This document shows, in pieces, positions 1-64,000 of a stretch of DNA of 64,000 bases. The stretch is from NCBI RefSeq assembly GCF_013839515.1, contig NZ_JACDNQ010000002.1:1-64000 (forward strand), read 5' to 3'. Under the pieces are notes generated by a model that saw nothing but the letters and a program-made list of their open reading frames with translations, was not told where the DNA came from and ran no database searches. The DNA is from Natronomonas salinimetallica (GTDB lineage Archaea; Halobacteriota; Halobacteria; Halobacteriales; Haloarculaceae). Made by a program: the position numbers and the translations under genes. Every line of letters begins with the position of its first letter. Position 1 is the stretch's first letter.

Positions 1-99
1 TTCATCCAGATGCCGGACAATCTCGATCCGACGATCTCCACTCATTACCTTCCAGTCTCATTCCATGCCCATAACTTCCGTCACTCATTACGCTCTCGT

Positions 100-270
100 G
101 AACGCCGAACACGCCACACCCCTCGCGGGGCCGACGTATCGCGCACGAACCCGGTATCGCCTCGCCGGACCCCGTTCGGCAGGCGAGAAGTTGCCAGCGG
201 GGACACGGGACTGGCCCGCTGTCCCGCGCTGGAATCCTCGCGCTTCAGCGCGGGGAGGATGTCAATCGTC
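100..270 (+). mobile_element. Possible right-end scar of an IS1341-type (tnpB) element
   Basis: At 213-245 there is a hairpin with arms CCCGCGCTG and CAGCGCGGG, followed directly by GGAGGATGTCAA. A stem-loop followed by GAGGATGTCAA is what I remember from 3' ends of haloarchaeal IS1341-type tnpB genes, where the end also encodes the guide (omega) RNA scaffold. No TnpB reading frame with its zinc-ribbon cysteines is recognisable upstream, so if this is right only a decayed end remains. The assignment rests on memory of the end sequence. Confidence 0.3.
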
Positions 271-560
271 GCCTTCTGCCCCGCGATCCCAGACGTTCGA
301 GACGGGGTCCCCGGCCGGCGGTGTGTGGTCGATCTCTCCGAGGGTACGTGTGTCCTTCATCGTATCTCGTTGGGAGAGCCTCTCAGTACCTAATTCTTTC
401 GCCCGTCTGAGGTCCAGGGGATATCGCAGTAGACGTTCGACGGCGGCCGCCAACGACCGCTGTACCGTTTGGAACGGGACGGGCAGCGGGCGACGGTCGG
501 AGCCGCCCGGCGGGTCGACGGGGCGAGTGTCTCGGGGCTTGCCCCCGAGGTATTTCACAC

Positions 561-674
561 TGATACTGACGGACAAAAGAATGTACACACGACGCACGAG
601 GATCACGCCGTTCGACGGAGCGAACGGCGAATCACTCGTGAGTCGGTTTCATTTGATTTCGTCCACCAGTATGA
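561..674 (+). repeat. 114-bp MITE-like element, copy 1
   Basis: Nearly identical (112 of 114 bases) to 30485-30598, which is in the opposite orientation. Ends are imperfect inverted repeats: TGATACTGACGGAC at 561-574 against GTCCACCAGTATGA at 661-674 (11 of 14 positions pair). A central perfect stem has arms CGCCGTTCG (606-614) and CGAACGGCG (621-629). No transposase is encoded and no clear target-site duplication is seen. It ends 43 nt before the start codon of the pilin-like gene at 718, so it could supply or alter that gene's promoter. Confidence 0.75.
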
Positions 675-717
675 ATCGGCCGGGGGATTCATACCCGACC
701 GAGGCCTATCGTCGGGA

Positions 718-2172
718 ATGGCAGATCGCGCCGTCTCGAACACCGTCGGGATCGTACTCATCCTCGGGATGACGGTCCTCTCCGTCGGGGTGTTGCTCGC
801 CGTCGGCGGTGCCGCGGTCGACGATACGCGCGCGGACGCCGAGCGCTCCCAGATGGAGAACTCGATGTCGGCGTTCTCCTCGAAGGCCAGCCTCGTCGGA
901 TTGGGCGAGTCCGGCGACCAGCGGTTCTCGTTGGGACGGGCCACCGAAGGACACGTTACCGTCCGTGAGGACGCCGGGAACGTCAAGATCTGGATCGAAA
1001 ACGGCACCAGCGACGACGCCGACGAGGGCGGCGACGACGACGATGTCGAGCCCACGGAGGTCGCCAACACCTCAATAGGTGCCCTCGTCTACGAGAACGA
1101 CGGGCGGGAAATTGCCTATCAGGGCGGCGGCGTCTGGGAGCGACAGGGCGATTTTAGCCGAATGATCTCCCCGCCGGAGTTCCACTACCGCGCAGAGACG
1201 CTGACGTTTCCCATTATACGCGTGACCGGGAGCGGATCGGCCTCGGGTGACGTCCGAGGAACAGTCGGTCGGGAAGGCGACTCGCGTGGATTGTATCCGA
1301 ACGCCACGAGGGAGAACCCCCTCGAGAACCCCCTCGAGAACGGGACGGCGTACGTCGAAATCGAAAGCGAATACTGCCGTGGATGGCAGTCGTTCTTCGA
1401 GAGCAGGACGCAGGGTGAGGTCGACGAGGGATGCGACGATGGGGACGAGAACGTCCTTAGATTGAATCTGACCGTCTCGATCGATCCGACGTTCGGGTCC
1501 GCCGTAACGTCGAAAAGTGTCTACAGTCCGGGCAACGCGAACGTCTCGAACAACCGAAACGGGGTTTCGGCACCGTCGGCCAGTTCGATGATCGAGGACG
1601 CGATCGCGGACTGTGAGGACTGGGGTTCGCTCGGTTCGTCCGTGTCGTCAGGGACACACTGTACGGAAGATCCAGCCGACATCGGGGACCTGACGATCGA
1701 TACCGGTGGCGGCGACGTGGACGTTGTAATAAACGACGTCGATGACAACGGCGTTACCGACGCGGACGTCACGGTGAACGGCGGCGGAAACGCGACCGTC
1801 TACCTGAAAAGCGAGGCGGGGATCGATATCGCCGGTGGTGACGGCCTGAACGTCGATGCTGACCCCGAACAGTTCCTCGTGTACGTCCACTCCGACGCCG
1901 ACGAGATCGTCTTCTCGGGGAATGTCGAGTACAACGGTGGACTCTACGCGCCCAACGCCCGGCTGACCGGCTCCAGTGGGAAGTGCAAGGGCGGTGGTGG
2001 CGGTACGATCACGGTGACCGGCTCCGTCGTCGTCGACGAGTTCTGCTTCCAATCGAAGTCCACCGAGTTCATACACGACGAAAAGATGAACGACATCGAT
2101 CCGGATCTGGGTGCCGATACGCTCAGTTATTTACACGTAAGCGAGAACACGGTCCGCGTCGAGATCGGCTGA
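718..2172 (+). CDS. Pilin-like surface protein (DUF7289-type)
   Basis: The 484-residue product starts MADRAVSNTVG, which fits the archaeal prepilin-peptidase (PibD) pattern Arg-Ala-Val-Ser followed by a hydrophobic helix (about residues 9-33). A long acidic, Gly/Asn/Thr-rich exported region follows. The C-terminal third (about 310-470) is a beta-rich stretch with two cysteines in GKCKGG and EFCF, as in the large haloarchaeal pilin-like proteins I associate with DUF7289. The ATG at 718 was chosen because the longer in-frame start at 469 runs through the 114-bp repeat and would bury the signal. It converges with the pilus operon, stops 4 bp apart. It is probably a minor pilin or adhesin; its exact role is unknown. 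Confidence 0.75.
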   Translation: MADRAVSNTVGIVLILGMTVLSVGVLLAVGGAAVDDTRADAERSQMENSMSAFSSKASLVGLGESGDQRFSLGRATEGHVTVREDAGNVKIWIENGTSDDADEGGDDDDVEPTEVANTSIGALVYENDGREIAYQGGGVWERQGDFSRMISPPEFHYRAETLTFPIIRVTGSGSASGDVRGTVGREGDSRGLYPNATRENPLENPLENGTAYVEIESEYCRGWQSFFESRTQGEVDEGCDDGDENVLRLNLTVSIDPTFGSAVTSKSVYSPGNANVSNNRNGVSAPSASSMIEDAIADCEDWGSLGSSVSSGTHCTEDPADIGDLTIDTGGGDVDVVINDVDDNGVTDADVTVNGGGNATVYLKSEAGIDIAGGDGLNVDADPEQFLVYVHSDADEIVFSGNVEYNGGLYAPNARLTGSSGKCKGGGGGTITVTGSVVVDEFCFQSKSTEFIHDEKMNDIDPDLGADTLSYLHVSENTVRVEIG

Positions 2173-2176
2173 CGGC

Positions 2177-2944
2177 TCACCGCTCGAAACGTACCCCGAT
2201 CGGCGCGAGAGGGGCCGAAACGCGGTTCGTATCGACCTGGAGGGTTTTTCCGTCATTCAATACCTCGCCGTTTTTCGTCGTCTCGAGGGCGGCCTGTCGC
2301 TCGAAGTACCGTCCCCAGGCGTCACTTCGGGGGGAATCAACAGTGATTTTCACCGTATCGGCCGAGGAGACGCCCGGGGACGGTATCGCCGTCGGACGCG
2401 CGGCCCGTGTAGTGATCCGTAGCGTACCATCGGTCGATATCCCGGCTCCTCTGTGTTCTCCCCGGGTCGAGATGAGCGGGACCACAACTTGCTCCGAGGT
2501 GGTTCGAAACGGCGGCTCTCGGAGCATCACGGCGCTGCCGCCGTCGGTTCGGAGTATCGCGCCGTTCATGTACACGATCTCGGTGTCCCCCTGTTCGTAC
2601 ACGATCGGATCAACGCGTGTCGAGACGTTCGTGTCCGGGGCGTCAGCGTCCTCGATGGTGACGTTCACCGGCTCCCCGTACCGCAACGTCTCCCCGGAGA
2701 GCCGCATCTCCGTCGCCCGGCTCGGCGCGCCGTCGCGGTAGACGTCCTTGACGTTGTCGGCGAGGATGTCGAAGGCCCGCTCGACGTTGTTGATCCGCTC
2801 GGCGTCCTGTCGGTCTTCGAGCGTCGCGAACCCGACCGTCGTCACGACGCCGACCGAGAGGGCGATGAGCGAGAAGATCAACACGTAGCCGACGACGTCG
2901 CTGACCGCACGGCCGTCGGATCCGAACCCGACACCGACCGTCAT
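2177..2944 (-). CDS. Pilin-like membrane protein (DUF7289-type)
   Basis: The 255-residue product has a prepilin-like start: a short charged leader ending GRAVSDVVG, then a hydrophobic helix (about residues 17-42) with a long beta-rich extracellular part. The Arg-Ala-Val-Ser site and helix closely match the start of the protein encoded at 718-2172, so the two are likely paralogues. It is the last gene of the minus-strand pilus operon and overlaps the preceding gene by 4 bp, suggesting translational coupling. Likely a minor pilin, cleaved by prepilin peptidase; the family has no assigned biochemical function that I know of. Confidence 0.75.
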   Translation of the reverse strand: MTVGVGFGSDGRAVSDVVGYVLIFSLIALSVGVVTTVGFATLEDRQDAERINNVERAFDILADNVKDVYRDGAPSRATEMRLSGETLRYGEPVNVTIEDADAPDTNVSTRVDPIVYEQGDTEIVYMNGAILRTDGGSAVMLREPPFRTTSEQVVVPLISTRGEHRGAGISTDGTLRITTRAARPTAIPSPGVSSADTVKITVDSPRSDAWGRYFERQAALETTKNGEVLNDGKTLQVDTNRVSAPLAPIGVRFER

Positions 2945-3405
2945 ACCGATTCCACCACCAGTTCCCCGTCGCTCTCGTCGTATCCGATACCGACAGGGCC
3001 GCCGCTGACGGTCACCCCCTCCACGTTGGTTTCGCTCCGAAACGCGACCGATACGACTACCTCGGGGTCCGAGGTCCGGAGTTCTACCGTTCCGACACTT
3101 TCGGTGCTGTCGTGGCTGATATCGATCGTATACCCGCCCGCGGCGGTTCGATCCTGGAGGTCGGATCGGAGCCCCAGTTCCGATAGGTCTTCGGCCCCTC
3201 CGGCCCGGACCAGCCGATCCGCACCCGAGAGTTCCGCGGCGAGTTGCTGGCCGACCACGGAGAGTTCGTCGTGGGTGACGGCCCGCGTCTGGCTCCGGAC
3301 CATCCCCGACCCGGCGATCAAGAGCGCCGAAAACAACATGGTGGCGATGGCGAGGTTCAACACGTAGCCGACCGCGATCGAGACACCTCGATCGTCGCTA
3401 TTCAT
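2941..3405 (-). CDS. Small pilin-like protein (DUF7266-type)
   Basis: The 154-residue product starts with a leader ending DDRGVSIAVGY, fitting a class III (prepilin-type) signal with the predicted cut after Arg-Gly, followed by one hydrophobic helix (about residues 9-33) and a soluble domain. Overlaps the genes on both sides (8 bp upstream, 4 bp downstream), so it belongs to the same transcript as the secretion ATPase. I associate the sequence with haloarchaeal DUF7266. Likely a minor pilin or pilus-tip component; that role is inferred from the signal and the operon. Confidence 0.72.
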   Translation of the reverse strand: MNSDDRGVSIAVGYVLNLAIATMLFSALLIAGSGMVRSQTRAVTHDELSVVGQQLAAELSGADRLVRAGGAEDLSELGLRSDLQDRTAAGGYTIDISHDSTESVGTVELRTSDPEVVVSVAFRSETNVEGVTVSGGPVGIGYDESDGELVVESV

Positions 3406-4303
3406 CGGGCTCCCCCGGCGCGATGCGTACCGTTCGTTCGTAACTCAATTTCGGTGTGTCCATTCGGATTCTGATCCCGTCGAGACTGTAGATGACGACG
3501 CTCGCATCGGTCCCCGAGAGACTCGAATCGCCTGGATCCGTACCCGATTGGACCACCAGATCGTACGTTCCGTAGGCGTTCGCGCCGTTCGTGAACGAGA
3601 CCTCGGTGACGGTCACGTTCGGCCAGTCGATCGCGCAGGAGTCGCCGCCGAACCGCTCGCCGGTGACGTTAAAACGGATCGGACCGTCGCCAGCGTCGGC
3701 GGTACAGTCCGGGGAGCCGACGCTTTCAGCGACGACGAGATCGCTACTCGCGTTCTCGTCGATATATACGTACCGGCGCTCCCCGCCCAGATCGATCTCG
3801 AAGGGTTCATCCTCGGTCAGATTCAGCTCCGGCATGGACCCCGGCTCGAAAACGATCTCGAATGCCCTGACATTGTCCCCGTCGTCGACGGTCCAGTCGG
3901 CGAACTCGCCCGAGGCCGTTTCCTCGAGACGGAGGCCCCGCGTCGATCCCCCGGCGTGCTCCGTCGTTGTCGCCGCACCGCGTCTGAGGTGCATCTCGGC
4001 GTGGGCGTCGTCGATTTCCCCGATTCCGCTCTCGACTGCGGTTTCGATATCGCTGGCCGTCGAGTGATCCTCGTTAGCGTTCTCGGCCACGAGCAATCCG
4101 GTGACCGAATCCACCACCCCGTTCTGGTACTCCAAGGCCTCCCCCGTCGGATCCCCGCCGCGGGTCGCCACGTTGTCGGCGTAGATCGCGGCGTTGAGAA
4201 GCACCCCGAGCGTGACGAACATCACGGCGAGGACGATGCCCGTGACGAGGATCATCTGCCCGCGATCACTCACTTGCGCCAGACGGTCGCTCACTTGCGC
4301 CAC
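3398..4303 (-). CDS. Pilin-like exported protein (DUF7261-type)
   Basis: The 301-residue product carries SDRGQMILVTG near its start, a prepilin-like Arg-Gly-Gln-Met site before a hydrophobic helix (about residues 15-40). The remainder is acidic and beta-rich and probably faces outside. The leader contains a small internal duplication, AQVSDRLAQVSDR, mirrored at the DNA level, so the true start may be the second unit. It overlaps the upstream gene by 13 bp and the downstream one by 8 bp. I associate it with DUF7261. Probable pilus component. Confidence 0.7.
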   Translation of the reverse strand: MAQVSDRLAQVSDRGQMILVTGIVLAVMFVTLGVLLNAAIYADNVATRGGDPTGEALEYQNGVVDSVTGLLVAENANEDHSTASDIETAVESGIGEIDDAHAEMHLRRGAATTTEHAGGSTRGLRLEETASGEFADWTVDDGDNVRAFEIVFEPGSMPELNLTEDEPFEIDLGGERRYVYIDENASSDLVVAESVGSPDCTADAGDGPIRFNVTGERFGGDSCAIDWPNVTVTEVSFTNGANAYGTYDLVVQSGTDPGDSSLSGTDASVVIYSLDGIRIRMDTPKLSYERTVRIAPGEPDE

Positions 4304-4890
4304 GCGATCACCTCCACCTCGACGACGGCGTATAGCTGGCTGTCGGGGTCGGTGTCGGATACATAAAACGCGGCGGCGGAATCGGCTTCGACCTCGGCCA
4401 GCGTCGGGTCGTTATCGTCGACCGACAACTGCGAGCCGTCGTAGAGCCCGACCGTCCGGGTCGCCGAGACCGCGTTGTCGCTCGGCTCGCCCATCCGAAC
4501 CATCGTCTCGGTGTCGGTGCCGCCACCGTCGGGATAGCGGACGACGACGTTGAACGCGATCTGTCGGCTCGACAGCGTCCCGTTCAGGTCCGCCCCGAAG
4601 CCGTTCGGGGGACCTTTGGCATATGTGCCTGAATCGGGCGTCCCGGCGAACGCGCCGTCGCCGTCGTCGGCGCTTTCGTTCCAATACAGCACCGCCCGCG
4701 TGAGGTTTCCGTTCTCGGTCGACGCCGCGAGAAGTCCCTCGATCGTCGCCTGATGTTGGTTCTCGACGTGCTGGTTCGAGGTGCTCGCCGACAGCGGCGT
4801 GACGGCGGCCGCCTGGGTGGCGAAGACCAGCCCGCTGACTAGCAACACGGCGGCGGCAAACGCCTCGACGGTGTGGGCCTGTCCGCGCAC
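4291..4890 (-). CDS. Pilin-like exported protein (DUF7288-type)
   Basis: The 199-residue product starts MRGQAHTVEAFAAAVLLVSG: an Arg-Gly-Gln-Ala site at the very N-terminus and a hydrophobic helix to about residue 30, then a soluble domain. A leader this short is typical of the small pilin-like proteins in haloarchaeal pilus loci. It sits 1 bp from the upstream gene and overlaps the next by 13 bp. I associate it with DUF7288. The function is inferred from context only. Confidence 0.7.
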   Translation of the reverse strand: MRGQAHTVEAFAAAVLLVSGLVFATQAAAVTPLSASTSNQHVENQHQATIEGLLAASTENGNLTRAVLYWNESADDGDGAFAGTPDSGTYAKGPPNGFGADLNGTLSSRQIAFNVVVRYPDGGGTDTETMVRMGEPSDNAVSATRTVGLYDGSQLSVDDNDPTLAEVEADSAAAFYVSDTDPDSQLYAVVEVEVIAWRK

Positions 4891-4891
4891 G

Positions 4892-5398
4892 CTACCACAC
4901 CCTGACGGTCAGCCGGTATAGTTTTCCGTCGATCGAGACGGTTCGGGTCGCCACGGCCTCGGTACTCGGCTCCGGGCCGCCCATCGGCTGTTGTAAGTCC
5001 GCGGAGGCCCACTCGGGTCTCGCGGGGTCGGAGACCGGAGCGTCCAGTTCGTGGATCGTGACGTTGAGGTTTCGGTCCTCGAACGGCGGTGAGCCGTCGA
5101 ACTCACTGAACCCGGCCGTCTTTTCACACTCCGTCCCTTCGACGACCTCCCCGAAGAACTCCGCAACACAACCGACCGATAGAATCCCCGGTTCGGCCGT
5201 CGAGGCGGCCAACACGTCGCCGGATAGCGTCGTCGCGGCCCGGTCTGCGGTCATGGACGCCGACCCCGTCCCGCCGGCGACGGGATCGAAGACGGTCGGC
5301 GCATACGCGACGACGAACACCAGCGTCAACAGGAACACCCCCATCCCGACGCCGAAATCGATCGTCGTCTGGCCGCGTACGGTCTCTGTCGTCCTCAT
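4892..5398 (-). CDS. Pilin-like exported protein (DUF7287-type)
   Basis: The 168-residue product has TVRGQTTIDFGVGMG near the start, an Arg-Gly-Gln-Thr site, then a helix rich in Leu/Val to about residue 36. A Thr-Ile-Asp-Phe run after the cut site is what I recall of DUF7287. The exported part holds two cysteines (VGCVAEFF and TECEKT) that may pair outside the cell. It overlaps the TadC-like gene by 4 bp, so it is the first pilin-like gene after the machinery genes. Confidence 0.7.
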   Translation of the reverse strand: MRTTETVRGQTTIDFGVGMGVFLLTLVFVVAYAPTVFDPVAGGTGSASMTADRAATTLSGDVLAASTAEPGILSVGCVAEFFGEVVEGTECEKTAGFSEFDGSPPFEDRNLNVTIHELDAPVSDPARPEWASADLQQPMGGPEPSTEAVATRTVSIDGKLYRLTVRVW

Positions 5399-7413
5399 AC
5401 GAACAGGAACACCACCAACGCGAGTGTCGGCAACACGATGACGAATTTCAGGCTCGCCAGTACGCTGACCTCACGGATGTAGCCCGCGACGACGCCGGAG
5501 ATGATCCCCTGGATGGTGACGGCGTGAAAGAACAACATCGTCAGTTCGTCGACGTCGATTCCGCCGCCGAACCCGCCGCCGGCACCGGGAGCGCCACCCC
5601 CCCCTCCTCCCCCCGCCTGGTCGACGAGCCCCGCCATCGTGTCGAGGAACTCGATCTTCAAAAGCACCATCACGCCGAGTAAGGTGACGTAGGTCATGAT
5701 AATGATGACCGTCTGCATCCGCGTCCTCGCTTTTCGGTCACGCTCGATGTCGTCTTGGTTTTCGGACGCCTGTGCGGCCGTCGAGAGGACCTGCGTGATC
5801 TGACTCGACGCCTCCTGGGCCTTGGAAATGAGTTTGACGGTGCGGGCCAGTCGGGGGATGTGGTAGGTGTTGTTGAACTCCAGAAGCGCCGTCCGCAGGC
5901 TCGTTCCGTAGTTCACCTTCGCGTACATCGTCTGAAATTCGTTCGCGAGCCGTCCCGACGAAGTGTCCGAGACGACCTTCAGTGACTCGAGAAGCGTCAT
6001 CCCGGTATCGTTCGCACTGGAGAGCTTCCGGAGAGTGTCCGAGAGGTTGTTGGTGATCGCCTTTCGCGAGCGGACGTTCCATTCATGAAAGACGGTGAGC
6101 GGGACGAGTGCGACGTACAGCGGCAAGTAGACCCAAAAGAAGGTGCCGCGTACGGGTGCCCCGATCATTCCATCGAGGGTCATCGGCGTCGCTCCCGATC
6201 GGATCGAGACGGCGAGGAGGACGGCCGACGCCGGGAGCGTGATCGCAAGCGTCGCGAGCGGGTACTCCCGAAAGAACAGGTGCGGTTTCTTTACGATCCC
6301 GATTGTGACGTGGGTCCCCTCACGGGACTTGATCCGACCGAAGATCCTGCCCCGGTCGCTATAGGACTCGACGAGGCCGAGACCGAACATACCACCGGCG
6401 TCGTGGGCCACCTCGCCGTCACTGGATCGGAGATAGCCGTCGCCGACCTCGTCGGAGACGACCGTCGAAACGAGGATCAAAAAGCCGACTCCGATAAGCG
6501 GGATCAAGCCGTAGACGGTCCCGTACAACAGCCTGTCCTGTGCGTCACCGAGCATCGACATGATGACCAAAATGATGATGAGAAGCAACGGGAAAAGCGA
6601 GAGCGTCATGTACATCTCGCCGAACAGTTCGAGGGTTTCGAGAACCGTCTCCTGTTCCTGTTTCGACGTCCGCATGTGCTTTTCTTTTTGATCTTCGAGA
6701 AAACGTTCCATGTCACCTCCGGAGTTGATGATCGAGAGCATATCGGTGAGAAACTGGCTCAGCTCATCGGAGGGCGTCTGCATCGACTGGTTTCGGATAG
6801 CGGTCCGGTAGTCGGTATCGAAATATTCGGTTTCGAGGACGATCGACTGGAACTCCTTTGCGACCTCGCCGTACGTGTCGTCCGCCCGGGCCATCGCCTG
6901 GAGGATCTCGAGTTGGTTGAGGCCGCCGACCGAGAGCGCGTACATGAACGAGACCGAATCCGAGAGCAGGACGTTGATTTCGCGTTTTCTCGCGTCGGCG
7001 TCGAGATACGGCTTTGCGACCATCCCGCCGAAGCCGGATCCGAACCCGATCGATCCGAAGACGAGTCCGGAGAACACGATCAAGAACGGGAGTTTCAGCT
7101 CGTTGATCGTCGAGAGGTACGGCTCCGAAACCGGGATGCCGAGCAGGATCGGCGGCTCCGTAATAAAAAACGAGACCAGCACCCATCCGAGTAGCGTCCC
7201 GGCAAGCCACATGACCACTCCAGCGAGAACGCCGATAGCGAGCGCCTTCGAGAGGTACAACTCGACCGTCTGTGACATCCGTGCCTCGGCCAGTTTCCGC
7301 TCGACGTCCCCGACGAAGTCGCTATCGTCGTCGAAGAGCCGCCGTGAAAGCGGATAGAAGGCGTCGGCGAGGACGTCTATCGTCCCCGCAGTCGGCGCTG
7401 ATCCGACGCTCAT
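5395..7413 (-). CDS. Type II/IV pilus inner-membrane protein with two TadC/GspF domains
   Basis: This 672-residue multi-spanning protein is the platform that partners the secretion ATPase in archaeal pilus assembly (PilC/TadC/ArlJ-like). Two T2SSF-type domains are visible, one near residues 145-250 (with SVGGLNQLEILQAMARA) and one near 455-565 (with TGMTLLESLKVVSDTSSG), each followed by paired hydrophobic helices. A glycine-only run with Ala/Pro lies near residues 600-620 between the last helices. Its start overlaps the ATPase stop by 4 bp. A two-domain layout is typical of haloarchaeal PilC proteins. Confidence 0.88.
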   Translation of the reverse strand: MSVGSAPTAGTIDVLADAFYPLSRRLFDDDSDFVGDVERKLAEARMSQTVELYLSKALAIGVLAGVVMWLAGTLLGWVLVSFFITEPPILLGIPVSEPYLSTINELKLPFLIVFSGLVFGSIGFGSGFGGMVAKPYLDADARKREINVLLSDSVSFMYALSVGGLNQLEILQAMARADDTYGEVAKEFQSIVLETEYFDTDYRTAIRNQSMQTPSDELSQFLTDMLSIINSGGDMERFLEDQKEKHMRTSKQEQETVLETLELFGEMYMTLSLFPLLLIIILVIMSMLGDAQDRLLYGTVYGLIPLIGVGFLILVSTVVSDEVGDGYLRSSDGEVAHDAGGMFGLGLVESYSDRGRIFGRIKSREGTHVTIGIVKKPHLFFREYPLATLAITLPASAVLLAVSIRSGATPMTLDGMIGAPVRGTFFWVYLPLYVALVPLTVFHEWNVRSRKAITNNLSDTLRKLSSANDTGMTLLESLKVVSDTSSGRLANEFQTMYAKVNYGTSLRTALLEFNNTYHIPRLARTVKLISKAQEASSQITQVLSTAAQASENQDDIERDRKARTRMQTVIIIMTYVTLLGVMVLLKIEFLDTMAGLVDQAGGGGGGGAPGAGGGFGGGIDVDELTMLFFHAVTIQGIISGVVAGYIREVSVLASLKFVIVLPTLALVVFLFV

Positions 7414-9800
7414 GGTCCGCGTTCGTCGTCCTCGCCTGATCGGCGTTCGTCGCTTTCGGAGCCACTGTCGTCCGTGGTATCGGGGGCGTCGGCCGGTCCG
7501 GACTGGAACGTACCCCCGAGGTTGGAGGCCCCGCCCGTCCCGGCATCGGAGTCAGCCCCCTCGCCGCCGAACGATTCCGTGACCTCGACGTTCTCGGCGG
7601 CCTCGACGTCCAGGGCTTCGGTGATGTCGACCCCTGTGTCCGGTCCGCGGTACTCATCGAGCATCGGTTCGGCTTCCTCCAGGATCTCACGGCTCCGCTC
7701 GAGCATCGCCTCCCCGGCATCGGGACGGGGAACCATCGACTCCTTTTCGGGATCGATGTCGATTTTGACTGACTCCATCTCGCGGAGGTCCTCGAGGGAC
7801 CGTTCGAGATCGCCCGTCGCGATGAGCGTCAGTATGGTCTCCTCGTCGTTGATGAACGCCTGTAGCGTCGCCGCAACCTGGGTGTAGGTGTTCAGCCCCT
7901 CGTGAATGAGGTAGGCGATGACGACTTCGCGGGCGAACAGCTCGCTTTCGAGTCGGTCGCGGCGCCACCCGCGGTCGAAGGCGATGCTGTCTAACGTGTT
8001 CGATTGGCCCATCCGAAGGAATCTGTCGGTTTCGGCCTGCCACTGGTAGACGTCCTGAACGTTGATCTCGTCGTTCTCCGGGTCATAGTGGTTGATCTCC
8101 GTGATCGATTTGGTCCGCCTGACCTTGGTGCCTTCGACCCGTGTCTGCGTCTGGATGGAGACGAGATCGAGCGCCGTAAACATCGTCTTCGAGACGTTGA
8201 TCGGGTCCGTGGTGAATCGCTTTATGACTTCGCCGACCGAGTCGGCGTGAAAGGTCGTCAGCGTCGTGTGACCGGTCGACATGACCTGAAACAGCGTCCG
8301 GCCCTCCTCGCCGCGGATCTCGCCCATCACGATGTACTCGGGGCGCTGTCTGAGCGCCGCCTCGAGCAGGTCGAACTCGTCGACGTCACCCTTGTCACCC
8401 TCGCTGAAGGAGGGGCGGGTGACGCTTGCGATCCAGTTTCGCTGCGGCAACTCGACTTCGCGGGTGTCCTCGATGGAGACGATCTTCGATTTGCTCGGGA
8501 TGAAAAGGGAGACGGCGTTCAACGAGGTGGTCTTTCCCGACGCCGTCCCGCCGGCGAAGACGACGGACTTTTCGTTTTCGATGCAGAGCCACAGGAACGC
8601 CATCTCGTCGAGCGAGAACGTACGCCAGTTGATCAGGTCGATCGGGGTGAACGGGACGTCCTTGAACTGCCGGATGGTGTAGTTCGTCCCGTGGTCGGAG
8701 ACTTCCCGACCGAGCGTGAGCTGGGCCCGAGAGCCGTCCGGGAGCGTCGCGTCCACCTGCGGGCTCCGCTTCGAGATCCCCTTTCCGGATCGCTGTGCGA
8801 GTTTGACGACGAACTCGTCGAGTTCGGTCTCCCCGTGGTGGACGTTAGAGATGATCTGCTCGTGCTCGGAGTGATAGACGAACACCGGCGAGTTGTAGCC
8901 GTCACAGGAGATGTCCTCGACGCTTATGTCGTGTTTGATCCCGTCGATCCGCTCGTAGCCGACGAAGTCCCGCCTGAGAAAATATAGCAACTTCTCGATT
9001 TGGTGTTCGGTGAGCGTCTCCTCGTCGGCGTCCAACAGCGCGGGTTCGGGCCGAGCCGAGATCCCGCCGAGCTCGCTCACGTCCGCCTCCGAGCCCTCCG
9101 CCTCACCGCCGTCCCCGAGGCCGAGGAGGCCCCGAGCCAGATCCGCGAGACCGCCCGAATCGGGGCGGGCGTCCTCCGCATAGAGATCGTACCGTTCGAG
9201 AAGCGAGTGGGTCTCCTCCTCGATGACCGTCGCCCGGGCATCCGTATCGCCCTGGACGACGATCTCGTCGTCCGAGTATTTGATCGCGGTTTTGAGCTTT
9301 TTCACCAGAAAGTCACGGAGGTCCGATTCGATCCGCGTCAGGTACGGCTCCACGAGGTAGTATTTGTGTTCGTTCTCCTTTTCGGAGTGAAAGATGATCA
9401 CGAACGCGTACGGCTTGTTCACCCAGTAGCGATCAACCTCCCGGAAGTGACCCTTCTTTTCCTGTGAGACGGCCTTCTCCATGTCGTAGCGGGTGACGAC
9501 GGTCGTCGTTCCGTCCGCGTTCGAAAAGAACTCGTCCTCGTCGATGTCCGGATCGACGCGGACGGTCCGGTCCGCTTCGAGTTCCGCCAGACGCCTCCCG
9601 GCGAGGCCACCGAGTCCCGCCCGCCCGCCGTGGTCACGGGCCTCGCCATCGCCGTCGGCATCGTGCTCGGGGACGGAAGCGGTCGCTTCGGTTTCGCCCG
9701 GATCGGGCGACGTGTCGGCATCCGGTTCGAACGTGGGCGTGGGAGCGCTCCCCGGAGCGGGGCTTCCATCGGTCCCCTCATCCGAATCATCGGTCGCCAT
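7410..9800 (-). CDS. Type II/IV secretion system ATPase (PilB-like)
   Basis: The 796-residue hexameric motor ATPase for pilus assembly. The Walker A motif GGTASGKTT lies near residues 415-423, followed by EDTREVE (Asp box), GEIRGEEG (Walker B region) and STGHTTLTTFHAD (His box). The first 100 residues and the C-terminal 100 are acidic and low-complexity, which is common in the haloarchaeal members. Start chosen at ATG 9800 (MATDDSDEG), which has GAGGGG just upstream; an ATG at 9860 would add 20 residues and cannot be excluded. It heads the operon that runs to 2177 and therefore probably drives the pilin-like proteins encoded there. Confidence 0.9.
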   Translation of the reverse strand: MATDDSDEGTDGSPAPGSAPTPTFEPDADTSPDPGETEATASVPEHDADGDGEARDHGGRAGLGGLAGRRLAELEADRTVRVDPDIDEDEFFSNADGTTTVVTRYDMEKAVSQEKKGHFREVDRYWVNKPYAFVIIFHSEKENEHKYYLVEPYLTRIESDLRDFLVKKLKTAIKYSDDEIVVQGDTDARATVIEEETHSLLERYDLYAEDARPDSGGLADLARGLLGLGDGGEAEGSEADVSELGGISARPEPALLDADEETLTEHQIEKLLYFLRRDFVGYERIDGIKHDISVEDISCDGYNSPVFVYHSEHEQIISNVHHGETELDEFVVKLAQRSGKGISKRSPQVDATLPDGSRAQLTLGREVSDHGTNYTIRQFKDVPFTPIDLINWRTFSLDEMAFLWLCIENEKSVVFAGGTASGKTTSLNAVSLFIPSKSKIVSIEDTREVELPQRNWIASVTRPSFSEGDKGDVDEFDLLEAALRQRPEYIVMGEIRGEEGRTLFQVMSTGHTTLTTFHADSVGEVIKRFTTDPINVSKTMFTALDLVSIQTQTRVEGTKVRRTKSITEINHYDPENDEINVQDVYQWQAETDRFLRMGQSNTLDSIAFDRGWRRDRLESELFAREVVIAYLIHEGLNTYTQVAATLQAFINDEETILTLIATGDLERSLEDLREMESVKIDIDPEKESMVPRPDAGEAMLERSREILEEAEPMLDEYRGPDTGVDITEALDVEAAENVEVTESFGGEGADSDAGTGGASNLGGTFQSGPADAPDTTDDSGSESDERRSGEDDERGP

Positions 9801-9915
9801 TGTCCCCTCTTTGGCCGTCTCCTTGAAAAAGGGTTCCGGCCGTATCGGGACACGACTCATACGGATCACCGGCCCCGAGGACACTGCCCGCAGTGTGTGA
9901 TCGATACCCTCTGAC

Positions 9916-9989
9916 ACTGCCGGCCGTCCGTCTCGACCGCCTGTCGAACCCCGTGTCGCAACTCGCTCGACACGGGTACAGCCGGCAGT
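9916..9989. repeat. Post-stop palindromic repeat, copy A
   Basis: The ends ACTGCCGGC (9916-9924) and GCCGGCAGT (9981-9989) are perfect inverted repeats, giving a large hairpin that begins 9 nt after the aminotransferase stop codon (minus strand). The block CGGCCGTCCGTC-N-CGACC, followed by GCCTGTCG, is shared with 11987-12012, just after another gene's stop. Probably a transcription-termination or 3'-end element. Confidence 0.5.
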
Positions 9990-9997
9990 ATGCGTCG

Positions 9998-11140
9998 TTA
10001 GCTGACGAACCGCTCGAGGCGGTCCATCGCCTCCCGGAGTTCGTCGAGCCCGGTCGCGTACGACGCCCGGAGGTGTCCGTCCGCACCGACCCCGAAGGCG
10101 TCCCCGGGGACCATCGCCACGGACTCGGCCTCGAGGAGGTCCTCGGCGAACTGCGCCGCGTCTTCGCCGGGACACTCCGGGAAGACGTAAAACGCGCCGG
10201 TCGCCTCGAAGCAGTCGATCCCCATCTCCTCGAACCGCGAGAGCACGAAGTTCCGGCGGCGGTCGTACTGCGATCGCATCTCCTCGACGTCCTCCCGGCA
10301 GTTCCGTATCGCCTCGATTCCGGCGTTTTGGGCCGTCGTCGGGGCTGACAACATCGTATACTGGTGGATCCGGTTCATCGCGGTGATGACCTCTTTGGGG
10401 CCCATCGCGTAGCCGAGACGGAGCCCCGTCATCGCATAGGCCTTCGAGAACCCGTTGAAGACGACGGTCCGCTCGCGCATCCCGTCGAGTTCGGCGATCG
10501 AGACGTGCTCGCCCTCGTAGGTGAGGTCGGCGTAGATCTCATCCGAGAGGACGGCGATGTCGTGTTCCCGACAGAACGCCGCGACCTCGGCCAGCTCCGC
10601 CCGGTCCATCGTCGCGCCCGTCGGGTTGTTCGGGTAACAGTAGACGAGCAGATCGGCCGCCTCCGCGCCCGCCGCACGGAGGACTTCGGGCGTGAGCGTA
10701 AATTCGTCCTCGACGCGTGTCGGTACGTCGAGTACCTCCCCGCCGGAGAACGTAACACCGGGCGTGTAGGAGACGTAACACGGCTGGGCGACGGCGACGG
10801 TGTCACCGGGGTCGACGAGCGCCCGGAAGGCGAGATCGATCGCCTCGCTCGCTCCGGCGGTAACGAGGACCTCGTCGTCGGGGTCGTACTCGAGGTTCCA
10901 CCGGCGGGCGTCCGCGGCGATCTCCTCTCGGAGCTCCCGTTTACCGCGGTTTGCGGTATAGGACGTCTGGCCGCGCTCCAAGGCGGCGATCGCGGCCTCG
11001 CGGGCCGACCACGGGGCGGAGAAGTCGGGTTCGCCGACGCCGAGGGAGATGACGTCGTCCATCTCCTCGGCGAGTTCGAAAAACCGCCTGATTCCCGAGG
11101 GCGGAACGTGGGCGACACGCTCGGACGGTTCGAGGCTCAT
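9998..11140 (-). CDS. PLP-dependent aminotransferase, class I/II
   Basis: A 380-residue fold-type I aminotransferase of the aspartate aminotransferase family, cytosolic. The pyridoxal phosphate lysine is Lys233 in NGFSKAYAMTG; other family marks are YPNNPTGA (about 168-175), the SDEIYADL stretch (about 189-196) and the substrate-carboxylate arginine in LRASYAT near the C-terminus. The amino acid substrate cannot be read from the sequence. The start overlaps the 3' end of the Lrp-type regulator gene by 4 bp, so the two are co-transcribed and the regulator may sense this enzyme's substrate or product. Confidence 0.9.
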   Translation of the reverse strand: MSLEPSERVAHVPPSGIRRFFELAEEMDDVISLGVGEPDFSAPWSAREAAIAALERGQTSYTANRGKRELREEIAADARRWNLEYDPDDEVLVTAGASEAIDLAFRALVDPGDTVAVAQPCYVSYTPGVTFSGGEVLDVPTRVEDEFTLTPEVLRAAGAEAADLLVYCYPNNPTGATMDRAELAEVAAFCREHDIAVLSDEIYADLTYEGEHVSIAELDGMRERTVVFNGFSKAYAMTGLRLGYAMGPKEVITAMNRIHQYTMLSAPTTAQNAGIEAIRNCREDVEEMRSQYDRRRNFVLSRFEEMGIDCFEATGAFYVFPECPGEDAAQFAEDLLEAESVAMVPGDAFGVGADGHLRASYATGLDELREAMDRLERFVS

Positions 11141-11625
11141 GGCGTGACCGAGAGACGATCGTCATCGTCCCCGTCGTCGAAACGGTGGCCGCTCTGTTTG
11201 TACGTCTCCATGATGTAGTGGGTGACCGTCTGGGTGATCTCCGGGAGGGGCGCGATCTTGTCGCTTATGAACCGTGATACCTCCCGCATGTTTTGGCCTT
11301 CGACCTCGAGGGCGAAGTCGTAATCGCCGGAGACGAGCCGAAGCCCCTGGACCTCCCGAAAGCCCGCGACCCGCTCTGCGACGTCCCGGTAGCTCGTCTC
11401 GCGGTCCAGCGTAACGTTGAGTTCGACGTGGGCCTGGATGCGGTCGTCGCTGACGGCGTCCCAGTCGACGACTGCGGTGTATCCCTGGATGATCCCCTCG
11501 GCTTCCAGTTCGGCGATCGTCTCCTCGACGGTCGCCTCCGGGAGGCCGCTGAGACGGGCGAGATCCGCCGTCGAGTACCGGGCGTTCTCACACAGGAGCT
11601 CCAACAGTTCGTCAGCGTGTTCCAT
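11137..11625 (-). CDS. Lrp/AsnC family transcriptional regulator
   Basis: A 162-residue DNA-binding regulator: an N-terminal winged helix-turn-helix (about 1-55, with the ARLSGLPEATVEETIAELE recognition region) and a C-terminal RAM/AsnC ligand-binding domain (about 65-145, with the GDYDFALEV strand typical of the effector pocket). These proteins assemble as octamers and respond to amino acids. It is first in a two-gene unit with an aminotransferase (4-bp overlap). An acidic tail, DDGDDDD, closes the protein. The AT-rich spacer at 11640-11790 holds its likely promoter, back to back with that of the small HTH gene. Confidence 0.9.
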   Translation of the reverse strand: MEHADELLELLCENARYSTADLARLSGLPEATVEETIAELEAEGIIQGYTAVVDWDAVSDDRIQAHVELNVTLDRETSYRDVAERVAGFREVQGLRLVSGDYDFALEVEGQNMREVSRFISDKIAPLPEITQTVTHYIMETYKQSGHRFDDGDDDDRLSVTP

Positions 11626-11639
11626 ACAGGATAGGACGG

Positions 11640-11797
11640 TAGCGCGAACTAAAACGTTGCGAGCCAGCGCGGGTGAGCCCCCCGACGTGCTCCGTCGCCT
11701 TAATATAATGATTCTTTATGGTGTTTGTAATATAAGGTCATGGGTTGGTATATTATCTCTCGATACTATTATTATGGTTCCTCCCATCGGGACGAAC
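11640..11797. promoter_or_regulatory. AT-rich divergent promoter region
   Basis: This interval is much richer in A and T than its surroundings and holds several TATA-like strings, including TTGGTATATTATC near 11745-11757 and TAATATAATG near 11701-11710. It separates the Lrp-type regulator (minus) from the small HTH gene (plus) and probably drives both. Confidence 0.55.
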
Positions 11798-11980
11798 ATG
11801 AAACAACACGCGTTGCGGACCGCCATGACGCTGTACGAGGGTGACACACTCGATCTGCGGACGGCCGCAAACCAGGCTGGCGTCTCCCCCGACCGGCTCC
11901 GCCGCGCCGTCCGGCGCTCCGGCGGATCGATCCCCTCGCCCGGTGCCGACGCCGGTCCGGTCACGGTCGGCGCGGACTGA
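11798..11980 (+). CDS. 60-residue HTH-like protein (DUF7317-type)
   Basis: The 60-residue product reads MKQHALRTAMTLYEGDTLDL and onward, with AANQAGVSPDRLRRAVRRSG looking like a helix-turn-helix, then a short Pro/Gly/Ala tail. Small proteins like this occur widely in haloarchaea; I associate it with DUF7317. An in-frame ATG at 11774 sits closer to leaderless spacing from the TATA-like box at 11748 and would add 8 residues (MVPPIGTN), so the start is uncertain. Likely a DNA-binding accessory protein; no target is known. A palindromic repeat follows its stop codon by 7 bp. Confidence 0.6.
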   Translation: MKQHALRTAMTLYEGDTLDLRTAANQAGVSPDRLRRAVRRSGGSIPSPGADAGPVTVGAD

Positions 11981-11987
11981 TACTTTC

Positions 11988-12050
11988 GGCCGTCCGTCGC
12001 GACCGCCTGTCGCACCCTGTGGCCACGACTCGCGTGCACTGGGGACGGCC
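11988..12050. repeat. Post-stop palindromic repeat, copy B
   Basis: Arms GGCCGTCC (11988-11995) and GGACGGCC (12043-12050) enclose a block also present in 9921-9947 (CGGCCGTCCGTC-N-CGACC then GCCTGTCG). It begins 7 bp after the stop of the small HTH gene. Probably a terminator-like 3' element of the same family as copy A. Confidence 0.5.
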
Positions 12051-12218
12051 AGCAGCGTGATCGCCCCCTCGTCTTCTCGTTCCCGCCCGTCGGCCGATAG
12101 AGCACACACCGCCGGCGGTCTCACGAGCTCCGAGAATCCGGACGAACGACCGCGGGGCGCATCGAACGGGCGGAGTTAACGGTAAAGAGTTTTGCGCCCC
12201 CGGGGCTGAAAGACGTGT

Positions 12219-13589
12219 ATGACCACGTTTGAATACGACGTCGCCATCGTCGGAGCCGGGACGTCCGGCTGTTATGCTGCGGCCACCATCGCAGGGGCGG
12301 GCTACGACGTCGTCATCGTCGAGCGCAAAGACGAGGCCGAAGCGGGCCACATCGCCTGCGGGGACGCACTGAAGGGTGCCGACAAGTTCCCCGAATCGAT
12401 CCCGAAATCACAGATCGAGGGCTCCTTTACCAACACCGAGGTCGACCACGGCCAATTCGAGATCCCACAGGAGAACGTGGTACTCGACATCCCGGTTCCG
12501 GGCGAACTCGCCGTCATCGACCGCTACGAGTACGGCCGCCGGCTCCTCGAAGGGGCCGAACGCGCCGGGACGACGTTCCACTACGACACCGTCGTTCAGG
12601 ACGTCCGTCAGGACGGCGACGGCCGGGTACGGGGCTTCGATGCGACGAAGCAAGGCGAACACCGGCGCTACGAGGCCGACGTGGTTCTCGACGGTGCCGG
12701 CGCGCTCTCGCTTTTGCAGGACAAAGCCGACTTCGAGGGGACGACGTTCGATACGAACGTCCGGTACTCACAGTTCTCCTCGGCCTACCGGGAGGTCATC
12801 GAGGTCGACGAGCCGGTCGAGTGGTCCGACGCTCTCGTATTCAAGCCGACGAAGCGGTCGGCGGGCTATCTGTGGTATTTCCCGCGGACGCCGACGGAGA
12901 TCAACGTCGGCTTGGGCTTCCAGATGAACGAGGAGCCGATGCGACTGGTCGCCGACCTCCGGGAGGACGTTCGCAACCGACCGGAGCTGAAAAACGCCAC
13001 CGTCAAGGACAAACTCGGCGCGGCGCTGCCGACGCGGCGGCCCTACGACTCGGCGGTCGCGCCCGGCTACATGGCGATCGGCGACGCCGCGGCCCACGTC
13101 AACCCGATCAGCGGCGGCGGGATCGCCGGGGCCGCCTACGCCGGCCAGTACGCGGGCGAGCAGGCCATCGAGGCGCTCGAGGACGGCGACGTGAGCGAGC
13201 GAGCGCTGTGGCGCTACAACGAGCGCGTCATGGAGCACTACGGCGGCCGCTATGCGGCCCTCGATATCTACAACATCTTTTCGACGGCCTACGACCTCGA
13301 CGATCTGATCGCGCTGTTGGCGTCGCTGCCCGCCGAGAAGCTCTCGGACGCGTTGTACTCCGGTTCCGCGAACGTCGGGCTCGGCCTCAAGATCCGGGTG
13401 CTCATCCGGAGCTTCGGCCACTGGGACACGCTAAAGAACCTCTACGAGACGAAGGGCCTCGCCGACCGCCTGCTCGATCACTACGAGACGTACCCCTCGT
13501 CGCCCGGGGGCTTCCCCGAGTGGCAGCGGAAACGCGACCGGATCATGGACGACATCTACGCGAAGACCGGTGCTGACGCGAAGTACTGA
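12219..13589 (+). CDS. Geranylgeranyl reductase family protein (archaeal lipid saturation)
   Basis: A 456-residue FAD-dependent reductase of the digeranylgeranylglycerophospholipid reductase family, which saturates the isoprenoid chains of archaeal membrane lipids. The N-terminal dinucleotide fold is VGAGTSGCYAA (residues 11-21) and the second flavin motif is GYMAIGDAAAHVNPISGGGI (about 281-300). Its length is typical. Some paralogues act on menaquinone or carotenoid chains, so the lipid assignment is by family. It is a single gene; the TTTTGCGCC stretch about 25 nt before the ATG lacks a strong TATA box. Confidence 0.85.
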   Translation: MTTFEYDVAIVGAGTSGCYAAATIAGAGYDVVIVERKDEAEAGHIACGDALKGADKFPESIPKSQIEGSFTNTEVDHGQFEIPQENVVLDIPVPGELAVIDRYEYGRRLLEGAERAGTTFHYDTVVQDVRQDGDGRVRGFDATKQGEHRRYEADVVLDGAGALSLLQDKADFEGTTFDTNVRYSQFSSAYREVIEVDEPVEWSDALVFKPTKRSAGYLWYFPRTPTEINVGLGFQMNEEPMRLVADLREDVRNRPELKNATVKDKLGAALPTRRPYDSAVAPGYMAIGDAAAHVNPISGGGIAGAAYAGQYAGEQAIEALEDGDVSERALWRYNERVMEHYGGRYAALDIYNIFSTAYDLDDLIALLASLPAEKLSDALYSGSANVGLGLKIRVLIRSFGHWDTLKNLYETKGLADRLLDHYETYPSSPGGFPEWQRKRDRIMDDIYAKTGADAKY

Positions 13590-13727
13590 TTCCGACACGA
13601 AGTACTGACAGCGACGGACACGGGAAACGATCGGGCGACTACCACGCGGACAAACCGAAGCCTTCCGGCTGGCGGTATGAAAGCGGTTCGAAACGGCCGA
13701 AGAGCCGGTAGTATACGCGCTCAGACG

Positions 13728-14282
13728 CTAGTTCGAGAACTTCTGTTCGTCGTCCGTGTCCGGCGCTTTCACCGGCCCCTCCTGATCTAGCGGGTTGGGG
13801 CTGGGGAACGATTCGAGGCGCTCTTGTTGTTGATACAGCGCACACCAGTCCTGCGAACGCACCCGACCTTCGACGATCGAGCACGCGCCCGCCCCGTCCT
13901 CGTCCTTTTCGTCGGCGTGTTTGCTCGGAATGAAGAATCGGCAGTTCGCACAGAGTTGGTACCCCTGTGGGTAACACTGGTAGGCCGCTTCCTCGCGACT
14001 GGACAGCGCGGTGGGATCGCGCTCTATTCCGTCGACGCTCTCCGCGGTCCGGTACTCCTCTGCGACCTCCACGTTGTTCTCCTCGATACACCAGTTGTCG
14101 GGCCGTCCGGCTTCGGTATCCGCCTCGGTGTCGGCCCCGGAGTCGCCACCGCCGCCGAACTGGAGACATCCCGCGAGCGCGGCGACTGACGCCCCACCCG
14201 CGGCCTGGAGGAACTGTCGCCGTCTCGAACTATCGGTGTCCGTCGATTTCGCTTCCTGCGGCCCGTCTTGATCATTCGACAT
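13728..14282 (-). CDS. Tat-exported, lipid-anchored HiPIP-like iron-sulfur protein
   Basis: The 184-residue product starts with a Tat signal (SSRRRQFLQAAGG) ending in a lipobox (LAGC), so it should be exported folded and tethered to the membrane. The C-terminal half has the spacing of a high-potential iron-sulfur protein: CANCRFF, then GACSIVEGRV, then QDWCALY, giving the four ligand cysteines of one [4Fe-4S] cluster. HiPIPs are small electron carriers. ATG 14282 is preferred over the GTG at 14294. The linker is rich in Asp/Glu/Gly. It converges with the geranylgeranyl reductase gene; no partner oxidoreductase lies next to it. Confidence 0.82.
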   Translation of the reverse strand: MSNDQDGPQEAKSTDTDSSRRRQFLQAAGGASVAALAGCLQFGGGGDSGADTEADTEAGRPDNWCIEENNVEVAEEYRTAESVDGIERDPTALSSREEAAYQCYPQGYQLCANCRFFIPSKHADEKDEDGAGACSIVEGRVRSQDWCALYQQQERLESFPSPNPLDQEGPVKAPDTDDEQKFSN

Positions 14283-14364
14283 CTCTAGTGGCACCTTTGG
14301 TTTACTGGATGGTAATGTTTAGGGTATCGCGCACCCGGGAGCGGATCGCGACCTCCCGGCCGAA

Positions 14365-16353
14365 TCAAAGCCACTCGTCGGGCTTCGTATCGTAATCGAC
14401 CTCGGTCGCGCGGATGTCCTCGACCGCCTCGTCGGGCAGGTCCTCCTCCTCGAAGGAGGTGCCGTCGAACCGAATCAATTTAGCGCGTTCGGTCGGTTCG
14501 GGCTCCTTGTCGCGTCGTCTCGCGACCTCGATGTCGTGTTCGTCGAACTCCTTTCGGATCGTTTTCAGCGCGACCGGCCGCCCCCACAGCTCGAAGACCC
14601 GTTCGAGCGTCTGTTTGGCCTCCCGACGGTCGAGTTGCACCCCGTTGTAGTGGTGAGCAAGGAGCAACTCGTTGCGGTTCCGGAAGTTGCCGTCGTGGAC
14701 GGCGATCGTCGGCTTCCCGAAGTTCGTAAACTGCAACATCAGCTTCTTTTTGACGTCCTCGGCGGCCGTCGACGTAGCGCGGTAATCCCCCGTCGTGTGG
14801 GTGTACTCGTAGGTGAAATACTCGTTCTCGTCAACGAACTCCTCGGTGAGAAACTCATCGAGGAACGTCACGTCGTTGTGACTCTCGCGCACCTCGAACA
14901 TCCGATCCCAGCCGGCCGTCCGGTCGACGGCGTCGATCGCCGCACCGACCGAGCCGTAGCGATCGGTCTCGAAGAGATACCGGGCCGTCCGCTCGAGTTC
15001 GCCCTGTGTGACCCGCTTGAGGAACCCCCGGTTCTCCCGTTTGACGAGCGAGTAGTGGCGCTCGGCCATCCCCTCGTACGTAAGCAGCTTCCAGGGGTAG
15101 CGTTCGATGTCGATGTCCGCGCCGTTTCGGACGCGGCCGAGCGTGTCGGCATCGATCCGCGGATCGTCCGGATCGAGCGCGTCCAGGTGACCGACGGGAT
15201 CGTCGACGGCCGGATCCGGCTCCAGGCGCTTCAGGACCGACTCGAAGTCGACCGACTCGCCGACGTTCCGCCAGGTCACGCCCTCGACGCGGAGCAGGCG
15301 TTCTATCACCTCCCGTCGGTTCCGGCGGTTCTCGACGTACTGCCACAGTTCGAAGCCGAGTTTGTAGGGGTTCAGCCCGGGCGAGCCGAGCACCTGTGCC
15401 ATGTGGTCGGCGTAGGAGACGAACTCGTCGGCGTCCGCGAAGTTTTCATCGGCCATCATCTTCGACTCCCAGTAGGAGGCGTGGCCCTCGTTCATCACCT
15501 TCGTCATCTTCTGTGGGGCGAAGTAGTACGACTCCTTGCGCAGCAACTCGAGGACCTCCCGCTGCCACTCCTCGTACTCCGTCGCCCGGCCGGTCTCCTC
15601 GTCGTAGGCCTTCCCGTGGGCCGCGAGAAACGCCAACAGATCCCGTTCGGGCGCGGCGGGAAACGTCGCCCCGTCGCCGTCGTCGGCCATCGTATCGAGG
15701 AACGCCTCGTCGAATACCTCGCGTCTGACCTCCTCGGAGAGGTCGAGGTCGTCCAGTTTCTCTTCGATATCCGCCGTGGCCACCGATCCCTCGTCGGCCT
15801 CGAGCGCCGTCGAGAACGGCCGGTGTTGGTCGACGTTGTCCTCCAGACAGAGGACGTGATCGATCCACGACTCGACGTCCTCCCGCGAGACGTCCGGGTC
15901 GTCCATGTACTCGCCGATCGTCTCGGCGTGTCGCTCTAGCATCGCCGCCGCGTCCGGCGACTCCGAGAACATCCGGAACCACTCGTTGTTTTTGAAGAAG
16001 TCGGCGTGGGCCTCGACGTGGGTGATGACCGCCTTCTGATCGGCGAGGTCGTTCGATTCCTGGAGGAACGCGTTCGAGGGGTCGTCGTTGTTGACGATCT
16101 CGAAGGCCTTCCCGCCCAGGAACTGCCGCTGTTTTCGCTGGCGGTCGTAGCTCATCCCCCACCGCCAGTGGGGGTAACGACGCTGGAAGCCGCCGTAGGC
16201 GATGAGTTCGTTCATTTCGTCGTAGTCGACGACCCAGTAGTTCACCTCGAAGGGATCGAGACCGAGCCGCCGCGCGAGCGCGTTCGCCTCGCGGGCCGGT
16301 TCGGCCAGCCCCTCTGCGATCCGCTGTTTGTGGAACCTATCGTCGGTTTTCAT
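14365..16353 (-). CDS. SpoVR family protein
   Basis: A 662-residue soluble protein of the SpoVR/YcgB family. The N-terminus [20 protein letters not shown] followed by PHWRWGMSY is diagnostic. Members are linked to stress or sporulation in bacteria, with no proven enzyme activity. ATG 16353 was chosen because it overlaps the upstream DUF444 gene stop by 4 bp; the longer open frame beyond it is that gene's shadow. It is the last gene of the PrkA-PrkA-YeaH-SpoVR operon, matching the yeaG-yeaH-ycgB association known in bacteria. Confidence 0.92.
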
Positions 16354-17672
16354 GTCTCTTCCTCCGTGCTGAGTATCGTATCGATCGCGTCGATCACGTC
16401 GTCGGGTCCTTGAACGTAGGCGACGGCGACGTTCGAGTCGTCTGCGAAGTGGCTCTCGACCTCGCCGGCGTGGGTCGCGTTGATCGCGTTCCCCGAGGGC
16501 TGGGTCTCGACGTAGGCGTGGAGGTTCGCCGGGATCTCCTCCATCGTCGGGATTACCCGCTCTTCGGTGTCGTTCGAGGAGTTCTCCGAGTCGCCCGCCG
16601 CGAACACGTAGCGGTTCCACTCGCTCCAGGGGTACTCCGATTCGAGGACCTCGGCGGCCAACTCGTAGGCGCTCGAGATCCGGGTCCCGCCGCCGGAGCG
16701 AATGCCGAAGAACTCCTCGCGGTCGACCTCCCAGGCGTCGGCGTCGTGGGCGATGTAGACGAACTCGGCGTTGTCGTATTTGCCGGTGAGATACCAATCC
16801 AGCGGCGTGAACGTCCGTTCGACGAGTTCGCGTTTGGCCTCCCGCATCGACCCGGAGACGTCGCGGATGTTCACGACGACGACGTTCTTTTCGCGCTCCT
16901 CTACGATCTCGGGGTAGCGGTAGCGTTCGTCCTCGCGTCTGAACGGGACCTCGTCGATGCCCTCGCGGCGAATCCGGGCCGCGGTCGACTCCCGCTCGAC
17001 GTTCGCTTCCATCTCCTCGATCGACGCCCACCGCGAGCGCTCCTCGGCCGGGATGGACTCGTAGGCATCCTCGATCCAGGGCCGCGAGACCGGGACGTGC
17101 TCGCCGCGGGCCCACTCGAAGACCGTCGCGGGTCCCCAGCCATCGACTCTGAGCGCCTCCTCGACGTACGTCTCGTCGAAGTCCATCGCCAGTTTCCGCT
17201 TGATTCCCTCCTTGAACAGCCGCTCGAAATCGAGCGTGCTCGCCGGCCCCGTCCGAGTGATGTCGGTGAAATCGCCCTCCGTCTCCTCGATTACGTTCTT
17301 GCCTTTCGGATCCAGATCGAGACCCAGCTCCTCGTCGAGCTCCTCGGCGAACTCCTCGGGGTCCATCTCGTAGTACTCGTGGTCGCCGCCCTCCTCGCCC
17401 GGATCGCCGTCCTCGCCGTCGTCGTCGCCCGGCTGTGGCTGTGGCTCGCCGACCGGATCGCCGGGGGCCGGCGTCCCGCCCTGGCCCTGACCGACCCCGC
17501 CCATATCGCGTGGGTCGTAGACGAACTCGGGTAGATCGACGATCTTGATCGGTATCTCGAGTTCGTCCGGGCCGGACCGGCCCAGGTCGCCGTACTGGAT
17601 GAACTCCGCGAGGTCCTGTCGTTTCGCTTCACCGACCTCGCGGTATCGGTCGAGGTCGTCTCTACGCCCCAC
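16350..17672 (-). CDS. YeaH/YhbH family protein (DUF444, vWA-like)
   Basis: A 440-residue protein of the YeaH (DUF444) family. The middle part has a von Willebrand A-like metal site, [20 protein letters not shown] (about 263-282), with the D-x-S-G-S of a MIDAS. A Gly/Pro/Glu-rich acidic segment (about 65-100) precedes it. In bacteria YeaH works with the PrkA-type kinase YeaG in sustained nutrient stress, and the same pairing is kept here. It lies 33 bp after the second prkA and overlaps spoVR by 4 bp. Confidence 0.9.
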
Positions 17673-17705
17673 GATCGATCACCCTCCGTCGTCGCTCGTC
17701 CGTGG

Positions 17706-19982
17706 TCAGTCCCATCTGTAGCTCACCTGTCCCATGACGTGTCTGCTCGTCAGCTCCGCGGAGGCCGCAGAGTACCCGAACATCTCCCGGAGGTTCTCGA
17801 GCGTCCGTGTCTTGACCGCCCCGGTCTGGGTCCCCGAGGGCGGATCGTCCCACTGATCGGGGTCGAGGTCCTCATAGACCCGGCGGACGTCGTCCCAGTC
17901 GTGGTTCCCGAGGACGGTCCGAATGACCGGGATCTCCCTCGGATCGACGTCCGAGATGCGGAAGTCCTCGTCGCGGTTGCGCCAGGCGTGGCGGTTCAGC
18001 GCCGTGATCACCTTCTCGGCGCGGAACGCCTCGACGCCCTCTGCCGGGTCGGTCCCCCGGTAGTCGTCCTCGTCGAAGCGACCGAGGTGTTCGATCTCGA
18101 AGACCTTCATCTTCAGCGGGTCCGGGTCGACCGCCTCGCCGCGGTCGTTCGTGATCCGCTCGTCCTCGACCCACGCGTAGACGTGCTCGATGTACTCCTC
18201 GACGGTCGCCTCGTCGACGTGCTTTTCGCGCATGATCGCGTCGATGACGTCGGCTTCCTGTCTCCCGAAGACGTGGTTTTTCACCGGGACGAGACGGGTT
18301 TCGTACTCGTTGCGTTCGTTCGGCGAAAACACGGGCGCGTCGTCGAGGCGATCCGCCATCGCGTTCAACACGTCCCGCGGCATGATGACGTCCTCGACGT
18401 CCAACTCCGGGTGGTGGCGGTCGGTCTCCTCGTAGAGCAGATCCGCGATCGTATCGCGCGTATAGGTGACCGGGATGCCGGTGGCGCCATCCGTCGGGTC
18501 GCCGAAGTCGAATTCCTCGCGGTACCGGCGTTCGTCGCCGTTCTGTAGGTAGCCGCGGTCGTAGACGAGCGCCTTGTCGACGAGGTCGAGTCCCGGCGGC
18601 AGCGCTTCGGTGTCCAGTCTGGTTCCGACGGCGTACAGCGCCGCCGCCTCGATCGCGTGAGGGGCGAGTTCGCGCTCTCGGACCGTCCCGTCGGTCCCGC
18701 GGACGGCGATCCCGACCGATTCGCGGTACGTCGATTCGAGGTCGTCGTAGCTTTCGGCCTCCCAGATCTCCGTCTCGTTCGTGAGTTCTCGACGGAGGAG
18801 TTCCGCCTCCAAAGAGAGGTTCGTCAGGTAGGTAAACTCGTGTCTGTCGAGGCGCCGTTTCAGCGCCTTCAGGGGGTCCGAACCCTGCCGTTCGGCGTGT
18901 TGGTTCAGTTGGGCCTCGAGGTCGGGATTCGAGATGATGATCATCTGGGTGTCGATGTCCATACCGATCCCCTTATCGAGCTTTACCGTCCCCTCGTCGG
19001 GGACGTTCAACAGCTTCTGGAGCAGGTCGGCGTGTTGGGCCGCGTCCTCGACGATCGTGAGCAGGCCGTTGCCCTGCGAGAGGACGCCGTCGTAGCTGAA
19101 CGCCTGGGGGTTCTTCCGGCCGCGGGAATCGAGCCGCTGTACCATTCCCGCCATCCACGACCCGACGAGCCGTTCCTTTGGCGAGCCGTCGTCCTCGCTG
19201 TGGAGGACGCCGATCCCCTGTCCGACGTCGACGACGAAGTTCTTCACGCGCAGGTGGCGCTCGTCGGTGATCGCCGAGAACAGATCGTCGGTCCCCTCGC
19301 GGCGGTACTGCTCTTCGAGGTGGTCGTAGGCCTCGCGGCTGAACGGATCGAGCCGCGTCTCGAGGTGGACCGGGATGTGGTCGTCGAGTTCGTCGTTGAG
19401 ATCGTCGAGGATCGCGTCCCGGACCGGCTCCGGAAACACCGACAGCGGATGCGATTGGACGGGCGAGACGTACCAGTCGTCCTCGCTGGGCGAGGACACG
19501 TCGCCGTAGGTCATCCCCGGCGAACCGCCAGCCCCGGCGACGTTCCACTCGACGGTGTAGCGGCGTCCCGAATCGGTCTTCGAGTACTCACGGAGCCCGT
19601 TGATCAGACAGCGTTTGAGTTCCGATTTCCCCGTCGCGGTCGGGCCGTCGAGCCAGAGGATCTTCTCCTCTTTGCCCCGGCGGGCCGCGATCGATCTGAG
19701 GTCGTCGACGAAGGCGTTCAACACCTCGGTGTTGCCGAGAATGGCGTGTTCGCCGTCGTTGTGCGGATCGTCGAAGAAGCGATAGCGGTCCTTGCGTTCG
19801 CCCTCCTCGACGACGGATCGAGTCCCGGCGGCCTCGATGGCCGCGAGCAGGTACTTCGAGGCGTGGGCCGCCGATTCCGGGCGTTCGAGTATCCGATCGA
19901 CGTACTCCGGGAGCGATGCCGGCGGTTCGTAGGTCTCCGCTAACGCCTCGTCGGCACGGTCGACGTAGGACTCGCCGGTCAT
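17706..19982 (-). CDS. PrkA-type AAA+ serine kinase, second copy
   Basis: A 758-residue protein with an AAA+ domain (Walker A DGPTATGKSELKR, near residues 110-122; Walker-B-like IIISNPDLE further on) and the C-terminal PrkA region. PrkA/YeaG proteins are reported protein serine kinases or AAA+ proteases acting in stress responses. It is longer than its upstream neighbour and clearly diverged from it, so the pair are ancient paralogues, not a recent tandem copy. A 4-bp overlap with the first prkA indicates co-translation and perhaps a hetero-oligomer. Confidence 0.88.
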   Translation of the reverse strand: MTGESYVDRADEALAETYEPPASLPEYVDRILERPESAAHASKYLLAAIEAAGTRSVVEEGERKDRYRFFDDPHNDGEHAILGNTEVLNAFVDDLRSIAARRGKEEKILWLDGPTATGKSELKRCLINGLREYSKTDSGRRYTVEWNVAGAGGSPGMTYGDVSSPSEDDWYVSPVQSHPLSVFPEPVRDAILDDLNDELDDHIPVHLETRLDPFSREAYDHLEEQYRREGTDDLFSAITDERHLRVKNFVVDVGQGIGVLHSEDDGSPKERLVGSWMAGMVQRLDSRGRKNPQAFSYDGVLSQGNGLLTIVEDAAQHADLLQKLLNVPDEGTVKLDKGIGMDIDTQMIIISNPDLEAQLNQHAERQGSDPLKALKRRLDRHEFTYLTNLSLEAELLRRELTNETEIWEAESYDDLESTYRESVGIAVRGTDGTVRERELAPHAIEAAALYAVGTRLDTEALPPGLDLVDKALVYDRGYLQNGDERRYREEFDFGDPTDGATGIPVTYTRDTIADLLYEETDRHHPELDVEDVIMPRDVLNAMADRLDDAPVFSPNERNEYETRLVPVKNHVFGRQEADVIDAIMREKHVDEATVEEYIEHVYAWVEDERITNDRGEAVDPDPLKMKVFEIEHLGRFDEDDYRGTDPAEGVEAFRAEKVITALNRHAWRNRDEDFRISDVDPREIPVIRTVLGNHDWDDVRRVYEDLDPDQWDDPPSGTQTGAVKTRTLENLREMFGYSAASAELTSRHVMGQVSYRWD

Positions 19983-22051
19983 TCGTCTTCCATCTCCGCC
20001 TTGGCGACTTCAGCGCCGGCGAACTCGAGCACCTCCTTGGCCCCGTCCGTACTGTAGCCTTGCCCCTCCAGGGCCCCGATCCACGCGTTCCGTTCGTCGT
20101 CGTCGAGGTCGCCGCTGGAGACCAGCGCCGAGAAGTTGATGTTGTGTTTTTTGTCCTCCCAGAGCTTCCGTTCGAGCGCCCGGCGGAGCCGGTCGTTGTC
20201 CTGCGGTTCGAACGTTTCCCCCTCGCGTGCGCGGCGGCTGACCCAGTTTGCGACCTCCTGGCGGAAGTCGTCCTTGCGGTCAGCGGGGACGTCGAGTTTC
20301 TCCTCGACGGCCCGCAGAAACGTCTCGTCCGGGTCCTGCTCGCGTCCCGTGATCGAGTCCTCGACGGTATCGTCGTCGATGTAGGCCATCACGTGGTCCA
20401 TGTACTTTTCGCCCTGTCGTTGGATCTCGTCGAGGTCGTAGGCCAGGGCGTGTCGGACGTCCTCGATGGCCCGCTCTTTGTACTCCTCGCGGACCAACTC
20501 CAGGTAGCGGTAGTAGGTCTCGAAGTTCTCCTCGGGGATCGAGCCGTGGTTTTCGAGGTTGCCCTCCAGGTGGTTGAACGCCGTCAGCGGCGAGAGGAAC
20601 ATCCGCTCTCTGTGCATCGAGTCCATGATCGCCTCGGCGATCTCGTCGCCGATGAACCGCGGCGAGACGCCGTCCATGCCCTCGCCGATGTCGGCGGTCG
20701 CCTCGGCCTCGTCGCGGAGTTTCTTGACGTCGACGTCCTCGCCCTCGTCGATCTCGCCGTTGTAGGCTTTCGCCTTCTGAACGACGGAGACGGTTCCGCC
20801 GTCGGGCTCTTCGATGCGGGTCAACACGCCGAAGAGGCCGGCCATCTCCAGGGTGTGTGGCTCGACGTGGATGTCGGGCACGTCGGCGTTCTGTAGCATC
20901 TTTCGGTAGATCTCGGCCTCCTCTTCGTACTGGAGAACGTACGGGAAGTCGATCCGCTTGGTCCGGTCGTTGAACGCCTCCATCTTCTCGTCGCCCTTCT
21001 TGTCGCGGTACTCGGGCATGTTCGTCCGGCCGACGATCACCTGATCGATGTCGATTCGGGGGTTGTTCTTCGGCTTGATCGTCTGCTCTTGGCTGGCGTG
21101 GAGGAAGTCATAGAGGAACTCCCGCTGGAGTTTCAAGAACTCCTCGCCCGAAAAGATCCCGCGGTTCGCGTTACAGAACGCCCCCGAGTAGTCGAAGGCG
21201 CGCGGATCGCTCTCGCCGTAGACCGCGATCTTCGAGTAGTTGACGTCACCGGTCAGTTCGGTCTCGTCTTGGTTCTTTTTGTCCTTCGGCTCGAACGTCT
21301 CGATGGCTTGCCGTTTGTTCTCGTCGGCGAGTAGACGGATGACCTCGACGTGGTTTTCGAGCACGGCCTGCAGGTCGTCGTCGTAGTGCTCGAGCAGCGC
21401 ATCCAGATAGAACTCGCTGGCGGGATCGAGCGCCTGCTCGTTGCGGATGGTGTAGGGGGCCTCGAGTTCCCCGTTGAGGTCCTCGATGACCCGCTTTCGC
21501 CCCTCGAACGGCAGGAGGACGATCGGATCCTGGTTCATCGGCGAACGAACGACGTCGTCGGCGGGATCCTGGTCGGGGAGGACGTCACAGAGCCCGCTCC
21601 ACCGGAAGGTGTACATCCGGCCCGCCTCGCGGGCGGTGTAGTCCTCGAAGTAGCGTCTGACCTGCCTGTCGAAGTCCGATTTCCCCGATCCGACGGGGCC
21701 GAGCAGGAGTTTGATCCGCTTTTCGGGCCCGAGACCGCGGGCACCGGATTTGACTTTGTTGGTGAACTCGTGGATCGCCTCGTGGATGATTCGGCCGTAG
21801 AACGTGTTCTCGCCGTCCCCGAGAGGGTCCTCGGAGGCGAGTTCGTACTCGACGATCCCCGCCTCCTCGTCGTAGGACGTCCCGTAGTAGTCGAACATGT
21901 CGGCCAGCCGCTGGTGGGCGTTGCGGGCGATCTTCGGGTCCTCGTAGAGTTCCTCGAGATACCACCCGAACGACCGGGTCCGGCGGAGATCCGACGGGAT
22001 CGTGCTTCTGTACTCCTCGCTGAGTTCTTCGAGAGTTTCCATATCACTCAT
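19979..22051 (-). CDS. PrkA-type AAA+ serine kinase, first copy
   Basis: A 690-residue AAA+ protein with Walker A GPVGSGKSDF (about residues 116-125), an Asn-Pro-Arg-Ile-Asp sensor-like stretch, and the PrkA C-terminal part. It heads the four-gene stress module with the second prkA, yeaH and spoVR. Possible starts are 22069 (GTG-type), 22051 (MSDMETLEEL) and 22042; 22051 is preferred. A TATA-like CTTATATATC (minus strand, 22224-22233) would give a leader of roughly 150 nt, unusually long for a haloarchaeon. Confidence 0.88.
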   Translation of the reverse strand: MSDMETLEELSEEYRSTIPSDLRRTRSFGWYLEELYEDPKIARNAHQRLADMFDYYGTSYDEEAGIVEYELASEDPLGDGENTFYGRIIHEAIHEFTNKVKSGARGLGPEKRIKLLLGPVGSGKSDFDRQVRRYFEDYTAREAGRMYTFRWSGLCDVLPDQDPADDVVRSPMNQDPIVLLPFEGRKRVIEDLNGELEAPYTIRNEQALDPASEFYLDALLEHYDDDLQAVLENHVEVIRLLADENKRQAIETFEPKDKKNQDETELTGDVNYSKIAVYGESDPRAFDYSGAFCNANRGIFSGEEFLKLQREFLYDFLHASQEQTIKPKNNPRIDIDQVIVGRTNMPEYRDKKGDEKMEAFNDRTKRIDFPYVLQYEEEAEIYRKMLQNADVPDIHVEPHTLEMAGLFGVLTRIEEPDGGTVSVVQKAKAYNGEIDEGEDVDVKKLRDEAEATADIGEGMDGVSPRFIGDEIAEAIMDSMHRERMFLSPLTAFNHLEGNLENHGSIPEENFETYYRYLELVREEYKERAIEDVRHALAYDLDEIQRQGEKYMDHVMAYIDDDTVEDSITGREQDPDETFLRAVEEKLDVPADRKDDFRQEVANWVSRRAREGETFEPQDNDRLRRALERKLWEDKKHNINFSALVSSGDLDDDERNAWIGALEGQGYSTDGAKEVLEFAGAEVAKAEMEDE

Positions 22052-22452
22052 TCTATCACGGGGACGCAACGCGTCCCGCCCGGGGTTCGGGCTGGTCGGT
22101 ACGCCGACGTCCGAACGGGTCCGGTCGGCCCACCGGCCGGACCGGCCACTCCGGAACGACGTAACGACACGGGATTCGACGGACGGTGTGAGACACCGAC
22201 ACTACCTTGTGTAAGAGTACCACAGATATATAAGGGTTGCTACGACATACCACGAGCGGGTGGGTTAGCCGATACCGGAAACCGGCAAGCGCCGTCCGGT
22301 TCCGCAGAAAACGTCGCATCGAGGGTCGACGACCGTCGACGGGGCTTTATATACCGTCGGCCGGACGGTCGCACCGGCGTCCCTCGGGACGCTAGCGTCC
22401 CAACCGGCTCGATGCCGCGGACACGAAACGCAGTCGGGCGGGAACACAGCGC
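22052..22452. promoter_or_regulatory. Spacer upstream of the prkA operon
   Basis: This 400-bp spacer holds no convincing gene. Two TATA-like elements are visible: CTTATATATC on the minus strand at 22224-22233, the likely operon promoter, and TTTATATACC on the plus strand at 22346-22355. The second is followed by a dyad (ACCGTC 22353-22358, GACGGT 22364-22369) and points into the 3' end of the RIO-like kinase gene, so it could make an antisense or short RNA. Confidence 0.45.
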
Positions 22453-23271
22453 TCACGACGCCAGCTTGTCGATTTCACCCTTGAGCGACGCGGTATCGAA
22501 GTCGTGGTCCGGTCGGAGCCCGACGAAATCGAGGAACTCACGGGCATCCAGGAGGTCCTCGATCGGGTAGGCATCGAGCGCCGCCTCGACCGCCTCGTTC
22601 GGTCCGACGTAGGGGGAAATCGAGGCGAGGCCGCAGGCGACGTCGTACCCCTTCGCGTCGTCGATGGCGCCCTCGCTAACGCGGGTCGCATCGATGAAAT
22701 ACAGCGTCTCGACGCCGTCGGCGTCCGGTGCCACCAACACGTTCTCCGCTCGGAGGTCGCCGTGTGCGAGCCCCGCCTCGTGCATCGACGCGAGGTTCGA
22801 AAACAGCGTCGGGGCGAACGACCTCGCCCGGTCGGCCGGGAGCTCATCGAACGTCCGAAACGACGGAAGATACTCCAGTACCAACACGCCGAGGCCCTCG
22901 TGCTCGAACGCCTCGATCGGCTCGGGTGCGGCGATTCCGAGCTCGCGGATGCGGTTCGTGGCCGACAGTTCGTGCTCGGCCATCTCCAGTGGAGTCGAAA
23001 AACGCTCGAAAAAGCCCTCGGTCCCCGAGGTGAAAGCCCCGATGTTCCGGCCGGTCGTCAACAGCGTATGGACGAACGTGTGCTGTTCGGCGATCACCTT
23101 CACGAACCACTGATCGTTGACGACACAGGGGACCGAAAGCCAGTTGTCGGCATCGAGGCGCTCGAACTCGGCATCGGCCGACGGCTCCCCGAAGCGGCGC
23201 ACAACCTCGGCCGCGATAGCCGACAGCTGTGACTCCGGGACGCTCTCTCTGAGGAACCGACGGAAAGCCAT
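22453..23271 (-). CDS. RIO/ABC1-like protein kinase
   Basis: A 272-residue protein with kinase-fold landmarks: WFVKVIAEQ (the ATP-anchoring lysine strand), LVLEYLPS (hinge), HGDLRAENVLV (catalytic loop) and FIDATRV (metal-binding Asp, the RIO counterpart of DFG). The spacing fits the atypical RIO-like or phosphotransferase-type small kinases of haloarchaea. ATG 23271 (MAFRRFLRES) starts the conserved part; longer frames upstream are basic shadows. The substrate is unknown. It is followed by the prkA spacer and may be transcribed alone. Confidence 0.78.
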   Translation of the reverse strand: MAFRRFLRESVPESQLSAIAAEVVRRFGEPSADAEFERLDADNWLSVPCVVNDQWFVKVIAEQHTFVHTLLTTGRNIGAFTSGTEGFFERFSTPLEMAEHELSATNRIRELGIAAPEPIEAFEHEGLGVLVLEYLPSFRTFDELPADRARSFAPTLFSNLASMHEAGLAHGDLRAENVLVAPDADGVETLYFIDATRVSEGAIDDAKGYDVACGLASISPYVGPNEAVEAALDAYPIEDLLDAREFLDFVGLRPDHDFDTASLKGEIDKLAS

Positions 23272-23428
23272 ACACCTCACGTAGTGGTCGCCAACTAATA
23301 AGCGGTGTCCTGACAGGGGCCGCTGGACCGACGTAGCGGTCACGGCCCGCCCCGTTCCGGCGGTGACCGCTCGCAGACGACGACAGCCCGTATGATGCGT
23401 CGCCGGTGACGAGTTCGAACAGCCCGTA

Positions 23429-24901
23429 TCAGTCGTCCGCCACGCCGGCGTGCGGGTCCTCGATATCCGGACGAACGATGTCCCGATCCGTCGACTCGCC
23501 CTCGATATCGTAGGGATACTCCCCGGTGACACAGCCGAGACAGAGGTCAGCACGCGACTCGTCGAGAGCGTCGGCGACGGCGTCGACCGAGAGGTACGCG
23601 AGTGAGTCGGCGTCGACGTCCTCGCGGATCGCTTCGGTCTCGCGCCCGGCGGCGATCAGCTCATCGCGGGACGCCATGTCGATCCCCATATAACAGGGCG
23701 CGACGATCGGTGGCGCGCCGATCCGCATGTGGACCGCCTCCGCGCCCACGTCTTTCAGCAGCTTTACGAGCTGTGTCGAGGTCGTTCCGCGGACGATCGA
23801 GTCGTCGATGACGGTGACCGTCCGTCCCTCGACGACGTCCCGGATCGGGTTGAGTTTGAGACGGACGGCCCGCTCGCGGGCGTCCTGTGTCGGCATAATG
23901 AACGTACGCCCGACGTAGCGGTTCTTCATCAGTCCCTCCGCGAACTCCACGTCGGCGCCGTCGTTTTGGGCTGCCTCGGCGTAGCCGGAGGCGAACGCCC
24001 GGCCGGAGTCGGGGACCGGCAACACGACGTCGCTTTCGACGCCGGACTCTTCCCAGATTTTTCGCCCGAGTTCGCGCCGGACGTCGTAGACGAGGCTGCC
24101 GTCGATCCGTGAGTCGGGGCGGGCGAAGTAGACGTGTTCGAAGAAACAGTGTGCGGTGTTTTCCTGCTCGACGAGCTGGTAGGAATCGAAGCCGGCGCCG
24201 TCCTCCTCCAGGACGACGAGTTCGCCGGGGCGGACGTCGCGGACCAACTCGCCGTCGAGGACGTCGATCGCGGCCGACTCGGAGGCGAGGATGTAGCCGT
24301 CGTCGAGTTCGCCGATACAGAGGGGTCGGTTGCCCTGGGGATCCCGAACGCCGAGGACCGTATCGTCGTGGGCGATCGTGAGCGAGTAGGAGCCGTGGAT
24401 CCGGTCCATGGTGCGCTTGACGGCCCGGATGAGGTCGGCTTCGAGCAGGTTGCGCGCGAGGTCGTGGGCGATGACTTCCGTGTCGCCGTCGCTCGTAAAC
24501 GCGTGGCCGCTCGCGGCGAGTTCGTCGCGCAGTTCCGCGGTGTTGACGAGGTTGCCGTTGTGGCTCAACCCGAGCGATCCCGATTTGAACGACACCGAAA
24601 ACGGCTGTGCACAACAGGAATTGACGCTGCCCGCCGTCGGGTAGCGGACGTGTCCGACGCCCGTTGGCCCCTTCAGCGAGTCGAGGTCGCCCTCGTCGAA
24701 AGCGTCTCCGACCAGCCCCATATCGACGTGGCTGTGCTGTTGAAAGCCATCGTGGGTGACGATGCCCGCGGACTCTTGCCCGCGGTGTTGCAGCGCGTAG
24801 AGCGCGTAGTACAGCGGTCGCGCCGCGTCTCGTCCGTCCAACGAGACGCCGACGACACCGCATTTCTCCGTCGGCCCATCCGAGTGCCGCCCGTCTGGCA
24901 T
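23429..24901 (-). CDS. purF: Amidophosphoribosyltransferase
   Basis: A 490-residue enzyme that makes 5-phosphoribosylamine from PRPP and glutamine, the first step of purine synthesis. Cys14 in EKCGVVGV is the glutamine-hydrolysing nucleophile and is normally exposed by removal of the short propeptide. The glutaminase domain (about 14-230) has QHRGQESAG; the PRPP site is VIDDSIVRGTT (about 350-360). A LCLGCVTGEYP motif near the C-terminus fits an Fe-S-type enzyme. ATG 24901 is preferred over an upstream TTG. A perfect 18-bp palindrome lies 74 nt upstream (24975-24992). Confidence 0.95.
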   Translation of the reverse strand: MPDGRHSDGPTEKCGVVGVSLDGRDAARPLYYALYALQHRGQESAGIVTHDGFQQHSHVDMGLVGDAFDEGDLDSLKGPTGVGHVRYPTAGSVNSCCAQPFSVSFKSGSLGLSHNGNLVNTAELRDELAASGHAFTSDGDTEVIAHDLARNLLEADLIRAVKRTMDRIHGSYSLTIAHDDTVLGVRDPQGNRPLCIGELDDGYILASESAAIDVLDGELVRDVRPGELVVLEEDGAGFDSYQLVEQENTAHCFFEHVYFARPDSRIDGSLVYDVRRELGRKIWEESGVESDVVLPVPDSGRAFASGYAEAAQNDGADVEFAEGLMKNRYVGRTFIMPTQDARERAVRLKLNPIRDVVEGRTVTVIDDSIVRGTTSTQLVKLLKDVGAEAVHMRIGAPPIVAPCYMGIDMASRDELIAAGRETEAIREDVDADSLAYLSVDAVADALDESRADLCLGCVTGEYPYDIEGESTDRDIVRPDIEDPHAGVADD

Positions 24902-24957
24902 ATCTATCGATCCGGGTCCCAACGACAAAAACCCACTCCATCGTGTGTCATGAGGCG

Positions 24958-24992
24958 CTTATAACGCGAAAGGGTATCCACGATCGTGGATA
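24958..24992 (-). promoter_or_regulatory. purF promoter region with an 18-bp palindrome
   Basis: TATCCACGATCGTGGATA at 24975-24992 is a perfect 18-bp palindrome. It sits just upstream (in the purF direction) of a TATA-like GTTATAAG at about 24958-24966, where an activator or repressor could act. A leader of about 35 nt would follow. The regulator is unknown. Confidence 0.4.
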
Positions 24993-25117
24993 CGTGCGTG
25001 GCCGTGCCCCCGACGCGACTGGGGGATCCGATAACGGTACGCGGAACGGCCGAGTGACGATACCACGGCACAGTGGCTGTCGGTCGCAACTACCCGAAAA
25101 CGAAGCGGTGGTCGTCG

Positions 25118-25291
25118 TTACTCGCCCTGCTTGGACTGCCAGGCGTACCCGCGGCGTTTGGCGGTCTTGCCGAATCCGCAGGACGCACAGACCTTCTTTC
25201 TGGAGTGGTAGGACTTCTCGCCGCAGCGTCGACACTTGACGTGCGTCGTCTTGTTCTTCTTCCCTTGGCTCGGGGTCCCGGCGCCAGTCAT
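25118..25291 (-). CDS. rpl37e: Large ribosomal subunit protein eL37
   Basis: The 57-residue product begins [17 protein letters not shown] and carries a C4 zinc site, CRRCG then CASCG, with the [11 protein letters not shown] stretch typical of L37e. It binds 23S rRNA and is about the usual archaeal length. Its start overlaps the stop of the upstream lsm gene by 4 bp, the conserved lsm-rpl37e arrangement in archaea. Confidence 0.95.
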
Positions 25292-25473
25292 GGTTGTATC
25301 GAGACGACGTTATCGCCGCGGATAATGGTTACGTTGTCGCCTTCGCCCAGGACGAGGTTCATGTGCTGGTCGTACCCCGAGAGGACGCCCTCGTGGGTTT
25401 CGCTCCCTTTGAGCGTCACACGCACGTCGGTTCCCAGCGTCTCTTCGAGCACGTCGAGTGGACGGTCAGTCAT
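25288..25473 (-). CDS. Sm-like RNA-binding protein (archaeal Lsm)
   Basis: A 61-residue Sm-fold protein that should form a heptameric ring binding U-rich RNA. The Sm1 part (about 12-45, with [14 protein letters not shown]) and the Sm2 part ([10 protein letters not shown], about 50-59) are both complete. It is shorter than most Lsm proteins, which is usual for haloarchaeal Lsm lacking the long loop 4. It precedes and overlaps rpl37e by 4 bp, so both should be made from one mRNA. Confidence 0.95.
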
Positions 25474-25557
25474 ACCGGTACAGGAACGTGCGAGCGGTAT
25501 AAACGCACCGACCCGCGGCGGGAACCGCTCCCGTCCACTGCGGTCTCGGGGGCCGGA

Positions 25558-25941
25558 TCAGCCGGTTCGACACGTCACCGTCCAGGGGGCGGCCTCGGAG
25601 TTCGCCGTCAGTCGGTCATAGAACGCACGGAGCCCCGCTCGCCCGGTCTCCGGAAGCACGTGCAGTTGGACGGCCCCATCGCGAACCGCCACACGGAAGG
25701 TGTCCCCTGTCTCGTCATCGTGGACGAGATACAGCGGCATCGGGAGATCGGACCAATCGCCGTACCGGTACGGCCGCCGCTCGAGGATCGACTCGACGGA
25801 CTCGGTGAGGGATCGGTCGTCGACCTCGCGGGCGGAACGCAGCGAAAAGACGGTCTCGCCCTCGTATTCGATGCCGCCACGTCGCCGATACCGCCGGGTC
25901 GGCCGCTGCGGGATCGAGAATGTCGGTTCGTCGTCGGCCAC
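25558..25941 (-). CDS. Haloarchaeal protein of unknown function
   Basis: The 127-residue protein is soluble with no membrane segment. It looks like one alpha/beta domain: an Arg-rich N-terminus (TRRYRRRGG), then strands such as PLYLVHDDETGDTFRVAV and VQLHVLP, and a C-terminal WTVTCRTG. I do not recognise the family. It lies alone between lsm (84 bp away) and the promoter module at 26120; codon use matches its neighbours, so it is probably a real gene. Confidence 0.6.
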   Translation of the reverse strand: MADDEPTFSIPQRPTRRYRRRGGIEYEGETVFSLRSAREVDDRSLTESVESILERRPYRYGDWSDLPMPLYLVHDDETGDTFRVAVRDGAVQLHVLPETGRAGLRAFYDRLTANSEAAPWTVTCRTG

Positions 25942-26280
25942 ACGCCAGATACGCCGTGATGCGATTTAAATCATGGGCCGCAGACCCGCGCCAGCGGTTG
26001 GATCGCGACTCCCACGAGCGAACCGTCCCGGACTTCCGGATACCGTTCGGCGACGAGGGCCACACCCACGGGGGAGACGACCCCGAAAAAAAAGCGGTGC
26101 CCGGCAGTCCTACCGCGAGGGTTTATATACCAACGCGAGGCCAGACACCCCGTGACGTAACGACAAGCCGGCGGACGGTTCGGCGGGTGTGTGGAGCGCC
26201 GTCGTCGGATGCCGAACGCGGAACGAGCCATGCTCCACCTGTTCGCCAAGTATATCGAATCCGGACACGTAGTCCCGTCC
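25942..26280. other. Spacer with promoter module A, upstream of the SRAP gene
   Basis: There is no convincing gene. It holds promoter module A (26120-26154) and a separate TATA-like AAGTATATCG at 26248-26257. The latter is 27 nt before the SRAP ATG and is the likelier SRAP promoter (leaderless). What module A transcribes is unclear. Confidence 0.5.
26120..26154 (+). promoter_or_regulatory. TATA-dyad-GTG promoter module, copy A
   Basis: GGTTTATATACC at 26120-26131 is followed by GGCCAGACACCCCGTG (26139-26154), closely matching the module at 49104-49138. The GTG is placed for a leaderless start but is followed by ACG TAA, so no protein would result. It may serve a short RNA or give a long leader to the SRAP gene. 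Confidence 0.5.
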
Positions 26281-26973
26281 ATGTGTGGCCGGTATACCCT
26301 CTTCAGTTCCCGAGCGGACCTCGAAGCGCGGTTCGACGTATCCTTCGGGTTCGCGTTCGAGCCGCGGTACAACGCGACACCCGGACAGCGACTTCCGGTG
26401 ATCACCGACGAGGAGCCGAACGGCGTCCGTCGTCTCGAATGGGGGCTCGTCCCCCGCTGGGCCGACAGCGCGGCGGAGAGCTACATCAATGCCCGTTCGG
26501 AGACCGTAGATCGAAAGCCCGCCTTCGCGGAGGCATACGAGAAGCGTCGCTGTCTCGTGCCGGCCGACGGCTTCTACGAGTGGGCCGACGTCGGGGACGG
26601 GAAACAGCCGTACCGCGTCGCCTTCGAGGACGACCGGCCCTTTGCGATGGCCGGACTCTACGAGCGTTGGACACCGGACACGAGACAGTCGGGACTCGGT
26701 GATTTCTCCGAGGGGGGTATCAACACCGAGGACGAAGACGACGAGCCACTGGAGACGTTCACCGTGTTGACAACGGCTCCGAACGACGTCGTCGAAGGGC
26801 TCCACCACCGTATGGCGGTCGTCCTCGATCCCGACGCGGAGTCAACGTGGCTGGACGGGGAGGACGTGTCGTTCGACCCCGTCTCCGCCGACGAGTTCCG
26901 TGCGTATCCCGTCTCGACAGCGGTCAACGATCCGTCGAACGACCGTCCCGAACTCGTCCGTCCCGCTGAATAG
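26281..26973 (+). CDS. SRAP-domain abasic-site crosslinking protein (YedK/HMCES-like)
   Basis: A 230-residue SOS-response-associated peptidase family protein that shields abasic sites in single-stranded DNA by forming a thiazolidine crosslink through Cys2. The sequence starts MCGRYTLF, with Cys2 in place, then YINARSET (active-site Asn), PADGFYEW (Glu) and LHHRMAV (His). The start must be ATG 26281, because the mechanism needs Cys2 exposed by methionine removal; a longer frame from 26191 would hide it. A TATA-like box lies 27 nt upstream. Confidence 0.93.
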   Translation: MCGRYTLFSSRADLEARFDVSFGFAFEPRYNATPGQRLPVITDEEPNGVRRLEWGLVPRWADSAAESYINARSETVDRKPAFAEAYEKRRCLVPADGFYEWADVGDGKQPYRVAFEDDRPFAMAGLYERWTPDTRQSGLGDFSEGGINTEDEDDEPLETFTVLTTAPNDVVEGLHHRMAVVLDPDAESTWLDGEDVSFDPVSADEFRAYPVSTAVNDPSNDRPELVRPAE

Positions 26974-27033
26974 GCCGTGGGAGCGATGCGGCCGGCCGAA
27001 CACCTAAATCGGCGGCAGCCGTCGGGCCGAACG

Positions 27034-28602
27034 ATGAACGTACCCGAGTGGCTCCCGTTCGTCCGAAAGACGCCCCCGCCGTCGAAGCCGTTCTCCGAAC
27101 GTGCGGCACGCTGGGCGGACGGGTTGTCCTACCGTGACGTCCCCCGCTCGATACGGCGCACCGCGCGAGCGCAGTTGACGAGTAGCATCGGTGCCGCACT
27201 CCGGACCCGAACGCACCCGATCGGAGACCGAATCGGGGACACACTCGCTTCCTCGGGCGACAGCGCGACGGTCCTCGGTGGTGGTCGGGCCGACCCCGCG
27301 ACGGCCGCCTGTGGCAACGCGGCGCTCGTTTCGGCGCTCGATTTCGACGGCTCCGTCCTCGGGGGACAGACCGGTCCGAGTTGCGTGTTCGTCCCGCTGG
27401 CGTACGCCGAAGCCGCCGAAGCCGACGGCGAGGAGCTGCTCGTCGCACAGATCGCGGCAAACGAGATCGTCGGGCGTCTCGGCGCAGCCGTGCCGACCGG
27501 GCCGTTTTCGCGGGAGGGTGCCGTCTGGATCCACGCCGCCGGTGCAGCGGTCGGACGCGCCGTGATAGAGGGTGATGATCCCGATACGCTCGCCGACGCG
27601 CTCGTGACGGCGCTTTCGACCCCGACAGCCCCGATCGAGCGCTCCGCGGTCGGATCCGACGCCGGCATCCGGGGAGCGAGCGCTCCGGTTCGGGCGGGAC
27701 TCGCCGCCGTCGAGAGTGCCCGAGCGGGGATCGGTGGCAGACGCGACCTGATCGAATCGGAGGGTGGTCTCCTGTCGGGCCTCACCCGGCGGCCGGTACG
27801 GGAGTTCCTCTTCGGGCTAGGTGAGCGCTGGCACACGGACGCGCTGAGTGTCAAATCCACCCCGGGTAGCGTCTACGTGGCGGCCGCAACCGAGGCCGCA
27901 TTCGAAGCCCGGGGGCGTTTCGACCACGGACGGACAGCCATCCGAGGTGTCGACGTGTACGGTCCTCACGCACTGTGTTCGCAGGAGTCGACCGCGAGGC
28001 CATATCTCGAGGAGGATCGCGTGCCGATCCCCGCCGCACTGCGAGCTGTTCCACGAGCGACGGCCGAAGCGCTCGTCGAGGGTACGATCACGCCACAGCG
28101 GATCGGAACACGGACCGAAGAGGGAGCGATCCGTCGGGTTGCCGACCGCGTCGATCTCAAACACGATCCCGAGCTGACGGTCGCGGCGCTTCGATCGTCG
28201 GTTCCGGCGGGCGTCGAGTTCGACGGAGGACGCCGAACGATCGCCCCGCACGTCGCCCGTGCCGTCGGACTGCGTACGACGCTCGGCCACCTTCCGACGG
28301 TACTCGGGACCGCTCGACGGCTATCGGACGTGCTCGATCCCTCGGAGATCGAACGTCGGATCGGTGCCCGTGTCGTCGTCCGAACCGCCGACGGACGGGC
28401 GTTCGAAGCGAGCGTCGAACGTCCGCCCGGTGTCGTAGGCGCACCGCTCGCCGAGGTTCGGGCTGTCGCCAGAAGAAAGTGCCGGGAGGCGCTCGAAGCA
28501 CTCGGGGTTTCGGAGCCGGAGGCGCGGAGCCGAACCGATCGGCTGTTGTCCATCGACGAAGTGACGCGACTTCGGATCGATCGTCTGACCGACGGAGCGT
28601 GA
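27034..28602 (+). CDS. MmgE/PrpD family protein
   Basis: A 522-residue protein of the 2-methylcitrate dehydratase (PrpD)/MmgE family. The all-helical N-terminal domain contains the GGGRADPATAACGNAALVSALDFD stretch (split here only for reading), the usual family signature, and the C-terminal domain carries SVKSTPGSVY. Whether this haloarchaeon runs a methylcitrate cycle cannot be judged; many archaeal members act on other small acids. An upstream ATG at 26986 is possible. A fumarylacetoacetate hydrolase-family gene follows 60 bp later and may act in the same catabolic route. Confidence 0.8.
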   Translation: MNVPEWLPFVRKTPPPSKPFSERAARWADGLSYRDVPRSIRRTARAQLTSSIGAALRTRTHPIGDRIGDTLASSGDSATVLGGGRADPATAACGNAALVSALDFDGSVLGGQTGPSCVFVPLAYAEAAEADGEELLVAQIAANEIVGRLGAAVPTGPFSREGAVWIHAAGAAVGRAVIEGDDPDTLADALVTALSTPTAPIERSAVGSDAGIRGASAPVRAGLAAVESARAGIGGRRDLIESEGGLLSGLTRRPVREFLFGLGERWHTDALSVKSTPGSVYVAAATEAAFEARGRFDHGRTAIRGVDVYGPHALCSQESTARPYLEEDRVPIPAALRAVPRATAEALVEGTITPQRIGTRTEEGAIRRVADRVDLKHDPELTVAALRSSVPAGVEFDGGRRTIAPHVARAVGLRTTLGHLPTVLGTARRLSDVLDPSEIERRIGARVVVRTADGRAFEASVERPPGVVGAPLAEVRAVARRKCREALEALGVSEPEARSRTDRLLSIDEVTRLRIDRLTDGA

Positions 28603-28662
28603 GACGGATCCCCCGACTCCCGGATGACAACACGTAAGAAACCGGCGGTCCCCGACTCCCGT

Positions 28663-29367
28663 ATGAAGTACGCGCGTATCCGGACGTCGACAGGTGTTCT
28701 CGAGGGCGAATACGACGACGGAACCGTCCGAACGGACGACGGGACGTACGAACCGGCGGAGTACGAACTACTCGCCCCCTGTGAGCCATCCGTGTTCTAC
28801 TGCGTCGGCCGGAACTTCGGTGAGAAAGTTGAGCAGATGGATTACGAGATCCCGGAGGTGCCGGATTTCTTCATCAAGCCACCCATCTCACTGCACGATC
28901 CGGAAACACCGATCCCGTACCCGAGTTTCACCTCGGAGCTGACGTACGCCGGGGAACTCGCCGCCGTCATCGGAACGGAATGTAAAAACGTCGCCGAGGA
29001 CGAGGTCGACGACGTGGTGCGGGGATATACGATCCTCAACGACCTCGACTGTCTCGATCAGGAGCGCCGGACGGCCCGAAAGGCCTTCGATTCCTCCGGA
29101 CCGCTCGGGCCTGTTATCGCCGATATCGACCCCGTCGGACTGGGGATGACCACGCACATAAACGGCGAACCCCGTCAGGCGGACAACACCGAAAACATGT
29201 TCAACAAACCCCGCGAGACCGTCTCGTTTCTCTCGGAGCGGTTCACGTTCAAACCCGGTGACGTGATCAGCTTCGGCAGCCCGGCGAACCCCGGGCTCCT
29301 CGAGCGCGGCGATGAGATCGAAATCCACTACGAGGGAATCGGGACGCTCCGAAACACCGTCGAATAA
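28663..29367 (+). CDS. Fumarylacetoacetate hydrolase (FAH) family protein
   Basis: A 234-residue metal-dependent hydrolase/decarboxylase-fold enzyme. YCVGRNFGEKVEQM near residue 45 is the family N-terminal motif (normally GxNY). The metal ligands are expected in ELTYAGELAAVIG (two Glu) and YTILNDLDCLDQE (Asp); GDVISFGSP closes the fold. Substrates in the family range from acylpyruvates to oxaloacetate, so none is assigned. ATG 28663 begins the conserved strand MKYARIRT. It lies 60 bp after the MmgE/PrpD gene on the same strand. Confidence 0.85.
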   Translation: MKYARIRTSTGVLEGEYDDGTVRTDDGTYEPAEYELLAPCEPSVFYCVGRNFGEKVEQMDYEIPEVPDFFIKPPISLHDPETPIPYPSFTSELTYAGELAAVIGTECKNVAEDEVDDVVRGYTILNDLDCLDQERRTARKAFDSSGPLGPVIADIDPVGLGMTTHINGEPRQADNTENMFNKPRETVSFLSERFTFKPGDVISFGSPANPGLLERGDEIEIHYEGIGTLRNTVE

Positions 29368-29379
29368 CATCCCGTGACG

Positions 29380-29811
29380 TCAGCTGATATCGACGACGAG
29401 TACCGGGCGGTCGGCGGCCTTGACGACCCGTTCGGTCGTACTCCCGAGGTTGAGCCGCTTCTCGCGACCGGTCCGGCCGTGCGTACCGAGTGTGAGCAGA
29501 TCGATATCCGACGTCTCCCCGTACGAGAGAATCTCCCGATAGGGGACGCCTTCCGGTGTCGCGGTGGTGACCGACACCCCGGCGTCGTCGGCCCGGCCAG
29601 CCAGCTCCTCGACGGCGTCGTTTGCCTCCTCGGCCAACTCCGAACGGACCTCGGATTTGTTCTCGACGCTCGCGGCGAGAACGACCCGCTGATCGACGAC
29701 GGAGATGACGTGTAATTCCGCGCCATAGGCGTCCACGGCGCCGAGGGCGTGCTCCAGCGCGGCAGCCGCGCGTTCGCTACCGTCCGTCGGTAGGAGGATC
29801 GAATCGTACAT
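29380..29811 (-). CDS. Universal stress protein (UspA family)
   Basis: A 143-residue Rossmann-like UspA domain protein. The N-terminal MYDSILLPTDGS holds the conserved Asp, and the C-terminal GTHGRTG...LGSTTERV resembles the G-2x-G-9x-G-S/T ATP loop, with one residue extra in the spacing. ATG 29811 is chosen because the domain begins with it. It converges with the FAH gene (stop codons 12 bp apart). One of four UspA-type genes between 29380 and 34693. Confidence 0.88.
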   Translation of the reverse strand: MYDSILLPTDGSERAAAALEHALGAVDAYGAELHVISVVDQRVVLAASVENKSEVRSELAEEANDAVEELAGRADDAGVSVTTATPEGVPYREILSYGETSDIDLLTLGTHGRTGREKRLNLGSTTERVVKAADRPVLVVDIS

Positions 29812-29942
29812 ACGACGTGGTCGGAGGGCCACCTACTTGAAACGAACCGTCTCGGTTCGGCCGGCCTCGACGGCGGCGGGTATTCCGACTCACCGCTCGA
29901 AACGGGTTTCGCATTGAAGACCGATCGGCAGGTAGGGCCAAC

Positions 29943-30089
29943 ATGGCCACCGATAGTGCGAACGCGGCCGAAGCACCGACCACCGAGGCGGACGCGGGTG
30001 CATACGTTACCCCGACCGCCGACTTCGCGATCCTGCTGACGGTCGCGTGTCTTATCGCGTTCGCTGGCGCTGCAATGATACTTCCGTGA
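29943..30089 (+). CDS. Small single-span membrane protein
   Basis: A 48-residue product: an acidic Ala/Thr-rich N-terminus (MATDSANAAEAPTTEADAG) and one hydrophobic helix to the end (FAILLTVACLIAFAGAAMIL). The family is unknown. The clean composition switch and the gene 12 bp downstream on the same strand, also for a membrane protein, support it as real and probably co-transcribed. Confidence 0.5.
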   Translation: MATDSANAAEAPTTEADAGAYVTPTADFAILLTVACLIAFAGAAMILP

Positions 30090-30101
30090 GTCTATCGTCC
30101 G

Positions 30102-30437
30102 GTGGTGAAAGAAACCCAGGCCGTTCCCGTGATCGGCGGTAGAGACCGTTCGGTCTGGATCGCCGCGATCGTACTGTACGGGATCGGTGACACGGTCACA
30201 ACGTTTTGGGGGCTCTCGACGGGCGGCATCGCGGAGGCCGGGCCGATAGCCAAGCCACTCGTCGACATGTACGGGCCGTACGCCCTGATAGGTATCAAGG
30301 CCGTCGTCCTCCCGTCGTTTTATGTCATCTGGCGGGTGCTCCGAACGCCGGGGCGTATCGCCGTCCCGTTCGCGCTTGCGTTCGTCGGCGCCGTCGTTAC
30401 CGGGTGGAACCTGTTCGTCGTCGCGAGCGTTCTGTGA
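30102..30437 (+). CDS. Integral membrane protein (DUF5658-like)
   Basis: The 111-residue product has three to four hydrophobic segments (about 17-35, 55-75, 84-108). GDTVTTFWG and the AGPIAKPLV turn resemble the small haloarchaeal membrane family I know as DUF5658, where an Asp and Thr early in helix one are conserved. It starts with GTG at 30102 and probably shares a transcript with the 48-residue membrane protein just upstream. Function unknown. The 114-bp repeat, copy 2, begins 48 bp after its stop. Confidence 0.65.
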   Translation: MVKETQAVPVIGGRDRSVWIAAIVLYGIGDTVTTFWGLSTGGIAEAGPIAKPLVDMYGPYALIGIKAVVLPSFYVIWRVLRTPGRIAVPFALAFVGAVVTGWNLFVVASVL

Positions 30438-30484
30438 ACGGCCATCGCTCGCGGGCCAGCGCCGTCCGAGCGACGGTCGGGGAC

Positions 30485-30598
30485 TCATACTGGTGGACGA
30501 AATCAAATGAAACCGACTCACGAGTGATCCGCCGTTCGCTCCGTCGAGCGGCGTGATCCTCGTGCGTCGTGTGTACATTCTTTTGTCCGTCAGTATCA
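30485..30598 (-). repeat. 114-bp MITE-like element, copy 2
   Basis: Reverse-complement partner of 561-674 with two substitutions in 114 bases; one falls in the central stem arm (T to C) and weakens it, the other lies just after the second arm. The ends TCATACTGGTGGAC (30485-30498) and GTCCGTCAGTATCA (30585-30598) are kept. It lies between a membrane protein gene and the hpt-like gene, outside any coding sequence. Confidence 0.75.
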
Positions 30599-30733
30599 TA
30601 CTGCCGGCGATCCGTGTTTGCTCGCCGTGACCGCCTCGATCGGACCGGTATTCGTGGGCGTTCGGCAAGCACGGCCACGTCCGGCGGTTCCCGCTGTCGT
30701 CGACTCGGACGCTACTGATCGATCCGTTCTCGG

Positions 30734-31303
30734 CTAGTCGTCCCCGGTCGGATCGACGATCACGACCTCGCCGTCCTCGACGGTGACATTTATCAGCGTC
30801 TTCGCACTGTACGCCGACTCGTCGAGTTTGTTCGAACCCTCTACTTTCTTGATGACGGCAACCACGTCGACGATGGATGCGCCGATGTCCTCGAGGGCGG
30901 CACAGATCGCGGAGAGCGTACCACCCGTCGAGAGCACGTCATCGAGGACGAGGACGCTGTCGCCCTCGTCGACGTCGTTTATGTACATCTGGCTCTCGGA
31001 GTAGCCGGTCTGTTGGAACAGCGGCGTCTCGCCCTCGAGGCCGTACTCCCGCTTCCGGATGACCACCAGCGGGATGTCGGTCATGAGCGAGACCGCCGTC
31101 GAGATATGGATCCCCATCGCGGCGGGCGTAACGATCTTATCGACGTTCTCGAGGCGGGCCTTCCGGATGATCTTGATGACGATCTCCCGAAGCAGGCTCG
31201 GTTCGAGCATCGGGACGCCGTCGCTGATCGGATGGACGAAGTAGTGGTAGTCGTCCTTCTCGACGATCGGCGAGTCGAGTAACGACCGCTGAAGCTGATC
31301 CAT
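30734..31303 (-). CDS. hpt: Hypoxanthine/guanine phosphoribosyltransferase-like protein
   Basis: A 189-residue purine salvage enzyme of the archaeal HGPRTase-like/APRT-fold family. The PRPP-binding motif [13 protein letters not shown] lies near residues 116-128, and PAAMGIHIS (about 60-68) forms the pyrophosphate loop region. Length and sequence match the haloarchaeal proteins annotated as HGPRTase-like; base specificity is not certain from sequence. It is transcribed toward the 114-bp repeat; no operon partner is evident. Confidence 0.85.
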
Positions 31304-31417
31304 GTGCCGCGTACCGGGAGATGCGGGTAAAGCCTGACGGTCGCCGTCGGCGGTGAACGCGGAGCTGTCGGCTAATCCGGCTGATTTGGTGGGTGTTGAT
31401 ACCGTCGACTCGTGAGA

Positions 31418-32494
31418 CTACTGGGTCGGTTCGTCCGCCCGATCGAGCGTCCGGAACGCCTCGAGGATCACGCGTTTCGTGACCGCACCCTGGGTGCTCC
31501 AGTGGTGGGCGTAATCGAGCATATCGTCGTAGATGTCGGGTTTGCACCCGGCCGCCTTCGGGTGACCGCCGCCGTTGACCTGTCGGGCGACCTCGTGACA
31601 GCGCTCGAAGTCGTCCGTACCGCGGATCGAGGCCGACCCCGCAGGTTTGACGATCACGGACGCGTCGGCCCCTCGCTCGCGCATTGCCTCGGCGACCTCG
31701 TTTTGCGAACATCGGCCGTAGGTAACGCCGACGGTCCACGCGCCCACCTCACGGAGCTCCGCCCGATCCGTGGCCTTCTCGATGAGCGCGTCCTTCTCGA
31801 CGCGTTTTTTTTCCAGAAACGCTCCGACCGTTTCGGGGAGGTCCGCGCCGTGTTCGACCACCGTTTCGACGTATTCGCCGGGGTCGGCCCAGTAGGCGTA
31901 GTCGGCGAGGTCGTCGCTTCGGGGATCCTCACGCAGCCACAGGTCGTGATCGCGGGTGACGGCCGCAAGTTCGGCGTAGCGCTCGTCGAACTCGAACTCG
32001 ATCTCTTCGAGCGCCACGTCGGTGGTACACACCGCGTCGGAGTCGCCAACGACCAATTCGGCGTACTCGGAGACCGTCTCGGAGAGGGCCTCGTCCCACT
32101 GATGGTGATCGAACCACCGGACGGTGTCGGCTGATTCGGCGACCGAGGGGAGGGCCTCGACATCGCTCGCCGAGTCCGGACAGAGATCACAGAGGTACAA
32201 CTCGATTCCGGGGTCGCCGTACGCTTCGACGTACGAGAGCGCGTCGTCGATCTCGTGTGGCCCGGCCGAGAGTAGCCCCGCGGTGCCGAACGCGACCCGG
32301 AGCAAGGCGACACAGCCGAGGCCGTCGGCATCCGGATCGGCGATAACGACCCGCTCGGCCCCCTCGAGGGTCGATTTCGCTTCGCGCTCGGCGACGGTAT
32401 CATCGAAGGAGTCGGGGGTAAAAAACCCCTCCCCCGGAAGCAGCGAACGACGGTGAAGCGGTATCGATCCGTCGTCTATGAGTCGATCGTCCAT
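31418..32494 (-). CDS. DHH-DHHA1 family phosphoesterase
   Basis: A 358-residue RecJ/NrnA-type phosphoesterase. The DHH domain shows DPDADGLG (motif I, near residue 54), LYLCDLCPD, and WFDHHQW (the DHH motif, near 127); the DHHA1 domain ends with VNGGGHPKAAG (near 310), the substrate-binding Gly-Gly-Gly-His. Likely a manganese-dependent exonuclease or nano-RNase acting on short single-stranded nucleic acid. The family also includes cyclic dinucleotide enzymes, so the substrate is open. Monocistronic by layout. Confidence 0.85.
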   Translation of the reverse strand: MDDRLIDDGSIPLHRRSLLPGEGFFTPDSFDDTVAEREAKSTLEGAERVVIADPDADGLGCVALLRVAFGTAGLLSAGPHEIDDALSYVEAYGDPGIELYLCDLCPDSASDVEALPSVAESADTVRWFDHHQWDEALSETVSEYAELVVGDSDAVCTTDVALEEIEFEFDERYAELAAVTRDHDLWLREDPRSDDLADYAYWADPGEYVETVVEHGADLPETVGAFLEKKRVEKDALIEKATDRAELREVGAWTVGVTYGRCSQNEVAEAMRERGADASVIVKPAGSASIRGTDDFERCHEVARQVNGGGHPKAAGCKPDIYDDMLDYAHHWSTQGAVTKRVILEAFRTLDRADEPTQ

Positions 32495-32577
32495 ACCGTC
32501 CGAGTGTGCGGTAGCTCAATAAGCCTCCCGTTCACGGTCGGACGGCCTCGGCGACGCAAGCGGCAAAATGATACCCG

Positions 32578-33015
32578 CTACTCCAGTTGTCGAACCGTCA
32601 GGACGGGCACCGGACACGAGCGGACGACCCGTTCTGCGACGCTGCCAAGGAGAAACGAGTGTTCACCGCTCCGCCCGCGCGTGCCCATCGCGACGCCGTC
32701 GGCGTCGATGTCCCGAACGTACCCGACGATCTGTTTCGCCGGTCGACCGACCCTCACGGCGGTCTCCAACTCGATGGGGTTCTCGAGCGTTTCGTTCATT
32801 TCGACGATCGCGTCGATCGCCTCGGAACTCTGTTCGTCGAGCGCGTTCCGCACGTCGTCGCGGAGTTGCTCGGGAAGCGGATCGACGTGGCTCTCGTCTA
32901 CGACGTAGAGCGCGTGTACGGTGGCGTCGAACCGCCGAGCGAGATCGAGCGTACATTCGACCGCCCGCGAGACGCTTTCGGAGCCATCGGTCGCCACGAC
33001 CACCGTCTCGAACAT
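32578..33015 (-). CDS. Universal stress protein (UspA family, ATP-binding type)
   Basis: The 145-residue UspA domain starts MFETVVVATDGSES. GTRGRSGEHSFLLGSVAERV gives the full G-2x-G-9x-G-S motif of ATP-binding members. ATG 33015 starts the domain exactly. It diverges from a second UspA-type gene with an 87-bp shared promoter region, suggesting joint control. Confidence 0.88.
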   Translation of the reverse strand: MFETVVVATDGSESVSRAVECTLDLARRFDATVHALYVVDESHVDPLPEQLRDDVRNALDEQSSEAIDAIVEMNETLENPIELETAVRVGRPAKQIVGYVRDIDADGVAMGTRGRSGEHSFLLGSVAERVVRSCPVPVLTVRQLE

Positions 33016-33102
33016 ATCCGATGTGAATGCCGGAATATGATAAACCCACTCGTTGTCCGTCGACCGGGTGTGTTTTAAGTCGCTCTCCGTCGACAATGAC
33101 AT

Positions 33103-33537
33103 ATGCAGATCGATACGGTACTCGTTCCGATCGACGGCACACAGGCAGCCATGGACGCCGTCGAGTACGGGATCGCTATCGCGGACAAATACGACGCGTG
33201 TGTTCACGCGCTGTACCTTCTCGGCGAGAACGCGGCGACTGCGATCGGCAACGGGAGTGTCGAAGCCAACGCTATCGCCGAGCGCGGAGAACAGATCATG
33301 GCCGGGGTTCGTGCGGTAGCCGGCGACGTCCCGATCGATCACTCCTCGGCCTGTGGGTTCTCGGTCTCCAGGCTGAGTCAGCATCCGGGAAGCGTGATCC
33401 TCGAGGTCGCCGAGATGCTGGATGTCGGCTTTATCGTCATTCCGCGGGAACCGGTTACCGGTGACTCCGAGGCGGTGATCGAACGGGCGGCAGAATACGT
33501 GCTCGCACACGCCTCACAGCCCGTCCTATCCGTTTGA
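33103..33537 (+). CDS. Universal stress protein-like, ATP motif lost
   Basis: The 144-residue protein begins MQIDTVLVPIDGTQAAM, a normal UspA start, and keeps the fold pattern through LAHASQPVLSV. Where ATP-binding members have G-2x-G-9x-G-S, it reads IPREPVTGDSEAVIERAAEYV, so nucleotide binding is probably lost. It diverges from the ATP-type UspA at 32578-33015, and the two could form a heterodimer. Confidence 0.82.
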   Translation: MQIDTVLVPIDGTQAAMDAVEYGIAIADKYDACVHALYLLGENAATAIGNGSVEANAIAERGEQIMAGVRAVAGDVPIDHSSACGFSVSRLSQHPGSVILEVAEMLDVGFIVIPREPVTGDSEAVIERAAEYVLAHASQPVLSV

Positions 33538-33794
33538 GTGGCTGTCATGGGTCCGGACGGGACGGCCGGATCCGTCCCGTCCCGATCACCTTTGACAGCG
33601 AGAGCGTCCCGCCCTTTCCGCGACGCTGCCGGGTGTGGCTCTTGTTCGGTATCCACGCGCCGGTGCCGTGACATGGTCACGAACGTCTCGCCGGCAGTCC
33701 GAGACTATCACGGGCGAAAAACCCAGTGTCGTCGTCGGGCGACGCCCGACTGCCCGAGGGACGTAGCCGCTCCTCGTTCACGACGCGGCGGACG

Positions 33795-34328
33795 TCATTC
33801 CGTATCCGGGCTCAACCGCGCGGCCATCTCGAGTTCGAAGCTCCCGTCGTCGGTCGGCACGAACCCGACCTTCCGGTAGAGGGCGGTGGCCGGTTTGTTC
33901 CAGCGTTCGACGGTCAACCAGACGTGTTCGATCCCCTCCTCACGTCCCGCACCGAGGAGCCCCTCGATCAGGCCCGTTCCGATCCCGGCGTTCTGATATT
34001 CACGGAGCACGAAAATCGCCAACTCGAAGGAGCCCTGACGGTCCGGAACCAAGAGGGCGTGTCCGATCGGCTTATCACCGTGCCATGCGACCACGTTGAG
34101 GCAGTCATCGGTCATCAGCTTCTCCAACCAGTTTCTGATCTGATCCTCGTCGGTCGGCGGGATCCCCTGTGCGCGGTCCTCCGGATCGAATTTGCGATAC
34201 ATCTCCAACAGCGGCTCGATATCACCGTCGTAGCGGCGAACCGCTATCTGTCGGCTCTCACGGTCCTCGAACACACACGGCGGGGCCTCGTACGGGCCAG
34301 CCACCTCGTCCGGATATTCGCGGGTCAT
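33795..34328 (-). CDS. GNAT family N-acetyltransferase
   Basis: The 177-residue protein has an acetyl-CoA-binding GNAT core: the beta strand GHALLVPDRQGSFELAIFVL and the pyrophosphate loop YQNAGIGTGLIEGLL (a Q-x-x-G-x-G type), then WNKPATALYRKVGF, the usual end of the fold. The substrate is unknown. It overlaps the upstream UspA gene by 4 bp, so the two are co-translated; GNAT-UspA pairs may link stress sensing to protein or small-molecule acetylation, but that is inference. Confidence 0.87.
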   Translation of the reverse strand: MTREYPDEVAGPYEAPPCVFEDRESRQIAVRRYDGDIEPLLEMYRKFDPEDRAQGIPPTDEDQIRNWLEKLMTDDCLNVVAWHGDKPIGHALLVPDRQGSFELAIFVLREYQNAGIGTGLIEGLLGAGREEGIEHVWLTVERWNKPATALYRKVGFVPTDDGSFELEMAARLSPDTE

Positions 34329-34693
34329 CGGATAAGCGTCACCGTCGTTCGGGCGTTCAACAGGACAAACTCGGCGATAGAGCCGAGCTGTACTTTTCCG
34401 AGGGGGCTCGTTTCGCCGCCCCCGAGGACGATCCGATCGTAGGAGCCACGCTCTGCGAGTTCGAGCAGTTGGCTCCCCGGATGGCCGGAAAGCGTCTCGA
34501 TTTCGGCGTCGAAATCGGCCTCGTCGAGCACCTCGCCGGCACGGGATTCGACCTCCGCTTGGGACAACGACGCGTCCGGGTTCTCGACGATGGCGATCGT
34601 TAGCTCGTCACCGGCTTCCTTGGCCCGCTCGACCGCTTTTTTGAGGGCATGAAGCGAATCTTCGCTCCCGCCAATACCCAACAGCGCTTTCAT
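34325..34693 (-). CDS. Small universal stress protein
   Basis: The 122-residue UspA-type protein starts MKALLGIGGSEDSLHALKKA; the usual Asp after the first strand is replaced by Gly-Gly. The loop GGGETSPLGKVQLGSIAEFV retains a recognisable ATP-site tail (LGS). It is shorter than typical UspA (about 140 residues). It is the first gene of a two-gene unit with the GNAT. Confidence 0.82.
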   Translation of the reverse strand: MKALLGIGGSEDSLHALKKAVERAKEAGDELTIAIVENPDASLSQAEVESRAGEVLDEADFDAEIETLSGHPGSQLLELAERGSYDRIVLGGGETSPLGKVQLGSIAEFVLLNARTTVTLIR

Positions 34694-34812
34694 ACCTGCA
34701 TCTTACCCCCCGAAAGCAAAAGCCTCCCGCCTGTATCCGGGAACCGAAGATCGTCCGCCGCGTGTCGGACGCCGTCGGTACGCTTTTTCGGCGGCGTCTC
34801 GCTACGTACGCT

Positions 34813-35547
34813 ATGGCCGAAGATGGGCGGACGACCGTCGACGAGAACGGATCGGGGTCGAGGGACGACCACTCGGGAGACGACCACTCGGGAGATGACC
34901 ACTCGGGAGATGACCACTCGGGAGACGACCACTCCGGGGACGACCACTCCGGGGACGACAACTCCGGGGACGACCACTCCGGGGACGACGATCCGACCGA
35001 TGGCTCCGTCCCGAAGGACGTCCGGGAGTACGCCCGCTTTTCGAAGATCGACGGCGCGACATACGACCGTGCCAACGAGTTTCTCCGTGAACGGACGTAC
35101 GTCACTGCCCGCGAGTGGGCGATCGCCCGACTCTGTGCGGATTTCAGGACCGAGACCGGTGTCGAGATGACGAAGATCGGCGAGAACCTGCCCGAACTCG
35201 TCCCGTTCATGACGGACACGTACAGCCCTCAGGCAGTGAATCAAGCCCGCTCGTCCTTTGACGATAAAGTCCGGAAGGCGGGGGCGACTTTCCTCTACGG
35301 TGCGATGTGTGATTTCTATACCGCCGAGGAACTGGACGAGTTGATGTACGAAATCACGGAAGTCGCAAAGTTCCTGCTGGAAGTCGAGGGCGTCGAGTTG
35401 ACCGTCGACGAGGAACTCGATACCGAGGAGCGGATTTCGAGCGTGATGCGCGAGGTTCGGGAATCGTCGGCGGCACTCCGACACGACGAGTTCCGCTGTC
35501 CGAACTGTGGCCACGAGGTCCGAACGGAAGCCGAGGAGGGAGGTTAA
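34813..35547 (+). CDS. DUF5806-type protein with a DDHSG repeat tail
   Basis: A 244-residue protein in two parts. Residues 18-57 are eight tandem pentapeptides D-D-H/N-S-G encoded by eight 15-bp direct repeats (34864-34983). The rest (about 65-235) is a helical domain I associate with haloarchaeal DUF5806, ending in a zinc-ribbon half FRCPNCGHEV. The function is unknown. ATG 34813 (MAEDGRTT) is preferred over a GTG at 34762. The stop codon overlaps the convergent pyrC stop. Confidence 0.7.
   Translation: MAEDGRTTVDENGSGSRDDHSGDDHSGDDHSGDDHSGDDHSGDDHSGDDNSGDDHSGDDDPTDGSVPKDVREYARFSKIDGATYDRANEFLRERTYVTAREWAIARLCADFRTETGVEMTKIGENLPELVPFMTDTYSPQAVNQARSSFDDKVRKAGATFLYGAMCDFYTAEELDELMYEITEVAKFLLEVEGVELTVDEELDTEERISSVMREVRESSAALRHDEFRCPNCGHEVRTEAEEGG
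34864..34983 (+). repeat. 15-bp tandem repeat, eight copies
   Basis: Unit GACGACCACTCGGGA, with a second subtype GACGACCACTCCGGG in the last four copies. In-frame within the DUF5806-type gene and codes for DDHSG. The two subtypes suggest two rounds of slippage or unequal exchange. Confidence 0.9.
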
Positions 35548-36806
35548 CGCCGGACGTTCCGTCCGTCCGCCTCGACGAACTGTCCGTCGCGGAATACGAC
35601 GGTCCCACGGACCATCGTCATTTCCGGGAACACGCCGTTTCGGCCCTCGAACGGCGTCCACGAACACTTCGAGTGAAGGTCTTCGCCCCGGATCGGCGTC
35701 GGATCGTCGGGATCGACCAACACCAAGTCGGCGTGGTTTCCCGGCTCGATCCGGCCTTTCGGCTCCAGACCGAAGACGTCTGCGACGTTCGCCGCAGTCA
35801 CGTCCCGGACGCGCTCGTATCCGATCCTTCCGGTCCGCGCCGCCTCCAGTAGGAGCGGGAGGGCAGTTTCGACACCCGGGACCCCGCTCGGCGCGTCCCA
35901 GATTCCCGCGTTCTTCTCCTCGCGGGTATGTGGCGCGTGGTCCGTCGCGACGACGTCGATCGTCCCGCCGTCGAGCAGCCGAAACATCGACTCGCGTCGA
36001 TCCTCACTCCGGAGCGGCGGGTTCATGCGTCCGAACGTCCCGAGCTCCTCGAGGTCGTCCCGCGAGAGGAACAGGTGATGTGGCGTGACTTCGCAGGTCA
36101 TCCCCGCGTCCGAGACGGCTTCGACGCCCTCCGGTGTCGAGGTGTGGGCGATGTGAACCGTCGCGTCGAGGTCCTCGGCCACGCTACAGGCGTGTTCGAT
36201 CGCTTCGATCTCGGCGTTCGCGGTTCGATACGCGCTCCAGGCGTCGGGATCTGTCCGACCTTCGACCGACTCGTCGAACAGCGTCGCGTCCTCGGCGTGG
36301 ACCGTGATCGGGACGCCGGCGTCGTGGGCCCGCTTGACCGCCTCCTCGTAGCGGGCAGTATCGATCCCCATCTCCCCGGTGGAGTCGGCGAGGAACACCT
36401 CGCCGAGCGCGCCGATGGGCTTTTCGAGGAGCTCGTCAGGCTTCCACGTGGCCGTGACACCGCCGTTGATCGCGTAATCGACGATCGACGCCGCTGCGAG
36501 GCCTGCCTTCCGCTCGTAACTCGCGGCGTCGACCGTCGGCGGTTCGGTGTTCGGCTGATCGAACACGGTCGTGACGCCGCCGGCGGCGGCGCTTTTCGAT
36601 CCCGTCCGCCAGGTCTCTTTGTGGGAGAAGCCGGGCTCTCGAAAGTGGACGTGGGCGTCGATCATCCCGGGCAACAGGAGCTTGCCGCCGGCGTCGATGG
36701 AATCACCGTCGGGAGCCAGTCCCGTTCCGATTTCGGCGATCGACTCCCCTTCGATCCGAACGTCGCGCACCCGCCCGTCGGCCAGCGTCGCGTCGTGAAG
36801 TAGCAT
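35544..36806 (-). CDS. pyrC: Dihydroorotase
   Basis: A 420-residue amidohydrolase that cyclises carbamoyl aspartate to dihydroorotate in pyrimidine synthesis. DAHVHFREPGF (near residues 49-59) supplies the two metal-binding histidines and the substrate arginine; TVHAED, HIAHTS and VVATDHAPHT supply the other metal ligands. Length and motifs fit the archaeal class. ATG 36806 begins the usual first strand. It converges with the DUF5806-type gene, with overlapping stop codons, and follows the lipoate ligase-like gene by 32 bp. Confidence 0.92.
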   Translation of the reverse strand: MLLHDATLADGRVRDVRIEGESIAEIGTGLAPDGDSIDAGGKLLLPGMIDAHVHFREPGFSHKETWRTGSKSAAAGGVTTVFDQPNTEPPTVDAASYERKAGLAAASIVDYAINGGVTATWKPDELLEKPIGALGEVFLADSTGEMGIDTARYEEAVKRAHDAGVPITVHAEDATLFDESVEGRTDPDAWSAYRTANAEIEAIEHACSVAEDLDATVHIAHTSTPEGVEAVSDAGMTCEVTPHHLFLSRDDLEELGTFGRMNPPLRSEDRRESMFRLLDGGTIDVVATDHAPHTREEKNAGIWDAPSGVPGVETALPLLLEAARTGRIGYERVRDVTAANVADVFGLEPKGRIEPGNHADLVLVDPDDPTPIRGEDLHSKCSWTPFEGRNGVFPEMTMVRGTVVFRDGQFVEADGRNVRR

Positions 36807-36838
36807 GACTACACGTCTCCGACCGACGGCCCTAAGGC

Positions 36839-37546
36839 TCACGGAACGTCCGGATCGGATAGCTCCGCGGCGGCGACACTCGACGACGTCCGGTCCGCGC
36901 CGAACGCCGCCTCGATGGCGGCCACGACGGGGGCCGGGTCCTCCGGGCCGCCGGCCGCCGCGACCGACCCGACCGAACCGGAATCGAACGGCAGGTCGAG
37001 TGCCGAATAGACCGGGTCGAGTATCTCGGCGATCGTCGTACTGTCGGCGGACCCGACGATCACGCAGCCGCCGACGAGAGCGCTGTCGCGTCCGATGCGC
37101 TGTGCGATCCCCGCGACCTTTCCGCTCCCCCGGACGGAATGCTCTCCGGGGCAGAACGCCTGATCCGGTTCGCCATGTGTGACAGCCGCGCCGGTTTCCC
37201 GGAGCGCCCGCAGTATCGACGCCACCGCCTCGCGATACCGGCCGTCGATCCCCTCACGGCTGTCGTCGACCGGGGTCGCGTACGCGAACGCGACGGTTCG
37301 GCCGGTGTAAGCGACCGCGCTCCCGCCGACGCGCCGCTCGACCGGTTCGTACCCGTGACGGGTGGCGATCCGCCGAGCGCGGTCGTACCCGTCGGCGGCC
37401 GTATCACGCCGACCGAACGCGAGCTGTCTCGGCGGTGTCCACACACGGAGTACCGACTCGGCGGCATCGGCGGAGAGATCCATGAGCGAGGCCGTAACCG
37501 CCCGGTCTCGGCCGACGCTGCTGAGCGACCCGTGGACGAGACGCAT
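36839..37546 (-). CDS. Lipoate-protein ligase/BPL-fold family protein
   Basis: A 235-residue member of the biotin/lipoate ligase fold. RRVGGSAVAY (about 69-78) corresponds to the conserved R-R-x-G-G-G-A-V-x-H loop, though the second glycine triplet is altered and the His is Tyr; GSGKVAGIAQRIG (about 135-147) carries the conserved lysine. Probably transfers or ligates lipoyl groups to 2-oxoacid dehydrogenase or glycine cleavage proteins, but the altered loop leaves activity uncertain. ATG 37546 was chosen; a longer start at 37594 is less likely. It lies upstream of pyrC on the same strand. Confidence 0.72.
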   Translation of the reverse strand: MRLVHGSLSSVGRDRAVTASLMDLSADAAESVLRVWTPPRQLAFGRRDTAADGYDRARRIATRHGYEPVERRVGGSAVAYTGRTVAFAYATPVDDSREGIDGRYREAVASILRALRETGAAVTHGEPDQAFCPGEHSVRGSGKVAGIAQRIGRDSALVGGCVIVGSADSTTIAEILDPVYSALDLPFDSGSVGSVAAAGGPEDPAPVVAAIEAAFGADRTSSSVAAAELSDPDVP

Positions 37547-37598
37547 AGCCGTCAATACGGCCCGACGGTAATAAAACGACACGGGGTGAACCACTGGT

Positions 37599-38429
37599 AT
37601 GGTCGTGGTTCCGGCGTCGGCACTCTGTCGATACGAGCGGTTTTCCCTCTATAACTCGCCGTACCCGGCACACGGTTCGGGACATGCGATCGATCTCTAT
37701 CCCGGCACGAACGGGGCGATTTCCCCCGTCAGGGGAACCGTCCGGTCGATCCAAACGGTCCGATGTCCGGACCGAACATACGCGACCTCCGAGGACCACG
37801 TACTCCTCATCGACTGTGAGTCCCACGTCGCGAGGATACTCCACGTCGATCCTGCGGTCGAAGTCGGCGAGACGATCGAGATCGGCGACCGTCTCGGAAC
37901 TCTCATCAGATCCGGCTTCTTCGGCCGGTGGGTGGACAACCACGTCCACCTCGGCTTCCGTCAGCCGGGGCAGAACCCCTATCGAGCGGGCGGGTCGTTG
38001 CGGATCGAAGTCGACGTCCCCGTCACCGGTCTTGCCTGGGACGGGACCGGGACGGTCCTCGAAGCCGGACCAACGCACGTCCTACTCGACTCGCCTTCGG
38101 ACAGGGAGCACTCAGGGTTCACCGCCCTCGCGGACGACGATGGCGTACCGCTCGACGGCGGGCTCGTCCACTACGAGGGCGGAGGGACGTTCTCGCCCGC
38201 CGACGGGAAGCGTTCGTTGCTCGGGACGTCGATCGGGCTCGCGGACGGTCGCGATCTCCGCTGGGCCGACGTGGCGGTGTTCGCGGACGAAAAGCGAGCG
38301 ACCGGGATCTCGCTTTTCGCATCGAGGGTACCCTTCGGCGTGAAGTTGGTCTTTCGCGATGGTCACGGCTTTGGACCGGGCGAGGAGGTCACCGTCTCGA
38401 TCGAGTCGACGGCTGACGCGATCCGATAA
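37599..38429 (+). CDS. M23-like metallopeptidase-fold protein
   Basis: A 276-residue protein whose first half resembles the LasA/LytM (M23) fold: SGHAIDLYPG has the H-x-x-D pair, DHVLLIDCESHVARILHV the central strands, and WVDNHVHLGF the H-x-H pair that completes the zinc site. The second half is beta-rich and unknown to me. No signal peptide or membrane helix is visible, so it is probably cytosolic, odd for a wall-hydrolase fold, and archaea lack murein. It diverges from the lipoate ligase-like gene with 52 bp between. Confidence 0.6.
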   Translation: MVVVPASALCRYERFSLYNSPYPAHGSGHAIDLYPGTNGAISPVRGTVRSIQTVRCPDRTYATSEDHVLLIDCESHVARILHVDPAVEVGETIEIGDRLGTLIRSGFFGRWVDNHVHLGFRQPGQNPYRAGGSLRIEVDVPVTGLAWDGTGTVLEAGPTHVLLDSPSDREHSGFTALADDDGVPLDGGLVHYEGGGTFSPADGKRSLLGTSIGLADGRDLRWADVAVFADEKRATGISLFASRVPFGVKLVFRDGHGFGPGEEVTVSIESTADAIR

Positions 38430-38452
38430 GGCTGACAGCCGGCACTGTGTCG

Positions 38453-38544
38453 GCCCCGTGGCGGTGTGCCGGGCTCCCGCCGTGTTCGCCACGGGGCGAT
38501 ACTCAGATCACACGGGGGCTGGCCCCGTGATCGTATATAAATAG
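38453..38544 (-). ncRNA. Candidate short RNA under promoter module C
   Basis: On the minus strand a TATA box (TATTTATATAC, complement of 38533-38543) is followed by a dyad (38511-38529, arms CACGGGG and CCCCGTG) ending at a GTG placed for a leaderless start but followed at once by a stop (TGA). Further along, arms GCCCCGTGGCG (38453-38463) and CGCCACGGGGC (38487-38497) form an 11-bp stem. No protein gene lies downstream in that direction, so a small structured RNA is possible. No expression evidence. Confidence 0.3.
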
Positions 38545-38635
38545 GCGGGTGCCGTTCGCTGGCGGAAGGGGTGGTCCACTCGGAAAGACGTCGGGCGGCG
38601 AAGACGAGTTCGATCGTCGGGCGGCGAGGGGGACT

Positions 38636-39139
38636 TCAGGCGTCGAGATACTCCGATTGCACATCGATGACGTCCGAGGAGTCCTCGCAGTCTGCGTAGC
38701 GCCGAAGCGGCTCCTCGTTCAGCTCCAAGAACGTGTGGCCCCACCGAAACTTTCCGAGGATCTCCTCGGCGCGGTCGCGGTGGCCCAGGATTCGAAGCGC
38801 GCCGGCGAACGCCTCGACGGTGTTGAGCCTGAACGGCGTGCCGTAGTTGACGGGGTTGGCCGCGACGAGGAACGGAAGCGAGCGGTGCGGGCCGTCGAGG
38901 CGGAACGCCTCCTCTTCGGCGGTCTCCCACGAACAGTCGAGGGCGACGATCCGGCCACCGGATCCGTTTTCGTCGGCATCGGCCGGGGAAAGCGCGCGGT
39001 CGGCGTACGGATCGAGGACGATTCCCGGGGGCGTGGTTCGAGTCGAACGGTGAAGCGTCGCGAGGTCGAACCGGGCGAGCTTTCGGGCCGAGCACTTCTC
39101 GGGATCGTCGTCGCCCTCGTACCGGACGTGTAGTTCCAC
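38636..39139 (-). CDS. rRNA aminocarboxypropyltransferase Tsr3 (DUF367)
   Basis: A 167-residue protein of the Tsr3 family, which transfers the aminocarboxypropyl group of SAM to a hypermodified uridine of small-subunit rRNA. Family motifs seen are [12 protein letters not shown] (about 68-79), [23 protein letters not shown] (read in two parts) and [12 protein letters not shown]. The length matches archaeal Tsr3. It has its own promoter region toward 39180 and shares no operon. Confidence 0.9.
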
Positions 39140-39218
39140 ATCCGAGGTTACCGTCGGGCAAAGAAAAGTCGATCGGCCGGCGCCGGATATATCCCTGCGG
39201 CCCGAGACGACGCTAGGT

Positions 39219-39560
39219 ATGGATGGCGTGTCGCTGGCTCGTGAGTACTACCGATCGATCGACGACGATGACTACGACGCGCTCGCGGAGGTCCTCTCGG
39301 GGGATTTTCGACACTGTCGTCCCGACCGAACGGTCGAGGGCCGTGATTCGTTCGTACGGTTCATGCGATCGGGACGCCCGGAACGGGAGACGACACACGT
39401 TATCGACTCCGTCTACACCGACGGGATGGAGCGCGTCGCCGTCGAGGGGGAACTGCTCTATCCTGACGGCGAAACGTGGTTTCGGTTCCTCGACGTCTTC
39501 GAAATCGAGGGGAACGAGGTCGAACGCGTTCGGACCTACAGCGCCGTCGATTCCGAGTAG
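39219..39560 (+). CDS. SnoaL/NTF2-like protein
   Basis: A 113-residue NTF2-like fold protein: an N-terminal helix pair ([23 protein letters not shown]), the usual F-x-H-C-x-P turn ([12 protein letters not shown]) and curved strands ending [15 protein letters not shown]. Such proteins may be small isomerases/cyclases or stress-type proteins; the substrate cannot be read. It converges with serS, with 3 bp between stops. Confidence 0.8.
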
Positions 39561-39563
39561 CGT

Positions 39564-40940
39564 TCACTCGCCTGCACCGAGCGCCGATTCGCCGACGGGG
39601 TCGTGGCCGTCGATCCGCTCGACCCCGCCCATGTACGGCTGTAACGGCTCGGGGACGTCGACGGTACCGTCCTCGTTTTGGTAGTATTCGAGGATCGCGA
39701 CGACGACGCGTGGGACCGCGACTCCCGACCCGTTGAGGGTGTGAACGTATTCCGCCGATTCGTGTCGCTCGGGTCGGTATTGAATACTCGCCCGCCGGGC
39801 TTGAAACCCCTCGAAGTTCGAGACCGAGGACACCTCGAGCCACCGTCCTCCGGCCTCTGGGCCGTCCTCCATGTCGTCGCCGGGGGCCCACACCTCGACG
39901 TCGTACTTTTTCGCCTGCGTAAAGCCCATATCGCCGGTACACATCTCCAGGACACGGTACGGGAGCCCGAGCCGTTCGAGTACGGCTTTCGCCTCCCCGA
40001 GGAGCCCCTCGAGGCGGTCGTAGCTGTTCTCCGGCCGGACGAAGTTCACCATCTCGACTTTGTTGAACTGGTGAACCCGGACGATACCGCGGGTCTCGGT
40101 CCCGTGTTCGCCGGCCTCCCGCCGGAAGTTCGGCGTGTACGCCTGATGTTTGATCGGGAGGTCGCTGTCGAGGAGGATCTCGTCGCGGTACATGTTGGTC
40201 ACCGGGACCTCGGCGGTCGGGAGCAACCAGAGGTCGTCGTCATCGTAGGGGGCGTCGTTGGCGTCGCCGAGGCGGTAGGCGTCGTCGACGAACTTGGGGA
40301 ACTGGCCCGTCCCCCGCATCGAGGCGGAGTTGACCGGAATCGGTGGGAACACGTCCGTGTAGCCGTGTTCCTCGCGGTGGAGGGCGAGCATGAACTGGAT
40401 CAGCGCGTGTTCCAGTCGTGCGCCCTCACCCGTCGCAACGTAGAACCCGCCGCCCGATACTTTGGCCCCCCGGTCGAAATCGAGGATTCCCAGTTCTTCG
40501 CCCAGGTCGTAGTGAGGAACGACCGGGTCGGGGAGCGCCCGACGGTCCTCGAACCCCCACCGTTCGACCTCGACGTTGTCGGATTCGTCCGCTCCGACCG
40601 GCGCGTCGGGATGTGGGGGGTTCGGGAGTTCGAGTAGGGCGGCCTCCAGTTCGGCCTCCAGTTCGTCGGCTCGGGCTTCGAGCGCTTCGAGCTCGGCCTT
40701 CAGTTCGCTGGATCGCTCGATCGCTTCCTCGGCCGCCTCCTCGTTTCCCTCGCGTTTGAGTTCGCCGATCTCGCTCGATACCTCGTTTCGCTGCCGTCTG
40801 AGGTCGTCACCCGTTGCTTTGAGTTCACGCCACTCCCCGTCGATTTCGAGGATCCGATCGAGGTCGACGTCGACCCCTTTGGCTTCGAGCGCGCGGCGGA
40901 CCTCGTCTGGATTCTCCCGGACGAACTGCCTCGGTAGCAT
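39564..40940 (-). CDS. serS: Seryl-tRNA synthetase
   Basis: A 458-residue class II synthetase charging tRNA-Ser and tRNA-Sec-type acceptors. Residues 1-110 form the long coiled-coil arm that grips the tRNA variable arm (heptad-like Glu/Leu/Arg runs). Catalytic motifs: LPTAEVPVTNMYRDEIL (the T-x-E motif), FRREAGEHGTETRGIVRVHQF (motif 2, read in parts), and LNGSGVAVPRVVVAILEYYQ (motif 3). It is the usual bacterial-type/haloarchaeal SerS, not the methanogen type. Confidence 0.95.
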   Translation of the reverse strand: MLPRQFVRENPDEVRRALEAKGVDVDLDRILEIDGEWRELKATGDDLRRQRNEVSSEIGELKREGNEEAAEEAIERSSELKAELEALEARADELEAELEAALLELPNPPHPDAPVGADESDNVEVERWGFEDRRALPDPVVPHYDLGEELGILDFDRGAKVSGGGFYVATGEGARLEHALIQFMLALHREEHGYTDVFPPIPVNSASMRGTGQFPKFVDDAYRLGDANDAPYDDDDLWLLPTAEVPVTNMYRDEILLDSDLPIKHQAYTPNFRREAGEHGTETRGIVRVHQFNKVEMVNFVRPENSYDRLEGLLGEAKAVLERLGLPYRVLEMCTGDMGFTQAKKYDVEVWAPGDDMEDGPEAGGRWLEVSSVSNFEGFQARRASIQYRPERHESAEYVHTLNGSGVAVPRVVVAILEYYQNEDGTVDVPEPLQPYMGGVERIDGHDPVGESALGAGE

Positions 40941-41085
40941 TTGATCGCGGTTCGCCGCGCCGGCGGAAAATCGTATCGATCACACCGACCCGTTCGGGAC
41001 CGCGACCGACGGCCCGGAACGGCAGCGGGCGGAACGCGAGGGGCCAGAACGAGGGGCTTTACTATCGGACGACGAAACGTACCGT

Positions 41086-41994
41086 ATGGGAATCGGTGAC
41101 GTGTACTCTGTGGAGGCCGTTCCGGACTGTTATTACGTCGACATGGGGCTGTACGGCCGGGACGCGTACGGCTCCGTCTACGTCTACGACACGGAGCGGC
41201 CGGCGGTGATCGACACCGGCCTCGGAACCAACTACGAACACATCCTGGACGCCCTCGAGACGGTCGGGATCGGACGCGACGAACTGGCGTACGTCGTCCC
41301 GACGCACGTCCACCTCGATCACGCCGGCGGGGCCGGCACGCTCGCCGAGGAGACGGGTGCGCGCGTGCTCGTCCACGAGGCCGGCGTCGAACACCTCGTC
41401 GATCCGACCCGCCTGTGGGCGGGGACGAAGGCGGCCGTCGGTGACCGGATCCGATTTTATACGGAGCCCGAGCCGATCCCCGAGGACCGGATCGAAGCGA
41501 TCGAGGGCGGCGAGACGATCGACCTCGGGGACCGGTCTCTCGACGTCTATCACGCCCCCGGCCACGCCTTCCACCAGACGGTATTTCACGATGCGGACGC
41601 GAGGGCGGTCTTCGCCGCCGACGCGGCCGGGATCTACGTGCCCGAGTTGGACCGCGTCGTCGAGACGTCGCCGCCGCCGGGGTTCGACCTCGAGGAAGTC
41701 GTCGCGGACGCGCGGATGATCGAGGCGTTGAATCCCGAGACGATCTGTTATGGACACTTCGGCCCGGTTCCGGCCGAGGGTCGGATCGAGGAGTACGTCG
41801 AGGTGACGCGACGTTGGGTCGAGGCGGTCGAGAAAGCGAGGGCCGAACTGGACGACGAGGACGCGATCGTCGAACGGTTTAGCGAGCGATCCGAAACGAC
41901 CGAGGTGTGGGGCGAGCGGAGCGCGGCCGGGGAGATACGAATGAACGTTCGGGGCGTGCTGCGGTATCTCGACGCGCGCGGCGAGAACGGATAA
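41086..41994 (+). CDS. MBL-fold metallo-hydrolase
   Basis: A 302-residue metallo-beta-lactamase fold protein with the canonical dinuclear site: PTHVHLDHAGG (H-x-H-x-D-H), APGHAFHQTVF (His), AADAAGIYV (Asp) and CYGHFGPV (His). The substrate is unknown. It diverges from serS with a 145-bp spacer and is followed, in convergent orientation, by the Get3-like gene. Confidence 0.85.
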   Translation: MGIGDVYSVEAVPDCYYVDMGLYGRDAYGSVYVYDTERPAVIDTGLGTNYEHILDALETVGIGRDELAYVVPTHVHLDHAGGAGTLAEETGARVLVHEAGVEHLVDPTRLWAGTKAAVGDRIRFYTEPEPIPEDRIEAIEGGETIDLGDRSLDVYHAPGHAFHQTVFHDADARAVFAADAAGIYVPELDRVVETSPPPGFDLEEVVADARMIEALNPETICYGHFGPVPAEGRIEEYVEVTRRWVEAVEKARAELDDEDAIVERFSERSETTEVWGERSAAGEIRMNVRGVLRYLDARGENG

Positions 41995-42118
41995 CGGCGC
42001 TCTCTCGTGTCCCGTTCCGTCGCGTTCAGGACCTTTTGAGGCCTCGATAGAACACCGCTCTATCGGTGGCCCCTCCCGCAACGAGTGGGGTCGCACGACC
42101 GAGCGAAGTAGGGAGAAG

Positions 42119-43099
42119 TCACGTGACGTGGTCCCCTGCGACCGCCGTCCCGACGTCGAGCGCCTCGGCGACCTCGACGAGGAGATCACCTTTTATCTCC
42201 GAGGTCTTCGTCTCGATTTCGGCGACGAGCGGTGTCTCGAACTCCTCGCGGACGCGGCGGAGACGCTCGTTTTCGGTGGCCACGCGCTCTCTGAGATACC
42301 GCGCCCCCCGCCCGTTCTCGTCGTCGTCCGGCGACGGCGTCAGCCGGTTCGCGACCAGCCCACGAACCGAGAGTCCCGACTCGTGCATCGACTCGATCGC
42401 GCGTTCGGTCTCGTTCAACGACAGTTCGTCCGGATTCAACACGAGAAAGAAGGCCGCCTCCTCGCGGAGTGTCGATCCGGCGAACTCGAAGAACTCCTTG
42501 CGCTCCTGTAGGCGAGCGAGGACCGGATCACCGTCCATCACCCGCCTCGGTTCGTTGTTGCCGATCGCGGCCTTCTCGAAGAGATCGATGCTCGTCCGGC
42601 GTTTGTACATCAGCCGGTCGATCCACCCCTCGAGCAGGTCGGGGAGTCCGAGCAGCCGGAGCGTGCTCCCGGTCGGAGAGGTATCGAAGACGACCCGATC
42701 GTACGGGTCGGCCGATCGCATCACCTCGATGAACCGATCGAAGAGCGCGGACTCGTAGGCTCCGGGCGTGTCGTGAGCCATCTCGAGTTGTCGGTTGACC
42801 TCGTTGACCATCGCCGCCGACACCTGCTCTGAGAGGTCCTGTCTGATTTCGTCGAGATGTCTCGTGACCTCCTCGTCGGGGTCGATCTGCATCGCTTCGA
42901 GATTTTCGACTCCCTCGACCGGGGTCGCGTCGTCGTCGAAGCGCTGATCGAAGACGTCCGTCACCGAGTGGGCCGGGTCCGTCGAGACGACGAGCGTCCG
43001 ATGACCGTCGCGTGCCGACTGGACCGCGTACGCACAGGAGACGGTCGTCTTTCCGACGCCGCCCTTTCCGCCGAAGAAGACGAACGGTTCCACGGTCAT
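42119..43099 (-). CDS. ArsA/Get3-type ATPase
   Basis: A 326-residue single-domain SIMIBI ATPase: the P-loop GGKGGVGKTT (residues 10-19), STDPAHSVTDVF (switch I), and DTSPTGSTLRLLGLP (switch II) are all intact. This length and single domain match Get3/TRC40-type targeting factors for tail-anchored membrane proteins, more than the duplicated bacterial arsenite pump ArsA; the CxxC zinc site of eukaryotic Get3 is absent, as in other archaeal members. ATG 43099 was chosen. It lies 28 bp after a 98-residue unknown protein and is probably co-transcribed. Confidence 0.88.
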   Translation of the reverse strand: MTVEPFVFFGGKGGVGKTTVSCAYAVQSARDGHRTLVVSTDPAHSVTDVFDQRFDDDATPVEGVENLEAMQIDPDEEVTRHLDEIRQDLSEQVSAAMVNEVNRQLEMAHDTPGAYESALFDRFIEVMRSADPYDRVVFDTSPTGSTLRLLGLPDLLEGWIDRLMYKRRTSIDLFEKAAIGNNEPRRVMDGDPVLARLQERKEFFEFAGSTLREEAAFFLVLNPDELSLNETERAIESMHESGLSVRGLVANRLTPSPDDDENGRGARYLRERVATENERLRRVREEFETPLVAEIETKTSEIKGDLLVEVAEALDVGTAVAGDHVT

Positions 43100-43127
43100 C
43101 GCCCCCGCCGACAGTCTGTCTGGACCA

Positions 43128-43424
43128 TCAGAAGTGATACTGCTGGCCCTTGCGTTCGACGTAGGAGTCTCGATCCCACAGCCGACGTTCCCACGCCTCG
43201 AACTCGTCTTCGAGGTACGGGAGCAACTCGGCGGTGTAATACGAGACGGGCGATGGGATCCCGAAGGCATCGGGGAAGCACGCGAGTATGAACGCGTCCT
43301 CCTCGTCCTCGGCCTCCTTTTCGATCTTCTCGTAGGCCGGGTGCGTTATCATCCCGTGATACAGCCCCCGGAGCCACTCCTCGAGCGTGAGACGGAACGA
43401 TTCGATCCGGTCTGCGAGCGTCAT
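43128..43424 (-). CDS. Small protein upstream of the Get3-like ATPase
   Basis: The 98-residue protein is soluble and mostly helical, rich in Glu, Tyr and Trp, with FRLTLEEWLRGLYHGMI near the start and LWDRDSYVERKGQQYHF at the end. I do not recognise the family. Being first in a two-gene unit with the ATPase (28 bp apart) it may serve tail-anchored protein handling, but that is guilt by association. Confidence 0.65.
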   Translation of the reverse strand: MTLADRIESFRLTLEEWLRGLYHGMITHPAYEKIEKEAEDEEDAFILACFPDAFGIPSPVSYYTAELLPYLEDEFEAWERRLWDRDSYVERKGQQYHF

Positions 43425-43574
43425 TCGTCACAACGCAGTCCCGCCGGAGTCAAATACCTGTCGCGGGCGTGGGGGGCCGGCGGACGGCGGACGGCGGCGG
43501 CAGGCGGTCTGCGGTCGTGCGGCCGTACCGTCGTCGGACCGCGGCTTCAAGGGTCCTGACCGCGTCCCATCAGT

Positions 43575-44759
43575 ATGGAGACGGGCAGCGATACCATCCC
43601 AGTAACGATCCTCTCGGGCAGCCTCGGCGCCGGCAAGACGACGCTTTTGAACCACTTGCTGGCCGAGGCCGACAGACGCATCGCCGTGCTCGTCAACGAC
43701 ATGGGTGCCGTCAACGTCGACGCGGAACGCATCGCGGAGGGCTCGGAACTGGACGTCGACGACGGCGTCGCCGAGCTTTCGAACGGCTGTATCTGCTGTG
43801 AGTTGCAGGACGACCTGGAGACGGCGGTCGTCAGACTCGCGAGGGATCGATCCTTCGATCACCTCGTCGTGGAGGCCTCCGGCATCTCCGAACCCGCACC
43901 CATCGCCCGGCTGTTCACGACCGAATCGCGCGTCGCGGCCCGCTACGACGTCGAGTGTCTCGTCTGCGTGCTCGATACGCCGTACTTTCTGGAGACATTC
44001 TCCGGCGGCGACGTCGAACGCCGCGGCGAGGCCGGCGACAGACCGCTTTCGGATCTCCTCATCGAGCAGGTCGAGACCGCGAACGTCGTCTTGCTCAACA
44101 AGGCCGACCGCTGTAGCGAGGCCGAACTCGGCCGCGCGGCGGAACTCGTTTCCGGGCTCCAGCCCGACGCCGAGACGGTTCCCACGACGTTCTCGGCAGT
44201 CGACTCGTCCCGGGTGCTCGAGACCGGGGCTTTCGATCGCGACCGGATGCGCTCGCTACCAACCTGGAGGCGTCTGCTGGAGGGTGAAGACGACGACACA
44301 CACGGGCACGGCCACGCTCACCCGGACGAGGTCTACGGCGTCAGTTCCTTTCTCTACCGGCGACAGCGGCCGTTTCACCCGAAGGGAGTCGCCGCGGCCC
44401 TCCGGGCGTTGCCGCCGTCGATCGTCCGGGCGAAAGGAACGGTCTGGGTTGCGGGTAGCGATCTGCGGCTCTCGGTGAGCGTCGCCGGGCCGTCGGTTCG
44501 TGCGACCGCGCAGGGACCGTGGATCGACTCGCTCCCCGACGTCGAACGGGACATGTACCGCTCGAACCGTCCGGAACTCCCGTGGCACGACGACCACGGC
44601 GATCGGCGCGTCGAGGTGGTGTTCATCGGCACCGACTACGCGCGAGAGGAGATCGAGACGGCCCTCGACGACGCTTTGGTCGCCCCCGACGCCGACGTCG
44701 ACGGCACGGAGGGGCCGTTTCCCGACGAGGTGGGTGCCGAGACGGTGCTTCGGGAGTGA
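43575..44759 (+). CDS. CobW/ZNG1-family GTPase (metal chaperone)
   Basis: A 394-residue G3E GTPase. Walker A is GSLGAGKTTLLN (about 13-24); the metal-binding signature is GCICCEL (C-x-C-C, about 74-80); VLLNKADR is the guanine-specificity motif. Between the GTPase and the C-terminal CobW_C domain lies a short DTHGHGHAHPDE loop, a histidine-rich zinc-binding stretch. Members insert or deliver zinc (ZNG1/YjiA) or support cobalamin; zinc is favoured by the His loop. It stands alone, so the client protein is not shown. Confidence 0.9.
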   Translation: METGSDTIPVTILSGSLGAGKTTLLNHLLAEADRRIAVLVNDMGAVNVDAERIAEGSELDVDDGVAELSNGCICCELQDDLETAVVRLARDRSFDHLVVEASGISEPAPIARLFTTESRVAARYDVECLVCVLDTPYFLETFSGGDVERRGEAGDRPLSDLLIEQVETANVVLLNKADRCSEAELGRAAELVSGLQPDAETVPTTFSAVDSSRVLETGAFDRDRMRSLPTWRRLLEGEDDDTHGHGHAHPDEVYGVSSFLYRRQRPFHPKGVAAALRALPPSIVRAKGTVWVAGSDLRLSVSVAGPSVRATAQGPWIDSLPDVERDMYRSNRPELPWHDDHGDRRVEVVFIGTDYAREEIETALDDALVAPDADVDGTEGPFPDEVGAETVLRE

Positions 44760-44859
44760 ACGTCGTGTGTCGGAGGTGAGCCTCGTGCGTCGGGAGTGAA
44801 CGTCGTGTGTCCGGAGCGGGTATCGGCCGACGACGTCGGACGGGCTGCAGCCGTCCGTA

Positions 44860-45075
44860 TCAGCAGGCACAACTCCGCCCCGAGGATCGCTCGAAGCGCA
44901 TCTCCTCGCCACAGTCCGGGCAGGTAACCGCCTCGTCCGAGTCGGAATCGACCTCGACGTCCCGGAGGCGGACGTCGCAGTCGTCACACCAGTACGCTCC
45001 CGCGGAGCCGTCGTCCGGACGATTTTTCGGTGACGGCGATGAGAGTACGTCCTTGACGCTCTCGATGAGTCCCAT
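44860..45075 (-). CDS. Small zinc-ribbon protein
   Basis: The 71-residue protein carries YWCDDCDVRL and VTCPDCGEEM, two C-x-x-C knuckles spaced as in a zinc ribbon, plus a C-terminal CAC. ATG 45075 (MGLIESVKDVL) begins a short amphipathic helix. I do not recognise the family. Small zinc ribbons like this are frequent in haloarchaea and usually of unknown role. Confidence 0.7.
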   Translation of the reverse strand: MGLIESVKDVLSSPSPKNRPDDGSAGAYWCDDCDVRLRDVEVDSDSDEAVTCPDCGEEMRFERSSGRSCAC

Positions 45076-45171
45076 ACACAGCGGTTCGTGGCCGCCCGGA
45101 CAACGGCTTCGTGAGTGTGTGTGGACGGTACACACCAGCGTGACTGTCCGACGTAGGTATCGCCGGCGGTG

Positions 45172-45483
45172 TCAGGTGACGAGCGGGAGGGTCACAGCGA
45201 CGAGGACAACGGCGAACGCGAGCGCGCCGTGAAACAGCTGTTCTGCACGCATCCGCACGGGCGTCTCCCGTCTGGGGTGGGCATCCCACACCTGCCGGTA
45301 GAACGCACCGACGGCGACGACGGCGTAGAGCACCGTCGAGACGGCGAGTGACACCGGAAGCGACAGCCCGTAGGCGAGCCCATAGAGCGGTCCGACGGAG
45401 AGCAACAACATGAACGCTAGCCCGCCAACGACGGCGAACGGGACCGGGTCGATCGGGGTGCCGTCCCGATTCGAGAGCGGCAT
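45172..45483 (-). CDS. Small integral membrane protein
   Basis: The 103-residue protein has three predicted helices: about 15-33, 38-58 and 80-101. ATG 45483 follows the promoter region shared with the divergent two-span membrane protein gene at 45536. No motif points to a function. Confidence 0.65.
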   Translation of the reverse strand: MPLSNRDGTPIDPVPFAVVGGLAFMLLLSVGPLYGLAYGLSLPVSLAVSTVLYAVVAVGAFYRQVWDAHPRRETPVRMRAEQLFHGALAFAVVLVAVTLPLVT

Positions 45484-45535
45484 ACGGGATACGGCGGGCG
45501 ACAGAGCAATAAAGACTCCGCCGCAGGTGGGACGT

Positions 45536-45754
45536 ATGGACGACGGCGATGCCGAGGGGTTCGGCGAGGGAGTCTCGGGAACGCGCGGGGACCCCCGCAT
45601 CTTGTTCCTGTTGAACGTGGTGTTGTCCGCATCCTTCGGCGCGACGATCGTCTGGGGGCTGTCGGTGCTCGGTGCGGCCGAGCTATCGCTTATAAATGTC
45701 GCAACCGCGACGGTCGTTCTCTTCGCGCTGACGTACCTCGTATCGAAGAGCTGA
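45536..45754 (+). CDS. Small two-span membrane protein
   Basis: The 72-residue product has an acidic Gly-rich head (MDDGDAEGFGEG) and two hydrophobic segments (about 22-44 and 49-69). It diverges from the three-span membrane protein with a 52-bp gap, so the two may share a promoter region. Family and role unknown. Confidence 0.6.
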   Translation: MDDGDAEGFGEGVSGTRGDPRILFLLNVVLSASFGATIVWGLSVLGAAELSLINVATATVVLFALTYLVSKS

Positions 45755-45786
45755 CCCGGAGCGGACGGACGGGAGCGCGTGGCACG

Positions 45787-45996
45787 CTATCGCTCGTAGG
45801 TGAGCTTCCGGACAGCGGCGTCGAGGCGGTGCCCGAGTCCGGCGAGCCAGGCGGCCGGCGAGACGCGACGGAACTCCGCTTCGTCGACTTCGATCCGTTT
45901 TTCGCCGAATGGATTTCGCTCCTCGCTGTCGACAGCGGCGTCGACGACCGTCGTCATCGAACACCGTCCACAGGCTTCGGTCTTCTCGTCTCCCAT
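45787..45996 (-). CDS. Small cysteine-knuckle protein
   Basis: The 69-residue protein opens MGDEKTEACGRCSMTTVVDA, with one C-x-x-C knuckle, and ends in a basic amphipathic helix (GHRLDAAVRKLTYER). One knuckle alone would need a partner subunit to bind zinc. I do not recognise the family. ATG 45996 is preferred over an upstream in-frame start. Confidence 0.6.
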   Translation of the reverse strand: MGDEKTEACGRCSMTTVVDAAVDSEERNPFGEKRIEVDEAEFRRVSPAAWLAGLGHRLDAAVRKLTYER

Positions 45997-46282
45997 ACCG
46001 CCGGATACGGCGGCCACCTAATTAAATCCCCTCACGGTCCTGTATCGCCCCCACACGCCCGTCGAACAGCGGCGACGGCTATTTGCGGGCCGCCGCCCTA
46101 TCGCGGCGTATGACAGACCGAACCGTCGATCCGGCGACGATCGGGTACCGACCTATCGAGCCGACGGCTATCGGGCGGTCGCCAGGTCGCCCGGATACCC
46201 GCCAGCCGGGGGCGGACGAGGCCGGAAACGAACGCCGACGTCGAGTCCGCGGGACGGCATCCGTCCGCCGCGGACGGACCCG

Positions 46283-46969
46283 ATGAGCGACGCCGGCGAG
46301 AACGGCACCGCCGAGGGTACCGCGACCGATGGATCGCCCGACGAGGCGTACGATCCCGAGCGCTCGGCCGCCGAGGCCGCAGCGGAACTCCCCGAGGAGA
46401 TCACGGAGGCCGTTCCCGACTGGGACGACGAGTACCTGAATCGGGTCAGCGACCGCCTGATGTACAACTACGACCTCGAACGCGACCGGCGGATCAACGG
46501 CGAACGGTGGGCGATGTACGGCGAGATGCGCGTTCTCAATCAAAAGCAGTTCTTCCATCCGGCATTGAATTACGCCGGCCACGAGGCCGAGGAGTATCTG
46601 TTCGTCCGTCAGGAGCCGCGGCCGACCGTCTCGGAACTGCGCCGGCTGGTCGGGGTCGGCCACGAGGTCGCCGACGAGCGGATCGTCGCCGACGAGGAAC
46701 ACTTCGGGACGGACGTCACGTTCGTCCTCGTCTCCGAGGAGCTCTCGGACGAGGTCGCCGCGCTCGTCTCCGGGTTCCGGGAGCGGGAGCTGTTGAAATT
46801 CGGCTATTACGGCCACTACGACGTGAACCTCGTCGTCGTCGACCCAGACGGCGAACGGATCGTCGCGAGCGAGGCCGCCGACGTCGCTGCGGCGTTTACC
46901 CTCTGGGAGGACGTTACGGAGCCAGATGAGGGGTTGTTGTCCCGGATCGCGAGACGATTTTGGCGGTGA
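46283..46969 (+). CDS. Haloarchaeal protein of unknown function
   Basis: The 228-residue soluble protein has an acidic low-complexity head (1-35) and a folded part with DRLMYNYDLERDRRINGERW, then LNYAGHEAEEYLFVRQ and a C-terminal FTLWEDVTEP. No catalytic motif or family is recognised. It is probably real by codon use and length. A 58-codon basic frame (46110-46286) overlaps its ATG by 4 bp but lacks gene-like composition. Confidence 0.65.
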   Translation: MSDAGENGTAEGTATDGSPDEAYDPERSAAEAAAELPEEITEAVPDWDDEYLNRVSDRLMYNYDLERDRRINGERWAMYGEMRVLNQKQFFHPALNYAGHEAEEYLFVRQEPRPTVSELRRLVGVGHEVADERIVADEEHFGTDVTFVLVSEELSDEVAALVSGFRERELLKFGYYGHYDVNLVVVDPDGERIVASEAADVAAAFTLWEDVTEPDEGLLSRIARRFWR

Positions 46970-47078
46970 GCGTACGAAAATCGCCCCACGAGCGACGCCG
47001 GGGCCTCATACGGATTGGTTCACCGGCGAGAACTGGATCGGGTCGGCGCCCGCCGGGTCCCGGCGACAACGGCCCGTG

Positions 47079-48920
47079 TCAGTCGTCGCCCGGTTCGGCC
47101 GCGGGCGTCTCGGGGCCGCCGCGCGCTTCGGTGATGCTTCGATAGCCGAGCCGGACCAACGCGAGCGCCAGGACGATCAACACGATCGCGAGTGCCGCCT
47201 GGACGGCGGAGGAAATCGCCGCGCCGGTCGTTTCGGCCTGTCCCTGGATCAGATTCAAGAAGATGTTCTCATAGAAGGCCAGCCACGACAGCCCGAGGAC
47301 GGTGATCACCACCATGATCGCCATCGGGACACCGGTGGAGACGAGCTGTTTCGTCTCGTCCCAGTTGGCCAGCCAGACCGTCGCGGTGAGGAGCGCAAGC
47401 GCTGCGAGCAGCTGGTTCGCGCCGCCGAAGAGTCCCCACAGGACGACCCACTGCCCGGAAATGACGAGCAGGTACGCCGGGACGATCTGGACGAGGGGGT
47501 TGGTGTATCGGCCGCGGGCGATCGACCCGATATCGGCGTTCAGCCCGGTGTCGGTTCGGCCGGGCGTGGTGCCGACGATCTCCTCCATCATGTACCGCCC
47601 GAGGCGGACGGCCGTATCGGTCGACGTGAGCAGGAAGCTCACGAGCACGAGCGCCATGAACACCGAGCCGACGGCCTCGGGAACGCCCAGACTCGTCAAG
47701 ATGGCACCGCCGCCCGAGGCGAAGTTCGGGAGCGCTCGCCCGATACCGCCGCCGCTCGTCAACCCGGCGACTGCGAGCGTCGACAGCGCGACCGCGGCGA
47801 GAAGCCCCTCGCCGAGCATGCCGCCGTAGCCGATCAGGCGGGCGTCGGTCTCCTGGTTGAGTTGCTTTGCGGTCGTCCCCGAGGAAACGAGCGAGTGGAA
47901 CCCGCTTATCGTCCCGCAGGCGATGGTGATGAAAAGCAGCGGGAACAGCGGCAGGAAGACGCCCTCGACGCCCCAAAAGCCCTGAAACGCGCCGATGGAG
48001 GAGTCGATGACGAGCGGCTCTGCGGACGTCCCGAGAAGCGTCCCGACGATGATTGCGATCGCCGCACCCCCGACGCCCGTGTACAGGAGGAACGACGAGA
48101 GGTAATCGCGCGGCTGGAGCAACACCCACACCGGGAGCGCGCTCGCGATCGCGCCGTAGATCATGACGACCGGGATCCACGCCGCGGTGTTGCCGCCGAG
48201 GGCGGCGGCACCGGGGACCCAGCTACCGGTGCCGCTCAACAGCACGATCGTCCCTTCGGGGTGGCTCCCTTCGGCGAGTTCGAAAAGCGCCAGTGGGTAC
48301 TGAAGTCCGACCCAGACCGCCGCGAAGATCCCGGCGACGAAGACGACCGTTCCGGGGAGGAAGGGTCCGTTGAGCTGATACAGATACGCCCCGAAGACGA
48401 GCGCGAGGAGGATATAAATAAACGACGCGGTCACGACCTGCGGGAACGCGTTGAACACGATCCCGACGACCAGGGCGAACACCGCGACGACGAGGATGAT
48501 CGTCAGGAACGCGAACCAAAGCAGCATGTCCTTGCCGCCCTCCCCGACGTACTCGCCGATGATGTACCCGATCGATTTGCCCTCGTGTCGGAGCGACCCG
48601 GACAGCGAGACGAAATCGTGGACCGCGCCCATCAGGGGGTTTCCGATCGCGATCCAAAGCAGCGCGGGAACCCATCCCCAGACGGCACCGGCCGTGATCG
48701 GTCCGACGATCGGTGCCCCGCCGGCGATGCTCGAAAAGTGGTGCCCGAGCAGAACCGGCTTTTTCGAGGGGACGTACTCCTGCCCATCCTCGTATTTATG
48801 TGCCGGGGTCTCCCGACTCTCGTCGAGGTCGACGAACTGTGCGAGGTATCGCGAGTACCCGACGTACCCGACGGTGAACGTCACCAATACCGCAGCCACG
48901 ATCCAGATCACCTGTGTCAT
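47079..48920 (-). CDS. cstA: Carbon starvation protein CstA family transporter
   Basis: A 613-residue membrane protein with about 16 hydrophobic segments. The start (YSRYLAQFVDLDESRETPAHK) and LLGHHFSSIAGGAPIVGP with the GAVWGWVPALLWIAIG helix are diagnostic of CstA/BtsT. Members import pyruvate or peptides during carbon limitation. It is a single gene; AT-rich sequence at 48920-48975 holds its promoter. Confidence 0.93.
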   Translation of the reverse strand: MTQVIWIVAAVLVTFTVGYVGYSRYLAQFVDLDESRETPAHKYEDGQEYVPSKKPVLLGHHFSSIAGGAPIVGPITAGAVWGWVPALLWIAIGNPLMGAVHDFVSLSGSLRHEGKSIGYIIGEYVGEGGKDMLLWFAFLTIILVVAVFALVVGIVFNAFPQVVTASFIYILLALVFGAYLYQLNGPFLPGTVVFVAGIFAAVWVGLQYPLALFELAEGSHPEGTIVLLSGTGSWVPGAAALGGNTAAWIPVVMIYGAIASALPVWVLLQPRDYLSSFLLYTGVGGAAIAIIVGTLLGTSAEPLVIDSSIGAFQGFWGVEGVFLPLFPLLFITIACGTISGFHSLVSSGTTAKQLNQETDARLIGYGGMLGEGLLAAVALSTLAVAGLTSGGGIGRALPNFASGGGAILTSLGVPEAVGSVFMALVLVSFLLTSTDTAVRLGRYMMEEIVGTTPGRTDTGLNADIGSIARGRYTNPLVQIVPAYLLVISGQWVVLWGLFGGANQLLAALALLTATVWLANWDETKQLVSTGVPMAIMVVITVLGLSWLAFYENIFLNLIQGQAETTGAAISSAVQAALAIVLIVLALALVRLGYRSITEARGGPETPAAEPGDD

Positions 48921-49103
48921 GCGTGAATCTACCCAAAGACATGTGTATTATAGGTTTAAAGCTATGTGAATTGCTATGATTAATACCGGGGGCGTTCGTC
49001 CTCGCGGGCGAGGGACGGCTGGAAGACGGGAACCGAACGCGAAATCGCCGGGGCGGATCCCATCCGTCACGGAGCGCGGAAGCCTCGCCCCGAAACGGCT
49101 GAA

Positions 49104-49138
49104 GGTTTATATACCGGTACGGGGCCAGACCCCCCGTG
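49104..49138 (+). promoter_or_regulatory. TATA-dyad-GTG promoter module, copy B
   Basis: GGTTTATATACC at 49104-49115, then a dyad with arms ACGGGG (49119-49124) and CCCCGT spanning GGGGCCAGACCCCCCGTG (49121-49138). The GTG is the start codon of the Cas4-like gene, so the transcript is leaderless and the dyad lies between TATA and the transcription start, a classic repressor position. Confidence 0.6.
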
Positions 49139-49789
49139 CAAGCGTTTACCGACCTCGCAACCGCGGCGTACTGCCCGCGGAAACTCTATTACAAGCGGAC
49201 GCACGACGACTACGACTCGCCCGAATCCGTCGGGGCGATCAGAAACCTCGCGTTCCGCTATGCGGATCTCCTCGATCCGGGGACGGACCTCGCCGACGAA
49301 CCGATCGCCACCACGTCGACTGCGTACCGCTCGGCGCTCGGCTCAACGGCCGAACGCCTCGGCCGCTGGGGGGAACTCGTCGATCCGCCGGAGGCGCGGA
49401 CGTTCCTGTGCGGCAAGGACGTCCACGGCATCGCTCACAAACTGCTTTCGAATCCCGCGACCCCGGTCATCGTCTCCCCTGGCGAACCGCCCGAGCAGGG
49501 CGTTTGGGAGCCCCACAGCGTGTGGGCGACCGCCGCGGCGAAGGCGCTGTCGTGGGAGCGCGAGACGTCCGTCGACCGGGCCTACGTCGAATACCCGGCC
49601 CACGGCGTCGTCCGGAGACTCCGGATGACGACGCGACGGAAGGCGGGCTATCGGAAGGCGCTCCGGACCGCTAGAGCGATCGACGGGCCGCCGCCGCGAC
49701 TGCGAAACGACGCCCGATGTGGAGGCTGTGCGTACCGCGAGGAGTGCGGGACGCGGACCCGGTCGCTCCGGTCGCGTCTATCGCTTTGA
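49136..49789 (+). CDS. Cas4/Dna2-like Fe-S protein lacking nuclease residues
   Basis: A 217-residue protein with the Cas4-type Fe-S frame: Cys13 in AAYCPRKLYY at the N-terminus and CGGCAYREECG near residues 190-200, four cysteines for a [4Fe-4S] cluster. The nuclease landmarks expected between them are missing: the G-x-x-D position reads GIAHKLL and the E-x-K position reads VSPGEPP. It is therefore probably not an active exonuclease. The GTG start is at the end of promoter module B. No CRISPR array or other cas gene is in the window; an orphan of unknown role. Confidence 0.72.
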   Translation: MQAFTDLATAAYCPRKLYYKRTHDDYDSPESVGAIRNLAFRYADLLDPGTDLADEPIATTSTAYRSALGSTAERLGRWGELVDPPEARTFLCGKDVHGIAHKLLSNPATPVIVSPGEPPEQGVWEPHSVWATAAAKALSWERETSVDRAYVEYPAHGVVRRLRMTTRRKAGYRKALRTARAIDGPPPRLRNDARCGGCAYREECGTRTRSLRSRLSL

Positions 49790-49841
49790 GACGGACTGTC
49801 GTACCGATGTACCGGACACCGCCTGCACCACCGCTCCCGGA

Positions 49842-50441
49842 CTACGACCGTCCGTCCGAGTCGGCAGCCAGCCACGCCTCGATCCCCCCCGCGAGGGCTC
49901 CCCGCCGGACGATCCGACCCGCCGAGACGTCGACAACGGTGCTTTCGGTTCCGGGAGTCTCGCCGCCGTCGACGACCGTCGCCCGGTCGCGGATCTCGGG
50001 ATCGACCTCGGCGACATGGCGGGCGCTGGCCTCCCCGGAGCGGTTCGCGCTGGTCGCGGTGATCGGCCCGGTTCGGCGGGCAAGCGAGCGCGCGATGTCG
50101 TGATCCGGGACCCGGATCCCGACGCGCTCCCGGCCGGCAACGAGCCCGTCGGGAACCCGGTCGGTCCGATCGAGTAACACTGTCACCGGGCCGGGGAGAA
50201 ACCGCTCACAGAAGCGCCGCTCCCGGTCGGTCATCCGGGTGTAGTCGGCGGCGGCGGCCACCTCCGGTAGCGCCATTGAGAGGGGCTTCTCGAAGGGCCG
50301 GCCTTTCGCCTCGAAGACCCGTTCGATCGCCTCCGAGTCCAGCGCGTCGGCCCCGAGTCCGTAGACCGTTTCGGTCGGATAGACGACGAGATCGCCACGG
50401 CGGAGCGCCGCCACGGCGTCGGTGAGGTCCGGATCGCTCAC
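49842..50441 (-). CDS. Threonylcarbamoyl-AMP synthase (Sua5/YciO/YrdC)
   Basis: A 199-residue YrdC-domain enzyme that makes threonylcarbamoyl-AMP for the t6A modification of ANN-decoding tRNAs. The motifs YPTETVYGLGADA (about 22-34), KGRPFEKPLS (about 46-55) and TSANRSGE (about 138-145) are complete. It is the YrdC-only form without the long Sua5 C-terminal domain. The GTG start at 50441 overlaps the upstream redoxin gene by 4 bp. Confidence 0.9.
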   Translation of the reverse strand: MSDPDLTDAVAALRRGDLVVYPTETVYGLGADALDSEAIERVFEAKGRPFEKPLSMALPEVAAAADYTRMTDRERRFCERFLPGPVTVLLDRTDRVPDGLVAGRERVGIRVPDHDIARSLARRTGPITATSANRSGEASARHVAEVDPEIRDRATVVDGGETPGTESTVVDVSAGRIVRRGALAGGIEAWLAADSDGRS

Positions 50442-50953
50442 AGCTCCTCGATCGCGGCTTCGATCTCGTCGTACGGCGGGAACTCGGGCCACTCGGTGGC
50501 CACCCACCCCGTCTCGATCGTCCGACTCTCGCCGATGACGAAGACGGCCGGCCGTGGCTCTTCGATCCCGGCCATTCCGTCGAGGTCATGGCTGATGCCG
50601 TATCGATCTCCGACGTCGTTGCCGGGGTCGGAGAACAGCCGAAACGCCTCCAGGCCCCACTCCTCCAGGAACCGGGAGTGCTCGTACGGCGAGGAGATCG
50701 AGAGTCCGACCACTTCGGCGTCGTACTCGTCCCAGCCCCGATCGCGGATCTCCTGCCAGATGTACGTCGTCGGGAAGTCGCCGTCCATCGGATGAAAGAC
50801 GAGGACGACCGGGGCCTCCGCGGTGAGTTCCGACAGCGACGTGTCCTCCCAGTACTCGTCGTTGACGAGCGGGCGCGTGAAGTCGGGCGCTTGTTCGCCG
50901 ATCTCGGGGTGATCGGCACGGCCGAGGTCGACCACATCGAACGTCAGGTTCAT
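50438..50953 (-). CDS. Cysteine-free redoxin/peroxiredoxin-like protein
   Basis: A 171-residue thioredoxin-fold protein of the AhpC/Prx type: GEQAPDFTRPLVNDE at the N-terminus, LVFHPMDGDFPTTYIWQ where the peroxidatic P-x-x-x-T-x-x-C loop belongs, and ISSPYEHSRFLEEW after it. The whole protein has no cysteine at all; the peroxidatic Cys is replaced within GDFPTTY. It cannot reduce peroxide in the known way. It sits between sua5 and a CPFC thiol protein with 4-bp overlaps on both sides. Confidence 0.85.
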   Translation of the reverse strand: MNLTFDVVDLGRADHPEIGEQAPDFTRPLVNDEYWEDTSLSELTAEAPVVLVFHPMDGDFPTTYIWQEIRDRGWDEYDAEVVGLSISSPYEHSRFLEEWGLEAFRLFSDPGNDVGDRYGISHDLDGMAGIEEPRPAVFVIGESRTIETGWVATEWPEFPPYDEIEAAIEEL

Positions 50954-51270
50954 TCGGAATCACCGCCCGCCGGGGCGCTCGCGGAGGCGGGCTTCGGTTC
51001 CGACCCGTCGCCGTAGGTGGTTTCGAGATAGCGGACGATGTTCGCGCTCTCGCTCATCGTCACGCCGGTTCGGTCGTCGACGATCGCGGGGACCGTCCGC
51101 GCACCGGTAAGCCGCCTGACGGCATCGCGTCGCGAGTGACGTGCTTCGACGAACCGCGAACGGTACGGGAGGTCGAGGCCGTTCAGCGTGCGGACGACGC
51201 GCTCACAGAACGGACACGCCTGGAGCCGATACAGCGTGATCTCCTCGGGATCGGAGTCGGTCTCGGTCAT
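50950..51270 (-). CDS. Glutaredoxin-like protein (GST N-terminal type)
   Basis: A 106-residue thioredoxin-fold protein with LYRLQACPFCERVVRTL (the CPFC active site, about 19-22), the cis-proline in GARTVPAIVDD and a GST-N end ESANIVRYLETTYGD. Haloarchaea are reported to use gamma-glutamylcysteine rather than glutathione, so the partner thiol is probably that. First gene of a three-gene overlapping unit with the Cys-free redoxin and sua5. Confidence 0.87.
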   Translation of the reverse strand: MTETDSDPEEITLYRLQACPFCERVVRTLNGLDLPYRSRFVEARHSRRDAVRRLTGARTVPAIVDDRTGVTMSESANIVRYLETTYGDGSEPKPASASAPAGGDSE

Positions 51271-51325
51271 GGGTAACCGTTCGGTCGGAACTCGTCTAAG
51301 TGTGTCGCTGCTCGGTGGGGTCTGC

Positions 51326-51377
51326 GACCGATCGTATTCGACCCCGATGAGGACCGATCGTATTCGACCCCCATGAG
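51326..51377. repeat. 26-bp tandem duplication in a divergent promoter region
   Basis: The unit GACCGATCGTATTCGACCCC followed by SATGAG (S = G or C) occurs twice head to tail (51326-51351 and 51352-51377), one mismatch apart, between the divergent glutaredoxin-like and CNNM-like genes. GATCGTATTCG could hold a protein-binding site in two copies. Confidence 0.7.
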
Positions 51378-51416
51378 AAGTCTTAATCACGCGCCGGATC
51401 AAACCCGTACGTCTAT

Positions 51417-52811
51417 ATGGGCACTCCCGCATGGAACGTCGCCGCTGTCGTGGCGCAGGTCGGTCCTGACGCCGGTGAACTCCCTTTCAGCGACGCAACG
51501 ATCGCGGTTCTCGGCAGCACCGTCATCCTGTTGTTGTTGGGGCTTTCGGCCTTCTTTTCGTCCTCGGAGATCGCGATGTTCTCGTTGCCACCACACCGGA
51601 TCGACTCGATGATCGCCGACAACCTGCCGAACGCGGAGTTACTCAAGCGCCTCACCGACGATCCCCACAGGCTTCTCGTCACCATCCTCGTGGGCAACAA
51701 CATCGTCAACATCGCGATGTCGTCGATCGCGACGGGACTGCTCTCGTATTATTTCTCGCAGTCGGTCGCCGTCCTCGCCGCGACGTTCGGCATCACCGCG
51801 CTGGTGTTGCTCTTCGGCGAGAGCGCGCCGAAATCCTACGCCGTCGAGAACACCGAATCGTGGGCGCTTCGCGTCTCGAAGCCGCTGAAGCTCTCGGAGT
51901 ACCTCCTGCTCCCGCTCATCGTCACGTTCGACTATCTGACCCGACAGGTCAACCGGATCACCGGCGGGCGTGCGGAGATCGAGTCCACCTACGTTACCCG
52001 CGAGGAGATCCGCGATATCATCGAGACGGGGGAACGGGCGGGCGTTTTGGAGGAGGACGAACGCGAGATGCTCCAGCGGATCTTCCGGTTTACGAACACC
52101 ATCGCCAAGGAGGTGATGACCCCACGACTCGATATGGACGCCGTCTCGAAGGACGCCACCGTCGACGAGGCGATCCAACAGTGCGTTCAGTCGGGACACA
52201 CCCGGCTGCCGGTATACGACGGGAGCCTCGACAACGTCCTCGGCGTCGTCCACATCTCGGATCTGGTCCGGGATTTCACCTACGGCGAACGCGATGACCT
52301 CGATCTCGAGGACCTGATCGAGGAGACGTTACACGTCCCCGAATCGAAGAACGTCGACGAGCTGCTCGCGGAAATGCGCGAACAGCGGATGCACATGGTC
52401 GTCGTCATCGACGAGTTCGGGACCACGGAGGGGCTCGTCACGATGGAGGACGTGACCGAGGAGATCGTCGGGGAGATCCTTCAGGCCGGCGAGGAGGAGC
52501 CGATCGAGTTCGTCGGTGACGGCGAGGCGATCGTCAAAGGCGAACTCAACATCGACGAGGTGAACGAGGCGCTCGATATCGACCTCCCGGAGGGGGAGGA
52601 GTTCGAGACGATCGCGGGGTTCATTTTCAACCGGGCGGGACGGCTCGTCGAGGAAGGCGAACGAATCGAGTACGACGGGATCGAGATCCGCGTCGAGCGC
52701 GTCGAAAACACCCGGATACTGAAAGCGCGGGTGATCCGAACGGAAGGGTACGACAGCGAGGAGCCGACAGAGGACTCGGAGGACGAAGCCGAAGACGAGG
52801 CGGTCCAGTAG
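51417..52811 (+). CDS. CNNM/CorC-like membrane protein (DUF21-CBS)
   Basis: A 464-residue protein with the hemolysin/CNNM architecture: a DUF21 membrane domain (about 25-200; four helices, with SAFFSSSEIAMFSLPPHRI and GESAPKSYAVEN), a CBS pair (about 225-345, with VMTPRLDMDAVSKDATVDEA) and a CorC_HlyC domain (about 365-445). Related proteins export magnesium or balance divalent cations. An acidic tail (DSEDEAEDEAVQ) ends it. A 26-bp tandem duplication lies upstream. Confidence 0.9.
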   Translation: MGTPAWNVAAVVAQVGPDAGELPFSDATIAVLGSTVILLLLGLSAFFSSSEIAMFSLPPHRIDSMIADNLPNAELLKRLTDDPHRLLVTILVGNNIVNIAMSSIATGLLSYYFSQSVAVLAATFGITALVLLFGESAPKSYAVENTESWALRVSKPLKLSEYLLLPLIVTFDYLTRQVNRITGGRAEIESTYVTREEIRDIIETGERAGVLEEDEREMLQRIFRFTNTIAKEVMTPRLDMDAVSKDATVDEAIQQCVQSGHTRLPVYDGSLDNVLGVVHISDLVRDFTYGERDDLDLEDLIEETLHVPESKNVDELLAEMREQRMHMVVVIDEFGTTEGLVTMEDVTEEIVGEILQAGEEEPIEFVGDGEAIVKGELNIDEVNEALDIDLPEGEEFETIAGFIFNRAGRLVEEGERIEYDGIEIRVERVENTRILKARVIRTEGYDSEEPTEDSEDEAEDEAVQ

Positions 52812-52856
52812 ACGGGGACGGAACAAAAACAGAACGGATGCGGAGATCGGAGGTGG

Positions 52857-53045
52857 TCGGACGGGGACGGGGACGGGACCGGGACGGGGACGGGGACGGG
52901 GACGGGGACGGGACCGGGACGGGACCGGGACGGGACGGGGACGGGGACGGGACCGGGACGGGGACGGGACGGGGACGGGAACAGGACCGAGACGGAACCG
53001 GGACCGAAACGGGACCGGGACGGGGACCGAGACGGAACCGAGACG
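52857..53045 (+). repeat. GGGGAC/GGGACC simple-repeat tract
   Basis: About 190 bp built almost wholly from GGGGAC and GGGACC hexamers, decaying towards GGAACC/GAGACC on the right. It lies between two convergent genes (stops at 52811 and 53061). Runs of three or four G at 6-bp spacing give strong G-quadruplex potential on the plus strand. Confidence 0.85.
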
Positions 53046-53060
53046 TGAGGGCGAAATCGC

Positions 53061-54230
53061 CTACAGGACGCCGCCCAATCCGGTGTAGAGCCCGAAGCTG
53101 AGGACGCCGGCCCCGAGCAGCGATCCGATCCACGCGAGGACGGTGTAGCCCATCTTGGAGCCGCTGACGCCGCCGGTGCCGGCGGCAGCCCCGGCACCGA
53201 TGACCGCCGAGACGATGATCTCGTTGAACGAGATCGGCACACCGAGCAGGATCGCGGTCTGGGCGATGGCGAAAGAGGGGATGAGCGCCGCAATCGAGCG
53301 CCGTGGGCCGAGCGAGGAGTAATCCTGTGCGATCGCCTTGATCATCCGCGGGGCCGCCGTCCAGGACCCGGCCAACAGCCCGAGACCGCCGCCGAACAGC
53401 AACGCGACGAGCGGCACTGAGACGTCGGCGGTATCGAAAAGCGGCAACAGGGGTCCGAGCGCGAGGCCGACCTGGCTGCCGCCGGCCGAGAATGCGACCA
53501 GCCCGCCGAGCACCAACAGGAAATGTCGCTGGCCGGTCGCTACGTCGCTGCGCATGTCCAGCGCCATGACCCCGGCGACGACGGCCGCGAGAAGTAGGGT
53601 GATCGCGAGCCGCCCCGGCGTGCCGGATGCAACCGTTCCAGCGACGCTTTCGGCGACGTCGGGGGGGCCGAGCAACACGAACTCGACGTTCGCGAGAATC
53701 GCACCGACGAGCCCGGCAAGCACCGGGGTCGCGACGGCTTCGGGAACGGACTCGCGACGGAGGAGTTTCGCCGTACCGTAGGCGACGCCGCCCCCGACGA
53801 ACGGGGTCAGCGTCCAGACCGCCAGTATCTCGTAGTACTTCTCCCACGCCGGCGCACCGCCCATCGCCAGCCCCGCACCGACGACGGCCCCGGTGACCGT
53901 GAAGGCGGTCGCGATGGGGTAGCCGGTGAACACGCCGAAGGCGACGAGTCCCGCCGCGATCGAGAGCGCAACGATCGCGGCGACCGGCGACAACGTCGTC
54001 CCGACGACGAGATCGCGGCCGACGGCTTCGGTAACGTTTGCGCCCTGTAGGGTCGCGCCGAGCAATCCCAGGATGCCGACGAAGAAGCCGGCCCGCATGA
54101 CCGAGATCGCGTTCGCGCCGACCGCGGGGGCAAACGGCGTCGATCCGGACGACCCCGCTCCGATCGCCCAGGCCATGAATAGACTCGCTCCACCGGCAGC
54201 CAAAAACGTCGCGGCCGTCGCTGCGTCCAT
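53061..54230 (-). CDS. Inorganic phosphate transporter, PiT family
   Basis: A 389-residue permease with about 10 hydrophobic segments. Both PiT halves carry the family signature in diverged form: FAPAVGANAISVMRAG early on and VPISFNEIIVSAVIGAG late, duplicated inverted halves. It should import phosphate with a cation. ATG 54230 starts MDAATAATFL; a TATA box on the minus strand at 54253-54264 lies 26 nt away, so the transcript is leaderless. Confidence 0.9.
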   Translation of the reverse strand: MDAATAATFLAAGGASLFMAWAIGAGSSGSTPFAPAVGANAISVMRAGFFVGILGLLGATLQGANVTEAVGRDLVVGTTLSPVAAIVALSIAAGLVAFGVFTGYPIATAFTVTGAVVGAGLAMGGAPAWEKYYEILAVWTLTPFVGGGVAYGTAKLLRRESVPEAVATPVLAGLVGAILANVEFVLLGPPDVAESVAGTVASGTPGRLAITLLLAAVVAGVMALDMRSDVATGQRHFLLVLGGLVAFSAGGSQVGLALGPLLPLFDTADVSVPLVALLFGGGLGLLAGSWTAAPRMIKAIAQDYSSLGPRRSIAALIPSFAIAQTAILLGVPISFNEIIVSAVIGAGAAAGTGGVSGSKMGYTVLAWIGSLLGAGVLSFGLYTGLGGVL

Positions 54231-54250
54231 TGACGCCCGGTATTTTTGCC

Positions 54251-54266
54251 GGGTATATAAATACCC
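54251..54266 (-). promoter_or_regulatory. PiT promoter (palindromic TATA box)
   Basis: GGGTATATAAATACCC is a near-palindrome containing the TATA box of the PiT gene (start 54230, about 26 nt). A second dyad, CCCGG (54236-54240) and CCGGG (54249-54253), lies between TATA and start and could be an operator. Confidence 0.6.
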
Positions 54267-54337
54267 GTCGGACGCGGATCGCCCGTTCGGCCGGCGGCGA
54301 CGAAAGGAGTATAGTCCGTCCGCTCTCAACGACGCCC

Positions 54338-54970
54338 GTGTCGAATACGGACGCCGACGTGGACGTCGGCGAAAGCGCGTACGCGACGATCGCCGGGCGG
54401 GCCACGGTACAGTTCCGGATACAGGGCTCGGAGTTCATCGGCCATGCGTCCCCTGTCGAGACCGTCGAGGACGCCGACGGGTTCATCGGGGACGTCCGCG
54501 CGGAGTACTCGGACGCGACGCACAACGTCCCGGCCTATCGTGTCCGGGCCGATCCGTTCAGGGAGTACACCTCGGACGACGGGGAGCCGTCGGGCAGCGC
54601 TGGCAAGCCGATGCTGTCCGTGCTTCGGGGTAGGGACCTCGAGAACGTCTGCGTCGTCGTCACGCGGTATTTCGGCGGGACGGAACTCGGCATCGGCGGC
54701 CTCGTCCGGGCATATTCGGCGGCGACGAAAGACGCCCTAGACGCCGCCGAGACGGTCCAGCGCCGGCCCCAAAGACGGTTCCAAGCGGTGGTTGATTACG
54801 ACGACTCGGGGACGGTTCGGGGGATCCTCGAGAGCGAGGCCGTCGACTTCGAGGCCGAGTACGGCGAACGCGTCACCTTCGACGTGTCCGTGCCGGTCGC
54901 GGAAGCCGACGACCTCCTCGATCGGCTCCGGAGTGCTACGAGCGACCGGATCGAACGCCGGCCGCGTTGA
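54338..54970 (+). CDS. YigZ/IMPACT family protein
   Basis: A 210-residue protein with the IMPACT (UPF0029) domain: FIGHASPVETVEDADGFI, THNVPAYRV, SDDGEPSGSAGKPML and VVTRYFGGTELGIGGLVRAY (read in parts). The C-terminal DUF1949 ferredoxin-like domain follows. Role is unclear; human IMPACT binds the ribosome regulator GCN1. GTG 54338 (MSNTDADVDV) is taken as the start. It diverges from the PiT gene with 107 bp between. Confidence 0.9.
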   Translation: MSNTDADVDVGESAYATIAGRATVQFRIQGSEFIGHASPVETVEDADGFIGDVRAEYSDATHNVPAYRVRADPFREYTSDDGEPSGSAGKPMLSVLRGRDLENVCVVVTRYFGGTELGIGGLVRAYSAATKDALDAAETVQRRPQRRFQAVVDYDDSGTVRGILESEAVDFEAEYGERVTFDVSVPVAEADDLLDRLRSATSDRIERRPR

Positions 54971-55073
54971 GCGTCCGAACGGCTACCCGTCAGCCGTTCG
55001 TCTGACGTTTCGACAGGAGGTCGACCGCAGTACGGAACTGGGGTCCAGCCGAAAGGGAGGGGTTGAGAACCGG

Positions 55074-55745
55074 TCACGTACCGAATGCCCGGTCGCCGGC
55101 GTCGCCGACGCCCGGAACGATATAGCCGTCCTCGTCGAGGCGTTCGTCGACGCTGACCGTCAGGACGTCGGCGCTCGGGAACGCCTCTTCGACCCGGACG
55201 AGCCCCGGAGGGGCGCTGACCGCCGACAGGACGACGAGTCGCTCGGGGATACCGGCCTCGAGCACCTCGTCGAGGACGGCGACGATCGTACTCCCCGTCG
55301 CGAGCATCGGATCCGCGACGATGACGGTGTCCTCGTCCCCGATCTCGGGGAGCTTGACGTAGTCGACCGTGATCGGGAACTCCCCGTCCTCGTTCATTCC
55401 CGCTTCCTCGTCCCGACCCGCCGATATGACCCCCTGTCGCGCGCGGGGGAACGCCTCGACGAGCCCCTCGACGAACGGGGTCGCCGCCCGAAGGACGTTG
55501 ACGATGACGACGTTTTCGAGCCCCTTGACGACCTCACCGGTCGTCTCCGCCAGCGGCGTCGTGATCGAGACGTACTCCGTGTCCATCATCCCGTCGATGA
55601 TCTCGAACCCACAGAGCCGGCCGAGCTCGATGAGCCCGTTTCGAAACGATACCTGGTCGGTGTCGCTCGATCGAATCTCCGAGAGCGTGTGTTTCGCGAG
55701 CGCGTGTGTGATGACGTGGGCGTCACCACGGTCCTCGATTGGCAT
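55074..55745 (-). CDS. upp: Uracil phosphoribosyltransferase
   Basis: A 223-residue salvage enzyme converting uracil and PRPP to UMP. The PRPP-binding motif [11 protein letters not shown] lies near residues 140-150 and the uracil-binding tail [12 protein letters not shown] near 205-216. Length is typical. It is followed by the convergent YigZ gene, 103 bp away; its promoter is in the 55746-55898 spacer, shared back to back with the DUF5828-type gene. Confidence 0.95.
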
Positions 55746-55898
55746 ACCGGTACAGCGTCCGCCGCGGGCTTAAACCCCAGGCGTTCGGTGGGGGTACAAC
55801 AGCCCGCGGGCGGGCGAACCGATCCCCGGAGATACCGATATGAAGCCGGCCTCGCAGACCCGATGGTATAAAGTCGTTCGACACGTACGTGGGCGTGA

Positions 55899-56603
55899 AT
55901 GGAGGTCGAGGAGAGCGTCTCCGGGTTCAAGCTTCGGGGAAGCTGGGGCGAGATAGTCGAACACGGCGAACGGATCACCCGCGCGTTGAAGGATCTTCGA
56001 GACGAGGAACAGTCGGTCGACAACGGGGCCCTCGAAGAGTGGGACGAGTGGCGACCGAAGGCGGAGGAACGTCTCGGTGAGGACGTCAGCGAAAAGACCG
56101 CCCAGCAGGCCAGCGTCGGCGAAGGGGAGGGCGAAAAGGCCGGCAGAGCCCCCGAGGAGGACCTCAAGACGGCGGGCGAAAAGCTAAGCGAGTCGTACGG
56201 CCAACTCGAAGAACCCGGCGAAGCGGTCAACGAGTGGCGAAAGTCGATAAACTACGTCGCGCGTGCCGCCGACTCCGCGACTCGGAAGGCCCTCCGAAAG
56301 GTCGAGGGCGGCGTCTACAAGAACGTGATGACGCAGATGTCCCCCTACTACTTCGACAACGGACTCGTGAGTGCAAACCTGAGTCGCGCCGACGCCGAGA
56401 GCGGGGAGTACGTCTTCGAGATCAATATCAACGACGACGATCTGAAGATCCGGGTCTCGAACAAACTCGCGGACTACGAGACCTCGGTCGACAGGTGGCA
56501 CGTCGATACGCCGAAGGAGACGGATATCGCGGAGGCGGTCGAGGGCCATCCGCCGACGGAGACGGAGACGACGGACGGCGAGTCCGACCCGAAAAAGACG
56601 TGA
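55899..56603 (+). CDS. DUF5828-type haloarchaeal protein
   Basis: A 234-residue soluble acidic protein, mostly helical in the first half (ERITRALKDLRDEEQ and GEKLSESYGQLEEPG) and with strands later (YVFEININDDDLKIRV). I associate it with haloarchaeal DUF5828; its function is unknown. A TATA-like GGTATAAAGT (55865-55874) sits 30 nt from the ATG, fitting a leaderless mRNA. Confidence 0.7.
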   Translation: MEVEESVSGFKLRGSWGEIVEHGERITRALKDLRDEEQSVDNGALEEWDEWRPKAEERLGEDVSEKTAQQASVGEGEGEKAGRAPEEDLKTAGEKLSESYGQLEEPGEAVNEWRKSINYVARAADSATRKALRKVEGGVYKNVMTQMSPYYFDNGLVSANLSRADAESGEYVFEININDDDLKIRVSNKLADYETSVDRWHVDTPKETDIAEAVEGHPPTETETTDGESDPKKT

Positions 56604-56710
56604 GATAACGCGGCGTGGTTCCGGGAACCGCCGCCGCCGAGCGTTCCCGGGCAGTCACACGGTTTGTTGTGCCGACGGAGCGGTCACCGCTCACACCGCG
56701 TGGGCGATGG

Positions 56711-56797
56711 TCCCTTCCGGACGACACCGGCCCGCATCATCCCTTCCGGACGACACCGGCCCGCATCATCCCTTCCGGACGACACCGGCCCGCATCA
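56711..56797. repeat. 29-bp tandem repeat, three copies, ending at a stop codon
   Basis: Three perfect copies (56711-56739, 56740-56768, 56769-56797) of a 29-bp unit starting TCCCTTCCGGACGACACCGG. The last three bases of copy 3 (TCA) are the stop codon of the minus-strand ACT-domain gene, so the unit was amplified from the gene's own end. Confidence 0.9.
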
Positions 56798-57298
56798 CTC
56801 GATCGAGATCCGGCGGACGAAGGGGAACGCCCGGATCTCGTTTATCAACGCACCGTCCAGTTCCTCGTCGGTAATGACGTACAGTACCGGTTCGTCGGTA
56901 AACTCCGGATCCTCGCTTATCGTCTGTCGGATCGAAATATCGTTCTCCGCGAGTAGCCCGGTTACCGTGGCGACGATTCCCGGCTCGTCGGCGTCGGTGA
57001 CTTCCACAGTGAGGACCGTCAGATCCAACACCGGCGCGAGGTCCATGAGCGAGGCGATCGCGGAGATGTTCTGAAAGATCCGTCGGAGCTGTTCGTCCGC
57101 CAGGATGGCGTCGGTCGTCGCGTCGACGACCCGGCGGTCGACGTCTATTTCGCGGGCGATCCCGGTGTTCGGGATCTCGATCCCGCCGGAAACGACCCGC
57201 CCCTCGTCGTTGACGGAGAACCCCCGTTCGAGCAGCAGACGGATCACCGCCTGTTGGCTCGGGCTGTCCTCGAATTTCCGCATGATCTCGTCGAACAC
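56795..57298 (-). CDS. ACT-domain regulatory protein
   Basis: A 167-residue protein with an N-terminal helical part resembling an HTH (SPSQQAVIRLLLERGFSVN) and a C-terminal ACT domain (about 90-165; LTVEVTDADEPGIVATVTGLLAENDISIRQ). ACT domains bind amino acids. It may be an amino-acid-responsive transcription regulator; the family is common in haloarchaea but not characterised to my knowledge. Its stop codon lies in the last copy of a 29-bp tandem repeat. Confidence 0.82.
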   Translation of the reverse strand: MFDEIMRKFEDSPSQQAVIRLLLERGFSVNDEGRVVSGGIEIPNTGIAREIDVDRRVVDATTDAILADEQLRRIFQNISAIASLMDLAPVLDLTVLTVEVTDADEPGIVATVTGLLAENDISIRQTISEDPEFTDEPVLYVITDEELDGALINEIRAFPFVRRISIE

Positions 57299-57413
57299 GT
57301 AGGGGCCTCCGGATTCTGTGGGTAAATCATTCGGGGTTCAGCGCCTATCGCGCTGTGGCAGCAAACGCTTCGCATGCCAAGACACGTATACGCACCCGAC
57401 GGATACAACGAAC

Positions 57414-58376
57414 ATGCACTAGTGTATCGACGGTGAGTGGATAACGGAGTACGAAGCGACGGACGAGGAGGGGGCCTTCCAGCGACAGACGACCTCGTTT
57501 CGGGACCGGGTCGATCCCGAGGACGCCGAAGCCGGGCGGTATCACCTGTATGTGAGCTACGCCTGCCCGTGGGCCCACCGAACCCTCATCACGAGGAAAC
57601 TGCTCGGGTTGGAGGACGTCATCTCGGTCGACGTCGTCGACCCGTTCCGCGCCGAGGACGGCTGGCAGTTCACCCCCGAACGGGAGGGCTGTACGACGGA
57701 TTCGATCAACGGCTTCGAGTACCTGCGGGAGGCCTACGTCGAGGCGGATCCGAACTACACCGGTCGCGTGACCGTCCCGGTGCTGTGGGACAAAAAAGCG
57801 GGGACGATCGTCAACAACGAGTCCCGCGAGATCATGCGGAATCTGACGACCGTCTTCGCCGAGTTGGGCAACGGCGTCGACCTCGCTCCGGCGGCGGTTC
57901 GCAAGGACGTCGACGCCGCTCTCGATCGGATCTACGAACCGATCAACAACGGCGTCTACCGGGCGGGCTTTGCGGACACGCAGTCGGCCTACGACGAGGC
58001 GGTGTCCGAACTGTTCGATGCGCTCGCCCACTGGGATTCGGTCTTGGAGGACCGGCGATACCTCGTCGGTGACCGGCTCACGGAGGCCGACGTCGCGATG
58101 TACACGACGCTCGTCAGATTCGACGAGGCGTATCACACGCATTTCATGTGTAATCGCGAACTCATTCGGGAGCACGAGACCCTCTGGCCGTACCTCCGGG
58201 ACCTCTATACGACCGCCGGGTTCGGCGAGACGACGGAGATGGACCACATCAAGGAACACTACTACACCACCCATCCGGACGTGAGCCCGAAGCGGATCGT
58301 GCCGATGGGTCCCGATCCCGACTTCGAGGCCCCCCACGACCGCGACGAACTTCCGGGACGTCCCCCGGTGCGCTGA
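57414..58376 (+). pseudogene. Glutathionyl-hydroquinone reductase homologue with an in-frame TAG
   Basis: The sequence from 57423 encodes a complete GST-omega-like protein (about 318 codons): DGEWITEYEATDEEGAFQRQ at the start, YACPWAHRTLITRK (the catalytic Cys-Pro-Trp-Ala-His), TVPVLWDKKAGTIVNNESRE and the C-terminal helical domain ending RDELPGRPPVR. The only ATG before the conserved DGEW block (57414) reads ATG CAC TAG, so the frame is stopped at codon 3. No ATG, GTG or TTG follows until GTG 57552, which would delete the first strand of the GST fold. It is either a nonsense mutation, a base error, or translation from a non-standard start. Confidence 0.65.
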
Positions 58377-58467
58377 GCGCGGACCCGCGTTTTTCGAGAA
58401 AGCCCCGGTTCGGCCTTCGACCCGGCCGGTAACGTTATGTGGTACCGTGGCATACATAGGCACACGT

Positions 58468-58623
58468 ATGCCGGACACGAAACGAGGTCGCGAACGGAAA
58501 GGTCAGATGAAGCGAGAACAGCGCCGCCGCTACGAGATCGAACAGGCGATCGAAGCGCGCGATCGGGACGTCGACTTCGAGGAGCTCTACGAGGACGTGG
58601 AGATCGAGTTGGCTGAAAAATAG
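58468..58623 (+). CDS. Small highly charged protein
   Basis: A 51-residue product: basic first half (MPDTKRGRERKGQMKREQRR) and acidic second half (VDFEELYEDVEIELAEK), probably one long helix. The charge split and the codon use suggest a real gene. The family is unknown to me. Confidence 0.6.
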   Translation: MPDTKRGRERKGQMKREQRRRYEIEQAIEARDRDVDFEELYEDVEIELAEK

Positions 58624-58746
58624 GGGGGCCGAACTACCGGGGATACCTCTTTCGCGCTACTCGCGCCCCGGTGATGCGATCGCGTCACGAACACCTCGTC
58701 GGCGGTCCGTGTGGGCAGTGTTTTCTACAGGCGGGGCAGGCCGAGT

Positions 58747-58823
58747 GCCTCGGGGTCGTACGGAAATCGAAGTCTTCCGTGATGACGAGAGACGAAGTCT
58801 CTCGAACCACTTGACCCCGAGGC
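58747..58823 (-). ncRNA. Three-way-junction RNA-like element after a stop codon
   Basis: The ends GCCTCGGGGTC (58747-58757) and GACCCCGAGGC (58813-58823) pair perfectly over 11 bp and close two inner hairpins: CGGAA/TTCCG (58761-58779) and GAGAGAC-GAA-GTCTCTC (58787-58803). The whole is 77 nt. Read on the minus strand it starts 3 nt after the stop of the gene at 58827-59003, so it would be that mRNA's 3' end. It is not a tRNA (no anticodon or T-arm consensus). Confidence 0.5.
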
Positions 58824-58826
58824 GGT

Positions 58827-59003
58827 TCACCGTTCGGCGAAGTAGCTGGTAAAAAAGCCCGAGAGGAACGCCGAGACCGCGACGGCGAGTGCGACCTCGT
58901 GGAGGACCCACGGGCTATCGTCGTCGTCAGCCGCGACGACGGTGACGGCGACGCTGATTGCGAGCGAGATGGCTCCGTTGGTGAGGTGTTTGCAGATTCC
59001 CAT
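58827..59003 (-). CDS. Small two-span membrane protein
   Basis: A 58-residue product starting MGICKHLTNGAISLAISVAV, two hydrophobic helices (about 8-27 and 36-54) with an acidic DDDD turn between and a C-terminal SYFAER. The family is unknown. ATG 59003. The 77-nt structured element begins right after its stop codon. Confidence 0.6.
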   Translation of the reverse strand: MGICKHLTNGAISLAISVAVTVVAADDDDSPWVLHEVALAVAVSAFLSGFFTSYFAER

Positions 59004-59141
59004 ATCCGATCGTACGAGCGGAGCGAAATAACTCCCCTGCTTTGCGTTCCGTGCGTCGGGCCCGAATCGTGGCCTGCCCGTCACTGTCCGCCGGCGATCG
59101 AACACGGAAACCGGTTTGTCGCTTCCCCCCGAAGCCGCCGT

Positions 59142-60401
59142 ATGCACGTCGTCGTCGCCGGGGGCGGCCTCGCCGGATTGGTCGCCGCGCGGCACCTCGC
59201 CGAGGCCGGGGCCGAAGTGGAACTGTTCGAGGAGCGCGAGCGCGTCGGCGGCCGCGTTCGCTCTCGAACCGTGGACGGCTACACGCTCGATCGGGGTTTT
59301 CAGGTCCTCTTTACCGCCTACCCCGCCGCCCGCCGGGAACTCGACTACGACGCGCTCGATCTCCGTCGGTTCGCTCCCGGGGCGACGATCGCGCGGCCGA
59401 ACCACCGGTCGACGCTCGCCGATCCCGTCGGCGATCCGGGCGCGACCCTGCCGACGCTGTTGAATCGCGACGTCCGGACGGCCGACAAACTCCGGCTCTT
59501 TCGGCTCCGGCGGGGGCTCAAACGACGGACGTGGGAGGACGTCCTCGACGGCGGGGACGCGACGATCCGCGAGTATCTGGCCGAGCACGGCTTCTCGACG
59601 GCGTTCGTCGAACGCTTTGCGGCCCCTTTCTACGGCGGAATCACGCTCGATCGCTCTCTCGGAACGTCGAGTGCGGTCTTCGAGTACACGTTCAAGGCGC
59701 TCTCGGAGGGCGATACCGTCGTTCCCGCCGGTGGGATGGGTGAGATTCCGGCCCAACTCGGCGCGCGAGCGGAGGCCGCGGGCGCGACAATCGAGACCGG
59801 CGTCGCCGTCACGGGGGTCGACACCACCGCCGACACACCGACCGTCGAAACCCGGTCGGGGACCCGCTCACCCGATGCCGTCGTCGTCGCGACGGATCCG
59901 AGGACCGCCGCCGAACTGACCGACGTCGGGACGCCCACCGGGGGGAGATCCTGCGTGACGGTCCACTGCTCGCTTCCCGAGCATCAGGTGCTCGATACGG
60001 GATCGCGGATCGTTCTGAACGCGGCCGATGCCGAACCGAACACCGTCGCCCCGATGAGCGCGGCGGCCCCCGAGTACGCGCCGGAGGGCCGACAGCTCCT
60101 GAGCGCGACGTTTCTCGGGTCCCGACCGGAGCCAGACGACGAACTCGCGGGGATCGTCCGTGACGCGCTCTCGGCGTGGTTCCCCGAGCACCATTTCGGC
60201 GGCTTCGAGGCGGTCGGCGTCGACCGAATCGAGTTCGCCCAGTTCGAGCAGCCGCCGGGATTCCGCGATGCCGTACCGACGGTCGATTCGCCCGACAGTC
60301 CCGTCTTCGTAGCCGGCGACTACACCGAGTGGTCATCGATCCAGGGGGCCTTGAAAAGCGGTCGGCGAGCGGCCGAGGCCGTCCTCAGAGATCGGACGTA
60401 G
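59142..60401 (+). CDS. FAD-dependent oxidoreductase (amine oxidase/phytoene desaturase type)
   Basis: A 419-residue flavoprotein. The N-terminal dinucleotide fold is VVAGGGLAGLVAARHLAEAG with the ERERVGGRVRS extension typical of monoamine oxidase, protoporphyrinogen oxidase and carotenoid desaturase families; the C-terminal flavin motif is VFVAGDYTEWSSIQGALKSG. The substrate is undetermined. ATG 59142 (MHVVVAGGG) starts the first strand. It is followed by a frameshifted gene on the other strand. Confidence 0.85.
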   Translation: MHVVVAGGGLAGLVAARHLAEAGAEVELFEERERVGGRVRSRTVDGYTLDRGFQVLFTAYPAARRELDYDALDLRRFAPGATIARPNHRSTLADPVGDPGATLPTLLNRDVRTADKLRLFRLRRGLKRRTWEDVLDGGDATIREYLAEHGFSTAFVERFAAPFYGGITLDRSLGTSSAVFEYTFKALSEGDTVVPAGGMGEIPAQLGARAEAAGATIETGVAVTGVDTTADTPTVETRSGTRSPDAVVVATDPRTAAELTDVGTPTGGRSCVTVHCSLPEHQVLDTGSRIVLNAADAEPNTVAPMSAAAPEYAPEGRQLLSATFLGSRPEPDDELAGIVRDALSAWFPEHHFGGFEAVGVDRIEFAQFEQPPGFRDAVPTVDSPDSPVFVAGDYTEWSSIQGALKSGRRAAEAVLRDRT

Positions 60402-60422
60402 CCGGCGCGTGCCCGCGACGAA

Positions 60423-60759
60423 TCAGCCCAGCGTGTCCGGGCGAAGCCCCGCTCGCGCTTCGACCATCGAGTCCCCGGCGGGGATCCCGCGATAGCCGAC
60501 GATCCCTTCGACCCCGCAGCCGTCGAAAAGGATCGGGACGAACGGCCAGTTGGCGACGAGCCGGTCGCCGTCGACGCGGGCGAACACCGTCCCGTCGTCG
60601 ACGATAACCGTCCGGACACCGGTCTCTATAGTAGAGATCGGAAGACAATACACACTCGGCCGCACGCCGGAACCGATCGTCATTCGGTACGACGACCGCG
60701 AACTCGTCGGGGCCTGGACCGTACGTCCGAACGACCGGGTCGGCGTCCGGCGTCTCCAT
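60423..60759 (-). pseudogene. Frameshifted haloarchaeal gene of unknown function
   Basis: Two reading frames share one protein. From ATG 60759 the frame reads METPDADPVVRTYGPGPDEF and on to CVLSSDLYYRD, then turns into arginine-rich nonsense. A second frame picks up about there as RTVIVDDGTVFARVDGDRL and runs to a natural stop at 60423 (ARAGLRPDTLG). A one-base indel near 60610-60640 joins them into about 112 residues. Both halves have protein-like composition, which shadows here do not. It is either a mutated gene or a base error. I do not recognise the family. Confidence 0.6.
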
Positions 60760-60841
60760 ACCCTCCGTTGGACGGCGACCGGTTTGAGCGTTCGGGGGCC
60801 GAACACGCCACCGTCAAGGGGGTGCTCGGAGTAGGGGGGAT

Positions 60842-61531
60842 ATGGCACGGCCGGTCACCGAGGCTGTCACGCTGCTCGACGTCGCGTGGCCGGAGCCGAT
60901 CGGCGCGAACGCGTATCTGGTCGACGACGGCGAGGTGACGCTCGTCGACGCCGGCGTTCCGCTTCCACGCCGCTCCCTCTCCGACGAGATACGGGCCGCC
61001 GGCTACGCCACCGGGGAGATCGACCGCGTCCTCTTGACCCACTACGACATCGACCACGTCGGCGGACTGGCACGCGTCGACCTCGACGCCCCGATCTATC
61101 TCGGTGCCCTCGATCGCCGTCTCGTCCGCCGATCGTGGTCGCCACCGTGGAGCCACCACAAGGGGGCCTTCCACCGACTCGTCCGCCGGGTGTACTCGCT
61201 TTCTGGGGTCGACCTCCGGGGCGTCTCGGACGGCGACCGGATCGGTGGGTTTCTCGCGTATCACACCCCCGGACACAACCCCGGACACACGGTGTATCTC
61301 CACCCCGAATCGGGAGCCGCGATGCTCGGCGATCTCGTCTGGAACACGTCCGGGGCGTTCGTCTCCCCCCCGTGGATCGACTCCTACGACACCGGCCGAA
61401 TCGCCGACAGCATCGACCGGATCGCCGAGGAGCGCTTCGAAGCCGCCTGTATGGGGCATGGGGAACCGGTTCCCGCAGGCGGACGGGACGCCCTCCGAGC
61501 GCTCGCAGCCGAGTTGGCGGGTCGGTCGTGA
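60842..61531 (+). CDS. MBL-fold metallo-hydrolase
   Basis: A 229-residue metallo-beta-lactamase fold protein. The first metal motif reads LLTHYDIDHVGG, H-x-D-x-D-H instead of the usual H-x-H-x-D-H, so one metal ligand is changed from His to Asp. TPGHNPGHTVY, LGDLVWN and CMGHGEPV provide the remaining ligands. The closest known types are glyoxalase II-like and persulfide dioxygenase-like hydrolases; the substrate is unknown. It precedes the ybaK gene by 103 bp. Confidence 0.85.
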   Translation: MARPVTEAVTLLDVAWPEPIGANAYLVDDGEVTLVDAGVPLPRRSLSDEIRAAGYATGEIDRVLLTHYDIDHVGGLARVDLDAPIYLGALDRRLVRRSWSPPWSHHKGAFHRLVRRVYSLSGVDLRGVSDGDRIGGFLAYHTPGHNPGHTVYLHPESGAAMLGDLVWNTSGAFVSPPWIDSYDTGRIADSIDRIAEERFEAACMGHGEPVPAGGRDALRALAAELAGRS

Positions 61532-61634
61532 TCGGGCAAGCCGTCGGGAGACCGTGGCCCGAGCCGGGACCGGGGGCGGATCGGCCGTATCAAAAACCGT
61601 GACGTTGAAGCGCCCCGACGGTACACTCGGCGGT

Positions 61635-62111
61635 ATGCACCCACGCGCCGAGGCGTTCAAGCGGCGAGCACACGCGGAGTACGGTATCGAAGTCGACGTC
61701 CACGAATTCCCCGAGGGGACGAAAACCGCCGCCGAGGCGGCCGAGGCGGTCGGATGTTCCCTCGAGCAGATCGCCAGTGGGATCGTCCTCTCGGCCGACG
61801 ACGGGTTGATCGTCTCCGTCACGAGCGGTGCGAACCGCGTGAGCACGGCGAAGATCGCCGCCCTGGTCGGCGTCGGCGAGTCCGGGATCTCGATGGGCGA
61901 CGCCGCGGAGATCAAGGAGACGCTCGGATGGTCCATCGGCGGCGTTCCGCCGTTCTGTCACGATACCGACGTCCCGGTATTCGTCGACGAGACGCTATCG
62001 GGCTTTGAGGCGGTGTGGGCCGCCGCCGGTACGCCGGAGGCCGTCTTTTCGATTTCCCCCGAGCGGCTCGTCGAGGCCGCCGATGCGACCGTCGCCGACG
62101 TCCGCGAGTGA
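61635..62111 (+). CDS. YbaK/ProX-type aminoacyl-tRNA deacylase
   Basis: A 158-residue single-domain trans-editing protein that hydrolyses mischarged tRNA (typically Cys- or Ala-tRNA-Pro). VTSGANRVSTAKIAAL (about 66-81) includes the conserved lysine, and GWSIGGVPPFCH (about 101-112) is the G-x-x-x-G-G-x-x-P-x-x-x motif of the family. ATG 61635 begins MHPRAEAFKRR. It may share a transcript with the upstream MBL gene. Confidence 0.9.
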   Translation: MHPRAEAFKRRAHAEYGIEVDVHEFPEGTKTAAEAAEAVGCSLEQIASGIVLSADDGLIVSVTSGANRVSTAKIAALVGVGESGISMGDAAEIKETLGWSIGGVPPFCHDTDVPVFVDETLSGFEAVWAAAGTPEAVFSISPERLVEAADATVADVRE

Positions 62112-62280
62112 GCGATTGTACGGACTGTCCGGGCCGCGTCCCGACGAGGGTGTTATCCGCTGTACTGACGATTCCGCCGTATTGGGGGTCGGTCACACGA
62201 CGCTGCATCCACGGAAACGTGGTGTTATATCTGGTTGAACTACTACCAATCATTACTATTTGAACGGGTTTCGAAGGGGC

Positions 62281-62316
62281 AATATTAATATGTCCTGGGG
62301 TATATTTCATAAATAT
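62281..62316 (+). promoter_or_regulatory. znuA promoter and operator-like dyad
   Basis: AATATTAATATG around 62281-62292 is a TATA-type box with a perfect ATATTAATAT palindrome, about 28 nt before the znuA ATG (62315), so the mRNA is leaderless. A second dyad, ATATTT-CAT-AAATAT (62302-62316), overlaps the transcription start and start codon, where a metal-dependent repressor could block initiation. Confidence 0.5.
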
Positions 62317-63358
62317 GGTCGACACGACGCGACGGCAGTTACTCACGGCGACGGCCGGGGTGGGCGGTATCGGGCTGTTTGCCGGCTGTATCGGTAGCGA
62401 TGCGGGTACCGACAGCGCACCGGCGACCGGATCCGCCGATCGGGGGACGACCGCACAGGCGTCGTTTTTCGTCTTTGGCGACATCACCCAACAGATCGCC
62501 GGTGACGCTGCCACGGCGGAACTGCTGGTACCGGTCGGGCAACACGGCCACGGGTGGGAGCCGGGTCCGAACGTCCGTCAAGCGATCTACGAGGCGGACC
62601 TCTTCGTGCATGGCATGGAGAGCTTCCAGCCGTGGGTCGACACGATCGTCCGGGATCTCTCGGCCGACGGGGCCGGCGTGACGACGCTGGACATCGGTCG
62701 CGGGGTCGACCTGCTCGAAGCCGGTGGCGACGACGAGCACACCGACGACGAGCACACCGACGACGAGCACACCGACGACGAGCACACCGACGACGAGCAC
62801 ACCGACGACGAGCACGATCGCGGGTCGGTGGATCCACACTTCTGGATGGACCCGCTCCGCGTGAAGGAGGCCGCCGAGACCGTCCGTGAAGGCCTGATCG
62901 ACGCCGACCCCGACAGCGCGGACACGTACGCCGACAACACTGCGCGGTTTCGGACGGAGCTCGATGCCCTCCACGGGCGAGCCGAATCGATCGTTGCGGA
63001 CGCCGGCACGGAGACGATACTCGTGGCGGGTCACAACTCGCTGCGGTATTTCGGGGACCGGTATGGCATCAACGTCGAATCGCTGACCGGCGTCTCCCCG
63101 GACGACATCCCGACGCCCAGGGACATCGAACGGGCCCAGTCGATCATCGACGACCACGACCTCCAGTACGTCTGTGCCGATCCGCTGGAGTCACAGCGGG
63201 CTGCCGACCAACTCGTCGCGGAAACCGACGTCGAGGACGTGCTCGATCTGACGGCGATGCCCGGGTTGACCGAGGCCTGGGAGTCAAAAGGCTGGGGCTA
63301 CGTCGACGTCATGGAGAACGTAAACCTTCCAACGCTGGAACGCGCACTGAACGCATAA
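62315..63358 (+). CDS. znuA: Zinc/manganese ABC transporter substrate-binding lipoprotein
   Basis: A 347-residue cluster A-I (ZnuA/TroA-like) binding protein. Tat-type signal with lipobox: TRRQLLTATAG then GLFAGCIG. Metal ligands fit the family: GQHGHGWEPGPN (first His), DPHFWMDP (second His), VAGHNSLRYF (third His). A D-E-H-T-D tandem loop at about 140-167 precedes the second His, a zinc-sequestering loop in ZnuA proteins. First gene of a metal importer operon; the stop overlaps the ABC ATPase start by 1 base. Confidence 0.92.
   Translation: MVDTTRRQLLTATAGVGGIGLFAGCIGSDAGTDSAPATGSADRGTTAQASFFVFGDITQQIAGDAATAELLVPVGQHGHGWEPGPNVRQAIYEADLFVHGMESFQPWVDTIVRDLSADGAGVTTLDIGRGVDLLEAGGDDEHTDDEHTDDEHTDDEHTDDEHTDDEHDRGSVDPHFWMDPLRVKEAAETVREGLIDADPDSADTYADNTARFRTELDALHGRAESIVADAGTETILVAGHNSLRYFGDRYGINVESLTGVSPDDIPTPRDIERAQSIIDDHDLQYVCADPLESQRAADQLVAETDVEDVLDLTAMPGLTEAWESKGWGYVDVMENVNLPTLERALNA
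62732..62815 (+). repeat. 15-bp tandem repeat coding the His-rich loop of znuA
   Basis: The unit GACGAGCACACCGAC (residues DEHTD) occurs five times in a row (62732-62806) plus a partial sixth, all identical. It codes for the metal-binding loop of ZnuA. Confidence 0.92.
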
Positions 63359-64000
63359 TGGGTCTTATCGAGGTTCAAAACGTCTCGTTCGCCTACTCCG
63401 ACCGCCCCGTGGTCGACGACGTCTCTCTCACTGTCGAGGCCGGGGAGTTCTTGGGGCTCGTGGGGCCGAACGGATCGGGAAAGACTACCTTGCTCGAGTT
63501 GATGATCGGCCTCCGAAAGCCGGACCGGGGGTCGGTCCGGCTGTTCGGCGAGCCGGCACACGCGTCGGCCGAGCGCGATCGGGTCGGGTTCGTCCCGCAG
63601 AACGTCGGCGACACGACCGGGGAGATGCCGGTGACAGTGCGGGAAGTCGTCCGCATGGGTCGGTATCCCCACCGGCTCATCGGCCGTTTCCGTGACGCCG
63701 ACCGGACCGCCGTTACCGACGCACTGCGCCGTGTCGATATCACGGACCTCGCCGACCGACGGGTCGGCCGGCTCTCGGGTGGCCAACGACAACGGGTCTT
63801 CATCGCCCGCGCGCTGGCGGCCGACGCCGACCTGTTGGCCCTCGATGAGCCCACCGTCGGTGTCGACGCGGAGTCACGCGAGGCTTTTTATACGCTGCTG
63901 CAGGAACTGAACGACGAGGGGATCACAATCATCCTGATCGAACACGACATCGGCGTCGTTACGACCCACGCGTCCGAGATCGCCTGTCTCAACCGGGAGC
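63358..64000 (+). CDS. znuC: Zinc/manganese ABC transporter ATP-binding protein (cut by window end)
   Basis: The ABC ATPase of the same importer; the window ends after 214 codons, near the C-terminus. Walker A is GPNGSGKTTLLEL (about 37-49), the Q-loop GFVPQN (about 81-86), the signature RLSGGQRQRVFIARAL (about 139-154), Walker B LLALDEPTVGVD (about 160-171), and H-loop LIEHDIG. The TAATG overlap with znuA indicates translational coupling. A permease gene would be expected next. Confidence 0.92.
   Translation, partial: MGLIEVQNVSFAYSDRPVVDDVSLTVEAGEFLGLVGPNGSGKTTLLELMIGLRKPDRGSVRLFGEPAHASAERDRVGFVPQNVGDTTGEMPVTVREVVRMGRYPHRLIGRFRDADRTAVTDALRRVDITDLADRRVGRLSGGQRQRVFIARALAADADLLALDEPTVGVDAESREAFYTLLQELNDEGITIILIEHDIGVVTTHASEIACLNRE

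Follow-up and report, generated by a model that had tools for sequence, protein, structure and literature searches.

Two copies of a short inverted-end element in the window

The window, a stretch of 64,000 nucleotides of Natronomonas salinimetallica DNA, contains two nearly identical copies of a short repeat in opposite orientations, at 561–674 (+) and 30485–30598 (−). They differ at two positions and have unrelated flanks, as the initial annotation had described. That annotation took the repeat to be a 114-bp element with exact ends. The ends are indeed the same in both copies, but the outer three bases on each side are the duplicated target; the element itself measures 108 bp, which together with two 3-bp target copies accounts for the 114 bp.

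Copy 1, of the A type (TACTGACGGAC...GTCCACCAGTA), occupies positions 564–671 of the forward strand and is flanked by TGA on the left (561–563, +) and on the right (672–674, +). Its terminal inverted repeats, TACTGACGGAC at 564–574 (+) and GTCCACCAGTA at 661–671 (+), are complementary at 9 of 11 positions and thus imperfect, as had been noted. The central hairpin previously proposed is real: it comprises CGCCGTTCG-ACGGAG-CGAACGGCG at 606–629 (+) and forms the top of a fold-back that involves the whole element from end to end. The computed DNA fold has an energy of -30.3 kcal/mol (z -5.9), and none of 200 shuffled sequences folded as well. An end-to-end hairpin of this kind is typical of fold-back miniature inverted-repeat transposable elements (MITEs). 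The copy lies 43 bp before a pilin-like open reading frame (ORF) whose ATG is at 718, in agreement with the first description of the locus.

Copy 2, likewise of the A type and 108 bp long, occupies 30488–30595 on the reverse strand and differs from copy 1 at the two positions mentioned. Its target copies, at 30485–30487 and 30596–30598 (both −), read TCA on the forward strand, so that in the orientation of the element both window copies are flanked by TGA. It is located between the convergent genes 30102–30437 (+) and 30734–31303 (−), and neither window copy sits in a stop codon. At 30599–30612 (+), copy 2 directly meets the end of a second superfamily member, TACTGCCGGCGATC, with which it has a TNA in common; this second element belongs to a type of roughly 79 bp that was found at further places. 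A-type copies abutting other superfamily elements, with a single TNA between them, were also observed at C25:30237 and C27:114626 (contig:position); an element already in place thus seems to offer its outer TNA as a target for the next. At the start of the window, the first ~90 bases (1–90) are identical to the end of contig C30 (start of locus L216); the two contigs probably adjoin or have a repeat in common.

Copy number, ends and target duplication

A search of the N. salinimetallica genome (2.78 Mb, 30 contigs) yielded 40 scored matches of 97–100% identity from 84 first-look candidates. There are 54 occurrences of the exact left end, ATACTGACGGAC, and 168 of the end motif TNATACTGNNGGAC, compared with none of the reversed control in either case, and the repeat count is far above chance. 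The genome holds at least 50 nearly identical copies, all of a single length of 108 bp, which lie in both orientations and in all gene contexts; the element has no coding capacity. Over 48 intact A-type copies, which comprise 21 distinct sequences, the mean pairwise identity is 98.2%, and on this measure the A type appears to have been amplified recently in this species. The near-identity of the copies points to a transposase that was active recently.

Insertion sites were read at 53 distinct places. The 50 intact copies start with TACTG, finish with GTA (nearly always CAGTA) and span 108 bp. The same TNA is present on both sides in 45 of them, in the context YTNAR, C or T being favored ahead of the TNA and A or G behind it. 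In the orientation of the element the target reads TCA, TGA, TAA or TTA, the T and the A being invariant. The remaining 5 of the 50 copies lack the 3-bp duplication; three of these are flanked by TA at either end, which would fit a duplication of 2 bp.

Some copies are rearranged. In two of them, L049 (C1:100240) and L068 (C11:34425), the central part is inverted with respect to the outer arms, and the same central inversion is found at loci L158, L161 and L184 of a relative, G121, and hence in two species; it is as if the center had been flipped by recombination between inner inverted repeats. Near the start of contig C3 (L098, 73–190), the final 23 bases of the element, TCA included (TTTGATTTCGTCCACCAGTATCA), form five head-to-tail repeats. 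An A-type copy is interrupted at a contig break, at the end of C12 (L097 from 3985) and at the start of C3 (L098), by a sequence starting GGCTCTGTTGAATCACTAG, apparently an insertion sequence at which the assembly broke.

Nested copies and empty sites

At C1:197513, an A-type copy lies within an element of a second type, B, in the arrangement GTGAATACC-TGA-element-TGA-ATCGTTCAG; intact B-type copies display the corresponding empty site (GTGAATACCTGAATCGTTCAG / GTGAATACCTGAATCGTT). Similarly, the C-type element at C12:120708 contains a B element flanked by a TTA duplication. An orthologous empty site was found for the copy at C5:66914, which is missing in G124, a relative from the same genus. 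There the two flanks, once joined, give an uninterrupted alignment of 536 bases with 78% identity, and the junction is the stop codon TAA of the gene for aspartate-semialdehyde dehydrogenase (asd). In many other relatives the asd alignment stops at or near that same stop codon. The paralogous and orthologous empty sites prove insertion.

MITEs are generally defined as elements under about 600 bp that do not code for a transposase, have inverted ends and produce a target duplication of fixed length. The present element is of such length, non-coding and bounded by inverted ends; it has a 3-bp duplication, a high copy number with homogeneous length, and empty sites. By the general definition it is a MITE, except that its parent was not identified. 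The reading as a mobile element that the initial annotation had offered is thus borne out by the many copies, the inverted ends, the target duplication in 45 of 50 cases, the nesting and the orthologous empty site. That annotation would have given it up for a longer coding gene family, or for a repeat with no other copies and no empty site in relatives; further copies and empty sites exist, and no coding gene family is involved.

A superfamily seen in Halobacteria

The element is a member of a superfamily with ends TACTGnnGG... and lengths of 78–108 bp. At least three other types are present in N. salinimetallica; their ends are TACTGTCGGAC, TACTGCCGGAC (107 bp) and TACTGCCGGCGATA (about 79 bp). 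The same end rule holds in other haloarchaea at 78, 79, 95, 98, 99, 107 and 108 bp. The motif TNATACTGNNGGACG has at least one match in 72 of 146 genomes of the family, many single matches resembling coding sequence. The counts are highly uneven, with 185, 135, 119 (N. salinimetallica), 71, 69 and 56 in six genomes and 0–2 in most of the 146; in some haloarchaeal genomes the number of these ends thus exceeds 100. Among the family genomes, many A-type copies were found in one relative only, G121, another species of the genus, where they are more diverged, with 90–94% identity to the query, and are probably older.

A search with the two-ended pattern against 84,980 prokaryote species genomes returned at least 110 stretches. 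Among the matches listed, 78 of 80 records are haloarchaeal by title, the other two coming from one metagenome-assembled genome labeled 'Euryarchaeota archaeon', and within this scope the superfamily was seen only in Halobacteria; the genera include Halostella, Salinadaptatus, Natronolimnohabitans, Halobellus, Natrinema, Natronorubrum, Natribaculum, Halococcus and Salinibaculum. The search of the same genome and of other haloarchaea suggested in the initial annotation has thus produced at least 50 copies in the former and cousins across Halobacteria. A plasmid of Natribaculum breve holds the 78-bp type at 14 places with the same TNA rule, and 80-bp cousins occur on plasmids of Haloarcula, Natribaculum, Halomicrobium, Halobellus and Haloplanus. 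The matches in viral contigs all lack a partner end and are apparently due to chance, and phage records contained no 80-bp cousin. No description of these elements was found in the literature searched.

Insertion in stop codons

Whichever base takes its middle position, the duplicated TNA reads as a stop codon on one of the two strands. Gene calls were heuristic, and loci from the same genome are only partly independent. On this basis, 7 of 58 classified insertions in N. salinimetallica (12%) coincide exactly with the stop codon of a coding-like ORF compared with 1.0% of YTNAR sites, and 30 of 103 insertions in other haloarchaea (29%) do so compared with 1.7%, the background being counted in the same loci as the insertions. 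Insertions inside genes are depleted, at 21% in N. salinimetallica and 13% in the others versus 43% and 46% of the sites. In the other haloarchaea, 30 of the 35 insertions at most 15 bases from a stop codon are at the stop itself.

A model based on the target motif and conditioned on positions outside genes predicts 3.6 stop-codon insertions in N. salinimetallica, where 7 were seen (p = 0.019). For the other haloarchaea, the same model of motif and gene avoidance predicts 11.5; 30 were seen, and none of 200,000 simulations reached that number. Gene avoidance and the target motif explain part of the excess at stop codons, and a 2–2.6-fold excess remains, which may reflect either selection against insertions in promoters and untranslated regions or true targeting.

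At least seven N. salinimetallica copies sit in stop codons of coding ORFs, six of these ORFs belonging to recognized ordinary families. Genes hit at the stop in this genome encode aspartate-semialdehyde dehydrogenase, a Usp protein, a DASH photolyase, MsrA, an IclR-type regulator and a ModE-like protein; in another genome, G107, the gene for PCNA is hit in the same way. A Pfam family was recognized in 7 of 8 tested genes with a hit stop, with alignments that reach or approach the C-terminus. The genes hit at their stop codons are real and end there.

What is new here is that the duplicated TNA is a stop codon and that insertions exactly in stop codons are in excess; a literature search on stop-codon insertion and on the end sequences returned nothing relevant. 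Regeneration of the stop presumably makes these insertions tolerated. The superfamily provides a simple and testable example of host protection by the target rule of a mobile element, the duplicated stop being a kept stop. It is conceivable, though on balance we doubt it, that this class-wide orphan superfamily is served by an undescribed transposase family that steers insertion into stop codons or the 3' ends of genes, where the TNA duplication would render it harmless; the geometry of the DNA, or a host factor located where transcription ends, could for example guide it. If true, such targeting would amount to a built-in safe-harbor strategy in archaea.

Proposed mobilization in trans and the search for a transposase

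The element is very probably a non-autonomous fold-back miniature transposon that is mobilized in trans and regenerates stop codons through its TNA duplication. A putative transposase acting in trans would recognize the ends TACTGnnGG.., cut the target with a 3-bp stagger at the TNA within YTNAR and join the element there, and repair would duplicate the TNA. Since one of the two strands always reads TAA or TGA at the TNA, an insertion in a stop codon would rebuild the stop at the junction and leave the protein unchanged. Stop regeneration would in turn lead the element to accumulate in stop codons and between genes and to be depleted inside genes. The ends, the fixed 3-bp duplication and the nesting point to an enzyme of the DDE type. 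As the parent was not found, enzyme and chemistry are deduced from the ends and the duplication only.

About 1.96 Mb of loci, some of them overlapping, revealed no autonomous transposon sharing the ends, such as the initial annotation had proposed to look for. In four MITE-rich genomes such ends are missing from the DDE_Tnp_1 loci, DDE_Tnp_1_2 is absent from seven MITE-rich genomes, and no transposase adjoins the solo ends at loci L087 and L088. Long pairs of ends (600–3,900 bp) with matching duplications were considered as parent candidates. The best of these, a 1,785-bp segment with perfect 14-bp ends in G107 (L237), turned out to consist of two separate MITEs of another type flanking the PCNA gene, and the other long pairs whose ends were checked were also separate MITEs. 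An IS5-like element was rejected as the parent since its end, TGCCTTGTTTTGCCGCC, differs from that of the MITE. The enzyme may be encoded outside the stretches examined; alternatively, it may come from a different family, or it may have been lost.

Several further repeats were observed at these loci. The IS5-like element is present in N. salinimetallica in two copies that are 90% identical, at L219 (C23:30272) and L216 (C30:114). In L237 of G107, another family of palindromic repeats (1390–1505 and 2460–2545; its ends include ATAGTGATTATTGTGA and ATACGGTCGTGCGTGA, and GTAAACAGTCAC lies internally) surrounds the PCNA gene along with three MITEs. In L088, at about 3290–3400, tandem repeats of ~18 bases (GTGTCAGTGATGGGTGGT) lie at the start of an ORF that adjoins a metal-transport ATPase-like gene.

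Comparison with known elements

Two explanations dispense with a mobile element of the MITE kind. The initial annotation had considered a conserved RNA or regulatory cassette held by selection and not mobile, a view with which the very stable end-to-end fold and the position of copy 1 upstream of the pilin-like gene would agree. A cassette of this sort does not account for target duplications, nesting and empty sites; the copies lie in both orientations and in all gene contexts, and Rfam covariance models gave no match up to E = 1. The proposal is thus unsupported and very improbable, although single copies may have acquired a later function. An element of the REP-like kind, which a Y1 transposase (IS200/IS605, TnpA-REP) mobilizes in single-stranded form, would likewise be small, strongly palindromic and mostly intergenic, as the present element is. 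To our knowledge, however, REP-like elements have neither a target duplication nor terminal inverted repeats of this kind, whereas a 3-bp duplication and such ends are found here, and we regard this origin as very improbable.

Elements of the IS5/IS1031 and PIF-Harbinger (Tourist-type) groups produce 3-bp target duplications of the TNA/TWA type. The present element resembles them in its TNA duplication, but no such transposase with these ends was found at the loci examined. Haloarchaeal MITEs that are mobilized by canonical insertion sequences have ends in common with a known insertion sequence (PMC3119063). The present family is similar in being non-coding, with inverted ends, a target duplication and a high copy number, but differs in that the loci examined yielded no insertion sequence ending in TACTGnnGG. 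Among bacterial MITEs, RUP is 107 bp long with about 108 copies, and most of the bacterial elements reviewed along with it have TA at their termini (PMC2229807); MITEAba12 is 113 bp long, has 9-bp duplications without a sequence trend and derives from the parent ISAba12 (PMC6382973). Both are comparable in size, inverted ends, target duplication and abundance, but the portions of these two sources consulted describe no stop-codon preference for them (PMC2229807, PMC6382973).

The closest resemblance is to the short mobile repeats of Haloquadratum walsbyi, SMR-A and SMR-B (HqIRS40-43 and HqIRS55), which are ~80–110 bp long with prominent inverted ends, reach up to 54 copies per genome and are commonly >95% identical within a type (PMC3119063). 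No transposase was found for them, their mobilization was called enigmatic, no target duplication was reported, and the target of SMR-A is the near-terminal palindromes of IS605-type elements and PATEs (PMC3119063). The likeness in size, inverted ends, copy number, identity, haloarchaeal host, lack of a recognized transposase and insertion into other mobile elements would favor placing the present element among these repeats. As described, however, SMRs are set apart by the TNA duplication seen here, by the many sites in stop codons of ordinary genes or between genes, and by the distribution over many genera; moreover, the one Haloquadratum plasmid inspected, PL47, holds no such repeat. Outright membership is therefore rather unlikely, and we classify the element as belonging to a MITE-like orphan superfamily that is closest to the Haloquadratum repeats and has a clear target duplication. 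The findings bear on how those repeats move: one may speculate that, if SMRs had been bounded as ATACTG...CAGTAT, a TNA duplication could have escaped notice.
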